Assembly (NCBI RefSeq): GCF_033954455.1
Contig: NZ_CP121473.1
Span: 1,116,001 to 1,180,000, forward strand
Source of the DNA: Thiorhodovibrio litoralis
Lineage (GTDB): Bacteria; Pseudomonadota; Gammaproteobacteria; Chromatiales; Chromatiaceae
Length of the DNA: 64,000 bases
Reading direction: 5' to 3'
Positions 1 to 64,000 of the stretch are shown here, in pieces. The notes under the pieces are model-generated. The model was not told where the DNA came from and searched no databases. It worked only from the letters and a program-made list of their open reading frames with translations. Position 1 is the stretch's first letter. Each line of letters opens with the position of its first letter. A program made the position numbers and the translations under genes.

Positions 1-375
1 CAATGTCTGGTCTTGGCCAGGTTCTTGCGCAGATTTTTGCCCAGGCATTTGCCCAGACTTTCGTTCAGTCTCTTGCTCGGGCAAAATCTCATGGAGCAAG
101 GTGCCGGTGTAGTCGACATAGGCGTCGATCTCGCCGTTTACCAGGGCATTGAAGACAATGCGCGTCCCACCAAGCGCGCGCCTGTGGCGCACCGGAATTC
201 CCGCATCCGCAACCAGGCCACGCAGCACTTCCCCAAGAATGATTCCTTCGGTGAATTTCTTGCTGCCGATGACAATCTCATCGGCGGGGCGGCTGCAGGC
301 CGTGAGCAGTCCAAGCCCGACAATGGCCAGCAGCAGCCAGTGCGGGACTGTCAGACGTTTTGACATGGCAGGCAT
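1..375 (-). CDS. Osmoprotectant-type ABC transporter substrate-binding lipoprotein, C-terminus off window
   Basis: The first 125 codons of a binding protein of the glycine-betaine/choline (OpuBC/YehZ-like) family; the rest lies beyond base 1. The N-terminus is a lipoprotein signal with lipobox LLTAC at about residues 24-28. The mature part starts with the family hallmark IGSKKFTEGIILGE and continues to YVDYTGTLLHEIL, the ligand-domain start. The start at 375 lies 21 bases after the stop of the ATPase gene, so the two are probably co-transcribed. An inner ATG at 366 is possible. Residues 106-121 are odd: four tandem tetrapeptides ending in Q replace the expected family sequence and come from a 12-bp DNA repeat at 13-60. 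The family and partial state are clear; the substrate is inferred. Confidence 0.85.
   Translation of the reverse strand, partial: MPAMSKRLTVPHWLLLAIVGLGLLTACSRPADEIVIGSKKFTEGIILGEVLRGLVADAGIPVRHRRALGGTRIVFNALVNGEIDAYVDYTGTLLHEILPEQETERKSGQMPGQKSAQEPGQDQTL
13..60 (-). repeat. Four tandem 12-bp units inside the binding-protein gene
   Basis: On the minus strand, four consecutive 12-base units (49-60, 37-48, 25-36, 13-24) share the core CTGGGCA or a close variant. They encode KSGQ, MPGQ, KSAQ and EPGQ. The reading frame is kept. A very similar 4 x 12-bp array sits in an unrelated gene at 62307-62354. Confidence 0.8.
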
Positions 376-396
376 CTCGTCATCGCGGGCGCCTCG

Positions 397-1146
397 TCAT
401 TCCGGGGTACCGAGCGCGTCAAGGTGGCTGCGTTGCGCGCGCACGAATCGCTCGACAAAGGGCTCCGCGGGCGCGCGCAGCATGTCGGCAAGGCGTCCGC
501 TCTGCACGATCCGGCCCGCGCGCATCAGCACGATGGTGTCGGCAAGAAAGGCCGCTTCGGTCAGGTCATGCGTCACCAAGACGACCGTCTTGCCCAAGGT
601 GGCGAAAATTTGCTTCAGTTCCTCCTGCAAGTCATAGCGGATCATCGGGTCCAGGGCGCCAAGCGGCTCGTCGAGCAACAAGACCTCTGGGTCCAGCATC
701 AGGGCGCGCATCAGGCCAAGGCGCTGATTCTGGCCGCCGGATAGCTCGGCGGGATAGCGGTCTAAGGCGGCGCGGGGGAAATGTGTCAGTTCCAGCAGTT
801 CGCTCAGCCGTGTCTCGATGCGCGTCGGGTTCCAGTCCAGGAAACGCGCCATCAGCGCAACGTTCTCGCGCGCCGTGAGATGCGGAAACAGTCCCCCTTG
901 CTGAATGACATAGCCCATGCGCCGGCGCTGGGCGCAGATTGTCGTCCGTTCGAGCCTTTGACCATCGAAGCACACATGACCCGCATCGGGCTCGATCAAA
1001 CCAATGAGGGTGCGAAGCAGCGTCGACTTGCCGCAACCGGATGGTCCAATCAGCGCGATGGTGCGCCCGCGCGGGATGCTGAGCCGCACGCGCTCAAGGG
1101 CCAAGGTGGCACCATAGCTTTTGGTGACCTGATGGAGTTCGAACAT
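397..1146 (-). CDS. ABC transporter ATP-binding protein, osmoprotectant (OpuCA/YehX) type
   Basis: A 249-aa cytoplasmic ATPase that would power import of a quaternary-ammonium osmoprotectant with the binding lipoprotein downstream. All motifs are present: Walker A GPSGCGKST (about residues 34-42), signature LSGGQNQR, Walker B VLLLDEP and H-loop VTHD. The sequence lacks the C-terminal CBS domains of classical OpuAA/ProV proteins, so it is the short form. The start at 1146 lies 9 bases after the methyltransferase stop, which implies the same transcript. The permease gene is not in the window and may lie beyond base 1. The family is certain; the substrate is inferred from the partner. Confidence 0.9.
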   Translation of the reverse strand: MFELHQVTKSYGATLALERVRLSIPRGRTIALIGPSGCGKSTLLRTLIGLIEPDAGHVCFDGQRLERTTICAQRRRMGYVIQQGGLFPHLTARENVALMARFLDWNPTRIETRLSELLELTHFPRAALDRYPAELSGGQNQRLGLMRALMLDPEVLLLDEPLGALDPMIRYDLQEELKQIFATLGKTVVLVTHDLTEAAFLADTIVLMRAGRIVQSGRLADMLRAPAEPFVERFVRAQRSHLDALGTPE

Positions 1147-1155
1147 TTGCCCTAC

Positions 1156-2034
1156 CTAATCTCGGCCCAATACTGGTCCTGGCCCAATATCGGTTGGGCT
1201 CGGTTCGAGGAACAGATCCTGATGGCCAACGCGGATCAGGAGCTCTCCCGCCGCGAGGGAATCCTGACGCTGCCGATGCCATGGCGTGATGCGTCCACGC
1301 TGGTGCGGTGCTTGGCGCTCCACAGCTTCAACCCAACCTGCGACCAAAGAGCGCGCAACCTCCAGGTCATCGCGCTCCAGCTGCCAATCCGAGCTGCCCT
1401 GATGGAGGCGGAACCCCAGACCTTGTGCAATCCGGCGCAATGTCTTTGCCGCATTCGGACCGAGTGCCGGACCCATGCCTTTATCGCGGCGCTGATCCGC
1501 ATTGAACAGCTCCATAATCCAGTTGTCTTCGGGTTGCTTGGGATGAATAGCGACACGCCCATCATAGGTGGTGGAGGCGAGCAGCGCAGCGCCCTTGCGC
1601 TGACACTGTCCGACCAAATCGGCGAGCCAATCCTCGCTGACGAGATCCAGCAGGGCGCTTGCGGTCAGCAGGGTCGAGGCGTCGATGTTCGCGAGCAGCC
1701 CGGATGTGTGCAGCGACGCGACTCGGGTGGTCAAGCCCAAGAGTTGCGGAGATTTTGGTGTGTTAGCCGCCAAGCGCTGGAGTAACTCGGCATCCTGATC
1801 CACACAAACCCAGCGCTGGCTGACGGGAAGTCTCGGTGACAGATAGCGTAGATTCGATCCGGACCCGCAGCCGAGGTCGATAACCCGCAAGAGCTTCTTC
1901 CCGGCAGCCCAACGGCAAAGCGTGGCCAATACCCGCGGGGATCGGGATCTGTGGTCGACCGGCTCGCGCAAGCTCAGCCAGTCCGCCGAGAAACGCTCTT
2001 GGCCGCCAGGCGCGTCGTCGTCAGGCGCGGTCAT
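1156..2034 (-). CDS. Class I SAM-dependent methyltransferase
   Basis: A 292-aa Rossmann methyltransferase. Motif I reads VIDLGCGSGSN, followed by an acidic residue ending beta-2 (WVCVDQDAE), as expected for SAM binding. The start MTAPDDD at 2034 was chosen because it overlaps the glycosyltransferase stop by 14 bases, which is typical of coupled translation; longer forms would run deep into the upstream gene. The acceptor is unknown. Its position directly after a glycosyltransferase and a pterin-synthase-like protein suggests a small-molecule substrate made by the same operon. That link is inference. Confidence 0.8.
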   Translation of the reverse strand: MTAPDDDAPGGQERFSADWLSLREPVDHRSRSPRVLATLCRWAAGKKLLRVIDLGCGSGSNLRYLSPRLPVSQRWVCVDQDAELLQRLAANTPKSPQLLGLTTRVASLHTSGLLANIDASTLLTASALLDLVSEDWLADLVGQCQRKGAALLASTTYDGRVAIHPKQPEDNWIMELFNADQRRDKGMGPALGPNAAKTLRRIAQGLGFRLHQGSSDWQLERDDLEVARSLVAGWVEAVERQAPHQRGRITPWHRQRQDSLAAGELLIRVGHQDLFLEPSPTDIGPGPVLGRD

Positions 2035-3130
2035 GGTGCATGCGCTGGCTGAGTGGCGCCGGTTGTGTTCCAAAGGTCTCGAGCGCATCCGCGAAGGCTC
2101 GCGCTGATTGGTTCCACGAGGGTAAGGCAAGGGCGGCGCGCCGGGCTCCTTCGGCAAGCAGGGCGCGTTTGCTGGAATCGGAAAGCAGGGTTCGCAGTGC
2201 CTCGCGCAACGCTCCGACATCGTCGACTGGCACCAGTAAGCCAGCCTCTGCTGGCAGGGTGTCGGCGGCAGCGCCCCCGCGGGTGACTACCATTGGCAAC
2301 CCATGCGCCAATGCTTCGGAAATCACCATGCCATAGCCTTCAAAGCGTGTCGCGAGCACCGCAAGATCAGCCTCTCGGTAATGCTGATCGACTTGCTCAG
2401 CGCGCAGTGCGCCGGAAAATTGGACCCGCTCGGAGAGACCCAAAGACTCCCGTAGCGCGAATACCCGAGCGGCCCAGGCAGGATCTCTGGTCAGATCACC
2501 GATGCAGTTGAGTCGCCAGGGAAGGTGCCGAAGCCCAGACAAAGCTTGCAGGAGAAGGTCGTGGCCTTTGCGTTCAATAACGCTTGCGACGCAGATCAGC
2601 GATAAGGAGTTCTTGACACCATCTGCGGCGTCGAAAGCGGGAATCCCGGTGGGCTTGTCCACGCCTGGCTCGACCACTCGCAGCCGTTGCATTGCCACCT
2701 GATAGCGGGCCAGTTTGCCAGCCGTGAACCGGCTGGTCACAATAATGCCGCGAACCGCCGCCAGGGCGCGCGTTTCGCTGTCTTTGAGCTCAGCTTGACG
2801 CGCCAGGTCGAGGCCGCACTCATCGGCTAGCGGGTGATGCACCAAGGCGACCAATCGAAGACGTTGACTGTGCGCCTGTGCAAGCTCTGGCATCGTGCCA
2901 AGTGCCAAGCCATCGATCACCACTAAGCCCTGATCGGGAATATCAGCCAACGTCTGCCGGGCATGTTCCAACGCATGACGCGAAGGGGCAGGGAAGCTGT
3001 CATCAAGACGGCGGTATTCGACTTGCCAACCCAGCTCAGCGAGACCGGCCGCGATGCGCCTGTCATAAGCGTAGCCGCCGCTTCGCGTGTCCAGGTCGCC
3101 AGGAATCAGAAACCAAAGTGTCCGGCTCAC
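2021..3130 (-). CDS. Glycosyltransferase family 4 (GT-B fold)
   Basis: A 369-aa GT-B glycosyltransferase. The C-terminal donor-binding half has the GT4 pattern: a VASVIERKGHDLLLQAL strand-helix, then FEGYGMVISEALAHG with the E-x7-E motif, then a GGAAADTLP loop. The N-terminal half begins FLIPGDLDTRSGGYAYDR, an acceptor/nucleotide-loop sequence common in GT4 enzymes. The start is GTG at 3130, whose first bases overlap the stop of the preceding gene (GTGA). The acceptor is not visible. Lying between a pterin-synthase homologue and a methyltransferase, it may glycosylate a pterin, as pteridine glycosyltransferases do in cyanobacteria; this is inference. Confidence 0.85.
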   Translation of the reverse strand: MSRTLWFLIPGDLDTRSGGYAYDRRIAAGLAELGWQVEYRRLDDSFPAPSRHALEHARQTLADIPDQGLVVIDGLALGTMPELAQAHSQRLRLVALVHHPLADECGLDLARQAELKDSETRALAAVRGIIVTSRFTAGKLARYQVAMQRLRVVEPGVDKPTGIPAFDAADGVKNSLSLICVASVIERKGHDLLLQALSGLRHLPWRLNCIGDLTRDPAWAARVFALRESLGLSERVQFSGALRAEQVDQHYREADLAVLATRFEGYGMVISEALAHGLPMVVTRGGAAADTLPAEAGLLVPVDDVGALREALRTLLSDSSKRALLAEGARRAALALPSWNQSARAFADALETFGTQPAPLSQRMHHDRA

Positions 3131-3537
3131 AGCGCCTGAGATAACTCAGCCTCGAAAAAAGCCCATGCACGATGGGATTCGGCCAGCTCGACACGCAGGC
3201 TCGTCAGGCCGGCCGCCGCCGCGCCAAGCTTGCCGTCGGCGATGCACCGCGCCATGGCATCAAAGAGATACCGGGCAAGAAATTCCGTGGTCGTGTTCTG
3301 TTCGGCCAATTGGGGCAGCTCATCAAGGTTGCGGTAGTCGAGTTCATCGAGAACCGCGCGTAAAGCCTGGCTGGCAAGGCCGATATCGACCACCAGGTTG
3401 TCATCGTCGAGCGTATCGCGGCGAAACTCCACATCCACGACATAGGTTGCACCATGCAGGCGTTGTGCGGGACCAAATATCTCGCCGCTGAAACTGTGAG
3501 CGATCATCATGTGATCTCGAACGCGAATACCGTACAT
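3127..3537 (-). CDS. 6-pyruvoyl-tetrahydropterin synthase / QueD-family protein, diverged
   Basis: A 136-aa T-fold protein of the PTPS/QueD family. The start at 3537 has a good ribosome site (AAAGAGG) about seven bases upstream. Recognisable family parts are the N-terminal AHSFSG strand, RLHGATYVVDVEF, the DDDNLVVDIG stretch and TTTEFLARYL near the PTxE catalytic site. Notably, the usual zinc motif HGHNY reads HGATY, so the second of the two adjacent zinc histidines is missing, and the usual catalytic cysteine region is not apparent. The protein may therefore not perform the standard dihydroneopterin triphosphate reaction. The gene lies between an MDR dehydrogenase (37-base gap) and a glycosyltransferase (overlap). 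Confidence 0.82.
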   Translation of the reverse strand: MYGIRVRDHMMIAHSFSGEIFGPAQRLHGATYVVDVEFRRDTLDDDNLVVDIGLASQALRAVLDELDYRNLDELPQLAEQNTTTEFLARYLFDAMARCIADGKLGAAAAGLTSLRVELAESHRAWAFFEAELSQAL

Positions 3538-3574
3538 CGATGGCCTCTTTGAATGTCTCGCTAAAAGCTGCTGG

Positions 3575-4627
3575 TCAGGGACCAGGTTGGCTGTTTTCTT
3601 GTGCAATCAGCCCGCTGCCGCTGACTGCCCCCAGAGTATCCACGTGCGGATAGCGGATGCGATGCATCAGCACCCCTGGCGGGTCTTTGGCCAATCGCGC
3701 CTGCACTGCAGGCAGTTCAGCGAACGGACTCTCTCCAGTAATCAGACAATCCAGGGCAGGGTCTCCGAGCAGCTTGAGGGCGAGCACCATGCGGCGGCGG
3801 TGATCCCAACGCGCCCGCTGGGAGTCCGCGACGCTGCCCACCTGAGAGGAGATTAAACGCAACCGATGATGATGAAAGCTCCGACCCAACGCGAGGGGAA
3901 CGGTGCGCGTGCCAAACCAGCTGAGCTCGATCACCCGGGCTTCGAAACCGGCCAGTTCTAGCGCCGTAGCTAAGCCCGCCGGTGAGCCGCTCGCGTGGAT
4001 GACTAGATCGGCGTCCGTGCTGGCTTGATCCGGACGGCGAAATTCAACCCCCAAGGCGGTAGCGACGGCTGCGCGCGTTGGGTCGATGTCAATCAGCTCG
4101 ACCTCGGTGCCGGGAATCCGTGCCGCCAACCAGGCGCACAAACTGCCAACCACCCCGGCCCCGATCACCGCAACCCGATCCCCGACCCGCGCAGCCGCGT
4201 CCCACAGCCCATTGATCGCCGTCTCCATATTCGCGGCTAGCACCGCCCGCTCGGGTGGCAGCCCATTGGGCAGGGGATGAACCCAGTCGACCGGCACCTG
4301 GTAACAGGTCTGGTGAGGATAGAGGCAAAAGATCGGCGCATTGACAAATTCCTCCGGCCCAGCCTCGACGACGCCGACATTGCAGTAGCCATATTTTACC
4401 GGCGCCGGAAACTGCCCGACCTGGAAGGGCGCGCGCATCCGCTCGCACTCGCTGGGCGGAACCTCGCCGCGGAAGACCAGCGCCTCAGTCCCTCGGCTAA
4501 CGCCCGAGAAGAGAGTTCGCACGCGCACCTGCCCCTCCGCCAGCGGCGGCAGCGGCTCGTCGCGAAGCTGACCCTGGCCGGGCGCGGTCACCCAGAAGGC
4601 GGTTATGCATCGATCACCGCCTGTCAT
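3575..4627 (-). CDS. MDR-superfamily dehydrogenase, BchC-like subgroup, no catalytic zinc site
   Basis: A 350-aa medium-chain dehydrogenase/reductase. It has the GroES-like N-terminal domain and a Rossmann domain with GDRVAVIGAGVVGSLCAWL (around residues 147-165), ending its second strand in ELIDID. The loop that carries the catalytic cysteine in zinc alcohol dehydrogenases reads GVSRGTE, so the zinc ligand is lost. That loop and the FRGEVPPSE stretch resemble the group containing bacteriochlorophyllide dehydrogenase BchC, but I see no reason to call it BchC. The start is 4 bases after the opgH stop. Its product may feed the pterin-synthase-like protein next door; this is inference. Confidence 0.8.
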   Translation of the reverse strand: MTGGDRCITAFWVTAPGQGQLRDEPLPPLAEGQVRVRTLFSGVSRGTEALVFRGEVPPSECERMRAPFQVGQFPAPVKYGYCNVGVVEAGPEEFVNAPIFCLYPHQTCYQVPVDWVHPLPNGLPPERAVLAANMETAINGLWDAAARVGDRVAVIGAGVVGSLCAWLAARIPGTEVELIDIDPTRAAVATALGVEFRRPDQASTDADLVIHASGSPAGLATALELAGFEARVIELSWFGTRTVPLALGRSFHHHRLRLISSQVGSVADSQRARWDHRRRMVLALKLLGDPALDCLITGESPFAELPAVQARLAKDPPGVLMHRIRYPHVDTLGAVSGSGLIAQENSQPGP

Positions 4628-4631
4628 CGCG

Positions 4632-6467
4632 CTACCCTAGGACCTGACCGCGGGATTCGCTATCGTGATTCAGGGCATCAAGATTGAGTGATGCCAGGAA
4701 AGGGCTTGGCGCCAGTTCCTCGGGTATTGCCCAGAAGCCATGGCGGGTCACCCAAAGTCCGAGCCGTGGGTCAGCGCTCCACACCGCGATTGGCACGGCG
4801 ACCAGGGCGCCGATAAAGAAGGGTGATAACAGAGCGATGGTCACGCTGCCATGAGTCGCCAGGGCGAGAGTCACCGCGATGCCAATCAAGGTCTGGGGCC
4901 AGAGTCGGCGCCAAGCCAAGGCGATTGGCACGCGATGCGTCAGCCGCCGCTGCGGTTCCCAGGCCAGCTTTTTCCCCGCCAGCAAACCGCCGATAAAAAC
5001 GCTGTGCGCGATGGCCAGAACCGGGGCCAGCAAGGTACTGAAGAATGCCTCGCCAAGGGCGCCTGCGATCACCCTGGACGCGCCCCCGAAGGCGCCGCGC
5101 CTTCGCGCATCCGCCAGCAGATCGATCACCGAGGCAAGCTTTGGTGCGAAGACCATGGTCAGGATAATGAACAACAACGCCATCCCGTAGCTTGGATCGA
5201 ACAGAGGCCCGGCGGGCGCGATGAAGGCCCGAGATGCGGCAATCACCATCAACGAGACCCAAAATGGCGAGCTGATGAACATCAAAATAGCCAGGATCAA
5301 TTGAACCCGGCTGAGCGCATGCAGGCCGCGGGTGCCTAGAAACCTGAAATACTGAAGATTACCCTGGCACCAGCGCAGATCGCGGCGGATATACTCCAAT
5401 AGCGTGGTCGGATTCTCTTCATAGCTGCCGGTTTCTTGCGGAAGCACGCGAACCTCATACCCGGCCCGGCGCATCAGCACGGCTTCGACCTGATCGTGGC
5501 TCAACACCCAGCCCGACAACGGCCCTCGACCGGAAATTCGCGGAATCCGGCAATGTTCCATGAAGGGGCGTACCCGCAAGAGGGCATTGTGCCCCCAATA
5601 AGGGCCGCAATCACCCTGCCACCAGGCACTGCCCAAGGTGTAGGAGCGCATGCCAAACCGCATGCCAAACTGAAAAGCTCGTGCAAAGGCGCTGACCGAT
5701 GGCAAACCAACCACCAAGCTTTGCAGAATGCCCAGACGCGGGTTCGCCTGCATGGTGCGCACCATTGCAAGCACAGTGTGCGGGTCCATCACGCTGTCGG
5801 CATCAAGCACCAATGCCAAGTCGTAGCGCTCACCGCACCTATCCATGAACTCGGCGATGTTGCCAGCCTTGAACCCTGGGTTGTCTTCACGTCGACGGTA
5901 GCTGACGGGCAATGATTGGCCCCAGCGCGCGCCAAAACCCTCGCTCAACCCTTCTTCATCACTGATGCATTCCGCCCAAGTCGAATCGCTCAGCACATGC
6001 ACGGCGAAACGGTCGGTGACGCCTTTTTCGGCGAGTCCAGCGACCATTCGGTCGAGGTTGCGGTACACGGTTTCCGCGTCTTCATTGCGAATGCAACTGA
6101 GAATCGCGACCTTCTGATTCACCGGAACTCTCTCGCCCTGGCCCAGAGGGAAAACCCGCGCAACCGGATCGCGGGAGAAGCGCATCAGCAGCAGCCCAAT
6201 GACGGCATTCCAGAAACCAATGACCGTCCAAGGCAGCGTAAAGCCAAAACAAAGCAACAAGGCCTTATCCAGCAGGTCCAGACCACCCGGGCTCAGTGTC
6301 TTGGCCATCAACAACATCAGCAAGGACATTGTTGATAACACCGCACTGGCGAATACCCAGCGCCGGCCCGCTGTTAACATCGAAGGATGCGCGGGTGCAG
6401 CAACTCGTGCAAACCGCCCATCAGCTGCCTTGGATCTCGACTTTCGTGGGCTCGCCCTGCGCATCAT
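4632..6467 (-). CDS. opgH: Glucans biosynthesis glucosyltransferase H
   Basis: A 611-aa inner-membrane family 2 glucosyltransferase that polymerises UDP-glucose into osmoregulated periplasmic glucan. It shows two N-terminal membrane segments, a cytoplasmic GT-A domain with the DADS metal motif near residue 220, a GHNALLR acceptor region, RRDLRWCQGNLQYFR (the family's QxxRW-equivalent) and four or more C-terminal membrane helices. It is shorter than the E. coli protein (about 850 aa), mainly at the N-terminus. No opgG lies beside it, which is unusual. The start at 6467 overlaps the preceding lipoprotein gene by 47 bases; an inner ATG at 6380 is an alternative. Confidence 0.9.
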   Translation of the reverse strand: MMRRASPRKSRSKAADGRFARVAAPAHPSMLTAGRRWVFASAVLSTMSLLMLLMAKTLSPGGLDLLDKALLLCFGFTLPWTVIGFWNAVIGLLLMRFSRDPVARVFPLGQGERVPVNQKVAILSCIRNEDAETVYRNLDRMVAGLAEKGVTDRFAVHVLSDSTWAECISDEEGLSEGFGARWGQSLPVSYRRREDNPGFKAGNIAEFMDRCGERYDLALVLDADSVMDPHTVLAMVRTMQANPRLGILQSLVVGLPSVSAFARAFQFGMRFGMRSYTLGSAWWQGDCGPYWGHNALLRVRPFMEHCRIPRISGRGPLSGWVLSHDQVEAVLMRRAGYEVRVLPQETGSYEENPTTLLEYIRRDLRWCQGNLQYFRFLGTRGLHALSRVQLILAILMFISSPFWVSLMVIAASRAFIAPAGPLFDPSYGMALLFIILTMVFAPKLASVIDLLADARRRGAFGGASRVIAGALGEAFFSTLLAPVLAIAHSVFIGGLLAGKKLAWEPQRRLTHRVPIALAWRRLWPQTLIGIAVTLALATHGSVTIALLSPFFIGALVAVPIAVWSADPRLGLWVTRHGFWAIPEELAPSPFLASLNLDALNHDSESRGQVLG

Positions 6468-6849
6468 AGCTCACACGGAACACGAGAAAGTCCGGACTCG
6501 ACATGAATCCCTCGAGCGGATACCCCACAACATTCCAGATTCCCAGAGTGGCAACCGACAAGATGCCATGGGTGAATGAACGCAAAGATGAACCTCTTTC
6601 GCGACTAACCTGGTAAACCTCCTCGAGCGAGCCGTCCGCATGCTGCGTGCTCAGCAAGACTTTTCCACCATACTTTAGCAGCCCAAGAAAGCAACTTCGG
6701 GTTTCGCACCGGGCGATCTCGTGACGGCTGGCTCCAGCGTGCCTGGATGCCTTCTTTGCAGCAGGACCGGTGCAAGCACTGACGGCCGCAGCAAAGACTG
6801 CCACCGCCAAGCAGAGCGGGAGTGTTCTGATCAGATGTCGCTTTTGCAC
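6421..6849 (-). CDS. Hypothetical lipoprotein
   Basis: A 142-aa protein of unknown function. The N-terminus is a lipoprotein signal peptide with the cysteine in AAAVSAC at about residue 26. The mature part carries a conserved-looking core ETRSCFLGLLKYGGKVLL and a hydrophobic stretch SVATLGIWNVVGYPLEG, followed by a beta-rich end. Two further cysteines in CETRSC could form a disulfide. It overlaps the start of opgH, so it may be translated with it and act in the envelope near glucan synthesis. I do not recognise the family. Confidence 0.7.
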   Translation of the reverse strand: MQKRHLIRTLPLCLAVAVFAAAVSACTGPAAKKASRHAGASRHEIARCETRSCFLGLLKYGGKVLLSTQHADGSLEEVYQVSRERGSSLRSFTHGILSVATLGIWNVVGYPLEGFMSSPDFLVFRVSYDAQGEPTKVEIQGS

Positions 6850-6953
6850 TGGATAGCTGTCATCAAGGATGCGCCGCGCCGCTCGTTGATCAAGCTTGTG
6901 CGATGCGTTTTGTCCTGCGTCAGGTTCGGACTGATCCTAGAGTAGCAAAAACC

Positions 6954-7124
6954 ATGGGGCAATTGGCGATCTACCTTGATGACAACACCAAGATAGCACC
7001 GCTGGCTCAGGGCCGAGCGCCGTCCATCAGCCCGCACCGAACCGACAGTGCAGTGTCGGGCGTCTGCCAAAGCCTGCGAGGGAGGAAGAACAGCGGCGGG
7101 GACGAGCGCAAGAGTTCCGCGTGA
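6954..7124 (+). pseudogene. Possible ribbon-helix-helix antitoxin remnant
   Basis: The reading frame opens with MGQLAIYLDDNTKIA, very like the N-terminal beta-strand of small RHH (CopG-type) antitoxins. After about 15 residues the expected helices (a segment like RSKWV) are missing and the sequence turns low-complexity. No toxin partner is visible. It is probably a decayed fragment within the otherwise gene-poor stretch 6850-7201; a chance match remains possible. Confidence 0.3.
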
Positions 7125-7131
7125 ATGCGGC

Positions 7132-7161
7132 TTGACAGATTAGTATTTGCTTATATACTAA
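7132..7161 (+). promoter_or_regulatory. Sigma70-type promoter with inverted-repeat operator
   Basis: TTGACA (7132-7137), 16 bases, then TATACT (7154-7159). A 7-bp inverted repeat, TTAGTAT (7140-7146) and ATACTAA (7155-7161), overlaps the -10 box, a usual repressor position. The 18-mer TATTTGCTTATATACTAA recurs with one change in the promoter at 15858-15887. It drives the 47-aa gene at 7202. Confidence 0.7.
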
Positions 7162-7201
7162 CACTCATCAACCACATCCACACTTCGTTAGGAGGCTAGA
7201 T

Positions 7202-7345
7202 ATGTTGGCTCCACTCGCACTCGTTGCCCTGTTGATCGGCGGTAGCCAAGCCGTGCTGATCGTCTCTGAAGATGACGCCGCTGTAAATGACCATCCTCAA
7301 GTTGCACAGGTCGAAACGGCCAAGTCCCCATTCGAAGCAAACTGA
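7202..7345 (+). CDS. 47-aa hypothetical membrane or secreted peptide
   Basis: A small gene with a strong ribosome site (TTAGGAGGC, ending about seven bases before the ATG) and a consensus promoter 40 bases upstream. The product starts with a hydrophobic stretch, LAPLALVALLIGGSQAVLI, that could be a signal peptide or membrane anchor, followed by an acidic, polar tail (SEDDAAVNDH...). No family is recognised. A GC-rich hairpin follows at 7358. The complete promoter, ribosome site and hairpin arrangement argues that it is real. Confidence 0.65.
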   Translation: MLAPLALVALLIGGSQAVLIVSEDDAAVNDHPQVAQVETAKSPFEAN

Positions 7346-7357
7346 GTGAACACGGCT

Positions 7358-7389
7358 CTGGGCCCGGAGCGACGCAGCCCCGGGCCCAG
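7358..7389 (+). terminator. Strong GC hairpin after the 47-aa gene
   Basis: A perfect 10-bp stem, CTGGGCCCGG (7358-7367) with CCGGGCCCAG (7380-7389), and a 12-base loop, starting 12 bases after the stop codon. There is no U-run, so it is either a stabilising 3' hairpin or a weak intrinsic terminator. Confidence 0.5.
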
Positions 7390-7499
7390 CTAGGCCATCT
7401 TCTGGGTCTCAGCTCCGACCAGATCGACTTTGTCCTGCACGCGGACTTGCTCCGCGAGAGCGTGGCAATTTACAACACCACGCCGCACGGTAATTCAAG

Positions 7500-8135
7500 C
7501 TAGCAGGCACCCGGCTTGGGCGGCTGGCGAAGATACTTGTCCGCCTCGAGGTTGATCCATAGAATCTGAATGGGCTCGAGCACGAAGCGCTCACGAAAGA
7601 TTGGCACAAAGGCGGCCATTAGAATGGCCCCCATAATCAACAACGCCTGGGCGGCATTGGTCGGCAGGGTGTAGAGAATGGCTTTCTGCGGGTTCTGCCA
7701 GGCGTGGCGGCCCTCCTCCACCGCGGTGACGATGGTGGCGAAGTTATCGTCTGCCAACACCATGTCGGCGGCCTGACGAGCCACCTCGGTGCCCTCCTTG
7801 CTCATGGCGACGCCGATGTCGGCCAGCTTGAGCGCCGGGGCGTCGTTGACGCCATCACCGATCATGGCCACCACATGGCCATTGGCCTGCAACGCCTCGG
7901 CGATTTCCTGCTTGTGCTCTGGCGCGACCCGGGCGAACACCGAGACATCCTCCACCTCTCGCCTGAGCCGGGCGGCGTCGATGTCGTTGAGCTCGGTGCC
8001 CGAGAGCACCCGCTCGGCCGGAATGCCGAGCTGGCTGGCGACGGCTTGAGCGGTGAGCCTGACAAAAACCGTTCGGATTTGTAGCCCAGGTGTAGCCCAG
8101 AAACGAGAGAGGGATTTTTGCCGAATTACGGCCAC
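7500..8135 (-). pseudogene. Truncated cation-transporting P-type ATPase
   Basis: The frame holds only the C-terminal third of the cytoplasmic P domain and the start of the following membrane part. The family sequence begins abruptly at LTAQAVASQLGI (about base 8057), just after where GDH should stand. It runs through the hinge motif MIGDGVNDAPALKLADIGVA to QILWINL, then breaks off into an unrelated 15-residue tail. The phosphorylation DKTG motif, ATP-binding domain and most membrane helices are absent, so it cannot pump ions. It looks like a Ca2+/Mn2+ (PacL-type) ATPase. Its truncated 5' side lies beside tRNA-Met, a typical insertion and deletion hot spot. Confidence 0.8.
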
Positions 8136-8161
8136 AAAAAAAAAGCCGCTCGGAAGCGGCT
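8132..8161 (-). terminator. Intrinsic terminator of tRNA-Met
   Basis: Read on the minus strand, a 7-bp stem AGCCGCT/AGCGGCT (8155-8161 with 8144-8150) around a 4-base loop is followed by nine or more U residues. It starts about 20 bases after the tRNA 3' end. Confidence 0.85.
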
Positions 8162-8180
8162 GATTTAATAGGTTTTTTTT

Positions 8181-8257
8181 TGGTGGCTACGGCTAGATTC
8201 GAACTAGCGACATCGGCATTATGAGTGCCGCGCTCTAACCAACTGAGCTACGTAGCC
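8181..8257 (-). tRNA. tRNA-Met (anticodon CAT, elongator type)
   Basis: A 77-nt cloverleaf. Acceptor stem GGCTACG/CGTAGCC, D-arm GCTCAGTTGGTTAGAGC, anticodon loop CTCATAA, T-loop GTTCGAATC, discriminator A and an encoded CCA (8181-8183). The sequence matches the elongator methionine form and lacks the initiator's C-A mismatch. A tRNA-Ile(CAU) is less likely. Confidence 0.95.
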
Positions 8258-8355
8258 AAATAAGCCGTGCAGTATCGCGCAATCGGATGTTTTGGTCAAG
8301 CGCCGAGACGGCTTCGATCGGGCGATTGCGCAGGTTTGCCGCGGAGTCAGGACGC

Positions 8356-8541
8356 TTAGTTGGCCCTGTCTTTGGTGTCCGCGCAGCGCAGGGCCAGAAA
8401 CAGCCGCGACAGGGCGATGGGCAGGCCGGGCTTGACTTGCTGCAACTCGGTTGGCTCTTCCGTCCAGGTCCCTGCATCCAGGTCGTAGCCGACCAACTCA
8501 GCCAGGTTGGTGACGTAGTCTTCCAGGTCGTCGTTGTTCAT
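8356..8541 (-). CDS. 61-aa hypothetical protein
   Basis: A small acidic-then-amphipathic protein beginning MNNDDLEDYVTNLAELVGYD. The ATG at 8541 has a good ribosome site (GAGGAG, about three bases upstream). The N-terminal 30 residues are rich in D/E; the C-terminal half is PIALSRLFLALRCADTKD. No family is recognised. It lies upstream of, and on the same strand as, tRNA-Met. Confidence 0.6.
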   Translation of the reverse strand: MNNDDLEDYVTNLAELVGYDLDAGTWTEEPTELQQVKPGLPIALSRLFLALRCADTKDRAN

Positions 8542-8616
8542 GCTGCTCCTCGCGCCGTGCAGGGACGGCCGTTGTCTTGTTTGACGGTTATTATCGCGAA
8601 TCAGATCGCTGTGGCA

Positions 8617-8913
8617 ATGATTTCCCTGCGTTCCAGCACGACGGGACGGCTTAACGCGGCGATCATGAATCCGATCGTGGCGATGCAACTTCGGAGGTTG
8701 ACTCTTTTCGTGGTGCCAGCGCGGCGGAAGAGCAAAAGCGCGGTGGCGGAGGTCATGAGCGCGTTCGCCGGCAGTGCCACCAAAATCGTGCTGAGTGTTG
8801 ATCAAATCGGCTTGGCCTGCGAGCGCACCTCGAGCGGCGTGGTGGAGCAGCGCCGCCATATCGAGCAGGTCGCGAGTGCGATGACCGAATGGCTGCGGCC
8901 ATTCAGGAGATAG
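8617..8913 (+). pseudogene. Possible chemoreceptor (MCP) signalling-domain remnant
   Basis: The last 45 codons read like the entry into an MCP coiled-coil: a stretch resembling SATKIVLSVDQIGLACERTSSGV, then EQRRHIEQVASAMTE, which matches the family pattern (EQTSxGVxxQxxExxQVAxAMNE). It then stops at a TAG instead of continuing into the methylation helices. The upstream part shows no recognisable ligand domain. It is probably a decayed fragment; otherwise 8542-8960 holds no gene I can support. Confidence 0.35.
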
Positions 8914-8932
8914 CTGGTCAGGAGATAGCTGG
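8903..8932. repeat. Tandem 15-bp duplication
   Basis: TCAGGAGATAGCTGG is present twice in direct succession (8903-8917 and 8918-8932). It duplicates the TAG stop codon of the fragment above. Confidence 0.85.
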
Positions 8933-8960
8933 GTTGGATCGGCTGTTTGGTGGCCGGATA

Positions 8961-10415
8961 TTAGGATTTGCGCTCGCGCTGCTTGGGCGGCAGTAGGTCG
9001 GTAATGGATCCGTGCGCCATCTCGGCGGCCAGACCAATGGTCTCGTTCAGCGTCGGATGCGGATGGATGCTAAGCCCGATATCTTCCATATCCGCGCCCA
9101 TTTCGAGTGCCAGTACCGTCTCGCCGATCAACTCGCCGGCGTTGGGGCCGACAATGCCGGCGCCGAGAATGCGCTTGGTCTCCGGGTCGAACAGCAGCTT
9201 GGTCAGGCCCTCGTCGCGGTGGATGCCGAGTGCGCGTCCGCTCGCCGCCCAGGGGAAGACGCCTTTCTCGTAAGCAATACCCTTGGCCTGAGCTTCGATC
9301 TCGGTCAGCCCCATCCAGGCGACTTCCGGGTCGGTGTAGGCAACCGAGGGGATGGTGAGTGGGTCGAACAAGGCCGGCTCGCCAGCGATCACCTCGGCCG
9401 CGACCTTGCCCTCGTGAGTGGCCTTGTGCGCCAGCATGGGGCCACCGACTACGTCGCCAATGGCAAAGATGTTGGGCACATTGGTGCGCATGTGCCCATC
9501 CACCTTAATGAACCCGTGCTGGTCGACCTTGACGCCCGCCTGCTCGGCGTTGATTTGCCCGCCGTTGGGCAGCCGGCCGATGGCGACCAGCACGCGGTCG
9601 TATTCGGCTTCTTGACTCATTGGGCTGTTTCTTTTCCCTTCAAAGCGCACCTGGATGCCGCTGCTCGACGCGGTCATGGCGGCGACCTTGGTGTCGAGCA
9701 GGATGCGGTTGTAGCGCTTTTTGATGACTTTTTGCAGCGCTCGCACCAGATCGAGATCAGCGCCGGGCATGAGTTGGGATTTCATCTCCACCACATCGAT
9801 CGCGCTACCGAGGGTGCCATAGACGCTGGCCATTTCGAGCCCAATAATGCCGCCGCCGACAATCAGCATCCGCTCGGGGATGTCGGGTAGCTCAAGCGCG
9901 TCGGTCGAGTCCATCACCCGCGGGTCTTCGTGCGGGAAACCGGGGATGCGGATCGGGCGCGAACCACAGGCAATGATGGCGTGATCAAAATGCACCGCCA
10001 CATGCCCATCGCGGCTGTCGACGCCGATGCGGTTGGGTGCCTCGAAGCGCCCAGAGCCCTGGACCACCTGCACACCGCGCTGCTTGGCCATGCCGGCCAG
10101 CCCAGTGGTGAGCTTCTTGACTACCTTGTTCTTGCCTGCGCGCATCTTGTCGAGGTCGATCTCGGGCGGCGCGAAGGTCACGCCCATGGTACCGAGGGTT
10201 TTGGTCTCCTCGATAATGAGCGCTGTATGCAGCAGCGCTTTCGAGGGGATGCAGCCGACATTCAGGCACACACCGCCAAGGCTTGGGTAGCGCTCGATCA
10301 GCACCACACGCAGGCCGAGATCGGCGGCGCGAAAAGCCGCGGTATAACCGCCAGGACCGCCGCCCAAGACGGCGACCTGGGCGCTGAGTTCTTTGTTCGG
10401 GGCGGAGTCGGTCAT
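8961..10415 (-). CDS. lpdA: Dihydrolipoyl dehydrogenase (E3 of pyruvate dehydrogenase)
   Basis: A 484-aa FAD enzyme that reoxidises the lipoyl groups of the E2 subunit and reduces NAD+. It shows the FAD motif VLGGGPGGYTAAFRA (residues 16-30), the redox-active disulfide GGVCLNVGCIPSK (Cys50 and Cys55), the NAD motif IVGGGIIGLEMA, the second FAD motif IFAIGDVVGG, and the C-terminal dimer motif HPHPTLNE with the catalytic His-Glu pair. It is the last gene of aceE-aceF-74aa-lpdA. Length and motifs are normal. Confidence 0.96.
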   Translation of the reverse strand: MTDSAPNKELSAQVAVLGGGPGGYTAAFRAADLGLRVVLIERYPSLGGVCLNVGCIPSKALLHTALIIEETKTLGTMGVTFAPPEIDLDKMRAGKNKVVKKLTTGLAGMAKQRGVQVVQGSGRFEAPNRIGVDSRDGHVAVHFDHAIIACGSRPIRIPGFPHEDPRVMDSTDALELPDIPERMLIVGGGIIGLEMASVYGTLGSAIDVVEMKSQLMPGADLDLVRALQKVIKKRYNRILLDTKVAAMTASSSGIQVRFEGKRNSPMSQEAEYDRVLVAIGRLPNGGQINAEQAGVKVDQHGFIKVDGHMRTNVPNIFAIGDVVGGPMLAHKATHEGKVAAEVIAGEPALFDPLTIPSVAYTDPEVAWMGLTEIEAQAKGIAYEKGVFPWAASGRALGIHRDEGLTKLLFDPETKRILGAGIVGPNAGELIGETVLALEMGADMEDIGLSIHPHPTLNETIGLAAEMAHGSITDLLPPKQRERKS

Positions 10416-10463
10416 GGTGTCTTTGGTTGACTGTAAGGTTGATGTCAGTAGCGAACTGGAGAC

Positions 10464-10688
10464 TCATAAAGCCTCGGGTTCGGCCAGTTTCAAGCGCCGC
10501 TTGATGCGCTCCAGCCGCCGCTTAATGTCTTCCATGTCGCTTTTGGCCCCGTAAACGGCTCCCGTGAGGCCGGCAAGCTGCTGGCCCATGGCGGAAATTT
10601 GTAGGCTGTTGGACGCCGTTTCTTTTTTTAGATCGGCCAAATCCGACCGGATTAGGCGCAGATGTTCGAGGACCAAGTTTTCAGTCAT
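10464..10688 (-). CDS. 74-aa coiled-coil protein in the pyruvate dehydrogenase operon
   Basis: A small protein that is almost entirely predicted helix: MTENLVLEHLRLIRSDLADL, a heptad-like middle, and a basic end DIKRRLERIKRRLKLAEPE. It resembles short coiled-coil proteins beginning MTENLVLEHLR that occur in many proteobacterial genomes, often near mobile or toxin genes, but has no assigned function. It lies 24 bases after aceF and 48 bases before lpdA, so it should be co-transcribed with both. Whether it touches the complex or simply landed there is unknown. Confidence 0.7.
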   Translation of the reverse strand: MTENLVLEHLRLIRSDLADLKKETASNSLQISAMGQQLAGLTGAVYGAKSDMEDIKRRLERIKRRLKLAEPEAL

Positions 10689-10712
10689 GCAGCCCTCCGT
10701 TGTTTGTATGGA

Positions 10713-12542
10713 TTAGAGCAACAACCGCCTAATGTCCGCAAGCAACTGCCGCAGCAGGCTGGTGAAGCGCACGCCATCGGCGCCATCGACGACGCGGTGA
10801 TCATAAGACAAGGAGAGCGGCAACATCAGCCGGGGTAGAAACTCTTGACCATTCCAGACGGGTTTCATCTCGGTGCGCGAGACACCGAGGATAGCGACTT
10901 CCGGGGCATTGACGATGGGCGTGAAAGCGGTCCCGCCAATGCCGCCGAGGCTGGAGATGCTGAACACTCCACCCTGCATGTCGGCAGCGAGCAGCTTGCC
11001 GTCGCGGGCTTTTTGGCTGAGCGTCATGAGCTCCTCGGCCAGGGCGAACAGGCCCTTTTTGTCGACATCCCGCACCACCGGCACCACCAGGCCATTGGGC
11101 GTATCCACGGCCACGCCGATATGACAATAGTGCTTGTGGATCAGTTGCTCGCCATCCGCGGCCAGTGAGGCCTTAACGATTGGCATCTGGTTGAGCGTGG
11201 CGGCCACTGCCTTGAGCAGAAAGGGCATGAAGGTGAGCTTGACGCCGGCTTTCTCGGCGGCGGCTTTCTGCTCCTTGCGGAAAGCTTCGAGTTCGGTGAT
11301 GTCGGCCTCGTCAAACTGGGTAACATGAGGCACCGTCAGCCAGCAGCGATGCAGATGGGCGCCGCTGATCTTCTTGATGCGCGGCAGCGGTGCGCTGGTG
11401 ACCGGACCGAATTTGCTGAAGTCAACCGCCGGGGTGCTCGGCAGCTGGAAGGGCGTACCGGGTGCCGCAGTGGGTGCGCCGCCGGCGAGGCTTTGCTTGA
11501 CGAATTGCTGAACGTCTTCTTTCAGGATGCGCTGCTTGCGCCCGCTGCCCTTGACTCGATGGAGATCGACGCCGAGCTCGCGCGCGAAGCGTCGCACCGC
11601 CGGGCTGGCATGCGGAGTGCGCCCGTGGGCAATGGCAGCCATGTCGGTCGGGCGCGGCAGGATCGGGGCCTTGCGCTTTTCCGCGTCACCCGGTGCGCGG
11701 GTCGCTGTTGCCGGAGCCCTTGTCGGTTTAGCGGAAGGCGCGGCTGAAGGTGCAGCTTGGTTTGCGTTTGGGCTGGCAGCCGGCACGGATCCGGTGGTGT
11801 CGGCCTTGGAGATGGGGGCTGGCGCCGGGGCACTCTCTTCATCGTCGCCAGGTACGTTGCTGGGAGCGGTGTCGTTCGTGCGCAGCTTAAACAATAGATC
11901 GCCCTGGCTGACGCTGTCGCCGACCTTGACCTCGACCGAGGTGACAGTCCCGCCGCGCGGGGCAGGGATTTCCATGGTGGCCTTGTCGCTTTCGAGCGTC
12001 AGGATAGACTGCTCGACGGCGATTTCATCGCCCACGCTAACCAGTACTTCGATGACTGGAATATCGGAAAAGTCGCCGACGTCCGGCAGACAAATGTCGA
12101 TGTCTTCCGCCGCGGCCTTGGCTTCTGGTGCATTGCTTGCCGAGCGCGAACCGGCCTCTGACTTGGGCGCACCCGAATTGTCGCTTGGCTGTGTGGCTGG
12201 CGATGTGGGGGAAGGCTTAGGCGCGCTTTCCGGCCCCGTTTTTGCCGCTCCGCGCTGAGGTGCGCTCTGCTGTGTATCGGAGTTGGCGGCTGCGCCTGTT
12301 GCAACCCGCATCAGCGGGCTGCCCTGACTGATCCGCTCACCGACCGAGACCAGCAGTTCTTTCACTTCGCCGCCCATCGGCGAGGGAATCTCGATGCTGG
12401 CCTTGTCGCTCTCGAGCGTCAGTAGCGACTGCTCGGGCGCGATCTGATCGCCTGGCGCGACCAGGATCTCAATGATCTCGACATCGCTGAAATCGCCGAT
12501 ATCGGGGAGCAGAATATCTTCTAGCTTAGCCAAGGCTGGCAT
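10713..12542 (-). CDS. aceF: Dihydrolipoamide acetyltransferase (E2 of pyruvate dehydrogenase)
   Basis: A 609-aa core subunit that moves acetyl groups from lipoate to CoA. Two N-terminal lipoyl domains carry the modified lysine in ESDKASIEIP (Lys47) and ESDKATMEIP (Lys187). Long Ala/Pro/Ser linkers separate them from each other and from the peripheral-subunit-binding domain (HASPAVRRFARELGVDL, about 310-345). The catalytic domain ends with YDHRVVDGADG, the HxxxDG active site. E. coli AceF has three lipoyl domains; two is common elsewhere. The aceE stop is 149 bases upstream. Confidence 0.96.
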   Translation of the reverse strand: MPALAKLEDILLPDIGDFSDVEIIEILVAPGDQIAPEQSLLTLESDKASIEIPSPMGGEVKELLVSVGERISQGSPLMRVATGAAANSDTQQSAPQRGAAKTGPESAPKPSPTSPATQPSDNSGAPKSEAGSRSASNAPEAKAAAEDIDICLPDVGDFSDIPVIEVLVSVGDEIAVEQSILTLESDKATMEIPAPRGGTVTSVEVKVGDSVSQGDLLFKLRTNDTAPSNVPGDDEESAPAPAPISKADTTGSVPAASPNANQAAPSAAPSAKPTRAPATATRAPGDAEKRKAPILPRPTDMAAIAHGRTPHASPAVRRFARELGVDLHRVKGSGRKQRILKEDVQQFVKQSLAGGAPTAAPGTPFQLPSTPAVDFSKFGPVTSAPLPRIKKISGAHLHRCWLTVPHVTQFDEADITELEAFRKEQKAAAEKAGVKLTFMPFLLKAVAATLNQMPIVKASLAADGEQLIHKHYCHIGVAVDTPNGLVVPVVRDVDKKGLFALAEELMTLSQKARDGKLLAADMQGGVFSISSLGGIGGTAFTPIVNAPEVAILGVSRTEMKPVWNGQEFLPRLMLPLSLSYDHRVVDGADGVRFTSLLRQLLADIRRLLL

Positions 12543-12691
12543 CTCCTGGCGGTCAATTCTTGTGTGCTTTCGCAGTTCAATGCAGTCGTCGCTAAGGCCT
12601 GGAGCTCGATTATTTGGCCGCGACTTGTTGCGCGGAATGAGCTCCCGGTGCGCGACAGTTTGGCGCTAACGGGTGGCACTGCTGGGTGACG

Positions 12692-15340
12692 CTATTGGGT
12701 AACCGGGTTCGGCTTCTCGGGGTCGATGCGATATTTGGTGATCGCCTCGCTGACCTTGGCCTGTTCGATGGTGCCCTCGGCGGCCAGCGCGCTCAGCGCG
12801 GCCACGGCGATGTACCAGCGGTTGACTTCAAAGAACTTGCGCAACTGGGCACGCATGTCGCTGCGGCCGAAGCCGTCTGTTCCAAGCGTGAAATAGCGCT
12901 GCAATAGATAGGGGCGAATCTGGTCGGCATAGGCGCGCATGTAGTCAGTGGCCGCCACAATGGGCCCAGTGTGATCGGCGAGCTGCTGTTGGACAAAGCT
13001 CTGGCGTGGCTCGGCCTCGGGGTGGAGCATGTTCCAGCGCTCGCAGTCGAGGCCGTCGCGGCGCAACTCGTTGAAGCTGGTGGCGCTCCACACTTGAGAA
13101 TGAATGCCAAAGTCCTTTTCCAGCAGCTCGCCCGCGGCGAGCACTTCACGCAGTATGGTGCCGGAGCCGAGCAGCTGGACTTGCGCCTGATTGCTCTCCT
13201 TCACCGGGTAGAGTCCGCGCTTAATGCCCTCTTCGGCCCCTTCGGGCAGGGCTGGCTGCGTGTAGTTTTCGTTCATCACCGTGATGTAGTAGAAGACGTT
13301 TTCCTTGTCCTGATACATCCGATGCAGACCGTCCTGCACGATGACGGCTAGCTCGTAGGCATAGGCTGGGTCGTAGCTCACGCAGTTGGGGATGGTCGCC
13401 GCGGCGAGATGACTGTGACCGTCCTGATGCTGCAAGCCCTCGCCGGCAAGCGTGGTGCGGCCGGCGGTGCCGCCAATCAGGAAACCGCGCGCCTGCATAT
13501 CGCCCGAGGCCCAGATTAGATCCCCAACGCGCTGGAAGCCGAACATGGAGTAGTAGATGTAAAACGGAATCATCGCCTGGCCATGGTTGGCATAGGCGGT
13601 GGCGGCGGCGATCCACGAGGACATGGCGCCAGCCTCGTTGATGCCTTCCTGCAGGATCTGGCCGTTTTTCTCCTCGCGGTAATACATCACCTGGTCGGAA
13701 TCGACCGGCTCGTAAAGCTGGCCGACATGGGAGTAAATCCCGAGCTGGCGGAACATGCCCTCCATGCCGAAGGTGCGCGCCTCGTCCGGCACGATGGGGA
13801 CGACATACTTGCCGATGCGTTTATCGCGCACGATGCTCGAGAGCAGTCGCACCAGCGCCATGGTGGTGGACAGCTCGCGTTCGCCGCTGGATTCGAGCAG
13901 GGCAGAGAAGCTGTCGAGCCCCGGCACTTCCAATGGCTCGGAACGATCCTGTCTTGCTGGCAGCGGACCGCCAAGAGCCTCACGGCGTTCGTGCAGGTAA
14001 CGGCTTTCGGGGCTATCCGGTGGCGGCTTGTAGAAGGGGGCCGCGCCGATCTGATCGTCCGAAATCGGAATATTGAAGCGATCGCGGAAGGCCTTCAGGT
14101 GCGTCTCGCCCATTTTCTTTTGCGAATGGGTGATGTTCATGCCCTCGCCAGCGACACCCATGCCGTAACCCTTGACCGTCTTGGCCAGGATAACGGTCGG
14201 TTGTCCCTCGGTGCGCAAGGCCTCTTGATAAGCGGCGAAAATTTTCACCGGATCATGGCCGCCGCGGTTCAGACGCCAGATGTCCTCGTCGGTCATGTTT
14301 GCTACCAGGTCGGCGAGCTCTGGATATTTGCCGAAGAAGTGCTCGCGCGTGTAGGCGCCGCCCTTGGCCTTGTAGGCCTGATAGTCGCCATCGACGCACT
14401 CTTCCATGCGTTGCACCAGAAGACCATTGTGGTCGCGCACGAATAGCGGGTCCCAGTAGCTGCCCCAGAGCACCTTGACGACATTCCAGCCGGCGCCGCG
14501 AAAAACGGCTTCCAGCTCCTGAATGATCTTGCCATTGCCGCGCACCGGCCCATCCAGTCGCTGCAGGTTGCAGTTGACCACGAAGACCAGATTATCCAGC
14601 CGCTCGCGCGCGGCCAGCGAGATGGCGCCGAGGGACTCGGGCTCGTCCATCTCGCCGTCGCCCAAAAAGGCCCAGACCTTGCGCCCCTCGGTGTTCAGCA
14701 CACCGCGGTCGCTCAGGTAGCGCATGAAGCGCGCCTGATAGATGGCCATGATGGGGCCTAAACCCATGGAGACGGTCGGGAACTGCCAGAAGCCCGGCAT
14801 CAGCCAGGGGTGCGGGTAGGACGACAGGCCGTTGCCGTCGACCTCCTGCCGGAAGCTGTAGAGCTGCTCCTCGCTGATGCGGCCTTCCAGATAAGCACGA
14901 GCATAGATGCCGGGTGCCGAGTGGCCCTGGATGAACACCAGATCCCCGCCATGATCCTTGCTCGCGGCGCGGAAGAAGTGGTTGAAGCCGACATCGTAGA
15001 GCGTGGCGCTGGAGGCAAAAGAGGAAATATGCCCGCCGAGCTCGGTCGAGATCCGGTTAGCCTGCACCACCATGGCCATGGCGTTCCAGCGCACGAAGGA
15101 GCGGATGCGCCGCTCGATGGCGCGATCGCCGGGGAAACGCTCCTGCTGCGTGACCGGGATGGTATTCACATAGGCAGTATTGGCGCTGAACGGCAGATGC
15201 GCACCCGAACGCCGGGCCTTGTCAATCAGACGCTCGAGCAAATAATGAGCGCGCTCGATCCCCTCGTTCTCCAGCACGGCGTCGAGGGCGTCGAGCCACT
15301 CTTGGGTTTCTTGAGGGTCGATATCGGGCTTGTTGGACAT
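12692..15340 (-). CDS. aceE: Pyruvate dehydrogenase E1, homodimeric type
   Basis: An 882-aa thiamine-diphosphate enzyme that decarboxylates pyruvate and acetylates the E2 lipoyl groups. The length matches AceE of gammaproteobacteria (887 aa in E. coli). The ThDP site is seen in WAFLGDGEMDEPESLGAI, and the histidine-rich active-site region in GHSAPGIYARAYLEGR and GLQHQDGHSH. The start at 15340 (MSNKPDIDPQETQEW) was chosen because it matches the family N-terminus; an in-frame extension to 15406 looks non-native. No strong ribosome site is visible. First gene of the operon. Confidence 0.96.
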   Translation of the reverse strand: MSNKPDIDPQETQEWLDALDAVLENEGIERAHYLLERLIDKARRSGAHLPFSANTAYVNTIPVTQQERFPGDRAIERRIRSFVRWNAMAMVVQANRISTELGGHISSFASSATLYDVGFNHFFRAASKDHGGDLVFIQGHSAPGIYARAYLEGRISEEQLYSFRQEVDGNGLSSYPHPWLMPGFWQFPTVSMGLGPIMAIYQARFMRYLSDRGVLNTEGRKVWAFLGDGEMDEPESLGAISLAARERLDNLVFVVNCNLQRLDGPVRGNGKIIQELEAVFRGAGWNVVKVLWGSYWDPLFVRDHNGLLVQRMEECVDGDYQAYKAKGGAYTREHFFGKYPELADLVANMTDEDIWRLNRGGHDPVKIFAAYQEALRTEGQPTVILAKTVKGYGMGVAGEGMNITHSQKKMGETHLKAFRDRFNIPISDDQIGAAPFYKPPPDSPESRYLHERREALGGPLPARQDRSEPLEVPGLDSFSALLESSGERELSTTMALVRLLSSIVRDKRIGKYVVPIVPDEARTFGMEGMFRQLGIYSHVGQLYEPVDSDQVMYYREEKNGQILQEGINEAGAMSSWIAAATAYANHGQAMIPFYIYYSMFGFQRVGDLIWASGDMQARGFLIGGTAGRTTLAGEGLQHQDGHSHLAAATIPNCVSYDPAYAYELAVIVQDGLHRMYQDKENVFYYITVMNENYTQPALPEGAEEGIKRGLYPVKESNQAQVQLLGSGTILREVLAAGELLEKDFGIHSQVWSATSFNELRRDGLDCERWNMLHPEAEPRQSFVQQQLADHTGPIVAATDYMRAYADQIRPYLLQRYFTLGTDGFGRSDMRAQLRKFFEVNRWYIAVAALSALAAEGTIEQAKVSEAITKYRIDPEKPNPVTQ

Positions 15341-15479
15341 AGCAAAGGTTCGCAAAGATTCTACAAAGCGCCGGAGCGGTTGGATCCTGAAGGGGCTGCG
15401 CATCAATGGCGCTCGCAGCCGTCAAAGCTACCTCAGGCCACGGGGATTGGCAAATCAAGCGGGGGCTGAAATCGGCGGG

Positions 15480-15758
15480 TCAACGGCGTAGAACAGCACC
15501 TGGGGTCTGCGCGCTGACTGCACCCGAGGGATGCGGGAAGCCGAAAGGGTAGGTCCATCCATAGACAGCTTCTTCTCGAGGATGAAAGGCCTGTCCTGAA
15601 AAAATTGCCGCAGAGGAGCTTTCAGGCAGGTCAGACCAACGCCGGGATGTCGGACCCTGGTCCTGACTCCTGAACGTGATCAGCGCGATGGCGCTGACTA
15701 CTAATGTCGCAAGCAGACTGGCTGTGAGAAGGGTGCTTGAAATCTTGTCCGCACGCAT
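15480..15758 (-). CDS. 92-aa hypothetical single-pass membrane protein
   Basis: A short protein with one N-terminal hydrophobic segment (STLLTASLLATLVVSAIALI, about residues 8-27) and a polar tail with several P, G and aromatic residues. No family is recognised. A good promoter lies about 100 bases upstream (15860-15887, minus strand) and shares an 18-base element with the promoter of the 47-aa gene at 7202. Both genes encode small proteins with one hydrophobic segment, so they may answer to the same regulator. Confidence 0.5.
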   Translation of the reverse strand: MRADKISSTLLTASLLATLVVSAIALITFRSQDQGPTSRRWSDLPESSSAAIFSGQAFHPREEAVYGWTYPFGFPHPSGAVSAQTPGAVLRR

Positions 15759-15857
15759 GCCGAGACCCTGTTGGTTGCGAGTGCCCGTTGATAATAGACG
15801 TCAAGTGTGAGTGCCGCCTGAGCATACAATTTGGCCAAAAATCCAATTGCATAACCT

Positions 15858-15887
15858 TTAGTATATAAGTAAATAATGAAATATCAA
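15858..15887 (-). promoter_or_regulatory. Promoter sharing an 18-bp element with 7144-7161
   Basis: On the minus strand: TTGATA (15887-15882), 16 bases, TATACT (15865-15860). The 18-mer TATTTACTTATATACTAA (15875-15858) differs at one base from that at 7144-7161, and the -35/-10 spacing is identical. The left half of the inverted repeat is weaker here. Confidence 0.65.
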
Positions 15888-15974
15888 CGCAAGCTGAGCT
15901 GCGGGTTCTGATGTCCCCGGTCACTCAACCTTCAGCAAATGCAGAGCGGTTCTCCAGCAACTGGTGTCGTGTTC

Positions 15975-18392
15975 TTACATCCAGTTGCCTACCAGGATAA
16001 ACGCAGCCCAGTCGCTAGGGCTGGAGTGCTTGGCGCTCTTGATCATGGCTTGCTGTGCTTGCCGAAGCGCGCTGGCTTTGCTGAGTTTGCCGTCAGCGAG
16101 AGCCTCATAGAAGCGCGCCATCAGCTGCTGGGTTGCCGAATCGCCAACTGGCCACAGGGAGCCGAGCGCGCTGCGCGCGCCCGATTGCAGTGCGACACCG
16201 CTGAGTCCCAGCGGGGTGCGGTCATCGCCCTCGGCGGTTTGGCAGGCACTCAGCACTAGGAGTTCGATCGGATTGCTGTCAAGCTCGCGGGGCTTCAGGG
16301 CGGCGGCCAGGCGGCCCATGTCGAGCTTGTGATCATAGGTGACGATAAAATTCTCTTCCGGCGGACCCTGGAACAGGCCGTGAGAGGCGATGTGAACAAT
16401 GCGATAGGGATGCTGCTCGACTTCATCGACAAAGTGGTCCAGCAAAAAGTCCTGATTGCGCAGGACTTGCGAGGCAGTTTGCGCGGACAGGGTATCGATT
16501 TCGGCTTCGACACCGGGCAGGGACAGGGCATCGATCTTCTCCTTGCGCGCGGCGCGCGTGGTGCGCGCCAGGTTGTTGCCGTCCTCGCCGCGGCCCTGCA
16601 CCGGCACCGAGACCCCGCGCGAGCCGCCGTCGGTACCGCGCGCGAGGGCGCGGCGATGCTGCTGTACCATAGCTCCCACCCACCATTCGGGCAGTTCGTC
16701 GACGACCGGGCCGGGCTGGCTAACACCCGCGATCAGGGTCTTGGGGCGTGCCCGACTGAAGGTTTTGGGCGCCAGAAGTTGCAGGCCGGGCGTGGTCGCG
16801 ACCGCATAGTCCTCAATCAAATAGCCGGTCGGGCTGCGTAGCACCGCCACCGGCACAGTGCGCAGCGCGCCATCGGGCACGAACACCAGGGTGTCGATCT
16901 TGCGCTCGCGCAGAGTCGGTGCGACAGGCGCGATCAGCCAGTCATACAGTTCCCGCGCTTCCGGCTCAACGGGCTGATCGTAGCGCAGCTTCACCGCCAG
17001 GATTTGAGCCGCCAGTTCGACGCGATCCCGGGCCACCGGCAGGGTCTGCTGCACCATCTGGCCGCCGGCGCTCAGAATCAGCTCCAGACGTTCAGGAAAG
17101 AGCACCGGGTAGAGCACGGCGGTGCGGCGGTCGACCGCGTCGATCTTTTGTCGCAGCGGCTGAATGCAGGCATCGCGGAAATAATCCCGCAATTCGTCAA
17201 CCTTGAGTTGCTCCAGGTTGTCCCGGGCCTCGCGCAGCAGTTGCTGTTTGGTGCCCGCGTTGGCGGTTGCAGCGGCTTCCTGCAGCAGGAGGTCGGACAG
17301 CCCCAGGTAGAGCGGCTCCAGAGTTTCGCGGAAGGAGGAACGGCCTTCGGCGTATTCGACCGGAATTTCGCCGCGAATCTTCTCTAGATGACCCACTGCG
17401 CGGCGGTAAGCGGCCAGTGCGTGGCGGCGGTCCCCGGCAGCCTCGAAGCTGCGCGCGAGCTGCCATTCCCATTGGTAGCGCAGGTCGTAGGCATCGATGG
17501 GTGCCAGCTGCAACGCCTGCAAAAGGAGATCGCGCGCCTGGCGGGAGCCATCACCGGCCAGCTTGGCGGACTGTCCGAGTGCCTCGGCGCCCTCGCGCGG
17601 CAAACCGGCTCGTTGTGCCTGTTCGGCGGCGGCGGTCAGGCTCTTGCGCGCCAGGGCTTGGCCCTTGCCGCCTTGTTGGGCCAGGTAGGCGATGCGCAAC
17701 AGCAGTCGCACGCTCTCGCGACCGGCAGGCAGCGCGCTGGTCTCCTGGTAGGCTGCGTTCAGTTCGCGCTGTTTGGCGCCTTGGGCGCCAGCCAACGCGG
17801 CCAGATTAACCCGCGCGCTGGCGACCAGACCCGTATCTCCGGCACGCTTGGCGGCTGCAAGCGCCGCGCGATAGTCGCCGGCGGCGGCCTGATGCTGCCC
17901 CTGGGCCAGCTTCAGGTTGCCGAGCGCATTGGCGCTGGCGGCGATCAGCGTGGGCCTGTCGAGATCGCTCGCCTGTCGGGCGGCCTGGTCGAGCAGGGGG
18001 GCCGCCTCGCTGTTGCGGTTTTGGGCCAGCGCGATTTCGCCTAGGCCAAGGGTGGCGATAGCTGCTTGCAGGTCGAGGCGATGCGCCTTGGCCAACTTGA
18101 GCGCAGCCGCGTAGTCATCTCCTGCTTGGCGATAATGGGCCAGACTGCGATAGCTTTCGGCCCGCAGCAACAGCGCCCCGATGCGCTCAGCGGCCGGGGT
18201 GCCGCGCTGGTCGATTTGCGCCGACCACTGGCGGATGGCTTGGCTTTGCCGCGCATCCGGCTGTGCCATGCGCACATCGGCGCTGCTGCCGCTGTGCGGC
18301 TCGCAGCTTTTGCTGCTGGCGAGCATTGGAACGCTCGCCAGCGCGGTGAGCAAACCAGTTAGAATCAGTGGGCGAATGGCGAAATTTCTCAT
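15975..18392 (-). CDS. Secreted TPR-CHAT domain protein (caspase-like protease fold)
   Basis: An 805-aa protein with an N-terminal signal peptide (cleavage near LASS, residue 27), roughly ten helical TPR-like repeats (about 60-360), and a C-terminal CHAT domain. The CHAT catalytic pair is present: His in VHIASHGLF (about 671) and Cys in LVLSACQTAEGD (about 717), so it may be an active cysteine protease. A glycine/charge-rich loop around 560-600 precedes the His. It lies 27 bases after the TpsB gene at the 3' end of the TPS locus, which suggests work in the periplasm on exported TpsA proteins, for example processing or release. That role is inference. Confidence 0.88.
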   Translation of the reverse strand: MRNFAIRPLILTGLLTALASVPMLASSKSCEPHSGSSADVRMAQPDARQSQAIRQWSAQIDQRGTPAAERIGALLLRAESYRSLAHYRQAGDDYAAALKLAKAHRLDLQAAIATLGLGEIALAQNRNSEAAPLLDQAARQASDLDRPTLIAASANALGNLKLAQGQHQAAAGDYRAALAAAKRAGDTGLVASARVNLAALAGAQGAKQRELNAAYQETSALPAGRESVRLLLRIAYLAQQGGKGQALARKSLTAAAEQAQRAGLPREGAEALGQSAKLAGDGSRQARDLLLQALQLAPIDAYDLRYQWEWQLARSFEAAGDRRHALAAYRRAVGHLEKIRGEIPVEYAEGRSSFRETLEPLYLGLSDLLLQEAAATANAGTKQQLLREARDNLEQLKVDELRDYFRDACIQPLRQKIDAVDRRTAVLYPVLFPERLELILSAGGQMVQQTLPVARDRVELAAQILAVKLRYDQPVEPEARELYDWLIAPVAPTLRERKIDTLVFVPDGALRTVPVAVLRSPTGYLIEDYAVATTPGLQLLAPKTFSRARPKTLIAGVSQPGPVVDELPEWWVGAMVQQHRRALARGTDGGSRGVSVPVQGRGEDGNNLARTTRAARKEKIDALSLPGVEAEIDTLSAQTASQVLRNQDFLLDHFVDEVEQHPYRIVHIASHGLFQGPPEENFIVTYDHKLDMGRLAAALKPRELDSNPIELLVLSACQTAEGDDRTPLGLSGVALQSGARSALGSLWPVGDSATQQLMARFYEALADGKLSKASALRQAQQAMIKSAKHSSPSDWAAFILVGNWM

Positions 18393-18419
18393 AATCAGAC
18401 TCTTTGATGATCAGCGCCG

Positions 18420-20090
18420 TTAGAAATCGGCTTGCAACAAAAAGTTGAAGCCGCGGTCTTGCAGGTCATCTTCGTTGGCCTCAATGATGTCTTCGAGCGC
18501 ATGGCCGTAATAGAACTCGGCGCTCAGGCGATCACTAAGCGTCCACAGCAGACCGAAACCGACCGAGGCGATGGTCTGGCGCAGACGGAAGCGCGCGTGA
18601 TCCCATGCGCTGCCGACATCAGAGAAAACGGCCAGTTGCAGAACTTGCTCGGTCTGCGCGAAGCCAAGCCCTTGCCACAGCGGGTAACGCACTTCCACCG
18701 TCGCGGCATAGCCCTGATCGCCCACCAAAGTGTTCTCGCGATAACCCCTCACAGTGTACAGGCCGCCGACCGAAAAGCGCTCAAGTGGCAGCAGGATGTC
18801 GCCGGAAAGCTGCGCCGCGCCGCGCAGGATCAGTTCTGCGCCGTTGTCGGCCAGGCGGCGCACATACTGGGCCTGTCCGAGCCAACTGAAGAAGTTGCTA
18901 TCGGGCCAGTCGTTGTCGTGTATGGTCGCGTCCAGGGTATCGACACCCAGGCTGAACTGCGAGAACAGTGCAAATGCTTGGCGATCGGAGCTGCGGGCGA
19001 AATTGGTGAACAGGCGCGCGGCACTGACGCGGCTCTCACCCGAGACTGAGCCGGGTGAGAAGTCGAAAGGCTCTCCAAGTAGTGTGGTCTTGTTTTCCGC
19101 CCAGCTCAGCATCAGCCCAAGCTCCAGGCTGCTTTGCAGATTAAGCCACAGCGGGTGGGACAGCGCGATCTCGGCGCGCTGGGTTTCGCTCTTGATATCC
19201 AGTTCCCGCAATGTTTCTTCGATCAGAGGTGCGTCGCTGCGCTCATAGCCGATGGAGAAGCGGGTGCCGCGTGCGTTGAGCGGAATCGACCAATCGATAG
19301 CCCCTTCACGGCCTTGGCCCTCGTAGCTCTGGCCGATGTAAAGATCGAGCGCATCGCCCCAACCGCTCAGGTTGCGTAGAGTGCCGCCGACATAGGCGCG
19401 CGCGCCACCGGAGCTCGGCGGGCGGGCATTGTCGGTGCGCAAATACAGATCCCAGGGACGCGCCGGGGTGACAGCCAGATCCAGCTCTGCCACACCGGGT
19501 CCGTCGCCGGGTTGCAGCCCCCCCTGAATTTGCTCAATCAGCGGGTCCTGCAATAGCAACTGAAAGCGGTCTTGCAGCTCGAAGCGGTTGAAGGTCGCCT
19601 GCGGATCGGGATGAATTCGACGGCTGATATAGGCGGGATTCAAACGCCCTTGTCCGGTCACGCGCACCTCGGTGAGGGTGCCGGCGATGACCTGAAACCG
19701 CAGCAGACCGTCGCGCAAGTCTTGATTGGGCACCAGCACCACGCCGCTGTTCAGATAGCCCTGATCGACATAGTGCTTGGTCAGCCGGTAGCGCAGCTCC
19801 TCGACATCGGCCAGGGTCGTCCATTGGCCCAGGAAGGGCTCGATCAGCGCATCGAGGCCGGCTTCCGGCAGCGGGTTGCCGCCGTCGAATTGGATGGCAT
19901 TGAGGACGAAACCGGGTTCGCGGGGGTCGGGAGCGGCTGGCTTGGCTGTGGCGGGTGAGTTGTCTGGCGACGCTGCCGCGTCGTCCGCAGGGGCCGAGCC
20001 GGGATTCCCGGCCGCGATGGCCAGCGCCGGTAGCAGCGCCATGGCGGCCCCGGAGAGTCGGCCAAGGGGGCTCGAAACAGAGATGAACAT
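18420..20090 (-). CDS. Two-partner secretion outer-membrane transporter (ShlB/FhaC family)
   Basis: A 556-aa TpsB protein of the Omp85 superfamily that threads TpsA proteins across the outer membrane. After the signal peptide and a Pro/Ala linker come two POTRA-like domains (one starting at FVLNAIQFDGGN, the next near EVRVTGQGRLNPAYISRRI). A 16-strand-type barrel follows, with the signature VRGYREN in the L6 loop (about residue 435) and a C-terminal beta-signal ending in QADF. The ATG at 20090 was chosen for its GAGGAG ribosome site; a TTG at 20108 overlapping the tpsA stop is possible. It is the only transporter for four cargo genes here. Confidence 0.93.
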   Translation of the reverse strand: MFISVSSPLGRLSGAAMALLPALAIAAGNPGSAPADDAAASPDNSPATAKPAAPDPREPGFVLNAIQFDGGNPLPEAGLDALIEPFLGQWTTLADVEELRYRLTKHYVDQGYLNSGVVLVPNQDLRDGLLRFQVIAGTLTEVRVTGQGRLNPAYISRRIHPDPQATFNRFELQDRFQLLLQDPLIEQIQGGLQPGDGPGVAELDLAVTPARPWDLYLRTDNARPPSSGGARAYVGGTLRNLSGWGDALDLYIGQSYEGQGREGAIDWSIPLNARGTRFSIGYERSDAPLIEETLRELDIKSETQRAEIALSHPLWLNLQSSLELGLMLSWAENKTTLLGEPFDFSPGSVSGESRVSAARLFTNFARSSDRQAFALFSQFSLGVDTLDATIHDNDWPDSNFFSWLGQAQYVRRLADNGAELILRGAAQLSGDILLPLERFSVGGLYTVRGYRENTLVGDQGYAATVEVRYPLWQGLGFAQTEQVLQLAVFSDVGSAWDHARFRLRQTIASVGFGLLWTLSDRLSAEFYYGHALEDIIEANEDDLQDRGFNFLLQADF

Positions 20091-20104
20091 GGAATTTTCG
20101 CTCC

Positions 20105-23100
20105 TCAATCTTCCAGCAGCAACAGCCGCTTAAGCCGCTCACTGTCGACAGGCGTGGCCAACGGCGCCTCCGGCCCCGGGGGGAGGCCGCCGGTACCCAG
20201 TGCCACCAGCGCGCTGGCCTCTTCGATACTCCCAATCTGGCACTGGTCGCTCAGGAGCGCATTCCTATCCTCAAAGGGCGTGCGCAGCGGCACCAGGGTG
20301 GCGGTGATGTCGAAATCAGGCGTGGCCATTGCGATATCGCCCTGCACCCCCATAGGCGCGGCGGCCTGGATGACATTCTGACCGCTGCCGGGAATGAAGA
20401 CCTGACGCTCATTGCCGCCGATCTCGATCTGGTCGTAACTGGCGATCAGTGCCTGAGCGCCGATGCGGATGTCCCCGCCGCTAGCATCGGCTGCGGCGGT
20501 GTTGGCCTGAATGAAGCCGCCGTCGAGGATGAGTTGTTTGGGTGCCAGGTCAATATCGCCACCGTTGCCGAGCAGTCCCTCAGCCGAGGTGGTGATCTGG
20601 CTGTCTTTGAGCCATAGGAAGCCGCCTGCGATCAGGATTGGTCCGGCATCGGCGGCTAGGGACTCTGTGGAGATGCGGCTGTCGTTGGCAAGCTGCATCG
20701 TGTCGGCATCAATGGCCATGGTGGCGGCGGGCATCTGCCCCGTGCTTGTGGCGCTGATCTCGCTGTCGTTCAGCTCCAAATGGCCCGCGTTAACCTGAAT
20801 CCGGCGAGTCTCGGATGCGGATACGTCAAGCATCAAGGGAGCGGACGCCGATGGATTGCGCGATTCGATTGAAATGAGCGACCCCTCGCGCAGGCTCAAG
20901 TTCAGGGCGTTGACCGCGACATTACCAACTTGGCCGGTGGCTTCTCTTGTGGCCTCACTAAAAAACCCGCCGTTGGACATCATGATACCCTCGGCGGATA
21001 CGTTGACGGATCCGGCGTTGCCTTCGGCGAAGGTGCTGCTGAAAATTACCGCGCCATTCAGCACCTCGAGAAGATCGGCGACCACCAGCTTGACGCTGCC
21101 GGCATCGCCGCTGGAGTCTGGCTGGGCCGAGCTGGAGAGACCGGTGAATAGCTCCAGCCCGCCGCCGTCCAGGCGCGCGGCGCCGGCAGCGATGTCCAGA
21201 CTCCCGGCGTTGCCTCCGGCGAAGGTACCGCTGGAAATTTCCGCGCCATTCAGCACCTCGAGAAGATCGGCGACCACCAGCTTGACGCTGCCGGCATCGC
21301 CGCTGGAGTCGGGCTGGGCCGAGCTGGTGAGACCGGTGAATAGCTCCAGCCCGCCGCCGTCCAGGCGCGCGGCGCCGGCAGCGATGTCCAGACTCCCGGC
21401 GTTGCCTTCGGCGAAGGTACTGCTGGAAATTTGCGCGCCATTCAGCACCTCGAGAAGATCGGCGATCACCAGCTTGACGCTGCCGGCATCGCCGCTGGAG
21501 TTGCGATTGGCACCGCTGGCGAGAACGGTGAATTGGCCCTCCAGCCCGCCGCCGTCCAGGCGCGCGGCGCCGGCGGCGATGTCCAGACTCCCGGCGTTGC
21601 CTTCGGCGAAGGTACCGCTGAAAATTACCGCGCCATTCAGCACCTCGAGAAGATCTGCCACCACCAGCTTGACGCTGCCGGCATCGCCGCTGGAGCCGGG
21701 CTGGGCCGAGCTGGCGAGACCGGTGGATAGCCCCAGCCCGCCGCCGTCCAGGCACGCGGCGCCGGCAGCGATGTCCAGACTCCCGGCGTTGCCTTCGGCG
21801 AAGGTACTGCTGGAAATTTGCGCGCCATTCAGCACCTCGAGAAGATCGGCCACCACCAGCTTGACGCTGCCCGCATCGCCGCTGGAGTCGGACTCGGCGG
21901 AGCTAGTGAGACCGGTGAATAGGTCCAGCCCACCGTCGTCCAGGCGCGCGGCGCCGGCGGCGATGTCCAGACCCCCGGCGTTGCCTTCGGCGAAGGTACT
22001 GCTGGAAATTTCCGCGCCCTTCAGCACCTCGAGAAGATCGGCGACCACCAGCTTGACGCTGCCGGCATCGCCGCTGGAGTCGGGCTGGGCCGAGCTGGTG
22101 AGACCGGTGAATAGCTCCAGCCCGCCGCCGTCCAGGCGCGCGGCGCCGGCAGCGATGTCCAGACTCCCGGCGTTGCCTTCGGCGAAGGTATCGCTGGAAA
22201 TTTTCGCGCCATTCAGCACCTCGAGAAGATCTGCCACCACCAGCTTGACGCTGCCGGCATCGCCGCTGGAGTCGGGCTGGGCCGAGCTGAGGAGACCGGT
22301 GAATTGGCCCTCCAGTCCGCCGTCGTCCAGGCGCGCGGCGCCGGCGGCGATGTCCAGACCCCCGGCGTTGCCTTCGGCGAAGGTACTGCTGGAAATTACC
22401 GCGCCGTTCAGCACCTCGAGAAGATCGGCCACCACCAGCTTGACGCTGCCGGCATCGCCTTCGGCATAGGCGTCGCTTGCAATCTGAGCGCCATTGTCCA
22501 GATACATTTGGCCGGCCCGCACCCATACCTGACCACCCCGTCCGGCGGCGGTGTCGGTATACAACCAGCTTCCAAGAATCTCAAAGGCGCCGCCGAAATT
22601 TGCGCTGATCCCGCCCGTGGCATCCCTCTCCCCCTGGTTCTCTGCGATCAGTAGCGCGTTGGTCAAAGACGCCTGACCCGCTTTCAATACAATCAGCCCG
22701 CCGCCGTCGCCGCTGGTATCGAGATCGGCATCGGCGATCGCGAGCTGGCCCAGATGGGGAAGGCCTGGAGCCAGGCTCGGATCGGCAGGGGGCGCCGGTG
22801 GGTCGATCAGCACGGCGGTCGCGGTCGCGCCCAAGGCTTCGAGCCGCAGGGTGCCGCCGGGAGCGGCCAAGCTGGCCAGCTGTTCCCCGCTGCCCTGGAT
22901 GCCGATGTCGCCGGCGCTCAGGCTCAATGTTTCGCTAGGCTGGACCTGAAGCTGACTGCCGTTGAGGTGAAGATTGGCCGCCGGTTGCTGGCCCAAGAAT
23001 CCGAATGCCTCGGGCGCTGCCATGGTCAGCGTGCTGGCACCGGGCTCGCTGGCGGAGAAGCGGCTGCCGTCCTGGAAGCGCAATTCATCGGCGGTGCTAA

Positions 23101-23503
23101 CGTGCAGCGAGGCCGGCACATCGACAGTCGCGTTTGGTCCCATCACCACACCCGAGGGGTTGATCAGAAATACATCGGCCTGGCCGACCTCGGAGCGAAG
23201 GGCACCGTCGATGTTGGAGGCTTGACCGCCAGTAACCCGACCGATGACGTTCTGGATGTTGTCCGGACCGGTAAAGGTCGCGCTTTGGTCGGTCGGAATG
23301 TTGAACTGCTGAAAGCTGTGAAAGAGGTTGTTGCCATGCGTCTTGCCGAGTTCGGCGCCGATCTGCATGTCCGGGCCCTTGAGGTCTAGCCGGGGGCCCA
23401 TCGAGCCATCGGTGGCGATGTCGGCGCGCGCGAGAGCGGTGGTGATGCTCAGGAACAAGACGGTTAGGCACGCGGGGCGCAATTGGCGAAGGAAGGAGGC
23501 CAT
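20105..23503 (-). CDS. TpsA exoprotein 1: filamentous-haemagglutinin-like, with eight ~64-aa repeats
   Basis: A 1132-aa secreted beta-helix protein. A signal peptide ends near LARA (residue 27). The TPS secretion domain follows, with GNNLFHSFQQFNI, IQNVIGRVTGG and the NPSGVVMGPNA motif (variant of NPNG). The middle holds seven complete and one partial copies of a 64-65-aa unit beginning GDAGSVKLVVADLLEVLNGA. The C-terminal block (GGFIQANTAAADASGGDI to the end) has a single conserved Cys (SDQCQIG) and a GTGGLPPGP tail, as in cyanobacterial-type TpsA proteins. The stop abuts the TpsB gene. N- and C-terminal DNA blocks are base-identical to the next gene. Probably an adhesin or surface fibre. 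Confidence 0.92.
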   Translation of the reverse strand: MASFLRQLRPACLTVLFLSITTALARADIATDGSMGPRLDLKGPDMQIGAELGKTHGNNLFHSFQQFNIPTDQSATFTGPDNIQNVIGRVTGGQASNIDGALRSEVGQADVFLINPSGVVMGPNATVDVPASLHVSTADELRFQDGSRFSASEPGASTLTMAAPEAFGFLGQQPAANLHLNGSQLQVQPSETLSLSAGDIGIQGSGEQLASLAAPGGTLRLEALGATATAVLIDPPAPPADPSLAPGLPHLGQLAIADADLDTSGDGGGLIVLKAGQASLTNALLIAENQGERDATGGISANFGGAFEILGSWLYTDTAAGRGGQVWVRAGQMYLDNGAQIASDAYAEGDAGSVKLVVADLLEVLNGAVISSSTFAEGNAGGLDIAAGAARLDDGGLEGQFTGLLSSAQPDSSGDAGSVKLVVADLLEVLNGAKISSDTFAEGNAGSLDIAAGAARLDGGGLELFTGLTSSAQPDSSGDAGSVKLVVADLLEVLKGAEISSSTFAEGNAGGLDIAAGAARLDDGGLDLFTGLTSSAESDSSGDAGSVKLVVADLLEVLNGAQISSSTFAEGNAGSLDIAAGAACLDGGGLGLSTGLASSAQPGSSGDAGSVKLVVADLLEVLNGAVIFSGTFAEGNAGSLDIAAGAARLDGGGLEGQFTVLASGANRNSSGDAGSVKLVIADLLEVLNGAQISSSTFAEGNAGSLDIAAGAARLDGGGLELFTGLTSSAQPDSSGDAGSVKLVVADLLEVLNGAEISSGTFAGGNAGSLDIAAGAARLDGGGLELFTGLSSSAQPDSSGDAGSVKLVVADLLEVLNGAVIFSSTFAEGNAGSVNVSAEGIMMSNGGFFSEATREATGQVGNVAVNALNLSLREGSLISIESRNPSASAPLMLDVSASETRRIQVNAGHLELNDSEISATSTGQMPAATMAIDADTMQLANDSRISTESLAADAGPILIAGGFLWLKDSQITTSAEGLLGNGGDIDLAPKQLILDGGFIQANTAAADASGGDIRIGAQALIASYDQIEIGGNERQVFIPGSGQNVIQAAAPMGVQGDIAMATPDFDITATLVPLRTPFEDRNALLSDQCQIGSIEEASALVALGTGGLPPGPEAPLATPVDSERLKRLLLLED
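20990..22468 (-). repeat. Tandem 192/195-bp coding repeats in TpsA 1
   Basis: Seven full units plus one partial, each encoding 64-65 residues: GDAGSVKLVVADLLEVLNGA, a variable XISSSTFAEGNAG, LDIAAGAARLDGGGLE and a variable tail. Units differ mostly at the residue after NGA and in the tail (ELFTGLTSSAQPDSS and others). Near-identity at the DNA level implies recent expansion or homogenisation. Confidence 0.92.
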
Positions 23504-23683
23504 AGCGGCAAATCCTAGTTGGGGTCAATGTTGTATTCAAAATATATTCGATTTGCCTTGATGCAGTATGTATGAAGGCAGCGTCTTGGCCGTTTTCAAA
23601 GAGTTTCCGATGCCTGAGACCATCTCTGGTACCCGTGAGTTTGAAGGCGTGTATGCTTTGCCCATGGCTCGAACTTGATCACA

Positions 23684-26600
23684 TTAATCGCCAGTTCCGA
23701 GCAGGCGATTCAGCCTTTCCTTATCTATCGCCACGCCTGCAGGATCTCCAGCACCGGCGGGCACTCCGCCTGAACCCAGCGCCACCAGCGTGCTGGCATT
23801 GCGGATATCCGCAACTTGGCACAGGTTGCTCAAGATGGTATCCGGATTCCCAAAGGGCGTGCGCAGCGGCACCAGTGTGGCGGTGATGTCCAGTTCCGGG
23901 GTGGCGAGTGTAATGGCGCCCTGTACCCCCATGGGCGCGGCGGCCTGGATGACATTCTGACCGCTGCCGGGAATGAAGACCTGACGCTCATTGCCGCCGA
24001 TCTCGATCTGGTCGTAACTGGCGATCAGTGCCTGAGCGCCGATGCGGATGTCCCCGCCGCTAGCATCGGCTGCGGCGGTGTTGGCCTGAATGAAGCCGCC
24101 GTCGAGGATGAGTTGTTTGGGTGCCAGGTCAATATCGCCGCCGTCGCCGAGCAGTCCCTCGGCTGAAGTGGTGATCTGGCTGTCTTTCAGCCATAGGTAG
24201 CCGCCGGCGATCTGGATTGGTCCGGCGTCGGCCAGTTGCGACTCGGTCGTGACCCGGCTGTTGTTCGTCAATTGGGCGGTATTGGCGGAGAGAGTGATAG
24301 TGGCTGCTGGGAGATTATTCGTGCTTTGGGCATCGATTAGGCTGTCGTTCATCATCAGATGGCTGGTCTTGAGGTGTAGTTCTTGACCGCCTGTTGGTTT
24401 TGGATCGCCATATAAAGCACTCTGGAGCGAGGCGATTGTAAGGCGGGCATTGCCGGACAGATGAATGGAGTCGGAGTCAATGAATAGACTGCCGGTCAAG
24501 CCGCTCGCTTCTGGAGCAGCAATATTGCCAATCACTGCTTCATGTACCTCGATCTCCCGGCTCCGAATTCGAGTTTCCCCGGCATCTCCATCTCCGAAGG
24601 TGCTGGCTGATATCTGGGCATTGTTGCGCAGGTTAAGAGATTCCGATATCCACACGCTGATATTTCCACCGTCACCAGTCGAGCCAAAATCGGCCTGGCT
24701 GTTGATGCCTGTTGATTGATCTGTGAGCATTCGCCCATCAATATCTGCGCTGGTGGCAGATATGTCGATATTTCCCGCTTTTCCACTATCGAACGTATTG
24801 GTCGAAATCTGAGCACCATTGGCAATGACGAGTTGACCATCTATCTGAATCGCTAAATCACCAGCATTGCCGCTCGAGCCGACATTTGCGACACTTCCGA
24901 TGCCGGTTGATTGGCCGGATAATGCTCCGTCGTCCAGTATGAGATTGCCGGCATGGATTCGAATATCGCCGGCATTACCGATGGAATAGGTGCTGTTAGA
25001 GATCACTGCGCCGTTAAGCACCTCAAGTGCGCCAGCCACTCGCAAGTCCAAGGTGCCCGCTCTACCGGCCGAGCCGAGTTCGGCGGTACTCCCGATACCG
25101 GTCGAGAACCCAGAAATTCCGCCATTGTCGAGCCGCATGGAGCCGGTGCGGATTGCGATTTGACCGGCATCGCCCTCCGAGAAGGTGGCCGTGGAGATTT
25201 TTCCGCCATTGAGCACTTCGAGCGATCTTGCCACTTGCAGCTGAATGGTGCCCGCGGCGCCCAGGGATCCCGCCTCCGCTTGGCTGACCACTTCGGTTCG
25301 ATCTTCACTGCCAGCGCGGTCGATGCACATTGCAGATGCGTCGATTTGCACGCTGCCACCATCGCCTGCCCCGAAAGTGTTGCTGGAAATGAGCGCGCCC
25401 CGAAGCAGATCAATGTTCGCATCCGGACCGATAATTGCAATACCACCGGCGTTACCGGCCGCGAAGGTGCTGCTCGATATTTCACTATCCCCTACCATCT
25501 CGATCAGTCTTCCGACGCGGATGAAGACATTGCCAGCGTCGCCAGTGCCAGCGTTTGCCTGGCTGGCGATGCCGGTCACTCGGTCTTCGAGACCGAAACC
25601 GTTCATGGCAACAACGTCGGCCTCAAGGCGGACATCGCCCGCGTTTCCAGATCCGAAGGTACCGCTGAAGATAGACGCACCGCCGAGGATTTCGATTGTG
25701 TCGGTCACGCTGGCGACAATGCCGCCGGCTTGTCCGCTCGAGCCTGGATTGGCGATGCTCGCCAGACCGGTGAATTGGCCGGGGGCGTCCTGGCCGTTCA
25801 GATAGATCGAGTCAGCCCGAATTTGCAACGGTTGTGCATCACCTGACGCACTGGTGTCGCTCGCGATGAATGCCCCATTGCGAATGTCCAGCAACGCTCC
25901 GACTTCGATAAATACTGGACCGGACTCAGCGTACCCGAAAGTTGTGCTTTGAATGGCGCTACCGTTCGTTAGCGTTAGACCTTCAGTCGTCAGGATTTCA
26001 ACACCGCCGGCGGCGGCGATTGCATTGACCGAATCAGGGGCTGTGCTGCCGATGAAATCGCTGGTGAGAAACGCATTGTCGAGCTGCAAGTTCTTCGCGT
26101 GAATTTGAAGTCTGGTACCGATCGCCGAGCCCGCGTTATCAGCGAACACCAGGGACTCGTCGAGGCGGAGAAGGCCATTGATGGCCATGAAAATTCCGCC
26201 GTTTGCATCGGCTGTGCCTTGATGTTCGGCGATGATTAGGGCCGAGTTCAATGAAGCGTTGCCCGCGTTCAAATAAATCGAGCCACCGTCGTCGCTGCTT
26301 GTTTCGATTCTGGCCTGATTAACGTTAAGCTTGCCTGAAACCGACGTGTTGCTGTTTTTTGTTTCGAGCGATAATTCAGTATCCTGCTTGCCAACTGCAT
26401 CGATCTGAATTCGCCCCCCTTCGATATTGATTTCGGACGGTTTTCCGCCTTGAGTGCCAATCTCAATGTCGTTGCCTGACAGTGATAGCGTTGCTTGGGG
26501 GCGGAGACTTAGCGTGGCGCCGTTAATGCTGAGATTTCCCGTTGGTCCTCGGTTGAGGAAGCCGAATGCCTCGGGCGCTGCCATGGTCAGCGTGCTGGCA

Positions 26601-27076
26601 CCGGGCTCGCTGGCGGAGAAGCGGCTGCCGTCCTGGAAGCGCAATTCATCGGCGGTGCTAACGTGCAGCGAGGCCGGCACATCGACAGTCGCGTTTGGTC
26701 CCATCACCACACCCGAGGGGTTGATCAGAAATACATCGGCCTGGCCGACCTCGGAGCGCAGGGCACCGTCGATCTCGGAGACCTGACCGCCGGTGACCCG
26801 ACCGATGACGTTCTGGATGTTATCCGGACCGGTAAAAGTCGCGCTTTGGTCAGCCTGGATGTTGAACTGCTGAAAGCTGTGAAAGAGGTTATTGCCATGC
26901 GTCTTGCCGAGTTCGGCGCCGATCTGCATGTTCGGGCCGCTCAACTCCACCATGGGCCCCAGGGAGCCATCGGTGGCGATGTCGGCGCTGACCGTTGTGG
27001 TGACGGCCAGCAAGCAGATACTGGCGATCAGCGCGGGTGGATTCAGGCAAAGGGAAACGAGAAGTAATCGGGGCAT
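23684..27076 (-). CDS. TpsA exoprotein 2: filamentous-haemagglutinin-like
   Basis: An 1130-aa cargo protein with the same frame as its neighbours: signal peptide ending near TVSA, TPS domain with NPSGVVMGPNA, a long beta-helix middle, and the shared C-terminal block with one Cys (SNLCQVAD). Its middle contains more degenerate 60-70-aa repeats (units containing GNAGDIRI, STFSEGDAGQI and similar), unlike the near-perfect repeats of TpsA 1. The ends are near-copies: 206 bp (23934-24139) and 197 bp (26562-26758) match TpsA 1 without a mismatch. The middle therefore evolves separately from the ends. Confidence 0.92.
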   Translation of the reverse strand: MPRLLLVSLCLNPPALIASICLLAVTTTVSADIATDGSLGPMVELSGPNMQIGAELGKTHGNNLFHSFQQFNIQADQSATFTGPDNIQNVIGRVTGGQVSEIDGALRSEVGQADVFLINPSGVVMGPNATVDVPASLHVSTADELRFQDGSRFSASEPGASTLTMAAPEAFGFLNRGPTGNLSINGATLSLRPQATLSLSGNDIEIGTQGGKPSEINIEGGRIQIDAVGKQDTELSLETKNSNTSVSGKLNVNQARIETSSDDGGSIYLNAGNASLNSALIIAEHQGTADANGGIFMAINGLLRLDESLVFADNAGSAIGTRLQIHAKNLQLDNAFLTSDFIGSTAPDSVNAIAAAGGVEILTTEGLTLTNGSAIQSTTFGYAESGPVFIEVGALLDIRNGAFIASDTSASGDAQPLQIRADSIYLNGQDAPGQFTGLASIANPGSSGQAGGIVASVTDTIEILGGASIFSGTFGSGNAGDVRLEADVVAMNGFGLEDRVTGIASQANAGTGDAGNVFIRVGRLIEMVGDSEISSSTFAAGNAGGIAIIGPDANIDLLRGALISSNTFGAGDGGSVQIDASAMCIDRAGSEDRTEVVSQAEAGSLGAAGTIQLQVARSLEVLNGGKISTATFSEGDAGQIAIRTGSMRLDNGGISGFSTGIGSTAELGSAGRAGTLDLRVAGALEVLNGAVISNSTYSIGNAGDIRIHAGNLILDDGALSGQSTGIGSVANVGSSGNAGDLAIQIDGQLVIANGAQISTNTFDSGKAGNIDISATSADIDGRMLTDQSTGINSQADFGSTGDGGNISVWISESLNLRNNAQISASTFGDGDAGETRIRSREIEVHEAVIGNIAAPEASGLTGSLFIDSDSIHLSGNARLTIASLQSALYGDPKPTGGQELHLKTSHLMMNDSLIDAQSTNNLPAATITLSANTAQLTNNSRVTTESQLADAGPIQIAGGYLWLKDSQITTSAEGLLGDGGDIDLAPKQLILDGGFIQANTAAADASGGDIRIGAQALIASYDQIEIGGNERQVFIPGSGQNVIQAAAPMGVQGAITLATPELDITATLVPLRTPFGNPDTILSNLCQVADIRNASTLVALGSGGVPAGAGDPAGVAIDKERLNRLLGTGD

Positions 27077-27141
27077 GGTGATTTCTCTTTTATTGCCGCA
27101 GCGCTGGTCTCGCCGGTTGAAGGAGAATTAGGTAGAGATGG

Positions 27142-30100
27142 TCAATCTGGCGCGCGCAATAACCGCTCCAGGCGCTCGCTGGTCAATGTCGGTTGGGATG
27201 GTGCTGTCGCGTCCAGGGGCAGACCGCCGCGTCCGAGGGCGATGAGGTGGCTTCTGTTATCGGTTGCTACAACCCGACAAAGATCATCAAGAATGGCATC
27301 CGGGTGCTGAAAAGGCGTTCTTAATGGGACCAAGGAAGCGGTAATGTCCAGGTCCGGCGTGGCTATTGCAATATCGCCCTGGATGCCGAACGGTGCGGCG
27401 GCCTGGATGACATTGCGTCCGCTGCCGCTGACGAATTCCGCGCGCTCCTGACCGCCGATCTCGACCGCGTCCAGGCTGGCGATGAGCGCTTCGCTGCCGA
27501 TCACGATGTCCCCGCCCTTGGCGCCCGCCGCGGCTGTGTTGGCCTGGATGAAGCCACCCTCGAGAATCAACTGCTTGGAATCCAGCTCAATGTTGCCACC
27601 ATCTCCTTGAGTCCCGAAGGCCGTGGTTGTGATGGCGCTGTTGCTGAGCCAAAGCCAGCCGCCAGCGATGCGGATAGGCCCAGCGTCGGCGGCGGCGGAG
27701 CTTGTGGATACTACGCTTTGGTTTTGAAGTTGCATTTGTCCGGCGCTAATGCCGATCGAGCTGGCGGGAACATTGCCGAGGCTGACTCCGGAGACCCAGC
27801 TGAAATCGAGCGATAGGCTTTCGGTGTCGATCCGAATTCCGTTATCCGGGATGGCTCCAAGACGCTCATCTGGAACCTGTGCCAAGCTGGCGACGGTGAT
27901 CGAACCGAAGCCGCTCAAGCGGATATCGGTGGCGGCTATTTCGATGGAGCCAGCGAGTCCACTCGAGCCGCTGATTGCGCTGGATTCGATACCTGTAATT
28001 TCATTCAGTGAAAACTCCCCGTCGATTGACAGGTTGTTGGCCGTGACTTGAATCGCACCAGCATCCCCAGGCGAAAAACTTCTTGTCGACAAGCGCCCGC
28101 CGTTACTCAGAATGATATCCCGGGAAACGGCCACTTGCAGATCGCCGGCATCTCCGCTGCCGAACGATGTCTGGCTGAAAATACCGGTGTCTTGAATCAA
28201 AGGGTCGCGCTGGGCCGAGTCGCCGCCGTCAATAAGAAGGCTTCCGGCGTTTAGGCTGATCGATCCGCCATTACCTGCGCCAAAAGTGGATAGGTCGATC
28301 TTGCCGCCGTCGCGAATTAGAACCTGATCCGCGTCGATGCGAACCGGTCCAGCGGAAGACTGGCCGCCGGTGCGTGATTCGATGGCGCCGCCTTCGGCAA
28401 GCTCGAGATAGGGTGTCGTGATGGTGATGGCGCCTGCCCCGCCGAGAGTGTCCCCTTCGAGAAAGGCGCTGGTGGTGAAGAGGCCGCTCTTGCCAAAGAT
28501 CGGATTTTCCGCGCGAGGGTCGACACCCCAAATCCGGATGGCTTGATCGGCGCTGACACTCAAATCACCGCCATTGCCGGTGCTCTCTGAGCGAGTTTCG
28601 ATCCGTCCCCCTTGCGCCAGTTCCAGGCGGCCAACATCCAGGGTGATGTCGCCTGCGCGCCCCTCCGAAAAGGAGATCGACTGAATAATGCCGCCCGATT
28701 GAAGAATCGCCTGACCGGCTTGGATATCGATGGGGCCGCCGGCGCCGGTGGACGCAGATCCCGCAATGGGGCGCGTGGGGTCGATGGTCTCGAGACCGCT
28801 GGTGCCCGTGTCAATCCAGGCATCCTGTAGCCACAATGTATTGTTCAGGTTAAGCTGAACCGATCCGGCGCTGCCTGGGCCGGCAGTTCCGGTCATGATG
28901 GCCGAGCCAGGCGCCATGAAGAGCGAATTGGCATCAATGCGAACTTGACCGGCATCCCCTGCGGTGGTGACGTTTAGGATGGCGGCTCCATTTTGCAAGG
29001 AAATCTGCTCGGCCTCGATAAGAATATCGCCCGCGCGGCCCTCGCTCGCCGTCAGCCTTGGGTCGAAACCGAATTGCTCTGCTGGGAAAATATTGGCAGC
29101 CCAGAAACCCGCGCTGCCGTTCTCGGCGTCGACCAGAAGATCGCCGGTAACTTGAACCTCAATGGTGCCGGCGTTCGCGCGATTTTGAGAGATTGCGGAC
29201 AGGATGGAGTCACGCATGTCGAGTTCGCCTGCGTTTACCGAGATTTGGCCCGCGTCGCCGAGCCGCAAATCCGTGGCTCCGGCGCCTGAGCTGACGTCAA
29301 TTCCTGAATTGCTGAGCGCGAGGCGGACCTGAGCGGTGATGTCAATCTGTCCCGCGTTGCCGAGACCTTCTGTGAACGCGCTCAGCACGGCATCCTCCAT
29401 CTCCAGATGGTCGGCCTTGATGGCGATCTGGCCGGCATCGCCGCCGCCAAGCGTGCTCACATTGATGACGCTGCTGATGCCAGTTGTATCTTGTCCGATT
29501 ATGCGAATCAGCGGGGCTGTCATTCGGATTGCGCCGCCGGCGCCAGTCGCCGTGGCCAGCGCCTGAACATTGCTGTTGCGCAGGTCTAATTGTCCGGCCT
29601 GGATCGCGATGCCGCCGCTGGCGGCTGACTCGGCGCCGTTATCGGCAGCCAGGGTGCTGTCTGTGATCTGTATCGGCCCGCCACGCAGATTGAGCTGGCC
29701 CGTTCCGGCGCTGCCGCTGACGTCCAGGGTTGCGCCACCGCTGATATCGATCGCACCCGTGGCTGCCGGCGCTGGCTGGTCGGAAGACGGCCGAATCTCA
29801 GCCGATGCGGCCCCGACGGCCGTTAGCCCGAGAGTTCCATCGGGGGCCGACAGGCTTGGCGCCTGATTTTGACCGATATCATCCGAGATTTGGATTGCGC
29901 CCGCGCTGAGGGTCAGGTCTGCCTCTTGGGCAACTTGAAGCTGCGTGCCGCGCATTGAGATGGAACCCGGCTGGGGGCCGAGAAAGCCAAAGGCTTCAGG
30001 TGCGGCCATGGTGAGTGTGCTGCTGGATGGATCGCTCGCCGAAAAGCGGCTGCCATCGCTGAAACGCAGCTCATCGGCGGTACTGACATGCAGGGAGGCG

Positions 30101-30501
30101 GGCACATCGACGCTGGCGTTTGGCCCCATGACTACCCCGGCGGGGTTGATCAAATAGACATCGGCTTGGCCGACCTCGGAGCGCAGAGCACCGTCGATCT
30201 CGGAGACCTGACCGCCGGTAACCCGACCGATGACGTTCTGGATGTTATCCGGGCCGGTAAAGGTCGCGCTTTGGTCAGAGTGGATGTTGAACTGCTGAAA
30301 GCTGTGAAAGAGGTTGTTGCCATGCGTCTTGCCGAGTTCGGCGCCGATGGTCATGTTTGGGCCGTTGAGCTGGACGGCCGGCCCGAGGCTGCCGTCGGTG
30401 GCGATGTCGGCGCTGACCGTTGTGGTGACGGCCAGCAAGCAGATACTGGCGATCAGCGCGGGTGGATTCAGGCCAGGGGAAGGGAAAAGTGATCGGGGCA
30501 T
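27142..30501 (-). CDS. TpsA exoprotein 3: filamentous-haemagglutinin-like
   Basis: An 1119-aa cargo protein. The signal peptide is the same as in TpsA 2 (ASICLLAVTTTVSA). The TPS domain has NPAGVVMGPNA in place of NPSG. The middle is a beta-helix with poorly conserved repeats and no clear tandem array, containing AGDITLDVGRLELAQGG-type rungs. The C-terminal block has one Cys (DDLCRVVATDN) and GRGGLPLDA, nearly the same as in TpsA 4. It thus shares its start with TpsA 2 and its end with TpsA 4, a mosaic. Its start lies 65 bases downstream of the TpsA 4 stop. Confidence 0.92.
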   Translation of the reverse strand: MPRSLFPSPGLNPPALIASICLLAVTTTVSADIATDGSLGPAVQLNGPNMTIGAELGKTHGNNLFHSFQQFNIHSDQSATFTGPDNIQNVIGRVTGGQVSEIDGALRSEVGQADVYLINPAGVVMGPNASVDVPASLHVSTADELRFSDGSRFSASDPSSSTLTMAAPEAFGFLGPQPGSISMRGTQLQVAQEADLTLSAGAIQISDDIGQNQAPSLSAPDGTLGLTAVGAASAEIRPSSDQPAPAATGAIDISGGATLDVSGSAGTGQLNLRGGPIQITDSTLAADNGAESAASGGIAIQAGQLDLRNSNVQALATATGAGGAIRMTAPLIRIIGQDTTGISSVINVSTLGGGDAGQIAIKADHLEMEDAVLSAFTEGLGNAGQIDITAQVRLALSNSGIDVSSGAGATDLRLGDAGQISVNAGELDMRDSILSAISQNRANAGTIEVQVTGDLLVDAENGSAGFWAANIFPAEQFGFDPRLTASEGRAGDILIEAEQISLQNGAAILNVTTAGDAGQVRIDANSLFMAPGSAIMTGTAGPGSAGSVQLNLNNTLWLQDAWIDTGTSGLETIDPTRPIAGSASTGAGGPIDIQAGQAILQSGGIIQSISFSEGRAGDITLDVGRLELAQGGRIETRSESTGNGGDLSVSADQAIRIWGVDPRAENPIFGKSGLFTTSAFLEGDTLGGAGAITITTPYLELAEGGAIESRTGGQSSAGPVRIDADQVLIRDGGKIDLSTFGAGNGGSISLNAGSLLIDGGDSAQRDPLIQDTGIFSQTSFGSGDAGDLQVAVSRDIILSNGGRLSTRSFSPGDAGAIQVTANNLSIDGEFSLNEITGIESSAISGSSGLAGSIEIAATDIRLSGFGSITVASLAQVPDERLGAIPDNGIRIDTESLSLDFSWVSGVSLGNVPASSIGISAGQMQLQNQSVVSTSSAAADAGPIRIAGGWLWLSNSAITTTAFGTQGDGGNIELDSKQLILEGGFIQANTAAAGAKGGDIVIGSEALIASLDAVEIGGQERAEFVSGSGRNVIQAAAPFGIQGDIAIATPDLDITASLVPLRTPFQHPDAILDDLCRVVATDNRSHLIALGRGGLPLDATAPSQPTLTSERLERLLRAPD

Positions 30502-30565
30502 GGTGATTTTTCTCTTTTTGCTGCAGCGCTGGCCTCGCCTGTTGAAGGAGAATAGGTAGTGATGG

Positions 30566-33500
30566 TCAATCTGGTGTACGCAATAACCGCTCCAGGCGCT
30601 CGCTGGTCAGTGTCGGTTGGGATGGTGCTATCGCGTCCAGGGGCAGGCCGCCGCGTTCGAGGGCGATCAGATGGCTTCTGTTATCGGTTGCTACAACCCG
30701 ACACAGATCATCAAGAATGGCATCCGAGTGCTGAAAAGGCGTTCTTAATGGGACCAAGGAAGCAGTAATGTCCAGGTCCGGTGTGGCGAGGGCGATCTCG
30801 CCCTGGATGCCGAGCGGCGCGGCGGCTTGGATGACGTTCCGGCCGCTGCCGGGGGTGAAGTTCTGGCGCTCGATGCCGCCGATTTCGAGTTGGTCGTCAC
30901 TGGCGATCAGTGCCTCGCTGGCGATGCTGATATCCCCGCCCTTGGCCTCGGCTGCGGCGGTGTTGGCTTGGACAAAGCCACCATCGAGGATTATCTGCTT
31001 CGGCGCTAGCAAGATATCGCCGCCATTTCCCAAAGCGCCCTCAGCAGAGGTGGTGATCTGGCTGTCCTGCAACCACAGGTAACCGCCGGTGATGGTGACG
31101 TGGCCAGCATCGGCTAGCTGGGATTCAGTGCTGACGCGGCTGCTGTTAGCGATCCGCATCTCATCCGCCTGAATGTTGATTGTGGCGGCGGGTATTTGGT
31201 TGCTGCTGGAGGCATCGATGGAGCTGTCTTTGAGGTCGAATTGTCCCCCACGAACGCTCAGGAGCAGGGGTTCTAAGGTTGAATCCAAGGCAGATGCAGG
31301 GATGAAAGGATTAAGGGAGGCAATGGAAATCAGGGATCCCTGGCTGAGACCGATTTTGTCCGCCGTAATGCTAATCTGGCCGGCGCGGCCGGTGGCTTCG
31401 GCGCTTGCGACACTAATGATTTCTCCGTCTTGGAGCACAAGGTTTCCAGCCTGAACTTGCACGTCCCCAGCATTGCCGGTGCTGTCGGTCTCAGTTGAAA
31501 TCTGGGCGCCGCGTAACACCTCGAGCAGGCCAGTAATGTTCATGGTGACGGTGCCGGCCGCTCCGCTAGCGTCGGATTTTGCGCGACTGTACACGCCGGT
31601 CGACTGATCTGTGAGTCCCTCGCCGTCGAACCGCGCTGACTCGGCGGTAACCACTACCTCGCCAGCATTTCCAACAGCGGAAGTGCTGGTCGAAATCCCC
31701 GCGCCATTTGATATTTCGAGCAAGCCATCGACCTTCATCGTGACCCTGCCGGCATTGCCGCTTGAGCCGGAGTTGGTTCGGCTAAAAAGCCCGGTTGCTT
31801 GTTCCTCCAGAGCGCTATCGTCCAGGCGCGCAGAGCCGGCGACGACGTCGAGGCTGCCGGCGTTGCCTTTCGACCAGATGCTGCTTGAAATCTGAGCGCC
31901 GTTCAGCATCTCAAGTCGATCGGTCACCACCAGTTTGATCGTGCCGGCATTGCCGCTTGAGCCGGCATAGGCGTTGCTCGCAAGACCGGTCCATTGGCCC
32001 TCCAGCCCGCCGTCGTCCATGAGCATGGAGCCGGCGTGAATGTCCAAGCGCCCGGCGTCGCCTTCGGACCAGGTGCTGCTGGAAATTCCTGCACCGTTCA
32101 GTAATTCAAGCAGATTGGTTACCACCAGCTTGACGCTGCCAGAATCACCGTTAGAACCAGCAAGGGCTCGGCTGAGAATACCGGTCAATTGCTCCCCACC
32201 AACGTCGTCCAAGCGCGCGGCTCCGGCTGCGATGTCCAGGTCTCCAGCGTTGCCTTCCGATAAGGTGCTGCTGGAAAGTTGCGCGCCATTGCGCATTTCA
32301 AGGAGATCGGTCACGACCAGTCTGACGGTACCGGCATCGCCGCTGGAGCCGGAGTAGGCATTGCTGAAAAGACCGGTGACTTGCCCCTCCAATCCGCCGC
32401 CATCCATGAGCGCGGAGCCGGCACTGATGTCTAGATCCCCGGCGCTGCCACGGGCGAAGGTGCTGCTGGAGATGTAAGCGCCGTTCAGTATTTCGAGCAG
32501 ATTGTTCACCGCAAGCTTGACGGTGCCGGCATCGCCGCTTGAGCCAGAGATGGCTTGGCTGAAAAGACGGGTCCATGTCCCCTCCAACCCGCCGCCATCC
32601 AGGCGCGCGGCGCCGGCTGCGATGTCCAGGTCCCCTGCGTTGCCTTGGGACCAGGTACTGCTCGATATCTCTGCGCCGTTCAGCACTTCCAGCATATCGG
32701 TCACCACCAGTTGGACGGCGCCGGCATCGCCGCTGGAGCCGGAAGAAGCATCGCTAAAAAGGCCGGTCAATTGCTCTTCCAGGCCGGCCCCGTCCAAGCG
32801 CGCGGAACCGGCTGCGATGTTAAGGTCTCCAGCGTTGCCTGCGGACAAGGTGCTGCTGGAAAGCTGCGCGCCGTTTAGTAATTCAAGCAGGCCAGTCACC
32901 ACCAGTTTGACGGTGCCGGCGTCGCCGCGGGAGCCGGAATAGGCATTGTTGAAAAGGCCGGTGACTTGCCCGTCTAACCCGCCGCCATCCATGTGCGCCG
33001 AACCTGCGGTGATGTCCAGATCCCCGGCATTTCCAGCAGCGAAGGTTCCGCTGGAGATGTAAGCGCCGTTCAGCACTTCGAGCAGGTCGGTCACCTTCAG
33101 TTTGACGGTGCCAGCATCCCCGCTTGAGCCGGCGATGGCTTGGCTGAAAAGACGAGTCCATGGTCCCTCCAGCCTGCCGCCGTCCAGGTGCGCGCTGCCG
33201 GCTGAAATGTCCAGGTCCCCGGCGTTGCCTTGGGACCAGGTGCTACTTGAGATCTCCGCACCGTTCAGCACTTCCAGCAGATCGGTAACCACCAGCTTGA
33301 CGGTGCCGGCGTTGCCGCTGGAGCCGGAAGAGGCATCGCTGAAAAGACCTGTGACTTCCCCCTTCAAACCACCGCCGTCCAGGCGCGCGGCCCCGGCAGC
33401 GATGTACAGACCTCCGGCGTTGCCTGCGGCAAAGGTGCTGCTGCCAATCTGCCCGCCGTTCAGTACTTCAAGTAGATTGGTGACTGTCAGCTTGACAGTG

Positions 33501-34951
33501 CCAGCATCGCCGCTGAAGTCTGAATTCGCTTGGCTGAAAATACCCGTTACTTCCCCCTCGAGCCCGCCGTCGTCCAAGCGCACGGCCCCGGCTGCAATGT
33601 CAAGGTCGCCGGCGTTGCCTTCGGCGAACGCGCTGCTGGAAATCTGAGCGCCGTTAAGCACTTCCAGTAGATCGACCACCACCAGCTTGACAGCGCCCGC
33701 ATCGCTTTCAACACCTGTAGAACTCCGAATGACGGCACCTTCCTCCATTCTCAGCGATCCGTCCGAACTGATCACCACCCCACCCGCCGCGCCAATTGGA
33801 CCGTCAAGAGACAGCGCTTCATTGCGGTAGCTGTCGCTCGTGATCCGTGACGCATTAAGGCTAATGTTCCCTGCCCGAATCAAAGCCCGTCCGGCGTGTC
33901 CAGCAGCGGCAGTGTCGGCCCACAGATCACTGTCAACAGCCTCGAAATCTCCGCCCACACCGACCCGGATGCCGCCTTTGGAATCTGTAGCCCCTTGATT
34001 CTCAGCGATCAAGCGAGCCTCATTGAGATGTGCCTCTCCAGCCTGAAGGCTGATCAAGCCGCCGCCATCCCCACTGGTTTCCAGTTCCGCTTGGGCAATG
34101 TCAAGACGCCCAAGATGCGGCGCGGCTTGCTCTGGACTAAGATCCGGCAGCGTTGGTGATTCAACTGAAACCTCAGCCTCCGCTGAGCCGACCGCTTCAA
34201 GTCGCAGGGTGCCGCCGGCGGCGGTCAGGCTGGCGTCCTGCTCGGTAGAGCCCTGGATTGCAATGTCGCCGGCGCTGAGGCTAAGAGTCTCGCCCGGCGC
34301 GACCTCCAGCTGGGAACCATTGATCTGGAGATTGGCAGCCGCCTGCTGGCCCAAGAACCCGAAGGTCTCGGGGGCGGCCAGAGTTAGGGTGCTGGCACTG
34401 GGGTCAGTGGCTGAGAAACGACTGCCGTCCTGAAAGCGCAGCTCATCGGCAGTGCTGACATGCAGGGAGGCAGGCACATCGACAGTGGCATTGGGCCCCA
34501 TGACAACGCCGGCGGGGTTGATCAGATAGACGTTGGCCTGGCCAACTTCGGAACGCAGGGTGCCGTCGATCTTGGATTGCGTGCCCCCGGTGACCCGGCC
34601 GATGACATTGTTGATGTTGTCGGGCCCGGTAAAGGTGGCACTCTGTTTGGTGGGAATATTGAAGTGCTCAAAGCTGTGAAAGAGATTTCCTCCGTGGGTT
34701 TGGCCGAGCTCGGCACCGATGGTCATGTTCGGGCCCTTAAGCTCCACCATCGGCCCGAGGGTGCCATCAGTGGCGATGTCTGCGTGGGCCGCCATGGTCA
34801 TAAGGCAAAGCAACAGCAGGGCGGCGGGTGCGAGAGCACGCGGGGGCCTGGACGCAGCGCAAAACTCCAATCCTGGGGCCCACTGGGATGAGTTCGTGCA
34901 TCGCCTCTTGGTGCATTTTTCAGGCTTTAGATGAGCTGAAGCTGGCGCCAT
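30566..34951 (-). CDS. TpsA exoprotein 4: largest, with about twelve 65-aa repeats
   Basis: A 1461-aa cargo protein and the first gene of the TPS operon. The N-terminus is long (about 57 residues before ADIATDG) with a basic head and a hydrophobic core (ALLLLCLMTMAA), like extended TPS signal peptides; a later start is possible. The TPS domain has NPAGVVMGPNA. The middle is built from about twelve 65-aa units (GDAGTVKLVVTDLLEVLNGA...) with a three-unit higher-order pattern. The C-terminal block has one Cys (DDLCRVVATDN). The role is probably adhesion or biofilm by family; the binding partner is unknown. Confidence 0.92.
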   Translation of the reverse strand: MAPASAHLKPEKCTKRRCTNSSQWAPGLEFCAASRPPRALAPAALLLLCLMTMAAHADIATDGTLGPMVELKGPNMTIGAELGQTHGGNLFHSFEHFNIPTKQSATFTGPDNINNVIGRVTGGTQSKIDGTLRSEVGQANVYLINPAGVVMGPNATVDVPASLHVSTADELRFQDGSRFSATDPSASTLTLAAPETFGFLGQQAAANLQINGSQLEVAPGETLSLSAGDIAIQGSTEQDASLTAAGGTLRLEAVGSAEAEVSVESPTLPDLSPEQAAPHLGRLDIAQAELETSGDGGGLISLQAGEAHLNEARLIAENQGATDSKGGIRVGVGGDFEAVDSDLWADTAAAGHAGRALIRAGNISLNASRITSDSYRNEALSLDGPIGAAGGVVISSDGSLRMEEGAVIRSSTGVESDAGAVKLVVVDLLEVLNGAQISSSAFAEGNAGDLDIAAGAVRLDDGGLEGEVTGIFSQANSDFSGDAGTVKLTVTNLLEVLNGGQIGSSTFAAGNAGGLYIAAGAARLDGGGLKGEVTGLFSDASSGSSGNAGTVKLVVTDLLEVLNGAEISSSTWSQGNAGDLDISAGSAHLDGGRLEGPWTRLFSQAIAGSSGDAGTVKLKVTDLLEVLNGAYISSGTFAAGNAGDLDITAGSAHMDGGGLDGQVTGLFNNAYSGSRGDAGTVKLVVTGLLELLNGAQLSSSTLSAGNAGDLNIAAGSARLDGAGLEEQLTGLFSDASSGSSGDAGAVQLVVTDMLEVLNGAEISSSTWSQGNAGDLDIAAGAARLDGGGLEGTWTRLFSQAISGSSGDAGTVKLAVNNLLEILNGAYISSSTFARGSAGDLDISAGSALMDGGGLEGQVTGLFSNAYSGSSGDAGTVRLVVTDLLEMRNGAQLSSSTLSEGNAGDLDIAAGAARLDDVGGEQLTGILSRALAGSNGDSGSVKLVVTNLLELLNGAGISSSTWSEGDAGRLDIHAGSMLMDDGGLEGQWTGLASNAYAGSSGNAGTIKLVVTDRLEMLNGAQISSSIWSKGNAGSLDVVAGSARLDDSALEEQATGLFSRTNSGSSGNAGRVTMKVDGLLEISNGAGISTSTSAVGNAGEVVVTAESARFDGEGLTDQSTGVYSRAKSDASGAAGTVTMNITGLLEVLRGAQISTETDSTGNAGDVQVQAGNLVLQDGEIISVASAEATGRAGQISITADKIGLSQGSLISIASLNPFIPASALDSTLEPLLLSVRGGQFDLKDSSIDASSSNQIPAATINIQADEMRIANSSRVSTESQLADAGHVTITGGYLWLQDSQITTSAEGALGNGGDILLAPKQIILDGGFVQANTAAAEAKGGDISIASEALIASDDQLEIGGIERQNFTPGSGRNVIQAAAPLGIQGEIALATPDLDITASLVPLRTPFQHSDAILDDLCRVVATDNRSHLIALERGGLPLDAIAPSQPTLTSERLERLLRTPD
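31440..33705 (-). repeat. Nested tandem repeats in TpsA 4 (195-bp units, ~585-bp super-units)
   Basis: About twelve 65-aa units. Successive units cycle through three types: AEISSSTWSQ...WTRLFSQAI; AYISS-TF...VTGLF-NAYSGS; AQLSSSTLS...EQLTG. Units 3-5 are thus repeated as units 6-8, a shift of 585 bases (for example, matching segments begin near 33251 and 32666). Confidence 0.85.
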
Positions 34952-35083
34952 GGTGCGGGTATCCGGTGGCTGAACTTGCGGGGGATGGATAAATTGTAGA
35001 CCACGAATGCATGGCTGGCAGTCCCCGTGTCGATCCCGATCGCGATCGCGGTGGCGGATACGTCGCTCTCAGTGGTGATATGG

Positions 35084-35596
35084 CTATGGCGCAGAAATGA
35101 CGGCCCGAAATTGATCCGAATCCGTGGCCAATGGAGGTTGGTTCTCGTGGTACATGATCGTTACCATCTCATTGCGATACTCCAGCTCTTCTAGTCTTAT
35201 CCAGCCTAGGTGAGCGTAGAAGTCGGTCTTATTGGGGGTGAAAAGATATATTTTTTGAAAAGACAGTTCACGCGATACATCTACAATTGCTTGGCAAAGT
35301 TGGCGTCCAATGCCCTTGTGACGATGATTCGGTGGCACGTATACGCTTGATAGCCAGGGGTGAAGATTTTGTCTAATGCCTATGTCAAATAAAACGAGCC
35401 GGGCAATACCGATCACATCGTTATTGTTTTTGGCTATTATTGAAAATGGAAGTCCGTCTCGGTTTGGTTTTTTGCTGAGGTGGGCCATTGCACGTTCTAC
35501 GCTCGAGCCTTTGTTCAGGTGACCCCATTCTCCATAGAGCCATTGAGCCACTGTTGTTAAGTGCTCAGGAGAGTGATGTAGAGGTAAGAGTTCCAT
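35084..35596 (-). CDS. GNAT-family N-acetyltransferase
   Basis: A 170-aa acetyltransferase with the acetyl-CoA loop VYVPPNHRHKGIGRQLC (Q/RxxGxG-type, about residues 88-104), a preceding beta-strand HPWLSSV, and a C-terminal FYAHLGW motif (motif B). Such proteins N-acetylate small amines or protein N-termini; the substrate is unknown. The base composition is visibly more AT-rich than its surroundings, which suggests recent acquisition. It lies between the TPS locus and a decayed TpsA fragment. Confidence 0.88.
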   Translation of the reverse strand: MELLPLHHSPEHLTTVAQWLYGEWGHLNKGSSVERAMAHLSKKPNRDGLPFSIIAKNNNDVIGIARLVLFDIGIRQNLHPWLSSVYVPPNHRHKGIGRQLCQAIVDVSRELSFQKIYLFTPNKTDFYAHLGWIRLEELEYRNEMVTIMYHENQPPLATDSDQFRAVISAP

Positions 35597-35628
35597 TGTT
35601 GACTGCAGCCAGGTAACGATTCAATAGT

Positions 35629-35651
35629 AAGCCCGCTTTCGGGGCGGGCTT
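35629..35651. terminator. Hairpin between GNAT gene and TpsA remnant
   Basis: AAGCCCGC (35629-35636) pairs with GCGGGCTT (35644-35651) around a 7-base loop. Read on the minus strand it is followed by TACTATT, a weak U-tract. It may end transcription coming from the remnant region. Confidence 0.45.
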
Positions 35652-35700
35652 CGGTGCGAGGGCCATCGGGTGAGCTAATCGAGCAGCTTCCCGAGCTGCC

Positions 35701-35865
35701 TATCTGCTGGATATCAGCGCGTTGTTCTGCGCCTTAAGCGCATCAGTGATCTGAAGGCTGACCGCGCCGGCGCTGTTGTGGTGCCTGGGAGTAGCGATGC
35801 CAGCTGCATTCATCTACAGCGATCTCGCATTCAAGGCGATCTTACCACCGTTGTCGGCACCTCAG
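35701..35865 (-). pseudogene. Decayed TpsA fragment
   Basis: Translated on the minus strand, this stretch reads NGGKIALNARSL, a stop, then NSAGAVSLQITDALKAQNNALISS, matching the rung pattern of the TpsA repeats (AGSVKLVVADLLEVLNGAQISS). It has an in-frame stop, no secretion domain and no C-terminal block. It fills most of the gap before the kinase gene at 35953. Confidence 0.6.
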
Positions 35866-35952
35866 GTAACTGACCTGTAGTATAGTGGTGCGCGCGCCCA
35901 TTGGTTCGCGGCGACGAGTCAGGTTGCCCTTTCTAACCCACAGTATCCGGCT

Positions 35953-38061
35953 ATGAATGAAGACGAGAATGCATCGCCCTTGCCGCCGGGGACTCAAGTC
36001 CATGAGTTGGTGATCAAAGAACCGCTCGGGCGGGGTGGAGCCGGCATCGTTTATGCGGCGCGGCATGCCATTCTCGATCAGATTCTGGCTGTGAAGGAGT
36101 TCCTGCCCGGTGCATTGGCTCGGCGTGTGCGGGGTTTTGAAGTCGAACCGCTTCCTGGACAGGAAAAGGTCTTTGAAGGATTAAGGCAAAAGTTCCTGCA
36201 GGAAGGGAGAACTCTGGTCGAACTGGCGCGACCTAGCCCACATCCGAATATCGTCCAGGCAACAGACGCGTTTCGTGCGAATGAAACCGTTTACCTTTGC
36301 ATGCGCTTTGAGCGTGGCGAACCGCTTGACGTTATCTTGAAAGCCCAGGGGCCTCTCTCGGAGGCTGAGCTGCGCGCGCTGCTTGTCCCGCTGCTCGACG
36401 GCCTGGCTCACGCTCATCGGCACTTGGTGCTGCACCGGGATATTAAGCCTTCCAATATTCTGATTCGTGATGACGGTTCGCCGGTGCTGATCGATTTCGG
36501 CGCCGCCCATCAGGAACGGCCGGGCGGACCGGTGAGTGTGGTTGCGCAATATACCCCCGACTTTGCCGCGCCAGAGCAAATGCTCGACGGTGACCAGGGA
36601 CCCTGGACAGATATTTATTGTTTAGCCGCAGCTTGCGTCTATGCGCTGACTGGTGAATCCCCTAAGGGGATGCATTTTAAGCTGGAGCCAGATGGTCGCT
36701 TGGCCGGAGTGGACCCGCGCCTGCTTGCCGCTTTGAATGCGGCGCTGCATTTCGATTGGACCAAACGACCGCAAAATGTGGGTGAATGGTGCGAGCAGCT
36801 TGGTCATGCGGGACTCGACCTCCGGGCGATTCGGTCCGAGCCTGCCTTGCGAACCGGGCAGGCAGGAACCGAGTCCATGGCTCAAACTCGGACCCAAGCG
36901 ATTGGCAGGCTTCAGGTGCCCGCATCGGATGCGACCGAAGCGCTGCCGCTCAATCGGGTACCCGCTCCGCCGCCTGGTGCTGCCGATGCAACCGCTGTCG
37001 AGGAGCCGGGATCAGGCGTGGCGGTCGGTCTGGGCAAGCAGGCCAAGGGGCCTAGTCAAAATCTCGCACAGAACTCAAGTCGGCCGGCACGCGCCGTCGT
37101 GCTGGCCAGTGTCGGTTTAACCACGTGTCTTGTGGCTGCAGCCGCGCTCTGGTGGTGGTTTGCGAAGGGGCCGGAACCATCATCGACTGAAGCTGGACTC
37201 CCGCCGGTGGCATTGCCTGAGGTGACGGCTGAGCGCGCAAGCAGCGGCGATGCTGGTGAAGCGGCCCAGCAACAGCATCCGTCTAATGCTCGGCCTGCGG
37301 TGGAGGATGCGCCAGAGTCGCGCCCTGAGACGCAATCGCTACCTGATATGGTGGACCCGGTGGCGTTAGTCAGGGAGTTTGTGTCAGCCTCGAATTGTGC
37401 CGCCCTGACGGATGTGCGGCTGTCGAAGCTGGACGGTGAACTGCAGCTGAGGTTGCAAGGTTTCGTGCGGGATGAGCGCGAACTCGATCGGCTCGAAGCA
37501 ATGCTGCGCAGCGCGCGGCCGGATTTGAACCTTGATGCGCGCGACCTGGCCATTGCCGCCCCTTTTTGCGACATCATCGGGAGCTTGAATCGGGCCTTGG
37601 AGACCGTGCCGACGCATCCGGGCATGCCGAGGCTTGTTCTAAATCACGCGGACAGGCTCTACCACCAAGACCAGTTGCTGGCGTTGACGGCGACTCAGCC
37701 CGGCGGCGCAGCGGGTTTTCTCTACCTGGATTTTGTCGATCGACACGGAGGAAGTTCGCCGCTATTGCCGAATGCCGCGGTGGAGTCGAATTTCTTGGCT
37801 CCTGGTGCGCGGATTTCGGTCGGTGCCCCAACGAAGACAGCCTGCAACAGCGCGCCCGAGGCCTGCTTCATGGCCTCGAAACCGCATGGTAATAATTTGA
37901 TTCTGGCGATCTGGAGCGCGCGGCCACTTGAACCCGACTGGCACCTCTCGGCGGATGACCGGGATGCGATGTCCGCGCTTGCAGAAATGCTCGCTGAGGA
38001 GGGTCGCTATGAGGGTGCGGGTGTGACTTTGGGGTTTCAATTTGTCACGACCGCACCCTGA
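35953..38061 (+). CDS. Membrane Ser/Thr protein kinase with DUF4384-like periplasmic domain
   Basis: A 702-aa Hanks-type kinase. The cytoplasmic kinase domain (about 20-290) has the glycine loop LGRGGAGIVY, Lys48 in AVKEF, HRDIKPSN (161-168), DFG (181-183) and APEQ, so it should be active. A Pro/Ala-rich linker leads to one membrane helix (about 381-403). The outer part has an Ala/Pro-rich stretch, a BON/OmpA-like fold region (LREF...LRLQGFV) and a region resembling DUF4384 (YLDFVDRHGG...LLPNAAVES). It is divergent from the TPS locus and convergent with an OmpA-family gene. The signal sensed is unknown. Confidence 0.88.
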   Translation: MNEDENASPLPPGTQVHELVIKEPLGRGGAGIVYAARHAILDQILAVKEFLPGALARRVRGFEVEPLPGQEKVFEGLRQKFLQEGRTLVELARPSPHPNIVQATDAFRANETVYLCMRFERGEPLDVILKAQGPLSEAELRALLVPLLDGLAHAHRHLVLHRDIKPSNILIRDDGSPVLIDFGAAHQERPGGPVSVVAQYTPDFAAPEQMLDGDQGPWTDIYCLAAACVYALTGESPKGMHFKLEPDGRLAGVDPRLLAALNAALHFDWTKRPQNVGEWCEQLGHAGLDLRAIRSEPALRTGQAGTESMAQTRTQAIGRLQVPASDATEALPLNRVPAPPPGAADATAVEEPGSGVAVGLGKQAKGPSQNLAQNSSRPARAVVLASVGLTTCLVAAAALWWWFAKGPEPSSTEAGLPPVALPEVTAERASSGDAGEAAQQQHPSNARPAVEDAPESRPETQSLPDMVDPVALVREFVSASNCAALTDVRLSKLDGELQLRLQGFVRDERELDRLEAMLRSARPDLNLDARDLAIAAPFCDIIGSLNRALETVPTHPGMPRLVLNHADRLYHQDQLLALTATQPGGAAGFLYLDFVDRHGGSSPLLPNAAVESNFLAPGARISVGAPTKTACNSAPEACFMASKPHGNNLILAIWSARPLEPDWHLSADDRDAMSALAEMLAEEGRYEGAGVTLGFQFVTTAP

Positions 38062-38099
38062 TCTTCGGGCTGAGCATCTGCATCAGGCTGAGTGCTCAG

Positions 38100-38822
38100 T
38101 CAGCCGTCTTCGTCTTTGGCTGGCGCGATTTTCTCGGCTTCTTGGCTGCTTTCTTCGCCGATCGGCCGCAGCCGTACTCGGCGGTTGACGCTTGCCGCGG
38201 GTTGCTGTGAGTCGTAGAGCTCGCTCTCGCCTTTGCCGACGGTGATGAGCTTGTCGGGCGCAATTCCGGCGGTTTCGATCAAAAAACGGCGTGCTGAGCT
38301 CGCCCGTGCTTCAGACAGGCGCTGGTTGTAATCACCTGCGCCTGAAGCGTCTGTGTGACCTTCGATCAGCCAGTAGACTCCTGCAAACTCTGGCGCACGC
38401 AGCGCTTGGCCGAGTTTGCGCAGTTCGTCTTGAGCGGCGCGCGTTAATTCGGCTGAGTCGTAACCGAAATACAAGGATACACCATCTGCGTTACCACGCT
38501 CTTGGTCTTGGTCGGGGATATAAACGCCGGTATCAATGCGCGCGGGCTTTCCGGAGCTTGCGGTTCGGGTTGCTCCCGTGCTGGAGTGCGACGGAGACGG
38601 CGTCTGTCGGGCTGCCTGCTGTTGGCGTTCACGGGCGGTAACAATGCCGCGCTTGCGCTCGAGTACGCGCCCGAGTGCCTGCTGGTAATCGTCGACGGTG
38701 GCGCCACGCTTCATGTACTCCTCGGCTTTGGCCTGGGAAATCACCCCGGGGCTGCCAATCAGGATGCTCAAGCTGAGTCCAGTAACTGCAATTTGCATTG
38801 AAAAGCGACTTGGTATCGACAT
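38100..38822 (-). CDS. OmpA-family peptidoglycan-binding protein
   Basis: A 240-aa exported protein. A signal peptide ends near SQAKA (about residue 33). A helical charged region follows (residues 40-75), then the OmpA C-terminal domain (about 110-225) with SLYFGYDSAELT, the peptidoglycan-binding core IEGHTDASGAGDYNQRLSEARA and NRRVRL. The ATG at 38822 is used because GGAGG stands about 7 bases upstream; a longer form to 38855 is less likely. No lipobox and no beta-barrel, so it is periplasmic. It is convergent with the kinase gene and may be functionally linked to it (inference). Confidence 0.88.
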   Translation of the reverse strand: MSIPSRFSMQIAVTGLSLSILIGSPGVISQAKAEEYMKRGATVDDYQQALGRVLERKRGIVTARERQQQAARQTPSPSHSSTGATRTASSGKPARIDTGVYIPDQDQERGNADGVSLYFGYDSAELTRAAQDELRKLGQALRAPEFAGVYWLIEGHTDASGAGDYNQRLSEARASSARRFLIETAGIAPDKLITVGKGESELYDSQQPAASVNRRVRLRPIGEESSQEAEKIAPAKDEDG

Positions 38823-38845
38823 TTTCTTACCTCCAGTGGCTGCGG

Positions 38846-38875
38846 ATGAGAGCAACTAAAATGAGAGCAACTAAA
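38846..38875. repeat. Tandem 15-bp duplication at the sthA 3' end
   Basis: ATGAGAGCAACTAAA occurs twice head to tail (38846-38860, 38861-38875). It overlaps the sthA stop codon at 38871. Confidence 0.85.
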
Positions 38876-40271
38876 ACAGACGGTTCAGCCCATTGAGCGC
38901 CGCGACCCGGTAGGCCTCGGCCATGGTAGGGTAGTTGAAGGTGGTCTCGGTGAAATACTGGACGTTATTGGCGTCGTCCGGCTGCGACATCATGGCTTGA
39001 CCGATGTGGATGATTTCCGAGGCTTGCTCGCCGAAGCAGTGGATGCCGAGGATTTTTAGCGTTTCGCGGTGAAAGAGCAGCTTCAGCATGCCAACGGTTT
39101 GGCCGGTGATCTGGGCGCGGGCAATGCTCTTGAACGATGCCTGGCCGACCTCGTAGGGAACTTGGGCGGCGGTGAGCTCGCGCTCGGTGCGTCCGACCGA
39201 GCTGATCTCGGGCATGGTGTAGATGCCGGTCGGGAATTCGTCGATCAGCGACCAGTCGCAGCGGCCATCGGCGATATGTGTGCCGACGAAGCGGCCCTGG
39301 TCATAGCTGGCGCTGGCCAGGGCCGGCGGGCCAACCACATCACCGGCGGCATAGATGTGGGGCAGGGCGGTCTGGTAACTCTCGTTCACTTCCAGTTGGC
39401 CGCGTTTGTTGGGCTCAATGCCGATCATTTCCAGCCCGAGTTGGTCGGTGTTGCCGGTGCGCCCGTTGGCCCATAGCAGGATCTCTGTCTTCAGTTTTTT
39501 GCCCGAATGGCAATGCAGCACTACGCCATCCTGGTCCGGTTCCACCCGGTCGTAGCTTTCGTCGTGGCGGATTACGACGCCTTGCTCGCGCAGATGATAG
39601 CCAAGTGCGTCCGTGATCTCGTCATCCAGAAACGACAGCAGCCGGTCGCGGGTGTTAACGAGATTCACTTTCACGTCAAGATGGCTCATGATGGACGCAT
39701 ATTCGCACCCGATGACACCAGCGCCGTAGATGGTCATGGAGCGCGGGGTGTGCTTGAGCCGCAGGATGGAATCGCTGTCGAGCACGCGCGGATTGGAGAA
39801 GTCGACATCCGGCGGGTGATAGGGACGCGAGCCGGTGGCGATGACGAAGTTCTCACCGGCCAGCCGGTCGATCGCGCCGTCCGGACGGCTGACTTCAATC
39901 TGATACGGATCGACGAACCGGGCCTGTCCGTGCAAAATCTCGACCCGGTTGCGCTGAAAATAGCGGTAGCGGGTGCTCACCTGCGCGTCGATCACTGCGT
40001 CGGCCGCTTGCAGTAGCTGGGGGAAATCGACATCGATCAACCCGCTACTATGCGCGAACAGCGGATTGCGGCGATAATCCGCCAGCATCTGGATGGAGTG
40101 TCTGAGTGCCTTGCTCGGGATGGTGCCCCAATGCGTGCAGCCGCCGCCGACGCGCGGTTGGGCGTCGACCACCGCAACCTGGCGTCCGGCCTTGGCGAGC
40201 TTCATCGCTGCCCCCTCGCCAGCCGGGCCGGCGCCGATGATGATGGTGTCGAACCGCTTGTCGGTAGTCAC
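38871..40271 (-). CDS. sthA: Soluble pyridine nucleotide transhydrogenase
   Basis: A 466-aa flavoprotein that moves hydride between NADPH and NAD+. FAD motif [13 protein letters not shown]; the redox-disulfide position reads [15 protein letters not shown], where the second Cys is replaced by Thr as in SthA proteins. The NAD(P) motif is [13 protein letters not shown], the second FAD site [11 protein letters not shown], and the C-terminus carries [21 protein letters not shown]. The length equals E. coli SthA (466). No operon partners. Confidence 0.95.
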
Positions 40272-40463
40272 GGGTTGCCGCTCCGGTGAGTCGTGATGGG
40301 AAGGCCGAGGTTAACCCAAGGGGATCATCATGTCGCGGCCGATGCCGCGGCTCGGGCAACTGGAGCGGCCCCTGGGTATTGATTTTCCGCCCGCTCTGGG
40401 CCAGTCTGCGCTGGCCATGTCAGTCGCCCGCCTGCCGAACTCACGGCGAAGAGGAGCCAAACC

Positions 40464-40769
40464 ATGGATCTGCTGCCCCAAGATAAAGAAAAACTGCTGT
40501 TGTTCACCGCTGGCCTGCTTGCCGAGCGGCGTAAGGAGCGCGGGGTGAGGCTGAATTACCCTGAAGCCGTTGCCCTGATTAGCTGTGCGATTCTCGAAGG
40601 TGCTCGCGACGGCAAGAACCCTGATGATCTCATCAATGCCAGTCGCCGTTTGCTGCGTCAGGACGATGTGATGGAAGGGGTGGCGGAGATGCTGCCTGAG
40701 GTGAAAGTGGAAGCCACCTTTCCCGATGGCGTGCGGTTGATCTGCGTTTCCGATCCAATCACCGCCTGA
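40464..40769 (+). CDS. ureA: Urease gamma subunit
   Basis: A 101-aa subunit, well conserved against classical Ure[46 protein letters not shown] and [12 protein letters not shown]. It forms the trimer scaffold around the catalytic subunit. A GAGGAG ribosome site precedes the ATG. It is the first of three genes; a 128-base gap separates it from ureB. The good conservation contrasts with the changed active site of the UreC encoded downstream. Confidence 0.93.
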
Positions 40770-40897
40770 CCAATGGCTAGCAGGCTGGTCGCCACCGAGT
40801 GGGCCGCCCGCGCTGACTCGCCAGACATGATGCCGGCAAAGGACGCAGTCGGCGCCTGATTTTTCGCACTCCGCCGCTTCTGATGGAGGCAAGAGTT

Positions 40898-41272
40898 ATG
40901 AATTCCAAACCCATGATTCCGGGTGAAGTCCTGTTGGCTCCAGGGGATATTGAGCTTAATTCCGGTCAGTCGCTGCTGACCGTCGAGGTTGCCAATAATG
41001 GTGATCGGCCGGTGGAGATCGGCTCGCACTACCATATTGCCGAGGCCAACCCGGTGCTTGAATTCAATCGTGAGGCGGCACGTGGTTATCGGCTCGCGAT
41101 TCCGGCCGGCACCACGCTTTGCCTGGAGCCAGGGCAGCGGCGCATGCTCGATCTGGTCCCTTACGGCGGCACGCGTGAGTTGTATGGCTTTCGCGGGGAG
41201 GTGATGGGTCCGATCGACGCGCCGCCGCCAGCCCAGGAGATTGCCGAGCCTTTGCAGGAGACCGCGACATGA
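40898..41272 (+). CDS. ureB: Urease beta subunit
   Basis: A 124-aa subunit. Core motifs are intact: [39 protein letters not shown] and [12 protein letters not shown]. The ATG at 40898 has GGAGG about 8 bases upstream and is preferred to the in-frame ATG at 40883. A C-terminal tail of about 17 residues ([10 protein letters not shown]...) is longer than in classical UreB. The stop overlaps the ureC start (ATGA), so the two are coupled. Confidence 0.92.
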
Positions 41273-42891
41273 GCAAGATCAGCCGAGCCGATTATGCCGC
41301 GCTTTACGGTCCAACCATCGGGGACAGGGTGCGCCTCGGCGATACGGACCTGTTTGCGCAGATCGAGGAGGATCTCACCCACTACGGCGATGAGGCGCGC
41401 TTTGGGCGGGGCGGGTCCATCCGCGACGGCATGGGGCAATGTCAGCGTCAGGCCGACGAGGTGATGGATACCGTTATCACCAATGCCCTGTTGATCGATT
41501 TCTGGGGTGTTGTTAAAGCCGACATCGGTATCAAGGACGGGCGCATCGCGGCCATCGGCAAGGCCGGAAATCCAAACATCCAAACCGGCGCCGATGTGTT
41601 GATCGGTTCGGGAACGGAAATCATCGCCGCCGAGGGGCAGATTCTGACCGCCGGTGCGGTCGATGCCATGACTCACTTGATTTCGCCGAGACAGGCAACA
41701 TCCGCGCTGATGGCGGGCGTTACCACGGTGATTGGCGGTGGGACTGGACCAAGTGCGGGATCTTTGGCCGCAGCGACGACGCCTGGGCCCTGGAATATTC
41801 GCCGCCTGCTGCAAGCTGCCGAAGGTTTGCCTGTGAACCTGGGAATTCTCGCCAAAGGCAGCGGCAGCCTGCCCAACCCGCTTGAGGAACAAATTCGCTC
41901 CGGCGCCATGGGGCTGACAGTTCATCCGGCATGGGGCTGCACGCCAGTGGTGATCGCGCGGGCGGTGGAGATCGCCGAGAAAATGGATGTGCAACTGCTG
42001 CTGCGGTTCGACAGCCAGAATGAGTCCGGGTCCGTTGATGAACTCATGGGTTTGATTGGCGAGCACTGTGTTGGCACCCTGCATGGGGATTCGCACAACG
42101 ACGGGTCCATTGAGACACTGCGGGCGCTGGGCATGGCGCATACACTACCCTTGACGGTGTTCTCTCCGACGGCTGCGGACCAGGAGCGTACCGGCGCGCT
42201 TGAGGTGTTGCACGATCTTGGCGGCATCAGCGCGATGGCATCGGGTGGCCAGGCCGGCGGGCGCAGCGGCGGTTTAATCAGCCGCACCTGGCAGATGGCT
42301 CATCGCATGAAGGTGCGTCGCGGTCACCTGGCGCCGCCGCCCTTCGCCGCTGACATCGATCGCGAGGATAACGATAATTACCGCATCAAACGCTATATCG
42401 CCAAAACCGGCATCAACCCGGCGATACAGCACGGCATCGCGCATGAGGTTGGCTCGATCGAGGTCGGAAAGCTTGCGGACCTTGTACTGTGGCGCCCGGC
42501 GTTCTTTGGCGTGCGTCCGAGTCTGGTCATTAAAGGTGGACTGATCGCGGCGGCCCCGATGGGAGATCCCGGCGCCTCGGTCGCGGATGCCCAACCGGTG
42601 CAGTATGAGCCCCTGTTCGGTCTGACCGGCGGGGCGACGCGCCTGACCTGCATGACGTTCGTCTCCCAATGGGCCTTGCAGGCTGGCGAGCCGCAGCGTT
42701 TGGATTTGACCCGCCGTATCGGTGTGGCACGCGATGTGCGCCAGGTGCGCAAAGTGGATATGATCCATAATTTCTGGCGGCCGGAGATCGAGACTGATCA
42801 TCGCACCGGCGAATTGCACGCCGACGGAATGCCGATGACCTGCGAGCCCCTGCCGATCGTTCCGCTGGGACAACGCTACGCGCTCTTTTAA
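41269..42891 (+). CDS. UreC-like urease alpha subunit with most nickel ligands and the flap missing
   Basis: A 540-aa intact frame; classical UreC is about 567 aa. The N- and C-terminal thirds match urease closely ([47 protein letters not shown], ending QRYALF). The active site does not. Against K. aerogenes UreC numbering, His134 is Met, Lys217 (the carbamylated lysine) is Thr, His246 is Arg, and Asp360 is Gly (residue 326 here). His136, His219 and His272 remain. A 34-residue deletion removes the mobile flap with Cys319 and His320. No nickel centre can be expected. The gene overlaps ureB. No accessory genes (ureDEFGHJ) lie nearby. Function unknown; classical urease activity is improbable. 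Confidence 0.9.
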
Positions 42892-42912
42892 CGCTCGCTG
42901 CTCACACAACGG

Positions 42913-42944
42913 CCAGATTCGTCATCTACCAGATTCGTCATCTA
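42913..42944. repeat. Tandem 16-bp duplication after ureC
   Basis: CCAGATTCGTCATCTA occurs twice in succession (42913-42928, 42929-42944), with a degraded third copy (AGAGCCGTCAT) just after. It lies in the 99-base gap between ureC and the PBP1A gene. Confidence 0.85.
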
Positions 42945-42990
42945 ATAGAGCCGTCATGTAAAATGCCGGGTTAGTCTGAGTGCGGGCCCG

Positions 42991-45594
42991 GTGGCTCGCG
43001 CGCTACAACGATTCTCAAGGTGCTTGGTGGCGAACAAGGATCAACCTCGGCCCTCTCGGGCGCGCTCCCACGACGACGACCCGCGGCCATCCGCGCCGCG
43101 TTGGTCGGGGTCTGCGGGCAATGTGCCGCCAAAAAAGAAAGCTCCCAAGAAAAACGCGGCCAAGACACCAACCAAGACCGGGCCTCATCCGGTGCTCGGG
43201 GTGCTGGATTTGTTTGGGCGCATGCTTGCCGGCATGCTCGCCATCCCGCTCGATCTGGCGGTGCTCGGGCTATTCGGCGCGGCCTTGGTGATCTATGTCA
43301 CCCTTCCAGAGTTGCCGGACATTGAAGGCTTGACCGATGTTGCTTTTGAGGAGCCGTTGCGGGTCTATTCGCTGCAAGGCTCGCTGATGGCCGAATTTGG
43401 TATTCAGCGCCGGCGTGCGGTCGCTTTCGAAGACCTGCCGCCCAACATCATCAATGCCTTCATCGCGACCGAGGATGCGCGCTTTTTTGCGCATGTCGGT
43501 GTGGATGCCATCGGCTTGCTGCGCGCGGCGGTGCATGTGGCGCGCACCGGTTCCATGACCCAGGGCGGCAGTACCATCACCATGCAGGTGGCGCGGAATT
43601 TTTATCTCTCGCGCGATAAGACCATCCGTCGCAAGCTCGCCGAGCTGCTGCTGGCGATGCAAATCGAAAAATCGCTCACTAAGGAAGAAATCCTCGAGCT
43701 GTACCTCAATAAAATCTTCTTCGGGCATCGTGCCTATGGTATTTCGGCAGCGGCGGAGTTCTACTACCGCAAGCCGCTCGATCAGCTCACACTGGCGCAG
43801 ATGGCCATGCTCGCTGGCTTGCCCAAGGCACCCTCGGCTAATAATCCGCTGAGCAATCCCGAACGGGCCAAAGAGCGACGCGACTATGTCCTCGGGCGCA
43901 TGCGCGAGCTCGGATTTATTACCGAAAGCCGCTATCGAGAGGCCATCGCCGAGCCGCTCACGGCCACTTACTACCGCGCGGAGATCGAATTTGAGGCCGA
44001 TTATGTCGCGGAGATGGTGCGCCAGGAGGTGGTCGAGCGCTTCGGCGAAGAGCAAGCCTATTCGCTCGGCCTGAACGTCTATACGACGGTGGATGAGCGC
44101 TTGCAGCGCGCGTCTGACGCGGCGCTGCGCGAGGGGCTGATGGCCTATAACCTGCGCCATGGCTACCATGGGCCGGAAGCCACCATTGACAATGCGGGTG
44201 CGCTGAGCGCCAGCCAGCTCGACGAGGTGCTGGCGGAGCGTCCGCCCGTGCCGGGCCTGCCAGTGGGGGTTGTGACCAAATTTGGACCCGAGCACGCTGA
44301 GGTCTATCTGGGAGACGGCCGCTACCATCAACTCACACGTGACCAGGTGGCCTGGGCACGGCGCTACAAGACCGAAAACTGGCGCGGATCTCAGCCGCGG
44401 CGGGTGGGCGAGGCGGTGTCGGTGGGGGATGTGATCCGGCTGCGCCAGAACGAGGACGGCGAATGGCGCCTCGCGCAGGTGCCGCTGGTGGGTGGCGCCC
44501 TGGTGGCCATGTCGCCGCAGGACGGCGCAGTGCGCGCGCTCTCTGGAGGCTATGCCTTCAAATGGAGCAAGTTCAATCGAGCGGTAGATATCAAACGCCA
44601 GCCGGGCTCGAGCTTCAAGCCATTCGTCTATGCGTCGGCATTGGCGCAGGGCTATACCCCGGCAAGCATCGTGCGGGACCAGCCGTTCGAGATGATGGGC
44701 GCGCGCGGCATGTGGCGGCCGCAAAACTCTGACGGCAAATTCCTCGGCGCCATGACCATTCGCAGAGCGCTAACCAGGTCGCGCAATCTCGCCATCATCG
44801 ATCTCGTTAATCGCGTGGGCCCGGATGTCGCGCGTGATTACATCCAGCGATTCGGCTTCTCGCTCGATTCCATTCCCAATAACATCGTAATGGCCCTCGG
44901 CGCCGGCGCGGCTTCGCCGCTCGAAATGGCAACTGGCTTCAGCGTGTTTGCCAATGGCGGCTACAAGGTGGAGCCTCACGTGATTTCCCGTATCGTCGAT
45001 GTGCATGGCCAAGAGATGTACAGGGCGAATGCGCCCCGATCCTGTGACGAGTGCTGGCTGGAGGTGCCCGAAGATGGCACGGCGCGGACGCAGGCGGACG
45101 GGGCTTCCAGTGCCCCGGAAGCGCCCCAGGTGGTCGACCCGCGCATTGCCTACAGCATCGATTCCATCTTGAAGGACGTGGTGATCCAGGGCACTGCCAC
45201 GCGGGCAAGGGTGCTCGAGCGGCCGGATATCGGCGGCAAAACCGGTACCACCAACGATTCGCGCGATTCCTGGTTTGCCGGCTATCAGCCTGAGCTGGTG
45301 TCCATTGTCTGGATGGGTATGGACGATAACCGCCCGCTTGGTCGTGGTGAGTGGGGAGGAACCGCCGCCCTTGGGGTGTGGATCGACTTCATGCGTGTCG
45401 CGCTGGAGGGGATACCCGAGGCCAAGATCAAACGCCCGGAAGGCATGGTTGAAGTGAGCTTGCAGGGTGGCGGAACTGAGGTCGTGCGGGTCGAATACCG
45501 CGACAAACTTGGCGGCCCCACGCCGGTTTCCTCAGGTTGGACACCATCGCCGCGGAGAGGCAGTGCGCCGCGGGTGATCGACGATCTGTTTTGA
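42991..45594 (+). CDS. mrcA: Penicillin-binding protein 1A (bifunctional transglycosylase/transpeptidase)
   Basis: An 867-aa class A PBP that polymerises and cross-links peptidoglycan. An N-terminal basic tail (about 65 residues, Lys/Pro-rich) precedes one membrane helix (about 70-105). The glycosyltransferase domain has the catalytic Glu in ATEDARFFAHVG and the motifs QGGSTITMQVARN and RKLAELLLAMQIE. An OB-like insert characteristic of PBP1A follows. The transpeptidase domain has SxxK in PGSSFKPF, SRN in LTRSRNLAI and KTGTT. The start codon is GTG; a later start is possible. Confidence 0.93.
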   Translation: MARALQRFSRCLVANKDQPRPSRARSHDDDPRPSAPRWSGSAGNVPPKKKAPKKNAAKTPTKTGPHPVLGVLDLFGRMLAGMLAIPLDLAVLGLFGAALVIYVTLPELPDIEGLTDVAFEEPLRVYSLQGSLMAEFGIQRRRAVAFEDLPPNIINAFIATEDARFFAHVGVDAIGLLRAAVHVARTGSMTQGGSTITMQVARNFYLSRDKTIRRKLAELLLAMQIEKSLTKEEILELYLNKIFFGHRAYGISAAAEFYYRKPLDQLTLAQMAMLAGLPKAPSANNPLSNPERAKERRDYVLGRMRELGFITESRYREAIAEPLTATYYRAEIEFEADYVAEMVRQEVVERFGEEQAYSLGLNVYTTVDERLQRASDAALREGLMAYNLRHGYHGPEATIDNAGALSASQLDEVLAERPPVPGLPVGVVTKFGPEHAEVYLGDGRYHQLTRDQVAWARRYKTENWRGSQPRRVGEAVSVGDVIRLRQNEDGEWRLAQVPLVGGALVAMSPQDGAVRALSGGYAFKWSKFNRAVDIKRQPGSSFKPFVYASALAQGYTPASIVRDQPFEMMGARGMWRPQNSDGKFLGAMTIRRALTRSRNLAIIDLVNRVGPDVARDYIQRFGFSLDSIPNNIVMALGAGAASPLEMATGFSVFANGGYKVEPHVISRIVDVHGQEMYRANAPRSCDECWLEVPEDGTARTQADGASSAPEAPQVVDPRIAYSIDSILKDVVIQGTATRARVLERPDIGGKTGTTNDSRDSWFAGYQPELVSIVWMGMDDNRPLGRGEWGGTAALGVWIDFMRVALEGIPEAKIKRPEGMVEVSLQGGGTEVVRVEYRDKLGGPTPVSSGWTPSPRRGSAPRVIDDLF

Positions 45595-45600
45595 TTCGCT

Positions 45601-47076
45601 TCAGCTTTCTGGTGCTCTGAGCTGGTTGGTCAGCTTCTCGAACTCGCGCTTCATCTCCAGATTCTCGAACGGGCGCAGCGGCGGAACCTGACGCTCGAGC
45701 AGGCCATCAAGGAGCTGCTGGCTGGATTGCACCAGAGCCACCAGCTCGCCGGACACGCGCACCGTCTCGTAGGTGTTCCAGGCGGTGCGGATGTCTTGTT
45801 GCAGCGCCTCGCGCGCGCGGCGCACCTGCCGGGCCTGCTCGGCGAGATAATCCCGATAGCGCCCTGCGGCGGTGATGGTCATCTGCTGCGCCGCGAGATT
45901 GGCCTCAAGCACATCGGCGCGATCCGGCTGCGCTTTGAGCAGTTGGCGGGTTTCGCTGCTTAACTCCTGAGCGCGCTGGCGGATGGTGTCGATCTGTGGA
46001 ATGTACTCGGTTTCGATCGTCTGCTCGACCTCCAGGTGCATCTGTTTCAAGGCCCGCAGCAGCACGACGTAGAGCCCGTAGTAGCGGCGGGCGCTGTCCA
46101 TGTCCTCGCCGCTCTCGCGCACCAGGCGCTCGAGCTCGACGGTGATGGTTTTGACATTGTCAAACACAATGCCAAGATCAATCATCGAGTCGCCCACCAC
46201 AGTGGCGAGCAAGAACTCGACCTGCTCGTCCGATAACTCAAGGCCGATGGCGCGCAGCCGCTCGGCGAATTCACGCTGAATCTGACGCAATTTGGCCTGA
46301 TTGTCCTCAATGGCCTGTTGCTCGTCGGCGATCAGTGCGTCGTAATCCTCGGGCGTGCGCTTGACCAGTGACTGGGTTGGGGCGCCGATGCGCTCCTGGC
46401 GATAATTGGCGATCTTCTCCCGCGATTGTTCGATTTTGGTGTGAAGTTCAGCGATCGCGGCGCGTTCGTCCTGCAACGGCGACATCGACAGCACCGCCAC
46501 CGCCTGGTCGAGCAGCGCCTTGATGTCGTCTTCGACATCGCCCTGATCACGCTTGAACCAGGCCTGCTCGGGCAGGTCGCGCTGCACCTCCTGCAGCGTC
46601 AGGGTCTCGTTGAGCGGCGGCAGCACATCGGACCAGAGGGCGCTGAAGTGCGCGTTATCGGCCGCAGTGGTTGCCCCCTCGTGCGCTTGCACCAGATCGG
46701 CCGAGCGCTGCCACCAGTCACCCGCAGTCTCGCGCGAGCGGCGCCAAATATCGCCGGCGCCGTCGACCGATTTGCGCCACAACTGCGCGCCCTGCTCTCG
46801 CGACTGCTCGAGCAGCTTGGTCGTTTGTTCGACGATTGGGGCCGTATTCAGCCCAGGTGATGGCTGCGACGCGGCTGGCAGCGGGTTTGGTGGCCTGTTT
46901 AGCGGCTGGCTTGGCAGCCGGCTGCCCGCTTGGTCGGTATCGGCTGAATTGGACTCGGTCTGCGCGAGAGCGTCAGACATCAAGGCACCGGGCATGGCCA
47001 GGCACAGGCTAAGACTCAGCAGAAGGCGAATTGCATCAGCCCTGCGACGAACGAATGACCAGGATAGGATTGACAT
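45601..47076 (-). CDS. Secreted coiled-coil protein of unknown function
   Basis: A 491-aa protein with a cleavable signal peptide (cleavage near DALAQ, about residue 39) and a Pro/Ser-rich segment (45-75). It then runs almost entirely in long charged helices with heptad character (about 80-480), such as LLEQSREQGAQLWRKSVDG and ELHTKIEQSREKIANYRQER. A short less polar stretch (ATVVGDSMIDLGIVFD) lies near residue 295. No catalytic motif is visible. It is convergent with PBP1A and 51 bases downstream of fliW on the same strand. It may be a periplasmic scaffold; no family recognised. Confidence 0.7.
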   Translation of the reverse strand: MSILSWSFVRRRADAIRLLLSLSLCLAMPGALMSDALAQTESNSADTDQAGSRLPSQPLNRPPNPLPAASQPSPGLNTAPIVEQTTKLLEQSREQGAQLWRKSVDGAGDIWRRSRETAGDWWQRSADLVQAHEGATTAADNAHFSALWSDVLPPLNETLTLQEVQRDLPEQAWFKRDQGDVEDDIKALLDQAVAVLSMSPLQDERAAIAELHTKIEQSREKIANYRQERIGAPTQSLVKRTPEDYDALIADEQQAIEDNQAKLRQIQREFAERLRAIGLELSDEQVEFLLATVVGDSMIDLGIVFDNVKTITVELERLVRESGEDMDSARRYYGLYVVLLRALKQMHLEVEQTIETEYIPQIDTIRQRAQELSSETRQLLKAQPDRADVLEANLAAQQMTITAAGRYRDYLAEQARQVRRAREALQQDIRTAWNTYETVRVSGELVALVQSSQQLLDGLLERQVPPLRPFENLEMKREFEKLTNQLRAPES

Positions 47077-47127
47077 GGTGGGATGGCACCTCCCTGTGCC
47101 GGCACAAATGAAGGGTTGTTGCAGCGC

Positions 47128-47580
47128 TCAAGCGTCAGCGGCGGCGCCGACGATGTTGACCTCTACACGCGAGCGCGTCAGCACTTTCTGCAGTGCCAGG
47201 CGATTTTCGGTGTTGATCAGGATAGGGCCGGCAATGTTGGCGTGCACCTTGGGCTTGGCCGCGTCGCTTTCATCGTTGCGCGCCAGCATCAGCAACACCA
47301 GAATCTCGTTAGGGTCCTTGGATTGGAGCAGCGCCTGCTCCTCGTCGTTGAGGTCGATGACGTAATTCAGTCCGTAGAGTGTCGGGTCGACCACCGTGAA
47401 ACGGACATCGGGGCTGTCGAGTGATTCGAGCCAGAAGAGCTTGTTGCTCTGTTCTTCCGGTTTGCCGTCGCTATTGTGAAACATTGTGAAGCGATGGTCA
47501 TCCTCGAAGCCGGGCAGACCTTGAGGAAAGGTAATGATTTTGTTCGCATCGATCTGAGGTCTGTCTGAAGATGCCGCCAT
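47128..47580 (-). CDS. fliW: Flagellar assembly factor FliW
   Basis: A 150-aa protein. The family features are clear: ITFPQGLPGFEDDHRF, FWLESLDSPDVRFTVVDP and the late motif NILAPI-equivalent HANIAGPILINTENRLALQKV. FliW binds flagellin and also antagonises CsrA in the species studied. It stands alone here, with no flagellin, fliS or csrA gene nearby. Confidence 0.92.
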   Translation of the reverse strand: MAASSDRPQIDANKIITFPQGLPGFEDDHRFTMFHNSDGKPEEQSNKLFWLESLDSPDVRFTVVDPTLYGLNYVIDLNDEEQALLQSKDPNEILVLLMLARNDESDAAKPKVHANIAGPILINTENRLALQKVLTRSRVEVNIVGAAADA

Positions 47581-47783
47581 GATGATCTCCTTGATTATCG
47601 CGAAAACCCATTGATACGCCTTTGCGGTCGCAGCTAAAAAGGCTGCAGCTCGGAAAGGCTCGACTTCGCCGGACGGGGCCTGAAAACCATGCCCCGCGTT
47701 TATGCCTAACTATAGACGCAAAAGCGCCTTCGTGCCCCTCGCAGTGGATAACTCATTTGTGACGCCGATTCTCGATAACCGAC

Positions 47784-48734
47784 TTAGTGCGCCGCGCTTT
47801 GACCCCGCCAATCCTCTACGCGCTTGACCGCTGCCAGCACTAGCGCGCCGGCGACCAGGCCGATCAGGGCATCGACAATCAAAGGCGTGAGAAAGTGCAG
47901 GATAGCGCCAACAGTTGGCAGCCCGCCCAGCATCTGCGTGAAATGGTGCACCATCTCCTGGAGAGCGGGGATGCCGTGCGCGATGATACCGCCACCGACC
48001 AGAAACATGGCAATGGTGCCGGCAACCGATAAGAACTTCATCAGCCAGGGCGCCAGGGACAGAATGAAGCGGCCAAAGGCGCGCTGCAAGCGGATGCTCG
48101 CGCTCTCGCCCTCGCGTTTTGCCAGCAAGGCGCCGCCGTCGTCGAGCTTGACGATACCCGCAACCAGCCCATAAACGCCGACCGTCATCACAAAGGCGAT
48201 GCCAATCAGCACCAGCACCTGGGTCAGGAAGTTCGCTTCCGCCACGGTGCCAAGGGTGATGACAATGATCTCCGCCGACAAGATGAAATCCGTGCGGATG
48301 GCGCCTTGGATCTTATCGCGCTCCAGCACCGCCAGATCGACTTGCGGATCGAGCAGCGCGGCGCTCAGTTCCTCGCGTTTCGCGTTGGTCTCCTCGGGCG
48401 GGTGCAGAAACTTGTGCGCGATTTTCTCGAAACCCTCAAAGCAGAGATACAGACCGCCAAGCATCAATAGCGGCATGATGGCCCAGGGCGCCAACGCGCT
48501 GATCAATAACGCGGCCGGTACCAGAATGGCCTTGTTGCGCAAGGAGCCCTTGGCGACCGCCCAGACCACTGGCAGCTCGCGGTTGGCGCGCACGCCGGTA
48601 ACTTGCTCCGCGTTCAGAGCCAGATCGTCCCCAAGCACGCTCGCGGTCTTGCGCGCGGCGACCTTGGTCAGCAGGGATACATCATCAAGGACTGTGGCGA
48701 TGTCGTCGATCAGGGCAAGCAGTGTCGTGGCCAT
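47784..48734 (-). CDS. DUF808 (YedI-family) inner-membrane protein
   Basis: A 316-aa polytopic protein. The start is the family signature: LLALIDDIATVLDDVSLLTKVAARKTASVLGDDLA. About six membrane helices follow, including ILVPAALLISALAPWAIMPLLMLGG and the last helix ALIGLVAGALVLAAVKRV. E. coli YedI is the family member; its function is not established. It is a single-gene unit. Confidence 0.9.
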   Translation of the reverse strand: MATTLLALIDDIATVLDDVSLLTKVAARKTASVLGDDLALNAEQVTGVRANRELPVVWAVAKGSLRNKAILVPAALLISALAPWAIMPLLMLGGLYLCFEGFEKIAHKFLHPPEETNAKREELSAALLDPQVDLAVLERDKIQGAIRTDFILSAEIIVITLGTVAEANFLTQVLVLIGIAFVMTVGVYGLVAGIVKLDDGGALLAKREGESASIRLQRAFGRFILSLAPWLMKFLSVAGTIAMFLVGGGIIAHGIPALQEMVHHFTQMLGGLPTVGAILHFLTPLIVDALIGLVAGALVLAAVKRVEDWRGQSAAH

Positions 48735-48976
48735 GGCACAGGGCTCGTCAGCAGGAAGATGATCGCCGGAAGGCGGCGTTAGCTCGGGCGCATCATAGTG
48801 GAGCGAGCGGGCGGAACCAAGAGGGGCGTGTGCTTGGCGCTAAAAACCAAGTAAAACGCTAGGAAAAAGCCTGCAGTTTTTCGGGTATTCGTTGAAGTCA
48901 GCTAGGACGGGCCAATCTCGCTCCCTGAAGGTTGACGGATGTTCCATCGACCAGTCACTCGAAAGAGGTAACGACC

Positions 48977-49081
48977 ATGAGCGATGAAGCACTGCGTAAG
49001 AGTAACCGACTCGGCTTTTGGATGATTGCGGCAGTATGTTTGCTGCCGCTGGTGCCCTATGCGATGAAGGGGGTCTCCTGA
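48977..49081 (+). CDS. 34-aa single-pass membrane peptide (copy 1)
   Basis: A small gene that ATG-to-stop encodes a polar, charged head (MSDEALRKSNR), a hydrophobic segment (LGFWMIAAVCLLPLVPYAM) and KGVS. AGAGG stands about 9 bases before the ATG. Copy 2, 110 bases downstream, has 26 of 34 identical residues while the DNA between has diverged, so the protein sequence is under selection. It contains no His, so a light-harvesting pigment-binding role is unlikely. No family recognised; it could be a subunit of a membrane complex or a type I toxin-like peptide. Confidence 0.7.
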   Translation: MSDEALRKSNRLGFWMIAAVCLLPLVPYAMKGVS

Positions 49082-49191
49082 TCCGCGGCATCCCGAGTCA
49101 AATCTGCGTCCTAAGGAACGCCGGCCCGGACGGGCCGTGCTTGATGAAACTCCCCGACTGAGCAAAGTCACCGATATTGGAGGTAAGAACG

Positions 49192-49296
49192 ATGAGTGAT
49201 GAAGCACTTCGTAAGCAAAATCGTATTGGCTTCTGGATGGTGGCAGCGGTGTGCCTGTTGCCCTTGGTGCCCTACGCACTGAAGGGCGCCGCATGA
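49192..49296 (+). CDS. 34-aa single-pass membrane peptide (copy 2)
   Basis: The paralogue of the peptide at 48977: head MSDEALRKQNR, hydrophobic segment IGFWMVAAVCLLPLVPYAL, end KGAA. The ribosome site GGAGGT (49179-49184) is excellent. Differences from copy 1 are conservative (I/L, V/I, L/M) and often at codon third positions, the sign of a translated, selected gene. A hairpin at 49354 and a classical terminator at 49465 follow, so the two peptides probably form one short transcript. Confidence 0.75.
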   Translation: MSDEALRKQNRIGFWMVAAVCLLPLVPYALKGAA

Positions 49297-49353
49297 TCGG
49301 CACCATTCGGGGATATCGCCCTTGTGGGGATATCGTCTAGCGATACGTCAACC

Positions 49354-49380
49354 GGCGCTGGTCGCTTGTCGGCCAGCGCC
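49354..49380 (+). terminator. Hairpin after the twin peptides
   Basis: An 8-bp stem, GGCGCTGG (49354-49361) with CCAGCGCC (49373-49380), and an 11-base loop, followed by only two U (TTCATT). It is likely a 3' stabilising hairpin or a partial terminator. Confidence 0.45.
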
Positions 49381-49464
49381 TTCATTGATCACCAGGAAGT
49401 TCTCAACAGGTATCGCAACAGCGGGGCGAACATCAGCCCGCAATAATGTCGTCTTCTGAGGATT

Positions 49465-49500
49465 GAGCGGGGCTTGCGCAGCGAGTCCCGCTCTTTTTTT
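49465..49500 (+). terminator. Rho-independent terminator
   Basis: Stem GAGCGGG (49465-49471) with CCCGCTC (49487-49493), then seven T (49494-49500). It closes the plus-strand unit carrying the twin 34-aa peptides just before the convergent cyclase gene. Confidence 0.85.
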
Positions 49501-49507
49501 GCGCGAG

Positions 49508-51361
49508 CTAGCCGGATTCCACCCGGTTGCGACCACCTTCCTTGGCGCGATACAGGGCTTCGTCTGCACGCGCGATCAGCTGATCAAGCGACTCCTTCTG
49601 CTGGCGGCTGGCAACACCTAGGCTTGCCGTGACCTCAAGCGCGGTTTCCGTGCCGATGTCGATGGGTGTGCTGCTGATGAGCGTTCGCAGTCGTTCAGCG
49701 GCACCGGTGGCCTCGGCGCCGCTCTGGCCGATCACAAAGACAATAAACTCCTCGCCACCATAGCGTACCGCAATGTCCGTGCTGCGGCTGTTGTCGTTCA
49801 GCCGGGCGGCGACTGCCTGCAGCACCTGATCTCCTGCACCATGGCCGTAGGTGTCGTTGACGCGCTTGAAATGATCGACATCGATCATCACTGCCGAGAA
49901 AACTGCGGTGCTGTCGCGATCATGCATCGCGCACTGGCGGGACATCACGTCCTGCATGTAAAAACGGGTGAATAGTCCGGTCAGGGCATCGCGGATCGAG
50001 CGCTGGTAGGCCTTCTCGCGCTCCAGGTCAATGGAGCGATAAATCACTTCGCGTTCGAGTGCGACCTGCAGCGGCTCTGCCAGTTGCTTGACAATCTGCT
50101 CGATGCCCTTGTCGACCGGTGCGCGCTCGCTGAGCTCGATGATGGCGAAGCCATCAATACGCTGTTGCGACGGCCCGATGAGCGGGATGGCCAGACGCGA
50201 CCCCGGATGTTCCTCGGGGTGCTCCTCGCAAAAAGCCTCGCCGCACAGATGGTGGTTGAGAAAACCCGCCTCCTCGCGGTGTGCCTTGACCCAATGCTCG
50301 CGTGGCTGGCCAATGAAGCGACAGAACTCGGGCGGCTCGGTCTCGATGCTGCCGGAAAAGCGATTCTCGCGCTTGAGCACCAGGATGGAGTCATCCGGCA
50401 GGGCGGCATAATAGTCGATGCGCGCCGCTGGCAGACTGCGCCGCACCAGCTCCAGCAGCCGCGCGGCAATGTCGCGGAAGTCCCGATACAGCAGCATGGT
50501 CTCGGCAATATCGCGCAGGGTGGCGTTCAGGCGCGACAGCCGACGGATGTCGGTGTCGTCCTGCCCCAGCAGATAGATGCCGCAGTCGATCTGCTTGAGC
50601 TGCTCGATCATGAAGGACACCAGCGGCCGCGGGATAATGGACCCGTGCTGGGCGGCGATGATCTCGATCGGGTAGCGCTCAATCTGATGCATCGCGTAGC
50701 CGAGGATGTCATTGCTCGGCATGTAGTGCTCGTGGAAGGGCTTGAGCGCCTCGATGTGCGATTCATCGCGAGCGATCAGCTGCGGCTCCTCGGTAAAGCC
50801 ACCGAACAGGTCGCTCGAGAAGAGCACCCCGGTGTGGCGGTCGAAGCTGCAGAAGGCACCCGGGAAATGCGCATAGGGGGTAAAAATGAATTCCAGCTCG
50901 CGATCGACCAGCGGCAGTCGCCAGTCATGCTGGTCGATCAGCCAGAAGGGCATCTTCAGCCCGTAATGGCGCAGCAGCGCATGGGCGCGCCAGTGGGTGA
51001 CGACAACGGCATCCTCGCGGTCGTTCATCTGGTCGATCAACGGCAGCGCGGCGGTAATGTCCGGGTCCTGATGATGGCAGACGAAGTAGCGTATCTGGGT
51101 GAAGGGCACGATCTGCTCGATCTTGGCCAGGGTGCCGGGAAAGGTCAGCTTCGAACCCGGATCGAATAGCACCGACTGATCACCCTGCTCAAGCAGATAG
51201 ACATGGCACTGGAAGGGATCATCCGGCAGCACATGGCCCACCCACCAGACGCGCTCGGCGATCTCCAGCGGGCCGCGACAATCGGCATCGTGCAGATGAC
51301 TAAGATCAGGGTTCAGCGAGGGTTTGTTCAACGTTTTTTCAACCTGGGCCTTCCACAACAA
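49508..51361 (-). CDS. Diguanylate cyclase with N-terminal oxygen-binding di-iron (ODP, metallo-beta-lactamase-fold) domain
   Basis: A 617-aa cytoplasmic c-di-GMP synthase. Residues 30-250 form an ODP-type metallo-beta-lactamase fold, with the metal loop CHHQDPDI, PYAHFPGAFCSFD, SSDLFGGF and AAQHGSII, a family that binds O2 at a di-iron centre. A GAF-like middle follows (about 270-430). The C-terminal GGDEF domain (about 450-612) has the active loop RYGGEEF and the inhibitory I-site RSTD five residues before it. It should link oxygen or redox state to c-di-GMP, hence to adhesion or motility; the O2 sensing is inferred from the family. Confidence 0.9.
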   Translation of the reverse strand: MLWKAQVEKTLNKPSLNPDLSHLHDADCRGPLEIAERVWWVGHVLPDDPFQCHVYLLEQGDQSVLFDPGSKLTFPGTLAKIEQIVPFTQIRYFVCHHQDPDITAALPLIDQMNDREDAVVVTHWRAHALLRHYGLKMPFWLIDQHDWRLPLVDRELEFIFTPYAHFPGAFCSFDRHTGVLFSSDLFGGFTEEPQLIARDESHIEALKPFHEHYMPSNDILGYAMHQIERYPIEIIAAQHGSIIPRPLVSFMIEQLKQIDCGIYLLGQDDTDIRRLSRLNATLRDIAETMLLYRDFRDIAARLLELVRRSLPAARIDYYAALPDDSILVLKRENRFSGSIETEPPEFCRFIGQPREHWVKAHREEAGFLNHHLCGEAFCEEHPEEHPGSRLAIPLIGPSQQRIDGFAIIELSERAPVDKGIEQIVKQLAEPLQVALEREVIYRSIDLEREKAYQRSIRDALTGLFTRFYMQDVMSRQCAMHDRDSTAVFSAVMIDVDHFKRVNDTYGHGAGDQVLQAVAARLNDNSRSTDIAVRYGGEEFIVFVIGQSGAEATGAAERLRTLISSTPIDIGTETALEVTASLGVASRQQKESLDQLIARADEALYRAKEGGRNRVESG

Positions 51362-51657
51362 CCGGGCCCGGTTTCGCCGGGATTAGCCAAATATAGCACT
51401 CTCGCGCTGATTGCGACTGAGACTTGAGCCCAAGGATTCAGATTCAGTAAAACCACCAGCGTGGAATGTCATGGCGCGCGGTCACTGGGAAAATGCAGAC
51501 TTGCCATCATTGTTGTGGTCACCTGTGAAATCGAGCAAAGGTTTCTCGCGGCCCAGACGCACCCAAACGCACCCCAAACCAGCACTGAATACTCAAGGAC
51601 TACTCAAGCGCAATCACGATCAATTCGTGCGCGTTTCCAGATGAAGGCATTCCAATC

Positions 51658-52983
51658 ATGAATCGATTTTCCAGCGGTGACGGCCGCGCCGTTCCCAGTC
51701 GTCGCATCCAGCGCCTGTGGCATCTCGGGCGCGCCACCACCGATCTGGCGGTGGGCATCGGCCCGCGCGGTCTGTTCGAGCTTGCCCGCTCGCGCGGTGG
51801 CGAGGGCAATCGCATCCAGCTCAGCCCGGCGGCCACTCAGCGCTTCACCGAGCGGCTCGCGCGTATGCGTGGGGCGGTGATGAAAATGGGCCAGCTGATG
51901 TCGATGGACGGGGCTGATGTGTTCACGCCCGAGGCCGCCGCCGTTATGGCCAGCCTGCGCGAGCGGGCCGAGCCCATGCCGCTGAGTCAGCTCGCGCAGG
52001 TGCTCGAGCGCGAGTGGGGCGCGGACTGGAATAAGCGCTTCCAGCGCTTTGACTTCAAGCCTATCGCCGCGGCCTCCATTGGCCAGGTGCACCGCGCACA
52101 AACGCGCGACGGTCGCCAGCTAGCGCTGAAAATCCAGTTCCCTGGCGTGCGCGAGAGCATCGACAGCGACATCGACAACCTCGGGTTCCTTGGCCGTTCG
52201 CTCGGCATGGTGCCCAAGGGAGCCGACCCTCAGCCGCTGCTCGAGGAAGCGCGCCGGCAGCTGCATCAAGAGGCGGACTATCAGGCCGAGGCCGATGCGC
52301 TCGATGCCTATCGCGCGCTGGTAGGCGAGGATGCTGATTTCATCGTGCCCGCGGTGCATCGCGACTTCTGCACCGGGCGCATTCTGGCGATGGACTATGT
52401 CGAGGGCGTGTCGATCGATCGGCTGAGTGAGGCGCGTTTCAGTCGTGCCGAGCGCGAGCGGGCGGCCAACCTCCTGACCCGTCTCACACTGCGCGAGTTG
52501 TATGAGTTCCAGCTGGCCCAGACCGACCCGAACTTTGCCAATTACCTCTATCAGCCTGAAAGCGGGCGCATCGCGCTGCTGGACTTTGGCGCCACCGCGC
52601 ACATCGCACCGGAGCTGGTGGCCGGCTTCCGCCGCCTGGCGACGGCCGGCATGAACGACGATGTGCCTGGCATGCACCAGGCCATCGTCGAGCTCGGTTA
52701 CCTAAGCGCCGAGGCTCCAAGAGAGAACGTCGATGCCCTGACCGGGCTGATGCGCCTGTCCGCCGAGCTGCTGCGCACCGAAGACGCCTATGACTTCGGC
52801 AATTCAGACCTGTTCGAGCGCATCTACCAGCGCGGGCGCGAGCTTTATCACGCCGGCGCCTTTCAGGAACTGCCTGATCCGGCCAGCATGTTTCTGCATC
52901 GGAAGTTTGTCGGTACCTTCATGCTGTCCCGGCGCTTACGTGCGCGGATTCCTCTGCGCACCATGATGCAGCAGTATCTCTAG
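51658..52983 (+). CDS. ABC1/ADCK/UbiB-family atypical kinase
   Basis: A 441-aa protein. The ABC1 hallmarks are present: the KxGQ motif AVMKMGQLMSMDGAD near the N-terminus, the alanine-rich loop PIAAASIGQVHRA, Lys in LALKIQFPGV, the catalytic QTDPNFANYLY (D/N metal pair) and LLDFGATAHI as the DFG equivalent. Families include UbiB and ADCK; which substrate it serves is open. The product lacks the C-terminal membrane helices of UbiB, so it may be soluble and unrelated to ubiquinone. Alone in its transcript. Confidence 0.9.
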   Translation: MNRFSSGDGRAVPSRRIQRLWHLGRATTDLAVGIGPRGLFELARSRGGEGNRIQLSPAATQRFTERLARMRGAVMKMGQLMSMDGADVFTPEAAAVMASLRERAEPMPLSQLAQVLEREWGADWNKRFQRFDFKPIAAASIGQVHRAQTRDGRQLALKIQFPGVRESIDSDIDNLGFLGRSLGMVPKGADPQPLLEEARRQLHQEADYQAEADALDAYRALVGEDADFIVPAVHRDFCTGRILAMDYVEGVSIDRLSEARFSRAERERAANLLTRLTLRELYEFQLAQTDPNFANYLYQPESGRIALLDFGATAHIAPELVAGFRRLATAGMNDDVPGMHQAIVELGYLSAEAPRENVDALTGLMRLSAELLRTEDAYDFGNSDLFERIYQRGRELYHAGAFQELPDPASMFLHRKFVGTFMLSRRLRARIPLRTMMQQYL

Positions 52984-53046
52984 TGCTCGCGGCCGGCTGG
53001 CCTCGCCTCCATGGCACGGCAGCCGAGGAGTATTGGGGGGAGAGCG

Positions 53047-53613
53047 TTAGGAACGCGACGGCGGGTTCCACGGCAGCATCCGCTCGAGCGCATGATCCTT
53101 GCGCACGTACTGATGCCAGAGTGCGGCGGCGATATGCAGCCCGACCAGTGTCAGCAGGTAGATGGCCATGGCATCCCCATGCAGCTCATGCATCACGTTA
53201 TGCAGCCACTCCTGCTCGCCGACCACAGAGGGAATCGGCATGCCAAAAAAGCTCGCGGGAATCCCCTTGGATGCGATGCGCAAATAGCCAAAGATCGGAA
53301 TGACCAGGGTGGAGAGATTTAGCAACATGTGCGCCGCTTTGGCCGCCAGCACCGACCACTGAGGTGCGTCGAGCAGCTCTGGTGGCGGGGCCATCTTTGC
53401 CCACAGGATGCGCGCTAAGGTCAGGAAGAACACCAAAATGCCAAAGGACATGTGCAGTCCCAGCCAGAACGTGAAGGTAGCCGTGCCTTCCTCCGAGGCG
53501 CTGCGCAGCGCGTTGGTGGTGAGCAGACCCACGATCAGCAGTGCCACCAGCCAGTGAAAGCCTTGTGCCACGATGCCGTACTTTTGGATGGGAGGGGTCG
53601 ATTCCGTGTTCAT
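53047..53613 (-). CDS. Cytochrome b561
   Basis: A 188-aa membrane cytochrome with four helices. The heme-ligand histidines fit FHWLVALLIVGLL (helix 1), LHMSFGILVFFL (helix 2), and HNVMHELHGDAMAIYLLTLVGLHIAAALWHQYVRKDH (helices 3-4). The ATG at 53613 has CGAGGA about 8 bases upstream and is preferred to 53646. It passes electrons from quinol to a periplasmic partner or oxygen. Divergent from the next gene by 24 bases. Confidence 0.92.
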   Translation of the reverse strand: MNTESTPPIQKYGIVAQGFHWLVALLIVGLLTTNALRSASEEGTATFTFWLGLHMSFGILVFFLTLARILWAKMAPPPELLDAPQWSVLAAKAAHMLLNLSTLVIPIFGYLRIASKGIPASFFGMPIPSVVGEQEWLHNVMHELHGDAMAIYLLTLVGLHIAAALWHQYVRKDHALERMLPWNPPSRS

Positions 53614-53637
53614 GATGAAAATCCTCGAAAAGAGTGA

Positions 53638-54243
53638 GTGAATCAAGCGTCACAGTTTATGCAAGAACCCCCTCCTACGTCACCGCACAATTGCGACTCC
53701 GGCTCGGGCCCAAAGAGTGCCAAGAGCCCCGATAGCTCCGAGAGCGCCGAGATCGCCAAGAGCGATCGAGCTCAGCGCTTTTGGTGGCTGCTGCTCGGCT
53801 GCCTGGTCATGGCAATTCTGGCGACTCTGGTGCTCAAAGGGCGAGCAATCACGCACATTCAGGTGCGGGAGCTTGCGCGTGCGCCGGCAAGCTGTGATTT
53901 GCACCAGGGCGCCTGCACCGCGCGTTTCGCGGCTGGGGGGCAGGTCCAGCTCGAGATCCAGCCTGCTGAAATTCCCTTGGTCAAGCCGCTGCGGGTGCAA
54001 GTCCAGCTGGCGGACATGGATGCGCCCCAGCGCGTCGAGCTCGACTTTAAGGGTGTCGACATGGACATGGGATTCAACCGCTTCCCGCTCGAGCCTTCCG
54101 CCCAGCCTGGGTTCTACCATGGCAATGCAATGTTGCCCCTGTGCGTGCGCCAGCGCATGCAATGGGAGGCGCGCGTCCTGCTGCTCGACGCGGACGGCAC
54201 GCGCGCTGCTGCATTTCGCTTCGAGACACATCGTCCGAGCTGA
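53638..54243 (+). CDS. Membrane-anchored periplasmic hypothetical protein
   Basis: A 201-aa protein: a Ser/Pro-rich cytoplasmic N-terminus (residues 1-48), one helix (WWLLLGCLVMAILATLVL), then a beta-rich periplasmic domain with two Cys (CDLHQGAC), which can form a disulfide, and DMDMGFNRFPLEP and GNAMLPLCVRQRMQWEARV. The fold looks like an immunoglobulin-type domain as in FixH/YtkA proteins, but I cannot assign it. GTG start; the ATG at 53659 is an alternative. It is divergent from cytochrome b561, and a redox or copper link is only a guess. Confidence 0.65.
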   Translation: MNQASQFMQEPPPTSPHNCDSGSGPKSAKSPDSSESAEIAKSDRAQRFWWLLLGCLVMAILATLVLKGRAITHIQVRELARAPASCDLHQGACTARFAAGGQVQLEIQPAEIPLVKPLRVQVQLADMDAPQRVELDFKGVDMDMGFNRFPLEPSAQPGFYHGNAMLPLCVRQRMQWEARVLLLDADGTRAAAFRFETHRPS

Positions 54244-54384
54244 CAGATCTGCTGCGCGGGGCTTTGGCGCGCTGAGTTGGCTCGGACGGGCTGGCTTGGA
54301 CTTAGGCACGTCAAACGCATCCGGTATAAACTATCCGCCCTTCGCTGAATGCGGACTGGGGATGAGCGTTCGGGAGATCCTGCG

Positions 54385-55386
54385 ATGGTTGTGTTGGTCG
54401 GAGATATTGGCGGCACCAAGACCCATCTTGCCACGGCAGATATGGTCTCAGGGCAAGTGCGTCTTGCGCGTGAGTGCCGCTATGTCAGTCGCGACTATCC
54501 AGGGCTCGAAGATATTCTTCGGCTTTACCTGAGCGAGCATCTGTCGGACCTGGCGCAGCGTCCGGCGGGGGCTGCTTTCGCAATCGCCGGCCCGGTGGCC
54601 GATGATCGCAGCGATGCGACGAATTTACCCTGGCATCTGGACGCACGCGCGCTCGAGGCGGCAACCGGCATTGCCCAAGTGGGGCTTCTCAATGATCTTG
54701 AGGCGATTGCCTGGAGTATTGCCGGGCTTGATGAGACGCAACGTCTGGCCATCCAAAGCGGGGATTCAGCAGCGCGTGGCAACATTGCCGTGGTGGCACC
54801 CGGCACTGGCTTGGGGCAGGCTGGGTTATTCTGGGATGGACAGAGCCATCGACCCTTTGCGACCGAAGGCGGCCATACGGACTTCGCGCCGACGAACGCA
54901 CTTGAGTTTGCACTGCTTGAGCATCTGCAGAGGCGCTACGGTCACGTGAGTTGGGAACGCATTGCTTCCGGCATGGGTATCGAAAACCTCTATGAGTTTC
55001 TGCACCAGCATCGCGGTGCCACGCATCATCCGCGCATGCAGGAGACGCTGGTGCAACAAGGTGATGTTGCAGCTGCCGTGTCCATGCTCGCCGCAGGCGG
55101 GGAGTGCGCTATCTGCCAGGAGGTGATGGACTGGTTCGCGCAATTGCTCGGTCGCGAGACCGGCAATGTGGCGCTCAAGTTAATGGCGCGCGGTGGCGTC
55201 TATCTAGCCGGTGGTATCCTGCCGAAAAATCTTGATCTGATCCGTGGTAGCGGATTCTTGCAGGGCTTCGTCGACAAGGGACGCATGAGCGGGCTACTCA
55301 AGGCCATGCCGGTGCATCTGATCGTCGAAGAGCGCAGCGCGCTGATCGGTGCGGCCCACTACCTCAATGAGCAAAGAATTCGCTGA
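54385..55386 (+). CDS. glk: Glucokinase
   Basis: A 333-aa ATP-dependent sugar kinase of the bacterial Glk family. Phosphate motif VGDIGGTKTHLATAD at the start, LNDLEAIAWSI catalytic region with Asp, VVAPGTGLGQAG, TEGGHTDFAP and the C-terminal GGVYLAGGILPKN. The start at 54385 was chosen for GGGAG about nine bases upstream; the longer in-frame form is not needed. It lies 6 bases before tamA, so it is probably co-transcribed. Confidence 0.93.
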   Translation: MVVLVGDIGGTKTHLATADMVSGQVRLARECRYVSRDYPGLEDILRLYLSEHLSDLAQRPAGAAFAIAGPVADDRSDATNLPWHLDARALEAATGIAQVGLLNDLEAIAWSIAGLDETQRLAIQSGDSAARGNIAVVAPGTGLGQAGLFWDGQSHRPFATEGGHTDFAPTNALEFALLEHLQRRYGHVSWERIASGMGIENLYEFLHQHRGATHHPRMQETLVQQGDVAAAVSMLAAGGECAICQEVMDWFAQLLGRETGNVALKLMARGGVYLAGGILPKNLDLIRGSGFLQGFVDKGRMSGLLKAMPVHLIVEERSALIGAAHYLNEQRIR

Positions 55387-55392
55387 TTTTTG

Positions 55393-57228
55393 ATGTCACC
55401 CGCTTTGAGACCAATCTTAACAAGCAGCCGACCCCCAGCAGATGTGACCGGTGCATGCGCAAGCTGGGCCCCTAGGCTGCGCGCAGGACTGGTCATGCTT
55501 ATACTGGCGGCGGCTGCGCTGACTCCCGGCTTGGCACAGGCGCTGCAGCTGAAGGTTGATGTCACGGGCCTGAGCGGCGAGCAGGAAAAGAACGTGCTGG
55601 CGCTGCTTAGCATCTATCAGGAGCGCCAAGACAAGGACATCACCCCCTTGCGGCTGATGGCGCTGCATCGGCGGGCTCCGGAGCAGATCGAAAACGCGCT
55701 TGCCCCCTTTGGGCTTTATCGGGTCAGCATTCGAGACAGCCTCACCCCACCCGCCAGCGACGGCGGCACTTGGGTCGCGCGCTACACTGTCGAGCCTGGA
55801 TTGCCGGTGCGCATTGCCAGTATTGACTATCAAATTACCGGGCCGGGCGCCAGCGCTGGCGTCTTTCCGGCCAAGTTTCCGCTGAAGGTTAATGATGTGC
55901 TGCTGCATGCCAAGTATACCGCAGCGCGTGACAGCATCGAGAGCATTGCTACCGAGCAGGGCTATCTGGACGCAACCATGGTGCGCCATGAGGTGCTGAT
56001 TGATCCGGTCGCCTACCAGGCGAAGATATTTTTTCATCTCGACACGGGGCCGCGATATTACCTCGGCCGGGTAGAGTTCAAGCAGGATTTGCTGGCGGAT
56101 GAATTCTTGCAGCGCTTTGTGCCCTTTGAGCCTGGCACCGTCTACAACCCGGACGAGCTGCTGGAGCTCCAAGGGCGTTTGCTGGGGATGGAATACTACA
56201 AAAGCGTCGTGATCGACCCGCAAAAGAAGCTTGCGAATTCCGACCGCGAGGTGCCGATAACAGTGGTTGCGCAGCGTAACAAAGCCAATCGCTATCGCGT
56301 TGGGCTCGGTTTTGCGACGGATTTTGGCCCGCGAGTCACGCTCGATTACCGCCGCCGCTACATCGGGCGCTATGGCCACAAGTTCAAGGCAGAAGCGACC
56401 GTATCGGCTAGCATTCAGACGATCTATGCCGAATACAACATCCCGGTCGGCGACCCGGTGCGCGACTCCATTGTCATCAAGCCCCAATACGGCTTCTATG
56501 ACACCGCCACCCGCCAGGGGTCCATGGTCAACGTGCAGGCCGCCTGGTCACGCGCCATGCCCTCCGGTTGGCGGCGCGATATTGGCATCAATTACCAGTA
56601 TGAGAACCTTGAGGTCAGTGATCTGGAAGATTCAGACTTCAACGGCCTGGTGCCCAACATTGCCTGGTCCAAAATTGTTTCCGATGATCCCATCAATACG
56701 CGCAATGGGTATCTCGTTAAGGCGCTCATTCAGGGAACCGCCGGCGGCGTGCTGTCCACCGGTTCCTCATGGCTGAGCGGCTCGCTCTATGCCAAGTGGA
56801 TCAAAAGCTTTGGTGAGCGCTACCGCTTCATCACCCGCACGAATCTGGGCGCGACCTGGGCGGCAAGTTTGGACGATGTTCCTGCCAGTCAGCGCTTCTT
56901 TGCCGGCGGCGACAACAGTATCCGCGGCTGGGGCTACGATGTACTTGGCCCGACTGACCCCGAAAATAACGCGACCCTTGGCGGACGCTATCTGGCAGTC
57001 GGTTCGCTGGAGTTGCAACGGCATATCAAAGGCAAGTGGAGCGCCTCGGTGTTTACCGACTTCGGCAACGCCTTCGACCCCGAGTATGAAGACAAATGGG
57101 AGCAGAGCGCCGGCCTGGGGGTGAATTATCAGACCCCATTGGGCCAGGTTCGGGTCAATGTGGCCTATGCTTTCACCAAGAGTGAGCCAGGCGTGCGCCT
57201 GCATCTGGTGATCGGCCCCGACCTTTAA
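55393..57228 (+). CDS. tamA: TamA, outer-membrane Omp85-family translocation and assembly subunit
   Basis: A 611-aa outer-membrane protein. A signal peptide (hydrophobic ALRAG...AAAALTPGLAQA, ending about residue 48) is followed by POTRA domains (about 50-320: LKVDVTGLSGEQE, VRIASIDYQITGPG, YLGRVEFKQDLLAD) and the beta-barrel with RFFAGGDNSIRGWGYDVLGP (the VRGY/F-type loop 6 motif) and terminal beta-strand. With TamB it inserts a subset of outer-membrane proteins. It lies 11 bases before tamB. Confidence 0.92.
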   Translation: MSPALRPILTSSRPPADVTGACASWAPRLRAGLVMLILAAAALTPGLAQALQLKVDVTGLSGEQEKNVLALLSIYQERQDKDITPLRLMALHRRAPEQIENALAPFGLYRVSIRDSLTPPASDGGTWVARYTVEPGLPVRIASIDYQITGPGASAGVFPAKFPLKVNDVLLHAKYTAARDSIESIATEQGYLDATMVRHEVLIDPVAYQAKIFFHLDTGPRYYLGRVEFKQDLLADEFLQRFVPFEPGTVYNPDELLELQGRLLGMEYYKSVVIDPQKKLANSDREVPITVVAQRNKANRYRVGLGFATDFGPRVTLDYRRRYIGRYGHKFKAEATVSASIQTIYAEYNIPVGDPVRDSIVIKPQYGFYDTATRQGSMVNVQAAWSRAMPSGWRRDIGINYQYENLEVSDLEDSDFNGLVPNIAWSKIVSDDPINTRNGYLVKALIQGTAGGVLSTGSSWLSGSLYAKWIKSFGERYRFITRTNLGATWAASLDDVPASQRFFAGGDNSIRGWGYDVLGPTDPENNATLGGRYLAVGSLELQRHIKGKWSASVFTDFGNAFDPEYEDKWEQSAGLGVNYQTPLGQVRVNVAYAFTKSEPGVRLHLVIGPDL

Positions 57229-57239
57229 GTGATACCCAA

Positions 57240-60200
57240 ATGACAGCCCAGGAAGCCAACAGTCGCCCGAGTGCCGGCAATCTTCCGCCCCGACGGCGCT
57301 GGCGTGTCTGGCGCTGGGTGCTAGGCGGGCTGACCACTCTGTTGCTGTTGTTGGCGCTGCTGTTCGCCTGGGTGCTGAGCACCCAGGGCGGTCTGCGCCT
57401 GCTTGCGGACCTGGGCGAACGTGCGCTGCCTGAGGCACTGGAAATCGGCGCTGTGCAGGGCAGCCTGATCGATGAATTCCAGATTCAGAATCTGCGCCTG
57501 CACCTGCCAGCGCTTAAGGTACAGATCGCCCTGATTGACCTGAGCTGGCGGCCCGCGCGGCTGCTGGGCGGCACCTTCAGTATCGTCGATCTTCATATCG
57601 CGCAGAGCGAGGTGCTCACCGCGCCAAGCCCAGAGCCCAAGCCGAAGGAACCCTTTAAACTTCCTGAGATCAAGCTGCCATTGGCGATCGCTGCCGACCG
57701 GGTGAGAGTCGATGACTTTCGTCTCGCCTCGATGGCAACGCCTGATCAGCCGCTGATGGCACTCACGCAGGCGGAGCTCTCGCTTGGCATGGAGCGCTCC
57801 ACCGTCGATCTGCGCACCTTCAATCTCGTCATGGCCGTCCCCGATGTGAAAGCCGATGCCAAAGGGCAGCTTGAGTTGCGGGGAGACTATCCGGCAGACC
57901 TGCAACTCGACTGGACCTTTGCGCAGCCACCGGCGATGACGCTGACCGGGAAAGGTAGCGTGCAGGGCGATGCCCGCGCGCTGCGCATCGAGCATCGCAT
58001 TAGCGGGTCCGCCGATCTGCGGCTCGACGCCGAGGTTCAGGACTTGCTCGAGCAAGCATCCTGGAAGGCTGAAATTCAGCTCGATGGCCTGGATTTGCCG
58101 CAAATGGTTGCCGGGGCGCCGCAACTCGAGGTGACCGCCAACCTTCGCTCTGAGGGCAACCTGAAACGCGCCGGGCTTGCCGGCACTCTGATCGCCGAGG
58201 CGCCGGAGCACGGCGAAATGGGGCGCCTGGCTGCCGAGCTTGATCTTGGCTGGGAAGACCAGGCCTTGGAGATTCGCTCACTCAATCTCACCGAGCAGGG
58301 CTCGGGCGGCATGCTCGATCTGCAAGGGGGCGTGGACCTCGAAGGCGCGCAAGGCCAGGTGGCGATTACCGGCGTTTGGGAGGCGCTGCGCTGGCCGCTG
58401 ACAGGCGCGGCACGTTTGCAATCACCGCGCGGTACGCTCGATGTTAACGGCCAGCTCGACGCCTTCGACTACAATGTCTCGGCGGAGGTTTTTGGTCAGG
58501 ACATTCCGGAGACCAGTCTGTCGTTGCGCGGCGAGGGCGACAGCCAGGGTACCCGCATCGAAGAACTCCGGCTTGACAGTCTCGGAGGTCAGGCAATCGG
58601 CAAGGGCCGGCTGAGCTGGACCCCGGAGCTCTCCTGGGAGCTGGCGCTCACGGCACAGGATATCGACCCCGGCCAGCAGTGGTCAGGTCTGGAAGGCAAC
58701 CTCGAGCTAAAGGCCGAGTCTGCCGGCAGCCTGGCGCAGGGCTACGACTATCAGCTCAACGCCGATGTTGGGCTGAAGGCCTACCCGGCGGCGGTGGTGA
58801 ATCTCGCCGGTAAAGGGAGTGCCGATGCCGCGCAGATAACGACACTGAGCCTCGAGACACTTGGTGGGCAAGTCACCGGGGTTGGTGATGTTGAATGGGC
58901 GCCCGAGCTTGCCTGGGATGCCGATATGAGGCTCAGCGACATCGACCCTGGCGTTTATGCCGCTGACTGGCCCGGTCATCTATCCGGGCGCATCGCCAGC
59001 CAGGGCCGCCTGGCGGCTCAGGGGCCCGAGCTGACAGCGCGCATCAGTGACTTTGGCGGACAGCTGCGGGGCTACCCGGTCAAGCTGGCTGCCTTGCTCG
59101 AACTGGCTGCGGGCGCACTCGAGATACGCGAGCTTGAGGCCGATTCAGGTGCGACCCAATTGACCGCGAGTGGGCAGGCAGCAGACAAACTCGCGATCAA
59201 TTTCAATTTCCGCTCACCTGACCTCGGTGAGCTGCTACCGGCCGCGCACGGCCAGCTTACAATCGACGGTCAGCTGCGTGGTGAGGCCCAAGCGCCGCGC
59301 GCCACTGTCGCTCTCGATGGCCGCGACATCGAGCTGCAAGGGCACGGCATTGCCAGCATTCAAGGCAAGGCGGATGTTGGACTCGGCAGCGATGACCCGA
59401 TGAACGCCACCCTGACCGGCTCCAACTTGCTGCTTGGCGGTATGCGGTTTGAATCGCTCAACATCCAAGCGGACGGGACATTGCCAAGCCATCGGTTGAA
59501 TGCAACGCTGAATGGCGAAGTCCTGTCCGCACAACTGAAATTCACCGGCGAACAACCCAGTCAGGGTGGTTATCACGGTAATTTGACCGATCTCAAGCTC
59601 GCCACTGCAGAATTCGGCACCTGGGCTCTGCGTCAGGCGGCAGCCGTGACCTTAGACCAGGGGAAGATTCAGGCCGGTCCCTTGTGCATCGGCGACAGCC
59701 AGGGCTCGGGCGGCTGCGCCCGCTTTGTTCAAACTCAGCCCGGCTCCTTCGATGCGAGCCTGACGCTTGAGCGGTTCGATTTTGCGAGCATTGATGCGCT
59801 GGTGCCGCCGAATCTCGATCTGAAGGGCCATGCGGCGATGGATGCCAGTTTCCAGTCACGCGATGCTGTCATCACGGGGAAGGCGAGTCTCAAGGTGCCA
59901 GAGGGGTCGCTAGAGCTTGCGCTGCCTGAGTCCAAAGAACGACTGGTCTTCTCCAACGCGGCGGCCGAGCTGGATGCAACCTCTAGCGGCGTGACTGCAA
60001 GCCTTAGGGTGCCGGTGCAGGGGCTTGGCGATCTCAACGCCCAGGCCAAGCTGCCAGGTTTGGCGTTGGCAGCCCCGGATGTTGAACGCCAGGCGCTGAC
60101 GGGCTCGGTGCGCCTTGGCCTCAGCGACCTGAGCCGTGTGGGCAATTTGGTACCGGATGTCACCGGCGTTTCCGGAACTATCGACGCTGATATCAAACTT

Positions 60201-61265
60201 GCCGGCACCCTGGGCAATCCAGCGCTGCAGGGGCAGATGCAGTTGAAAAATCTTGGTTTGCAGGTTCCGCTCATCGGTCTTGTCGTGAACGACACCAATC
60301 TGACAGCCAAGACCCAGGGCAGTGACCGCCTCGACATCAGCGGCGGCGCGAACATCGGCGGTGGTCAGCTCACGCTTTCCGGCAGTGGCTCACGCGCTCA
60401 GCAAGGCTGGACGTTCCAGCTTAAGCTCGACGGTGACAAGCTCAAGGTCGCGAATACCAAGGAGTATTTCGCCATGCTCAAGACCGACATGGCGGCTGCT
60501 TTTGGTCCCGACGGCGGCTCAGTAGAGGGAACGGTCAATGTGACGGAAGCGCGCATCAAGCCGCGTTCGATTCCGGCCGGAACCGTCTCTACCTCCCCCG
60601 ATGTGGTGGTGGAAGGGCAGGGCAGCAAGGCAGACGCCACATCCGCCTCTCCCTTCCGGGTGGATGTAAAGGTCAAGCTGAGCGAGTCGGTGCAGCTTGA
60701 GGCCTTTGGTCTGCGCGCGAAGTTGCGCGGCACCGTGCGCGCCATCCAACAGCCGCAGCAGCCATTGCTCGGCGACGGCCAGCTTGAGGTGGTGGATGGC
60801 ACCTACCGGCTGTCGAGTCAGTTTGGACTCCTTGCCAGCGTCGGCGCGCCGCTCAAGATCGAGCAGGGTATCCTGGTGTTCGCCAAGACACCGCTGAGCA
60901 ACCCCGGTTTGGTGCTGCGTGCCCAGCGCGAGGGCGGCGACATGACCGCCGGTGTGCGCGTGTTGGGCACGCTGAAGAAGCCCAAGCTGGCGTTTTTCTC
61001 CGAAAATGATTCAAACATGACCGACGCGGAAATCGTCAGTTACCTGCTGACCGGTGTGCCACCCAAGGGCAATTCCGGTAGCGTTGATCGCTCATTGTCG
61101 GTGGGCGCCTATGTTGCGCCAAAGCTCTTTGTGGAATACGAGAGCAACCTCGGCGATCAGGGGGACAAGATCAAGCTGCGCTATGATCTGAACAACCGGA
61201 TTCAGCTCCAGACCGAGACTGGGGACACCCAAGGCGCGGATGTGTTCTTCAAGTTCGAGAATTGA
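57240..61265 (+). CDS. tamB: TamB (DUF490), inner-membrane anchored translocation and assembly subunit
   Basis: A 1341-aa protein. A basic N-terminus and one membrane anchor (about 20-50: VLGGLTTLLLLLALLFAWVL) are followed by a long repetitive beta-taco body (repeated ISxDLGG...-like rungs such as LSWTPELSWELAL and VEWAPELAWDADM). The conserved C-terminal DUF490 region includes YLLTGVPPKG and ends QTETGDTQGADVFFKFEN. It spans the periplasm as partner of TamA and may also carry lipid. The size matches the family (1259 in E. coli). Confidence 0.94.
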   Translation: MTAQEANSRPSAGNLPPRRRWRVWRWVLGGLTTLLLLLALLFAWVLSTQGGLRLLADLGERALPEALEIGAVQGSLIDEFQIQNLRLHLPALKVQIALIDLSWRPARLLGGTFSIVDLHIAQSEVLTAPSPEPKPKEPFKLPEIKLPLAIAADRVRVDDFRLASMATPDQPLMALTQAELSLGMERSTVDLRTFNLVMAVPDVKADAKGQLELRGDYPADLQLDWTFAQPPAMTLTGKGSVQGDARALRIEHRISGSADLRLDAEVQDLLEQASWKAEIQLDGLDLPQMVAGAPQLEVTANLRSEGNLKRAGLAGTLIAEAPEHGEMGRLAAELDLGWEDQALEIRSLNLTEQGSGGMLDLQGGVDLEGAQGQVAITGVWEALRWPLTGAARLQSPRGTLDVNGQLDAFDYNVSAEVFGQDIPETSLSLRGEGDSQGTRIEELRLDSLGGQAIGKGRLSWTPELSWELALTAQDIDPGQQWSGLEGNLELKAESAGSLAQGYDYQLNADVGLKAYPAAVVNLAGKGSADAAQITTLSLETLGGQVTGVGDVEWAPELAWDADMRLSDIDPGVYAADWPGHLSGRIASQGRLAAQGPELTARISDFGGQLRGYPVKLAALLELAAGALEIRELEADSGATQLTASGQAADKLAINFNFRSPDLGELLPAAHGQLTIDGQLRGEAQAPRATVALDGRDIELQGHGIASIQGKADVGLGSDDPMNATLTGSNLLLGGMRFESLNIQADGTLPSHRLNATLNGEVLSAQLKFTGEQPSQGGYHGNLTDLKLATAEFGTWALRQAAAVTLDQGKIQAGPLCIGDSQGSGGCARFVQTQPGSFDASLTLERFDFASIDALVPPNLDLKGHAAMDASFQSRDAVITGKASLKVPEGSLELALPESKERLVFSNAAAELDATSSGVTASLRVPVQGLGDLNAQAKLPGLALAAPDVERQALTGSVRLGLSDLSRVGNLVPDVTGVSGTIDADIKLAGTLGNPALQGQMQLKNLGLQVPLIGLVVNDTNLTAKTQGSDRLDISGGANIGGGQLTLSGSGSRAQQGWTFQLKLDGDKLKVANTKEYFAMLKTDMAAAFGPDGGSVEGTVNVTEARIKPRSIPAGTVSTSPDVVVEGQGSKADATSASPFRVDVKVKLSESVQLEAFGLRAKLRGTVRAIQQPQQPLLGDGQLEVVDGTYRLSSQFGLLASVGAPLKIEQGILVFAKTPLSNPGLVLRAQREGGDMTAGVRVLGTLKKPKLAFFSENDSNMTDAEIVSYLLTGVPPKGNSGSVDRSLSVGAYVAPKLFVEYESNLGDQGDKIKLRYDLNNRIQLQTETGDTQGADVFFKFEN

Positions 61266-62241
61266 CGCTGTCGAAACCGCGGCCAAAGGCGATCTTGCCA
61301 CCAAGGTGCCGCTTTCTTTGAAGCATCCGCGCAACTGGCCATCCTGGTTGCTGGTGTGGTCGATCAACGGGCTCGGCCGTCTGCCCCTGCCGCTTTTATT
61401 CGCGCTCGGCCAGTTCATCGGGGCTATAGCCTACCCGCTGATGGGCGCGCGCCGGCAGGTCGCGCTGACCAATGTGCGCTGCTGCTTTCCTGAGCTCGGT
61501 CACGCTGAGCACAAGCGCATTGTGCGCGCCCATCTGAGTTATCTTGCGGCCGCGGCCCTGTGTCAGGGCATCTGCTGGTCGGCCTCGCGGGAACGCCTGC
61601 GCCGCCTGGTCCGTATCCAGGGTCGCGAGCGCATCGACGCCCTTTGCGCGGCCGGGCGGCCGGTCATCGTGCTGGTGCCGCACTTCATCGGGCTGGAGCT
61701 TGGTGGGGCCGCCTTTACCGCGCTGGTGCATCCCGGCATGTACATGTACCAGCGCATTCGCAACCCGGTGGTCGACTGGCAGGTCAAGCGCGGGCGCACG
61801 CGTTATGGCGGCATCCCGGTCGAGCGTGGCGATGATCTGCGCGGCCTGGTGCGCGAGCTCAAGCGCGGCACGCCCTTTTTCTACCTGCCAGATCAGGACG
61901 CCGGCAAGCGCCGTGGCGTCTTCGCGCCCTTCTGTGGCCAGCCGGCGTCCACCGTGGCCACGCTCGGGCGCATCGCGCGTCTCGCCGATGCCGAGGTCAT
62001 CCCGCTGTTCGCGCGCTTTCTGCCGCGCGGCCGGGGTCTTGAGCTGCGATTCGCGCCGCCGATTGAGGGGCTGGGTGGGCGCGACCCGGCCGCCGACGCC
62101 ACGCTGATGAATCAGGTGATCGAGGCGGAAATCCACCGCATGCCGGAACAGTATTTCTGGGTTCACCGCCGCTTCAAGACCCGCCCACCGGGGGCGACTC
62201 CGCTCTATCCCGTCAAAGCCCGGCGGCGTCGCAAGCGATGA
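61240..62241 (+). CDS. Lipid A lauroyl/myristoyl acyltransferase-like protein (LpxL/HtrB family)
   Basis: A 333-aa acyltransferase. The catalytic HxxxxE site reads PHFIGLELGG (about residue 141), with a membrane anchor before it (PLPLLFALGQFIGAIAYPL) and the downstream FYLPDQDAGKRRGVF and QYFWVHRRFKTRP motifs. The reaction adds a secondary acyl chain to lipid A. It starts with GTG inside the tamB end (26-base overlap), or alternatively at a GTG near 61306. Its coupling to tamAB suggests joint control of outer-membrane build-up. Confidence 0.88.
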   Translation: MCSSSSRIDAVETAAKGDLATKVPLSLKHPRNWPSWLLVWSINGLGRLPLPLLFALGQFIGAIAYPLMGARRQVALTNVRCCFPELGHAEHKRIVRAHLSYLAAAALCQGICWSASRERLRRLVRIQGRERIDALCAAGRPVIVLVPHFIGLELGGAAFTALVHPGMYMYQRIRNPVVDWQVKRGRTRYGGIPVERGDDLRGLVRELKRGTPFFYLPDQDAGKRRGVFAPFCGQPASTVATLGRIARLADAEVIPLFARFLPRGRGLELRFAPPIEGLGGRDPAADATLMNQVIEAEIHRMPEQYFWVHRRFKTRPPGATPLYPVKARRRRKR

Positions 62242-63296
62242 CGCGACGCGGCGCTTTTTCAGCTGGTGGTCAAGCAGCGGCCGCCACTGTGCTGGAGACT
62301 TTGCAGAACGCTGGGCAGAGCGCTGGGCAGAACGCTGGAGAAAACACTGGGCAGCCGCCACTGCGGCTCAAGCGTCCGCGCGAATGGCTGCTCGGCGGCT
62401 TGCTGCTGTGTGGGCTCATCGCGCTGGTGCAAGCTTGGATCGGCTGGCCGCAACTGCTCGCGCCCTGGTTGGAATTCCCGCCGTTGCTGCTGGCCGGATT
62501 GCTGGGCCTGAGCGCCGGCAGCTACCTAGCCCGCGCGGCGCGGGTGCAGCTCTATTTCGCCCCGCTGATGGCAGGCGTTTTCCCGACCACCCTGCGTCTG
62601 TCGGTGCTGCACACCACCGCCAATGTGCTCCTGCCGATGCGTCTGGGCGAACTGGTCTTCCCCTGGCTGATGCGCCGCTACTTCGGCCAGGGCCTGCTCG
62701 GTGCCGGCGTGTCCCTGGTGTGGATTCGCCTGCTCGACCTGCATTTTCTCGGTCTTATCGGCTGGCTAATCCTGTGGCTGCGCGCGCCTTCGCCGCTGTG
62801 GCTGCTCGCCATGCTGCTCTGGCTCGGGCTCTTGCTGCTAGTCGTGCCGCTCGCCCGACGGGCCGCTCGGCTGCCCCAAGCCGGCCCCCGCTGGCAGCGC
62901 ACCCTGGCGTTTCTGGCCGCGGCCGCTCCGCAACAAAACACCCGCCTGGCCGGCCTCTATGCCTGGACCGCCCTGTGCTGGGCGGCAAAGTTTATCGCCT
63001 TCGCCATGGTGCTCGGCCACTTCCTGCCCATCGACTTCTGGCAACTCCTCGCTGGCGTCATGGGCGCCGAACTGTCCTCCGTCCTTCCCTTCCACGGCAT
63101 CGGCGGCTCCGGCTCCTACGAGCTAGCCACAATGGCCGCCCTGGTGCCCCTCGGAGTAACTGCCAAAGACGCCCTCGCCGGTGCCGTCAACCTGCACCTG
63201 TTCATGCTCGGCGTCTGCATCCTGTTTGGCCTGCTTGCTCTGGCATTGCCAATACGCGCTCCCCAGACCGGCGAAAGCTGCTACCCCCAACGCTGA
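62238..63296 (+). CDS. YbhN/UPF0104-family (lysylphosphatidylglycerol-synthase-like) membrane protein
   Basis: A 352-aa polytopic inner-membrane protein, predicted 7-8 helices. The family's signature region is VLLPMRLGELVFPWLMRRYFG, and the late PFHGIGGSGSYELATMAALVPLG is also typical. The synthase half of MprF is absent, so lipid transport or flipping is more likely than lysyl transfer. The start overlaps the acyltransferase stop (ATGA). Residues 24-39 (NAGQSAGQNAGENTGQ) derive from a 4 x 12-bp repeat and look like a recent insertion. Confidence 0.85.
   Translation: MTRRGAFSAGGQAAAATVLETLQNAGQSAGQNAGENTGQPPLRLKRPREWLLGGLLLCGLIALVQAWIGWPQLLAPWLEFPPLLLAGLLGLSAGSYLARAARVQLYFAPLMAGVFPTTLRLSVLHTTANVLLPMRLGELVFPWLMRRYFGQGLLGAGVSLVWIRLLDLHFLGLIGWLILWLRAPSPLWLLAMLLWLGLLLLVVPLARRAARLPQAGPRWQRTLAFLAAAAPQQNTRLAGLYAWTALCWAAKFIAFAMVLGHFLPIDFWQLLAGVMGAELSSVLPFHGIGGSGSYELATMAALVPLGVTAKDALAGAVNLHLFMLGVCILFGLLALALPIRAPQTGESCYPQR
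62307..62354 (+). repeat. Four tandem 12-bp units inside the YbhN-like gene
   Basis: Units AACGCTGGGCAG, AGCGCTGGGCAG, AACGCTGGAGAA and AACACTGGGCAG, 48 bases in all, encode NAGQ, SAGQ, NAGE and NTGQ. The frame is kept. The unit length, number and CTGGGCA core match the array at 13-60 in an unrelated gene. Confidence 0.85.
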
Positions 63297-63298
63297 CC

Positions 63299-64000
63299 TC
63301 AAGCGGGATCAGTCTCCGGTGTCTTCAGCGTCACCAACTCCTCGGCGCTGACCGGATGGATGGCGACAGTGTTGTCGAGGTCGGCCTTGGTGGCGCCCAT
63401 TTTTAGCGCCACGGCAAAGCCCTGGAGCATCTCATCCACACCATCACCAATCATGTGAATGCCTAAAATGCGCTCTTCCGGACCAGCGCAGACCAGTTTC
63501 ATCGCGGTGCGCGGGCCTTGTTTGTTGAGCGCATAGCGCATCGGCGTGAATTCGGTCTTGTAGATGGTGATCTTCTCGTTCGAGCTCTCGCGGGCGGCGG
63601 CTTCAGTTATGCCGACGCTGCCAACCGGCGGATGGGCGAAGACCACGGTCGGAATGTTGCTGTAGTCCAAATGCCGATCGGGCATGCCGCCGAACAGACG
63701 GTCGGCCAGGCGGCGACCGGCGGCGATGGCCACGGGTGTGAGTGGTGCGCGGCCGGTGATGTCGCCGAGGGCATAGATGCCATCGACCTTGGTGTTTTGA
63801 TACTTGTCGGTGGCGATGATGCCGCCTTTTTCCAGTTCGATGCCCACAGCCTCAAGATTCAGATCGCGAGTGTTGGGGGTGCGACCGATGGCCCAGATGA
63901 TGGTGTTGAAGCCGTCAAGCACCTGATCATCGCGTGAGCGGATGGCGAGGCTGTCGCCTTGTTGCTCCAGGGATGCCACGGCGAAGGGCAGATGGCTTTT
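63299..64000 (-). CDS. gor: Glutathione-disulfide reductase, N-terminus off window
   Basis: The C-terminal 233 codons of a flavin disulfide reductase; the gene continues beyond base 64000. Visible parts are the NADP-domain end ([12 protein letters not shown]), the FAD motif [23 protein letters not shown] and the dimer domain with [16 protein letters not shown] and the catalytic [11 protein letters not shown] (the HPT-SEE position reads HPVSAEE). The combination TPVAIAAGR plus HPVSAEE fits glutathione reductase better than Lpd or mercuric reductase. Convergent with the YbhN-like gene, 2 bases apart. Confidence 0.88.

Follow-up and report, generated by a model that had tools for sequence, protein, structure and literature searches.

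Within the 64,000-nucleotide stretch of Thiorhodovibrio litoralis DNA analysed here (the window), a ureABC operon encodes a urease alpha subunit that has lost most of its nickel ligands together with the flap over the active site. The protein is probably a nickel-free pseudo-urease, retained for a binding or scaffold role.

The operon consists of three plus strand genes on a complete 5.47-Mb chromosome, and the frames of ureA, ureB and ureC are all open (Table 1). The probable start of ureB, placed by eye, is the ATG at 40898, behind GGAGG. UreC matches the urease alpha domain (PF00449, 1.7e-49) and the amidohydrolase barrel (PF01979, 6.2e-38), is 50% identical to the K. aerogenes alpha subunit, and scores 595.9 bits against the NCBI equivalog TIGR01792, under the cut-off of 680. 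The genes for the gamma and beta subunits adjoin ureC. In the window ureC overlaps the end of ureB by 4 nt, which fits the translation coupling proposed in the earlier note, but the overlap is not general, as the flapless genome G182 has a 48-nt gap instead. On the minus strand, opposite the start of ureC (41421-41704), the Rfam model for the 5'-ureB sRNA (RF02514) matches with 81.5 bits, which probably reflects coding-sequence similarity and no RNA gene.

The operon is flanked by a divergent gene, which we take to be sthA-like, and by a downstream gene that is presumably mrcA-like. In the spacer between the former and ureA, a block of about 36 bp has hardly changed among the three congeneric genomes, while much of the adjacent spacer differs. 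The block did not align in Rhabdochromatium, and it may be a control region for the sthA-like gene or for ureA. A promoter scan of the window locus returned two weak sites, none of them upstream of ureA, and no terminator was found there.

Table 1. Features of the pseudo-urease locus, in window coordinates
Feature	Position	Strand	Basis or remark
sthA-like pyridine-nucleotide oxidoreductase gene	38871-40271	divergent from ureA	upstream neighbour
conserved non-coding block	40375..40412	.	DNA alignment; between divergent sthA-like gene and ureA
ureA, urease gamma subunit, 101 aa	40464..40769	+	PF00547 (Urease_gamma) 1.4e-39
ureB, urease beta subunit	40883..41272	+	PF00699 (Urease_beta) 4.3e-36
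flapless, ligand-less ureC (pseudo-urease alpha subunit), 540 aa	41269..42891	+	Urease_alpha match
codon for M, His134 (Ni2 ligand) position	41668..41670	+	alignment
codon for T, carbamylated Lys217 position	41917..41919	+	alignment
codon for R, His246 (Ni1 ligand) position	42004..42006	+	alignment
missing flap (about residues 301-336, with C319/H320)	42150..42175, approximate	+	ends vary with alignment
codon for G, Asp360 (Ni2 ligand) position	42244..42246	+	alignment
mrcA-like bifunctional penicillin-binding protein gene	42991-45594		downstream neighbour of ureC

Residues are numbered as in K. aerogenes urease, which served as the reference together with 41 flap-bearing UreC sequences. According to the available part of PMC7433671, K217 bridges both nickel ions, the other nickel ligands are the equivalents of H134, H136, H246, H272 and D360, and a flap bearing C319 and H320 lids the active site. 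The residues H134, H136, K217, H219, H246, H272, C319, H320 and D360 are intact in 41 of the 41 flap-bearing proteins. The window UreC has M134, T217, R246 and G360, so that four of the six nickel ligands are replaced, and both C319 and H320 are absent; it retains the ligands H136 and H272, plus H219. The pocket has changed as well, with P220, A221, N277, A336 and G364 in place of the E220, D221, G277, R336 and M364 of urease, whereas A167, H219 and A363 have been kept. Its closest flap-bearing relatives among ureases have 574 aa, 34 more than the window protein. The four ligand changes and the 34-residue deletion that removes the C319/H320 flap had both been noted from the letters alone, and both are confirmed, the former against all of the references and the latter by alignment with the 574-aa ureases.

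The AlphaFold model of the window UreC, made with a 45-sequence alignment, has a pLDDT of 84.6 and a pTM of 0.91 (a 15-sequence alignment gave a pLDDT of 34.6). The best Foldseek matches are ureases, with a TM of 0.93 (query length) for 8hcn chain C. The urease fold thus appears to be kept in the model, whose alignment consists mostly of ordinary ureases and may bias it towards urease.

The gene is not unique to the window, and most of the bacteria that carry such a urease are purple sulfur bacteria. A family search of 210 Chromatiaceae genomes found a ureC match in 95. Flapless ureC is present in six of the 210, including all three genomes of the window's genus. In these six the match to the window protein is a single piece (1-540), whereas the other listed matches are split at the flap or partial. 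Identity to the window UreC is 81 and 78% in the congeners, 76% in Rhabdochromatium marinum, the nearest named relative carrying the flapless gene, and 65 and 62% in the MAGs CSSed11_194 (G052) and CSSed162cmB_275 (G184). An order-level search covered the same 210 genomes and adds no extra evidence. Among the matches listed, a class sample (369 genomes, 91 with a match) contained no further flapless copy, and a phylum sample (398 genomes, 167 with a match) contained one more, the 484-aa UreC of G846, whose host belongs to another family and class. Flap status in these samples was read from the shape of the match (one piece, 1-540 or nearly so, versus split near 297-301), and since lower-ranked matches fall outside the list, a flapless gene could be missed. 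A scan of 84,980 species, one genome each, yielded 78 UreC of usable length among the best 80 of 176 confirmed relatives, and three of them lack the flap motif, namely those of Rhabdochromatium, CSSed11_194 and CSSed162cmB_275. The scan relied on two peptide patterns, so that copies without these are missed (G846 is not among its loci), and it may leave out records near the window genome. The loss of flap and D360 is common to the six Chromatiaceae genomes, which makes the pattern more than chance.

What is left of the nickel site differs from copy to copy. In the other flapless proteins, residue 134 is M, L, Q or H, residue 217 is M, K or R, and residue 246 is Q, D or H, and the trio M134/T217/R246 occurs in the window copy only. 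The remaining ligands are H136 and H272 in three copies, the window's among them (L001, L004 and L005), H136, K217 and H272 in L006, H136, H246 and H272 in CSSed162cmB_275 (L008), H134, H136 and K217 in CSSed11_194 (L007), and H134, H246 and H272 in G846. Amidohydrolases can function with a single metal. The leftover ligands could thus serve hydrolysis with another metal or of another substrate. None of the six Chromatiaceae copies has lost H136 or H219, and only one has lost H272; the PDB also lists an iron urease of Helicobacter mustelae (3qga, judged by its title). We regard such an enzyme as unlikely, because the seven copies have five different ligand sets, every one of them has lost D360 and the flap, and conservation is lowest in the pocket region. 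Not one metal ligand occurs in every copy, which argues against a shared new metal site and disfavours the "other metal chemistry" that the earlier note had included in its idea of a repurposed urease scaffold. That idea is otherwise supported by the evidence against decay given below.

Selection on the operon speaks for retention. Among the window gene and the three orthologues nearest to it, the dN/dS of ureC is 0.102-0.130 at a dS of 1.10-1.35 (five of the six pairs computed), compared with 0.030-0.078 for ordinary ureC (six pairs, from the Halochromatium and Thiocapsa groups). Constraint on the window clade is thus looser, yet strong. The pair formed by the window gene and that of CSSed162cmB_275 (dN/dS 0.155) has a saturated dS of 2.02 and was set aside as evidence. 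The corresponding values are 0.066-0.193 (five pairs) against 0.042-0.073 (three pairs) for ureA, and 0.116-0.200 (five pairs) against 0.079-0.222 for ureB. ureA is present in all five other flapless Chromatiaceae genomes, and the frames of all three genes are intact in the six. With open frames, Pfam matches and purifying selection, ureA and ureB are indeed preserved, as had been claimed.

Constraint has also shifted along UreC. In a comparison of four flapless UreC with a chosen subset of ten ordinary Chromatiaceae UreC, mean pairwise identity over residues 241-301 is 95.5% in the ordinary and 53.4% in the flapless proteins, while over residues 386-430 it rises from 81.9% to 93.0%. In 20-residue bins, conservation increases from 0.70 in ordinary to 0.95 in flapless proteins for residues 381-400, and from 0.60 to 0.92 for residues 501-520; the bins 461-480 and 521-560 are looser in the flapless proteins.

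A dead relic, that is, an operon without maturation genes that is decaying slowly, would account for the missing accessory genes, for the divergence of the catalytic half of the barrel, and for dN/dS values about two to four times those of ordinary pairs. It would also fit Halochromatium salexigens, where accessory genes are seen to break, and the MAG CSSed11_194, whose branch carries 26 nonsynonymous and 17 synonymous strictly polarised changes, against 2 nonsynonymous and 9 synonymous ones on the sister branch. The 26:17 ratio means that this lineage by itself could be relaxed, and the loss in CSSed11_194 is recent and partly relaxed. As a general explanation, a relic nevertheless appears improbable, and for the window clade it is strongly disfavoured. 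It is at odds with three intact frames in six Chromatiaceae genomes, with a dN/dS of 0.10-0.13 at dS above 1, and with segments whose conservation exceeds that seen in ordinary ureases. Crude random mutation of the H. salexigens gene, with 200 mutations, left it stop-free in 0.3% of 300 runs. Neither a disrupted frame nor a dN/dS near 1, the marks of a pseudogene, is found in the window clade; what is found, a fold kept in the model, lost catalytic residues and purifying selection, are the marks of a pseudoenzyme. The view that this is not simple decay is upheld by the orthologues, the dN/dS values, the shifted constraint and the repeated origin described below. A young pseudogene among canonical close relatives, which had been named as the outcome that would speak against it, is contradicted, as the congeners and R. 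marinum (76-81% identity) are also flapless, with a dN/dS of 0.10-0.13.

The genomes that depend on the flapless gene appear to lack the means to load nickel. In the five Chromatiaceae genomes whose sole ureC is flapless (two single-contig assemblies and three drafts, with CSSed162cmB_275 84% complete), UreD, UreF and an above-cut-off UreG were found in none, and four of the five have weak UreG-like matches far under the cut-off. The same searches detected UreD, UreF and UreG in four control genomes and in the window genome, where they lie beside another urease. UreF is present in 82 of the 86 genomes with only non-flapless ureC, compared with 0 of the 5 flapless-only genomes (Fisher 2.7e-6); some of the 86 carry a partial ureC, and G051 was scored as UreF-positive on a fragment. 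The denominator results from the 95 genomes with a match by subtraction of the six flapless ones and of G016, G060 and G062, which have weak matches (E 2.7e-17, 1.3e-4 and 5.6e-4). The four exceptions without UreF (G167, G185, G196 and G198) are all drafts.

The absence of accessory genes reported in the earlier note therefore holds for the window locus but not for its genome, and the second canonical urease that the note had proposed to look for exists. It is located at about 2.98 Mb (G000:C1:2976445-2981661), together with UreD, UreF and UreG, and its UreC has all ligands and the flap. The flapless protein could in principle be an accessory or decoy subunit for this ordinary urease of the same cell. 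Such a role seems very improbable, since the two UreC of the window genome are only 53-56% identical and far apart in the tree, and it is contradicted outside the window genome, where the family search gave no further ureC match for any of the remaining five flapless Chromatiaceae genomes. In the trees, which do not include many other Chromatiaceae ureases, the second UreC falls among non-Chromatiaceae sequences.

Flap loss has occurred more than once. In a ureC tree built without the flap columns, CSSed11_194 is the sister of the ordinary H. salexigens UreC (100/96), apart from the other five flapless Chromatiaceae sequences. CSSed162cmB_275 groups with the window clade with a support of 100/99, but its long branch makes this grouping less sure than the support implies. 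A quick tree places G846, itself on a long branch, with ureC of the alphaproteobacterial type, and under this tree the flapless state has to change three times. The positions of CSSed11_194 and G846 make a single origin unlikely, and judged from sequence the flap was lost at least twice and probably three times. A single-clade origin was tried as a constraint and rejected modestly (AU p 0.031), with a long branch in play. Of the expectation that the residue pattern would define a clade, the clade around the window gene stands; flap loss has at least two origins, and the trio is specific to the window.

CSSed11_194 offers the closest view of such a loss. In this MAG and in H. salexigens, ureABC has the same neighbours, an ABC protein gene on one side (93.5% identity) and a VanZ-like gene on the other (65%). 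Remnants of ureD, ureE and ureF are found at the H. salexigens locus and are absent from that of CSSed11_194, and the Halochromatium-like MAG lost its flap at the ancestral urease locus. In H. salexigens (L045:9776-11100), ureC is ordinary, only the two ends of ureF are left, ureG is frameshifted in the draft, and a VanZ-like ORF lies between them; the species is possibly an intermediate in the loss of urease maturation. The two UreC differ at 36 of 538 aligned positions, and three of the six nickel ligands are among these changes (P = 0.005; P = 0.031 for 11 ligand and pocket residues tested together). Of the 15 changes in CSSed11_194 at otherwise invariant columns, 11 fall in residues 241-365 (Fisher 5e-5), a region picked after the differences had been seen.

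The G846 protein has deletions of the flap, of part of the glycine loop and of the D360 loop, as well as K217 to R and H136 to A replacements. UreF was not found in its genome, and its 7.8-kb contig contains no ureA or ureB, so that assembly of the three subunits may not be universal. On this contig (L122:1-2913), the lone UreC-like gene is preceded by an ORF of 480 aa that has no match in Pfam, and a weakly terminase-like ORF is nearby.

Among the six flapless genomes compared, the order sthA-like, ureABC, mrcA-like is common to the window genus and Rhabdochromatium only. In CSSed11_194 ureC lies beside the VanZ-like gene, and in CSSed162cmB_275 it lies between a pilus/secretion ATPase-like gene and genes that by eye are rpsP/rimM-like. 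A gene neighbourhood shared across the flapless lineages was considered and rejected, as the surroundings differ between lineages, and no partner gene is therefore singled out. The contexts examined also bear on the possibility of a small-molecule sensor or receptor, in which the flapless cavity would bind urea or another metabolite and signal by assembly. H219, kept in seven of seven copies, A167, which the alignment shows in all but one, and the barrel fold kept in the model would suit a ligand-binding site of this kind. However, the pocket walls vary among close relatives (53% identity over 241-301) and no linked regulator gene was seen in these contexts, so that we consider a sensor rather unlikely.

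A nickel-free pseudo-urease thus seems the most probable reading. The window UreC is predicted to fold as a urease alpha subunit, and from co-conservation it probably assembles with UreA and UreB. It should hold no nickel pair and hydrolyse no urea, given that four of six ligands, most pocket residues and the flap are gone and that orthologue-bearing genomes lack the nickel-loading proteins. Selection now acts on the chassis, visible as conservation of the N-terminal domain and of residues 381-460 and 501-520. The likely work is binding, either of another protein, for which the complex would be a scaffold or regulatory assembly, or of a ligand in the widened cavity. The route, as read from Halochromatium, may begin with breakage of the maturation genes, after which UreC would shed its lid and ligands. 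Finally, a bare ureABC would persist since the complex had, or gained, a non-ureolytic use; a second function may have preceded the loss.

Urease is a textbook nickel enzyme. It is conceivable, though we would not yet lean towards it, that the urease protein has an unrecognised role independent of urea, one strong enough that unrelated lineages without nickel loading trim the site and the lid but retain the remainder as a selected pseudo-urease. There are reports of ureases acting on host cells by non-enzymatic means (PMC8268090, in the part available). A literature search, with most subscription papers and all preprints outside its scope, gave no recognisable report of a flapless or ligand-less urease, or of a urease family abandoning catalysis. 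Since the catalytic features were lost repeatedly while the chassis stayed, a function of UreABC independent of urea becomes directly testable, and natural ureases without metal site and lid are material for studies of assembly and nickel loading. There is also a warning for the annotation of genomes and metagenomes, where a ureC call by itself may suggest more ureolysis than there is; the Pfam urease models accept the window copy.

With the Klebsiella/Sporosarcina-type UreABC, the operon shares the order of three subunits, the predicted fold (TM 0.93) and 50% identity of the alpha subunit. In contrast to these enzymes, the flapless copies lack a complete nickel site and the flap, and mostly lack maturation genes. 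The UreC of Bacillus subtilis presumably has an ordinary active site. Like most flapless lineages, B. subtilis retains ureABC without accessory genes, and its urease activity is described as very low in the accessible part of PMC8600894. The absence of accessory genes alone is thus no proof of lost ureolysis, and it is the lost residues that carry the argument. The iron urease of H. mustelae is an active enzyme that retains its ligands. This UreA2B2 resembles the pseudo-urease in departing from nickel, to go by the title of its PDB entry, whereas the pseudo-urease has lost the ligands themselves. Dihydroorotase is a member of the amidohydrolase superfamily. In the aspartate transcarbamoylase (ATCase) of Pseudomonas aeruginosa, an inactive dihydroorotase homologue, pDHO, is needed for activity and assembly of the complex, according to the part of PMC7053772 that was available. 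As in this precedent, the pseudo-urease would be an inactive homologue, but pDHO belongs to a different enzyme family and has a known partner.
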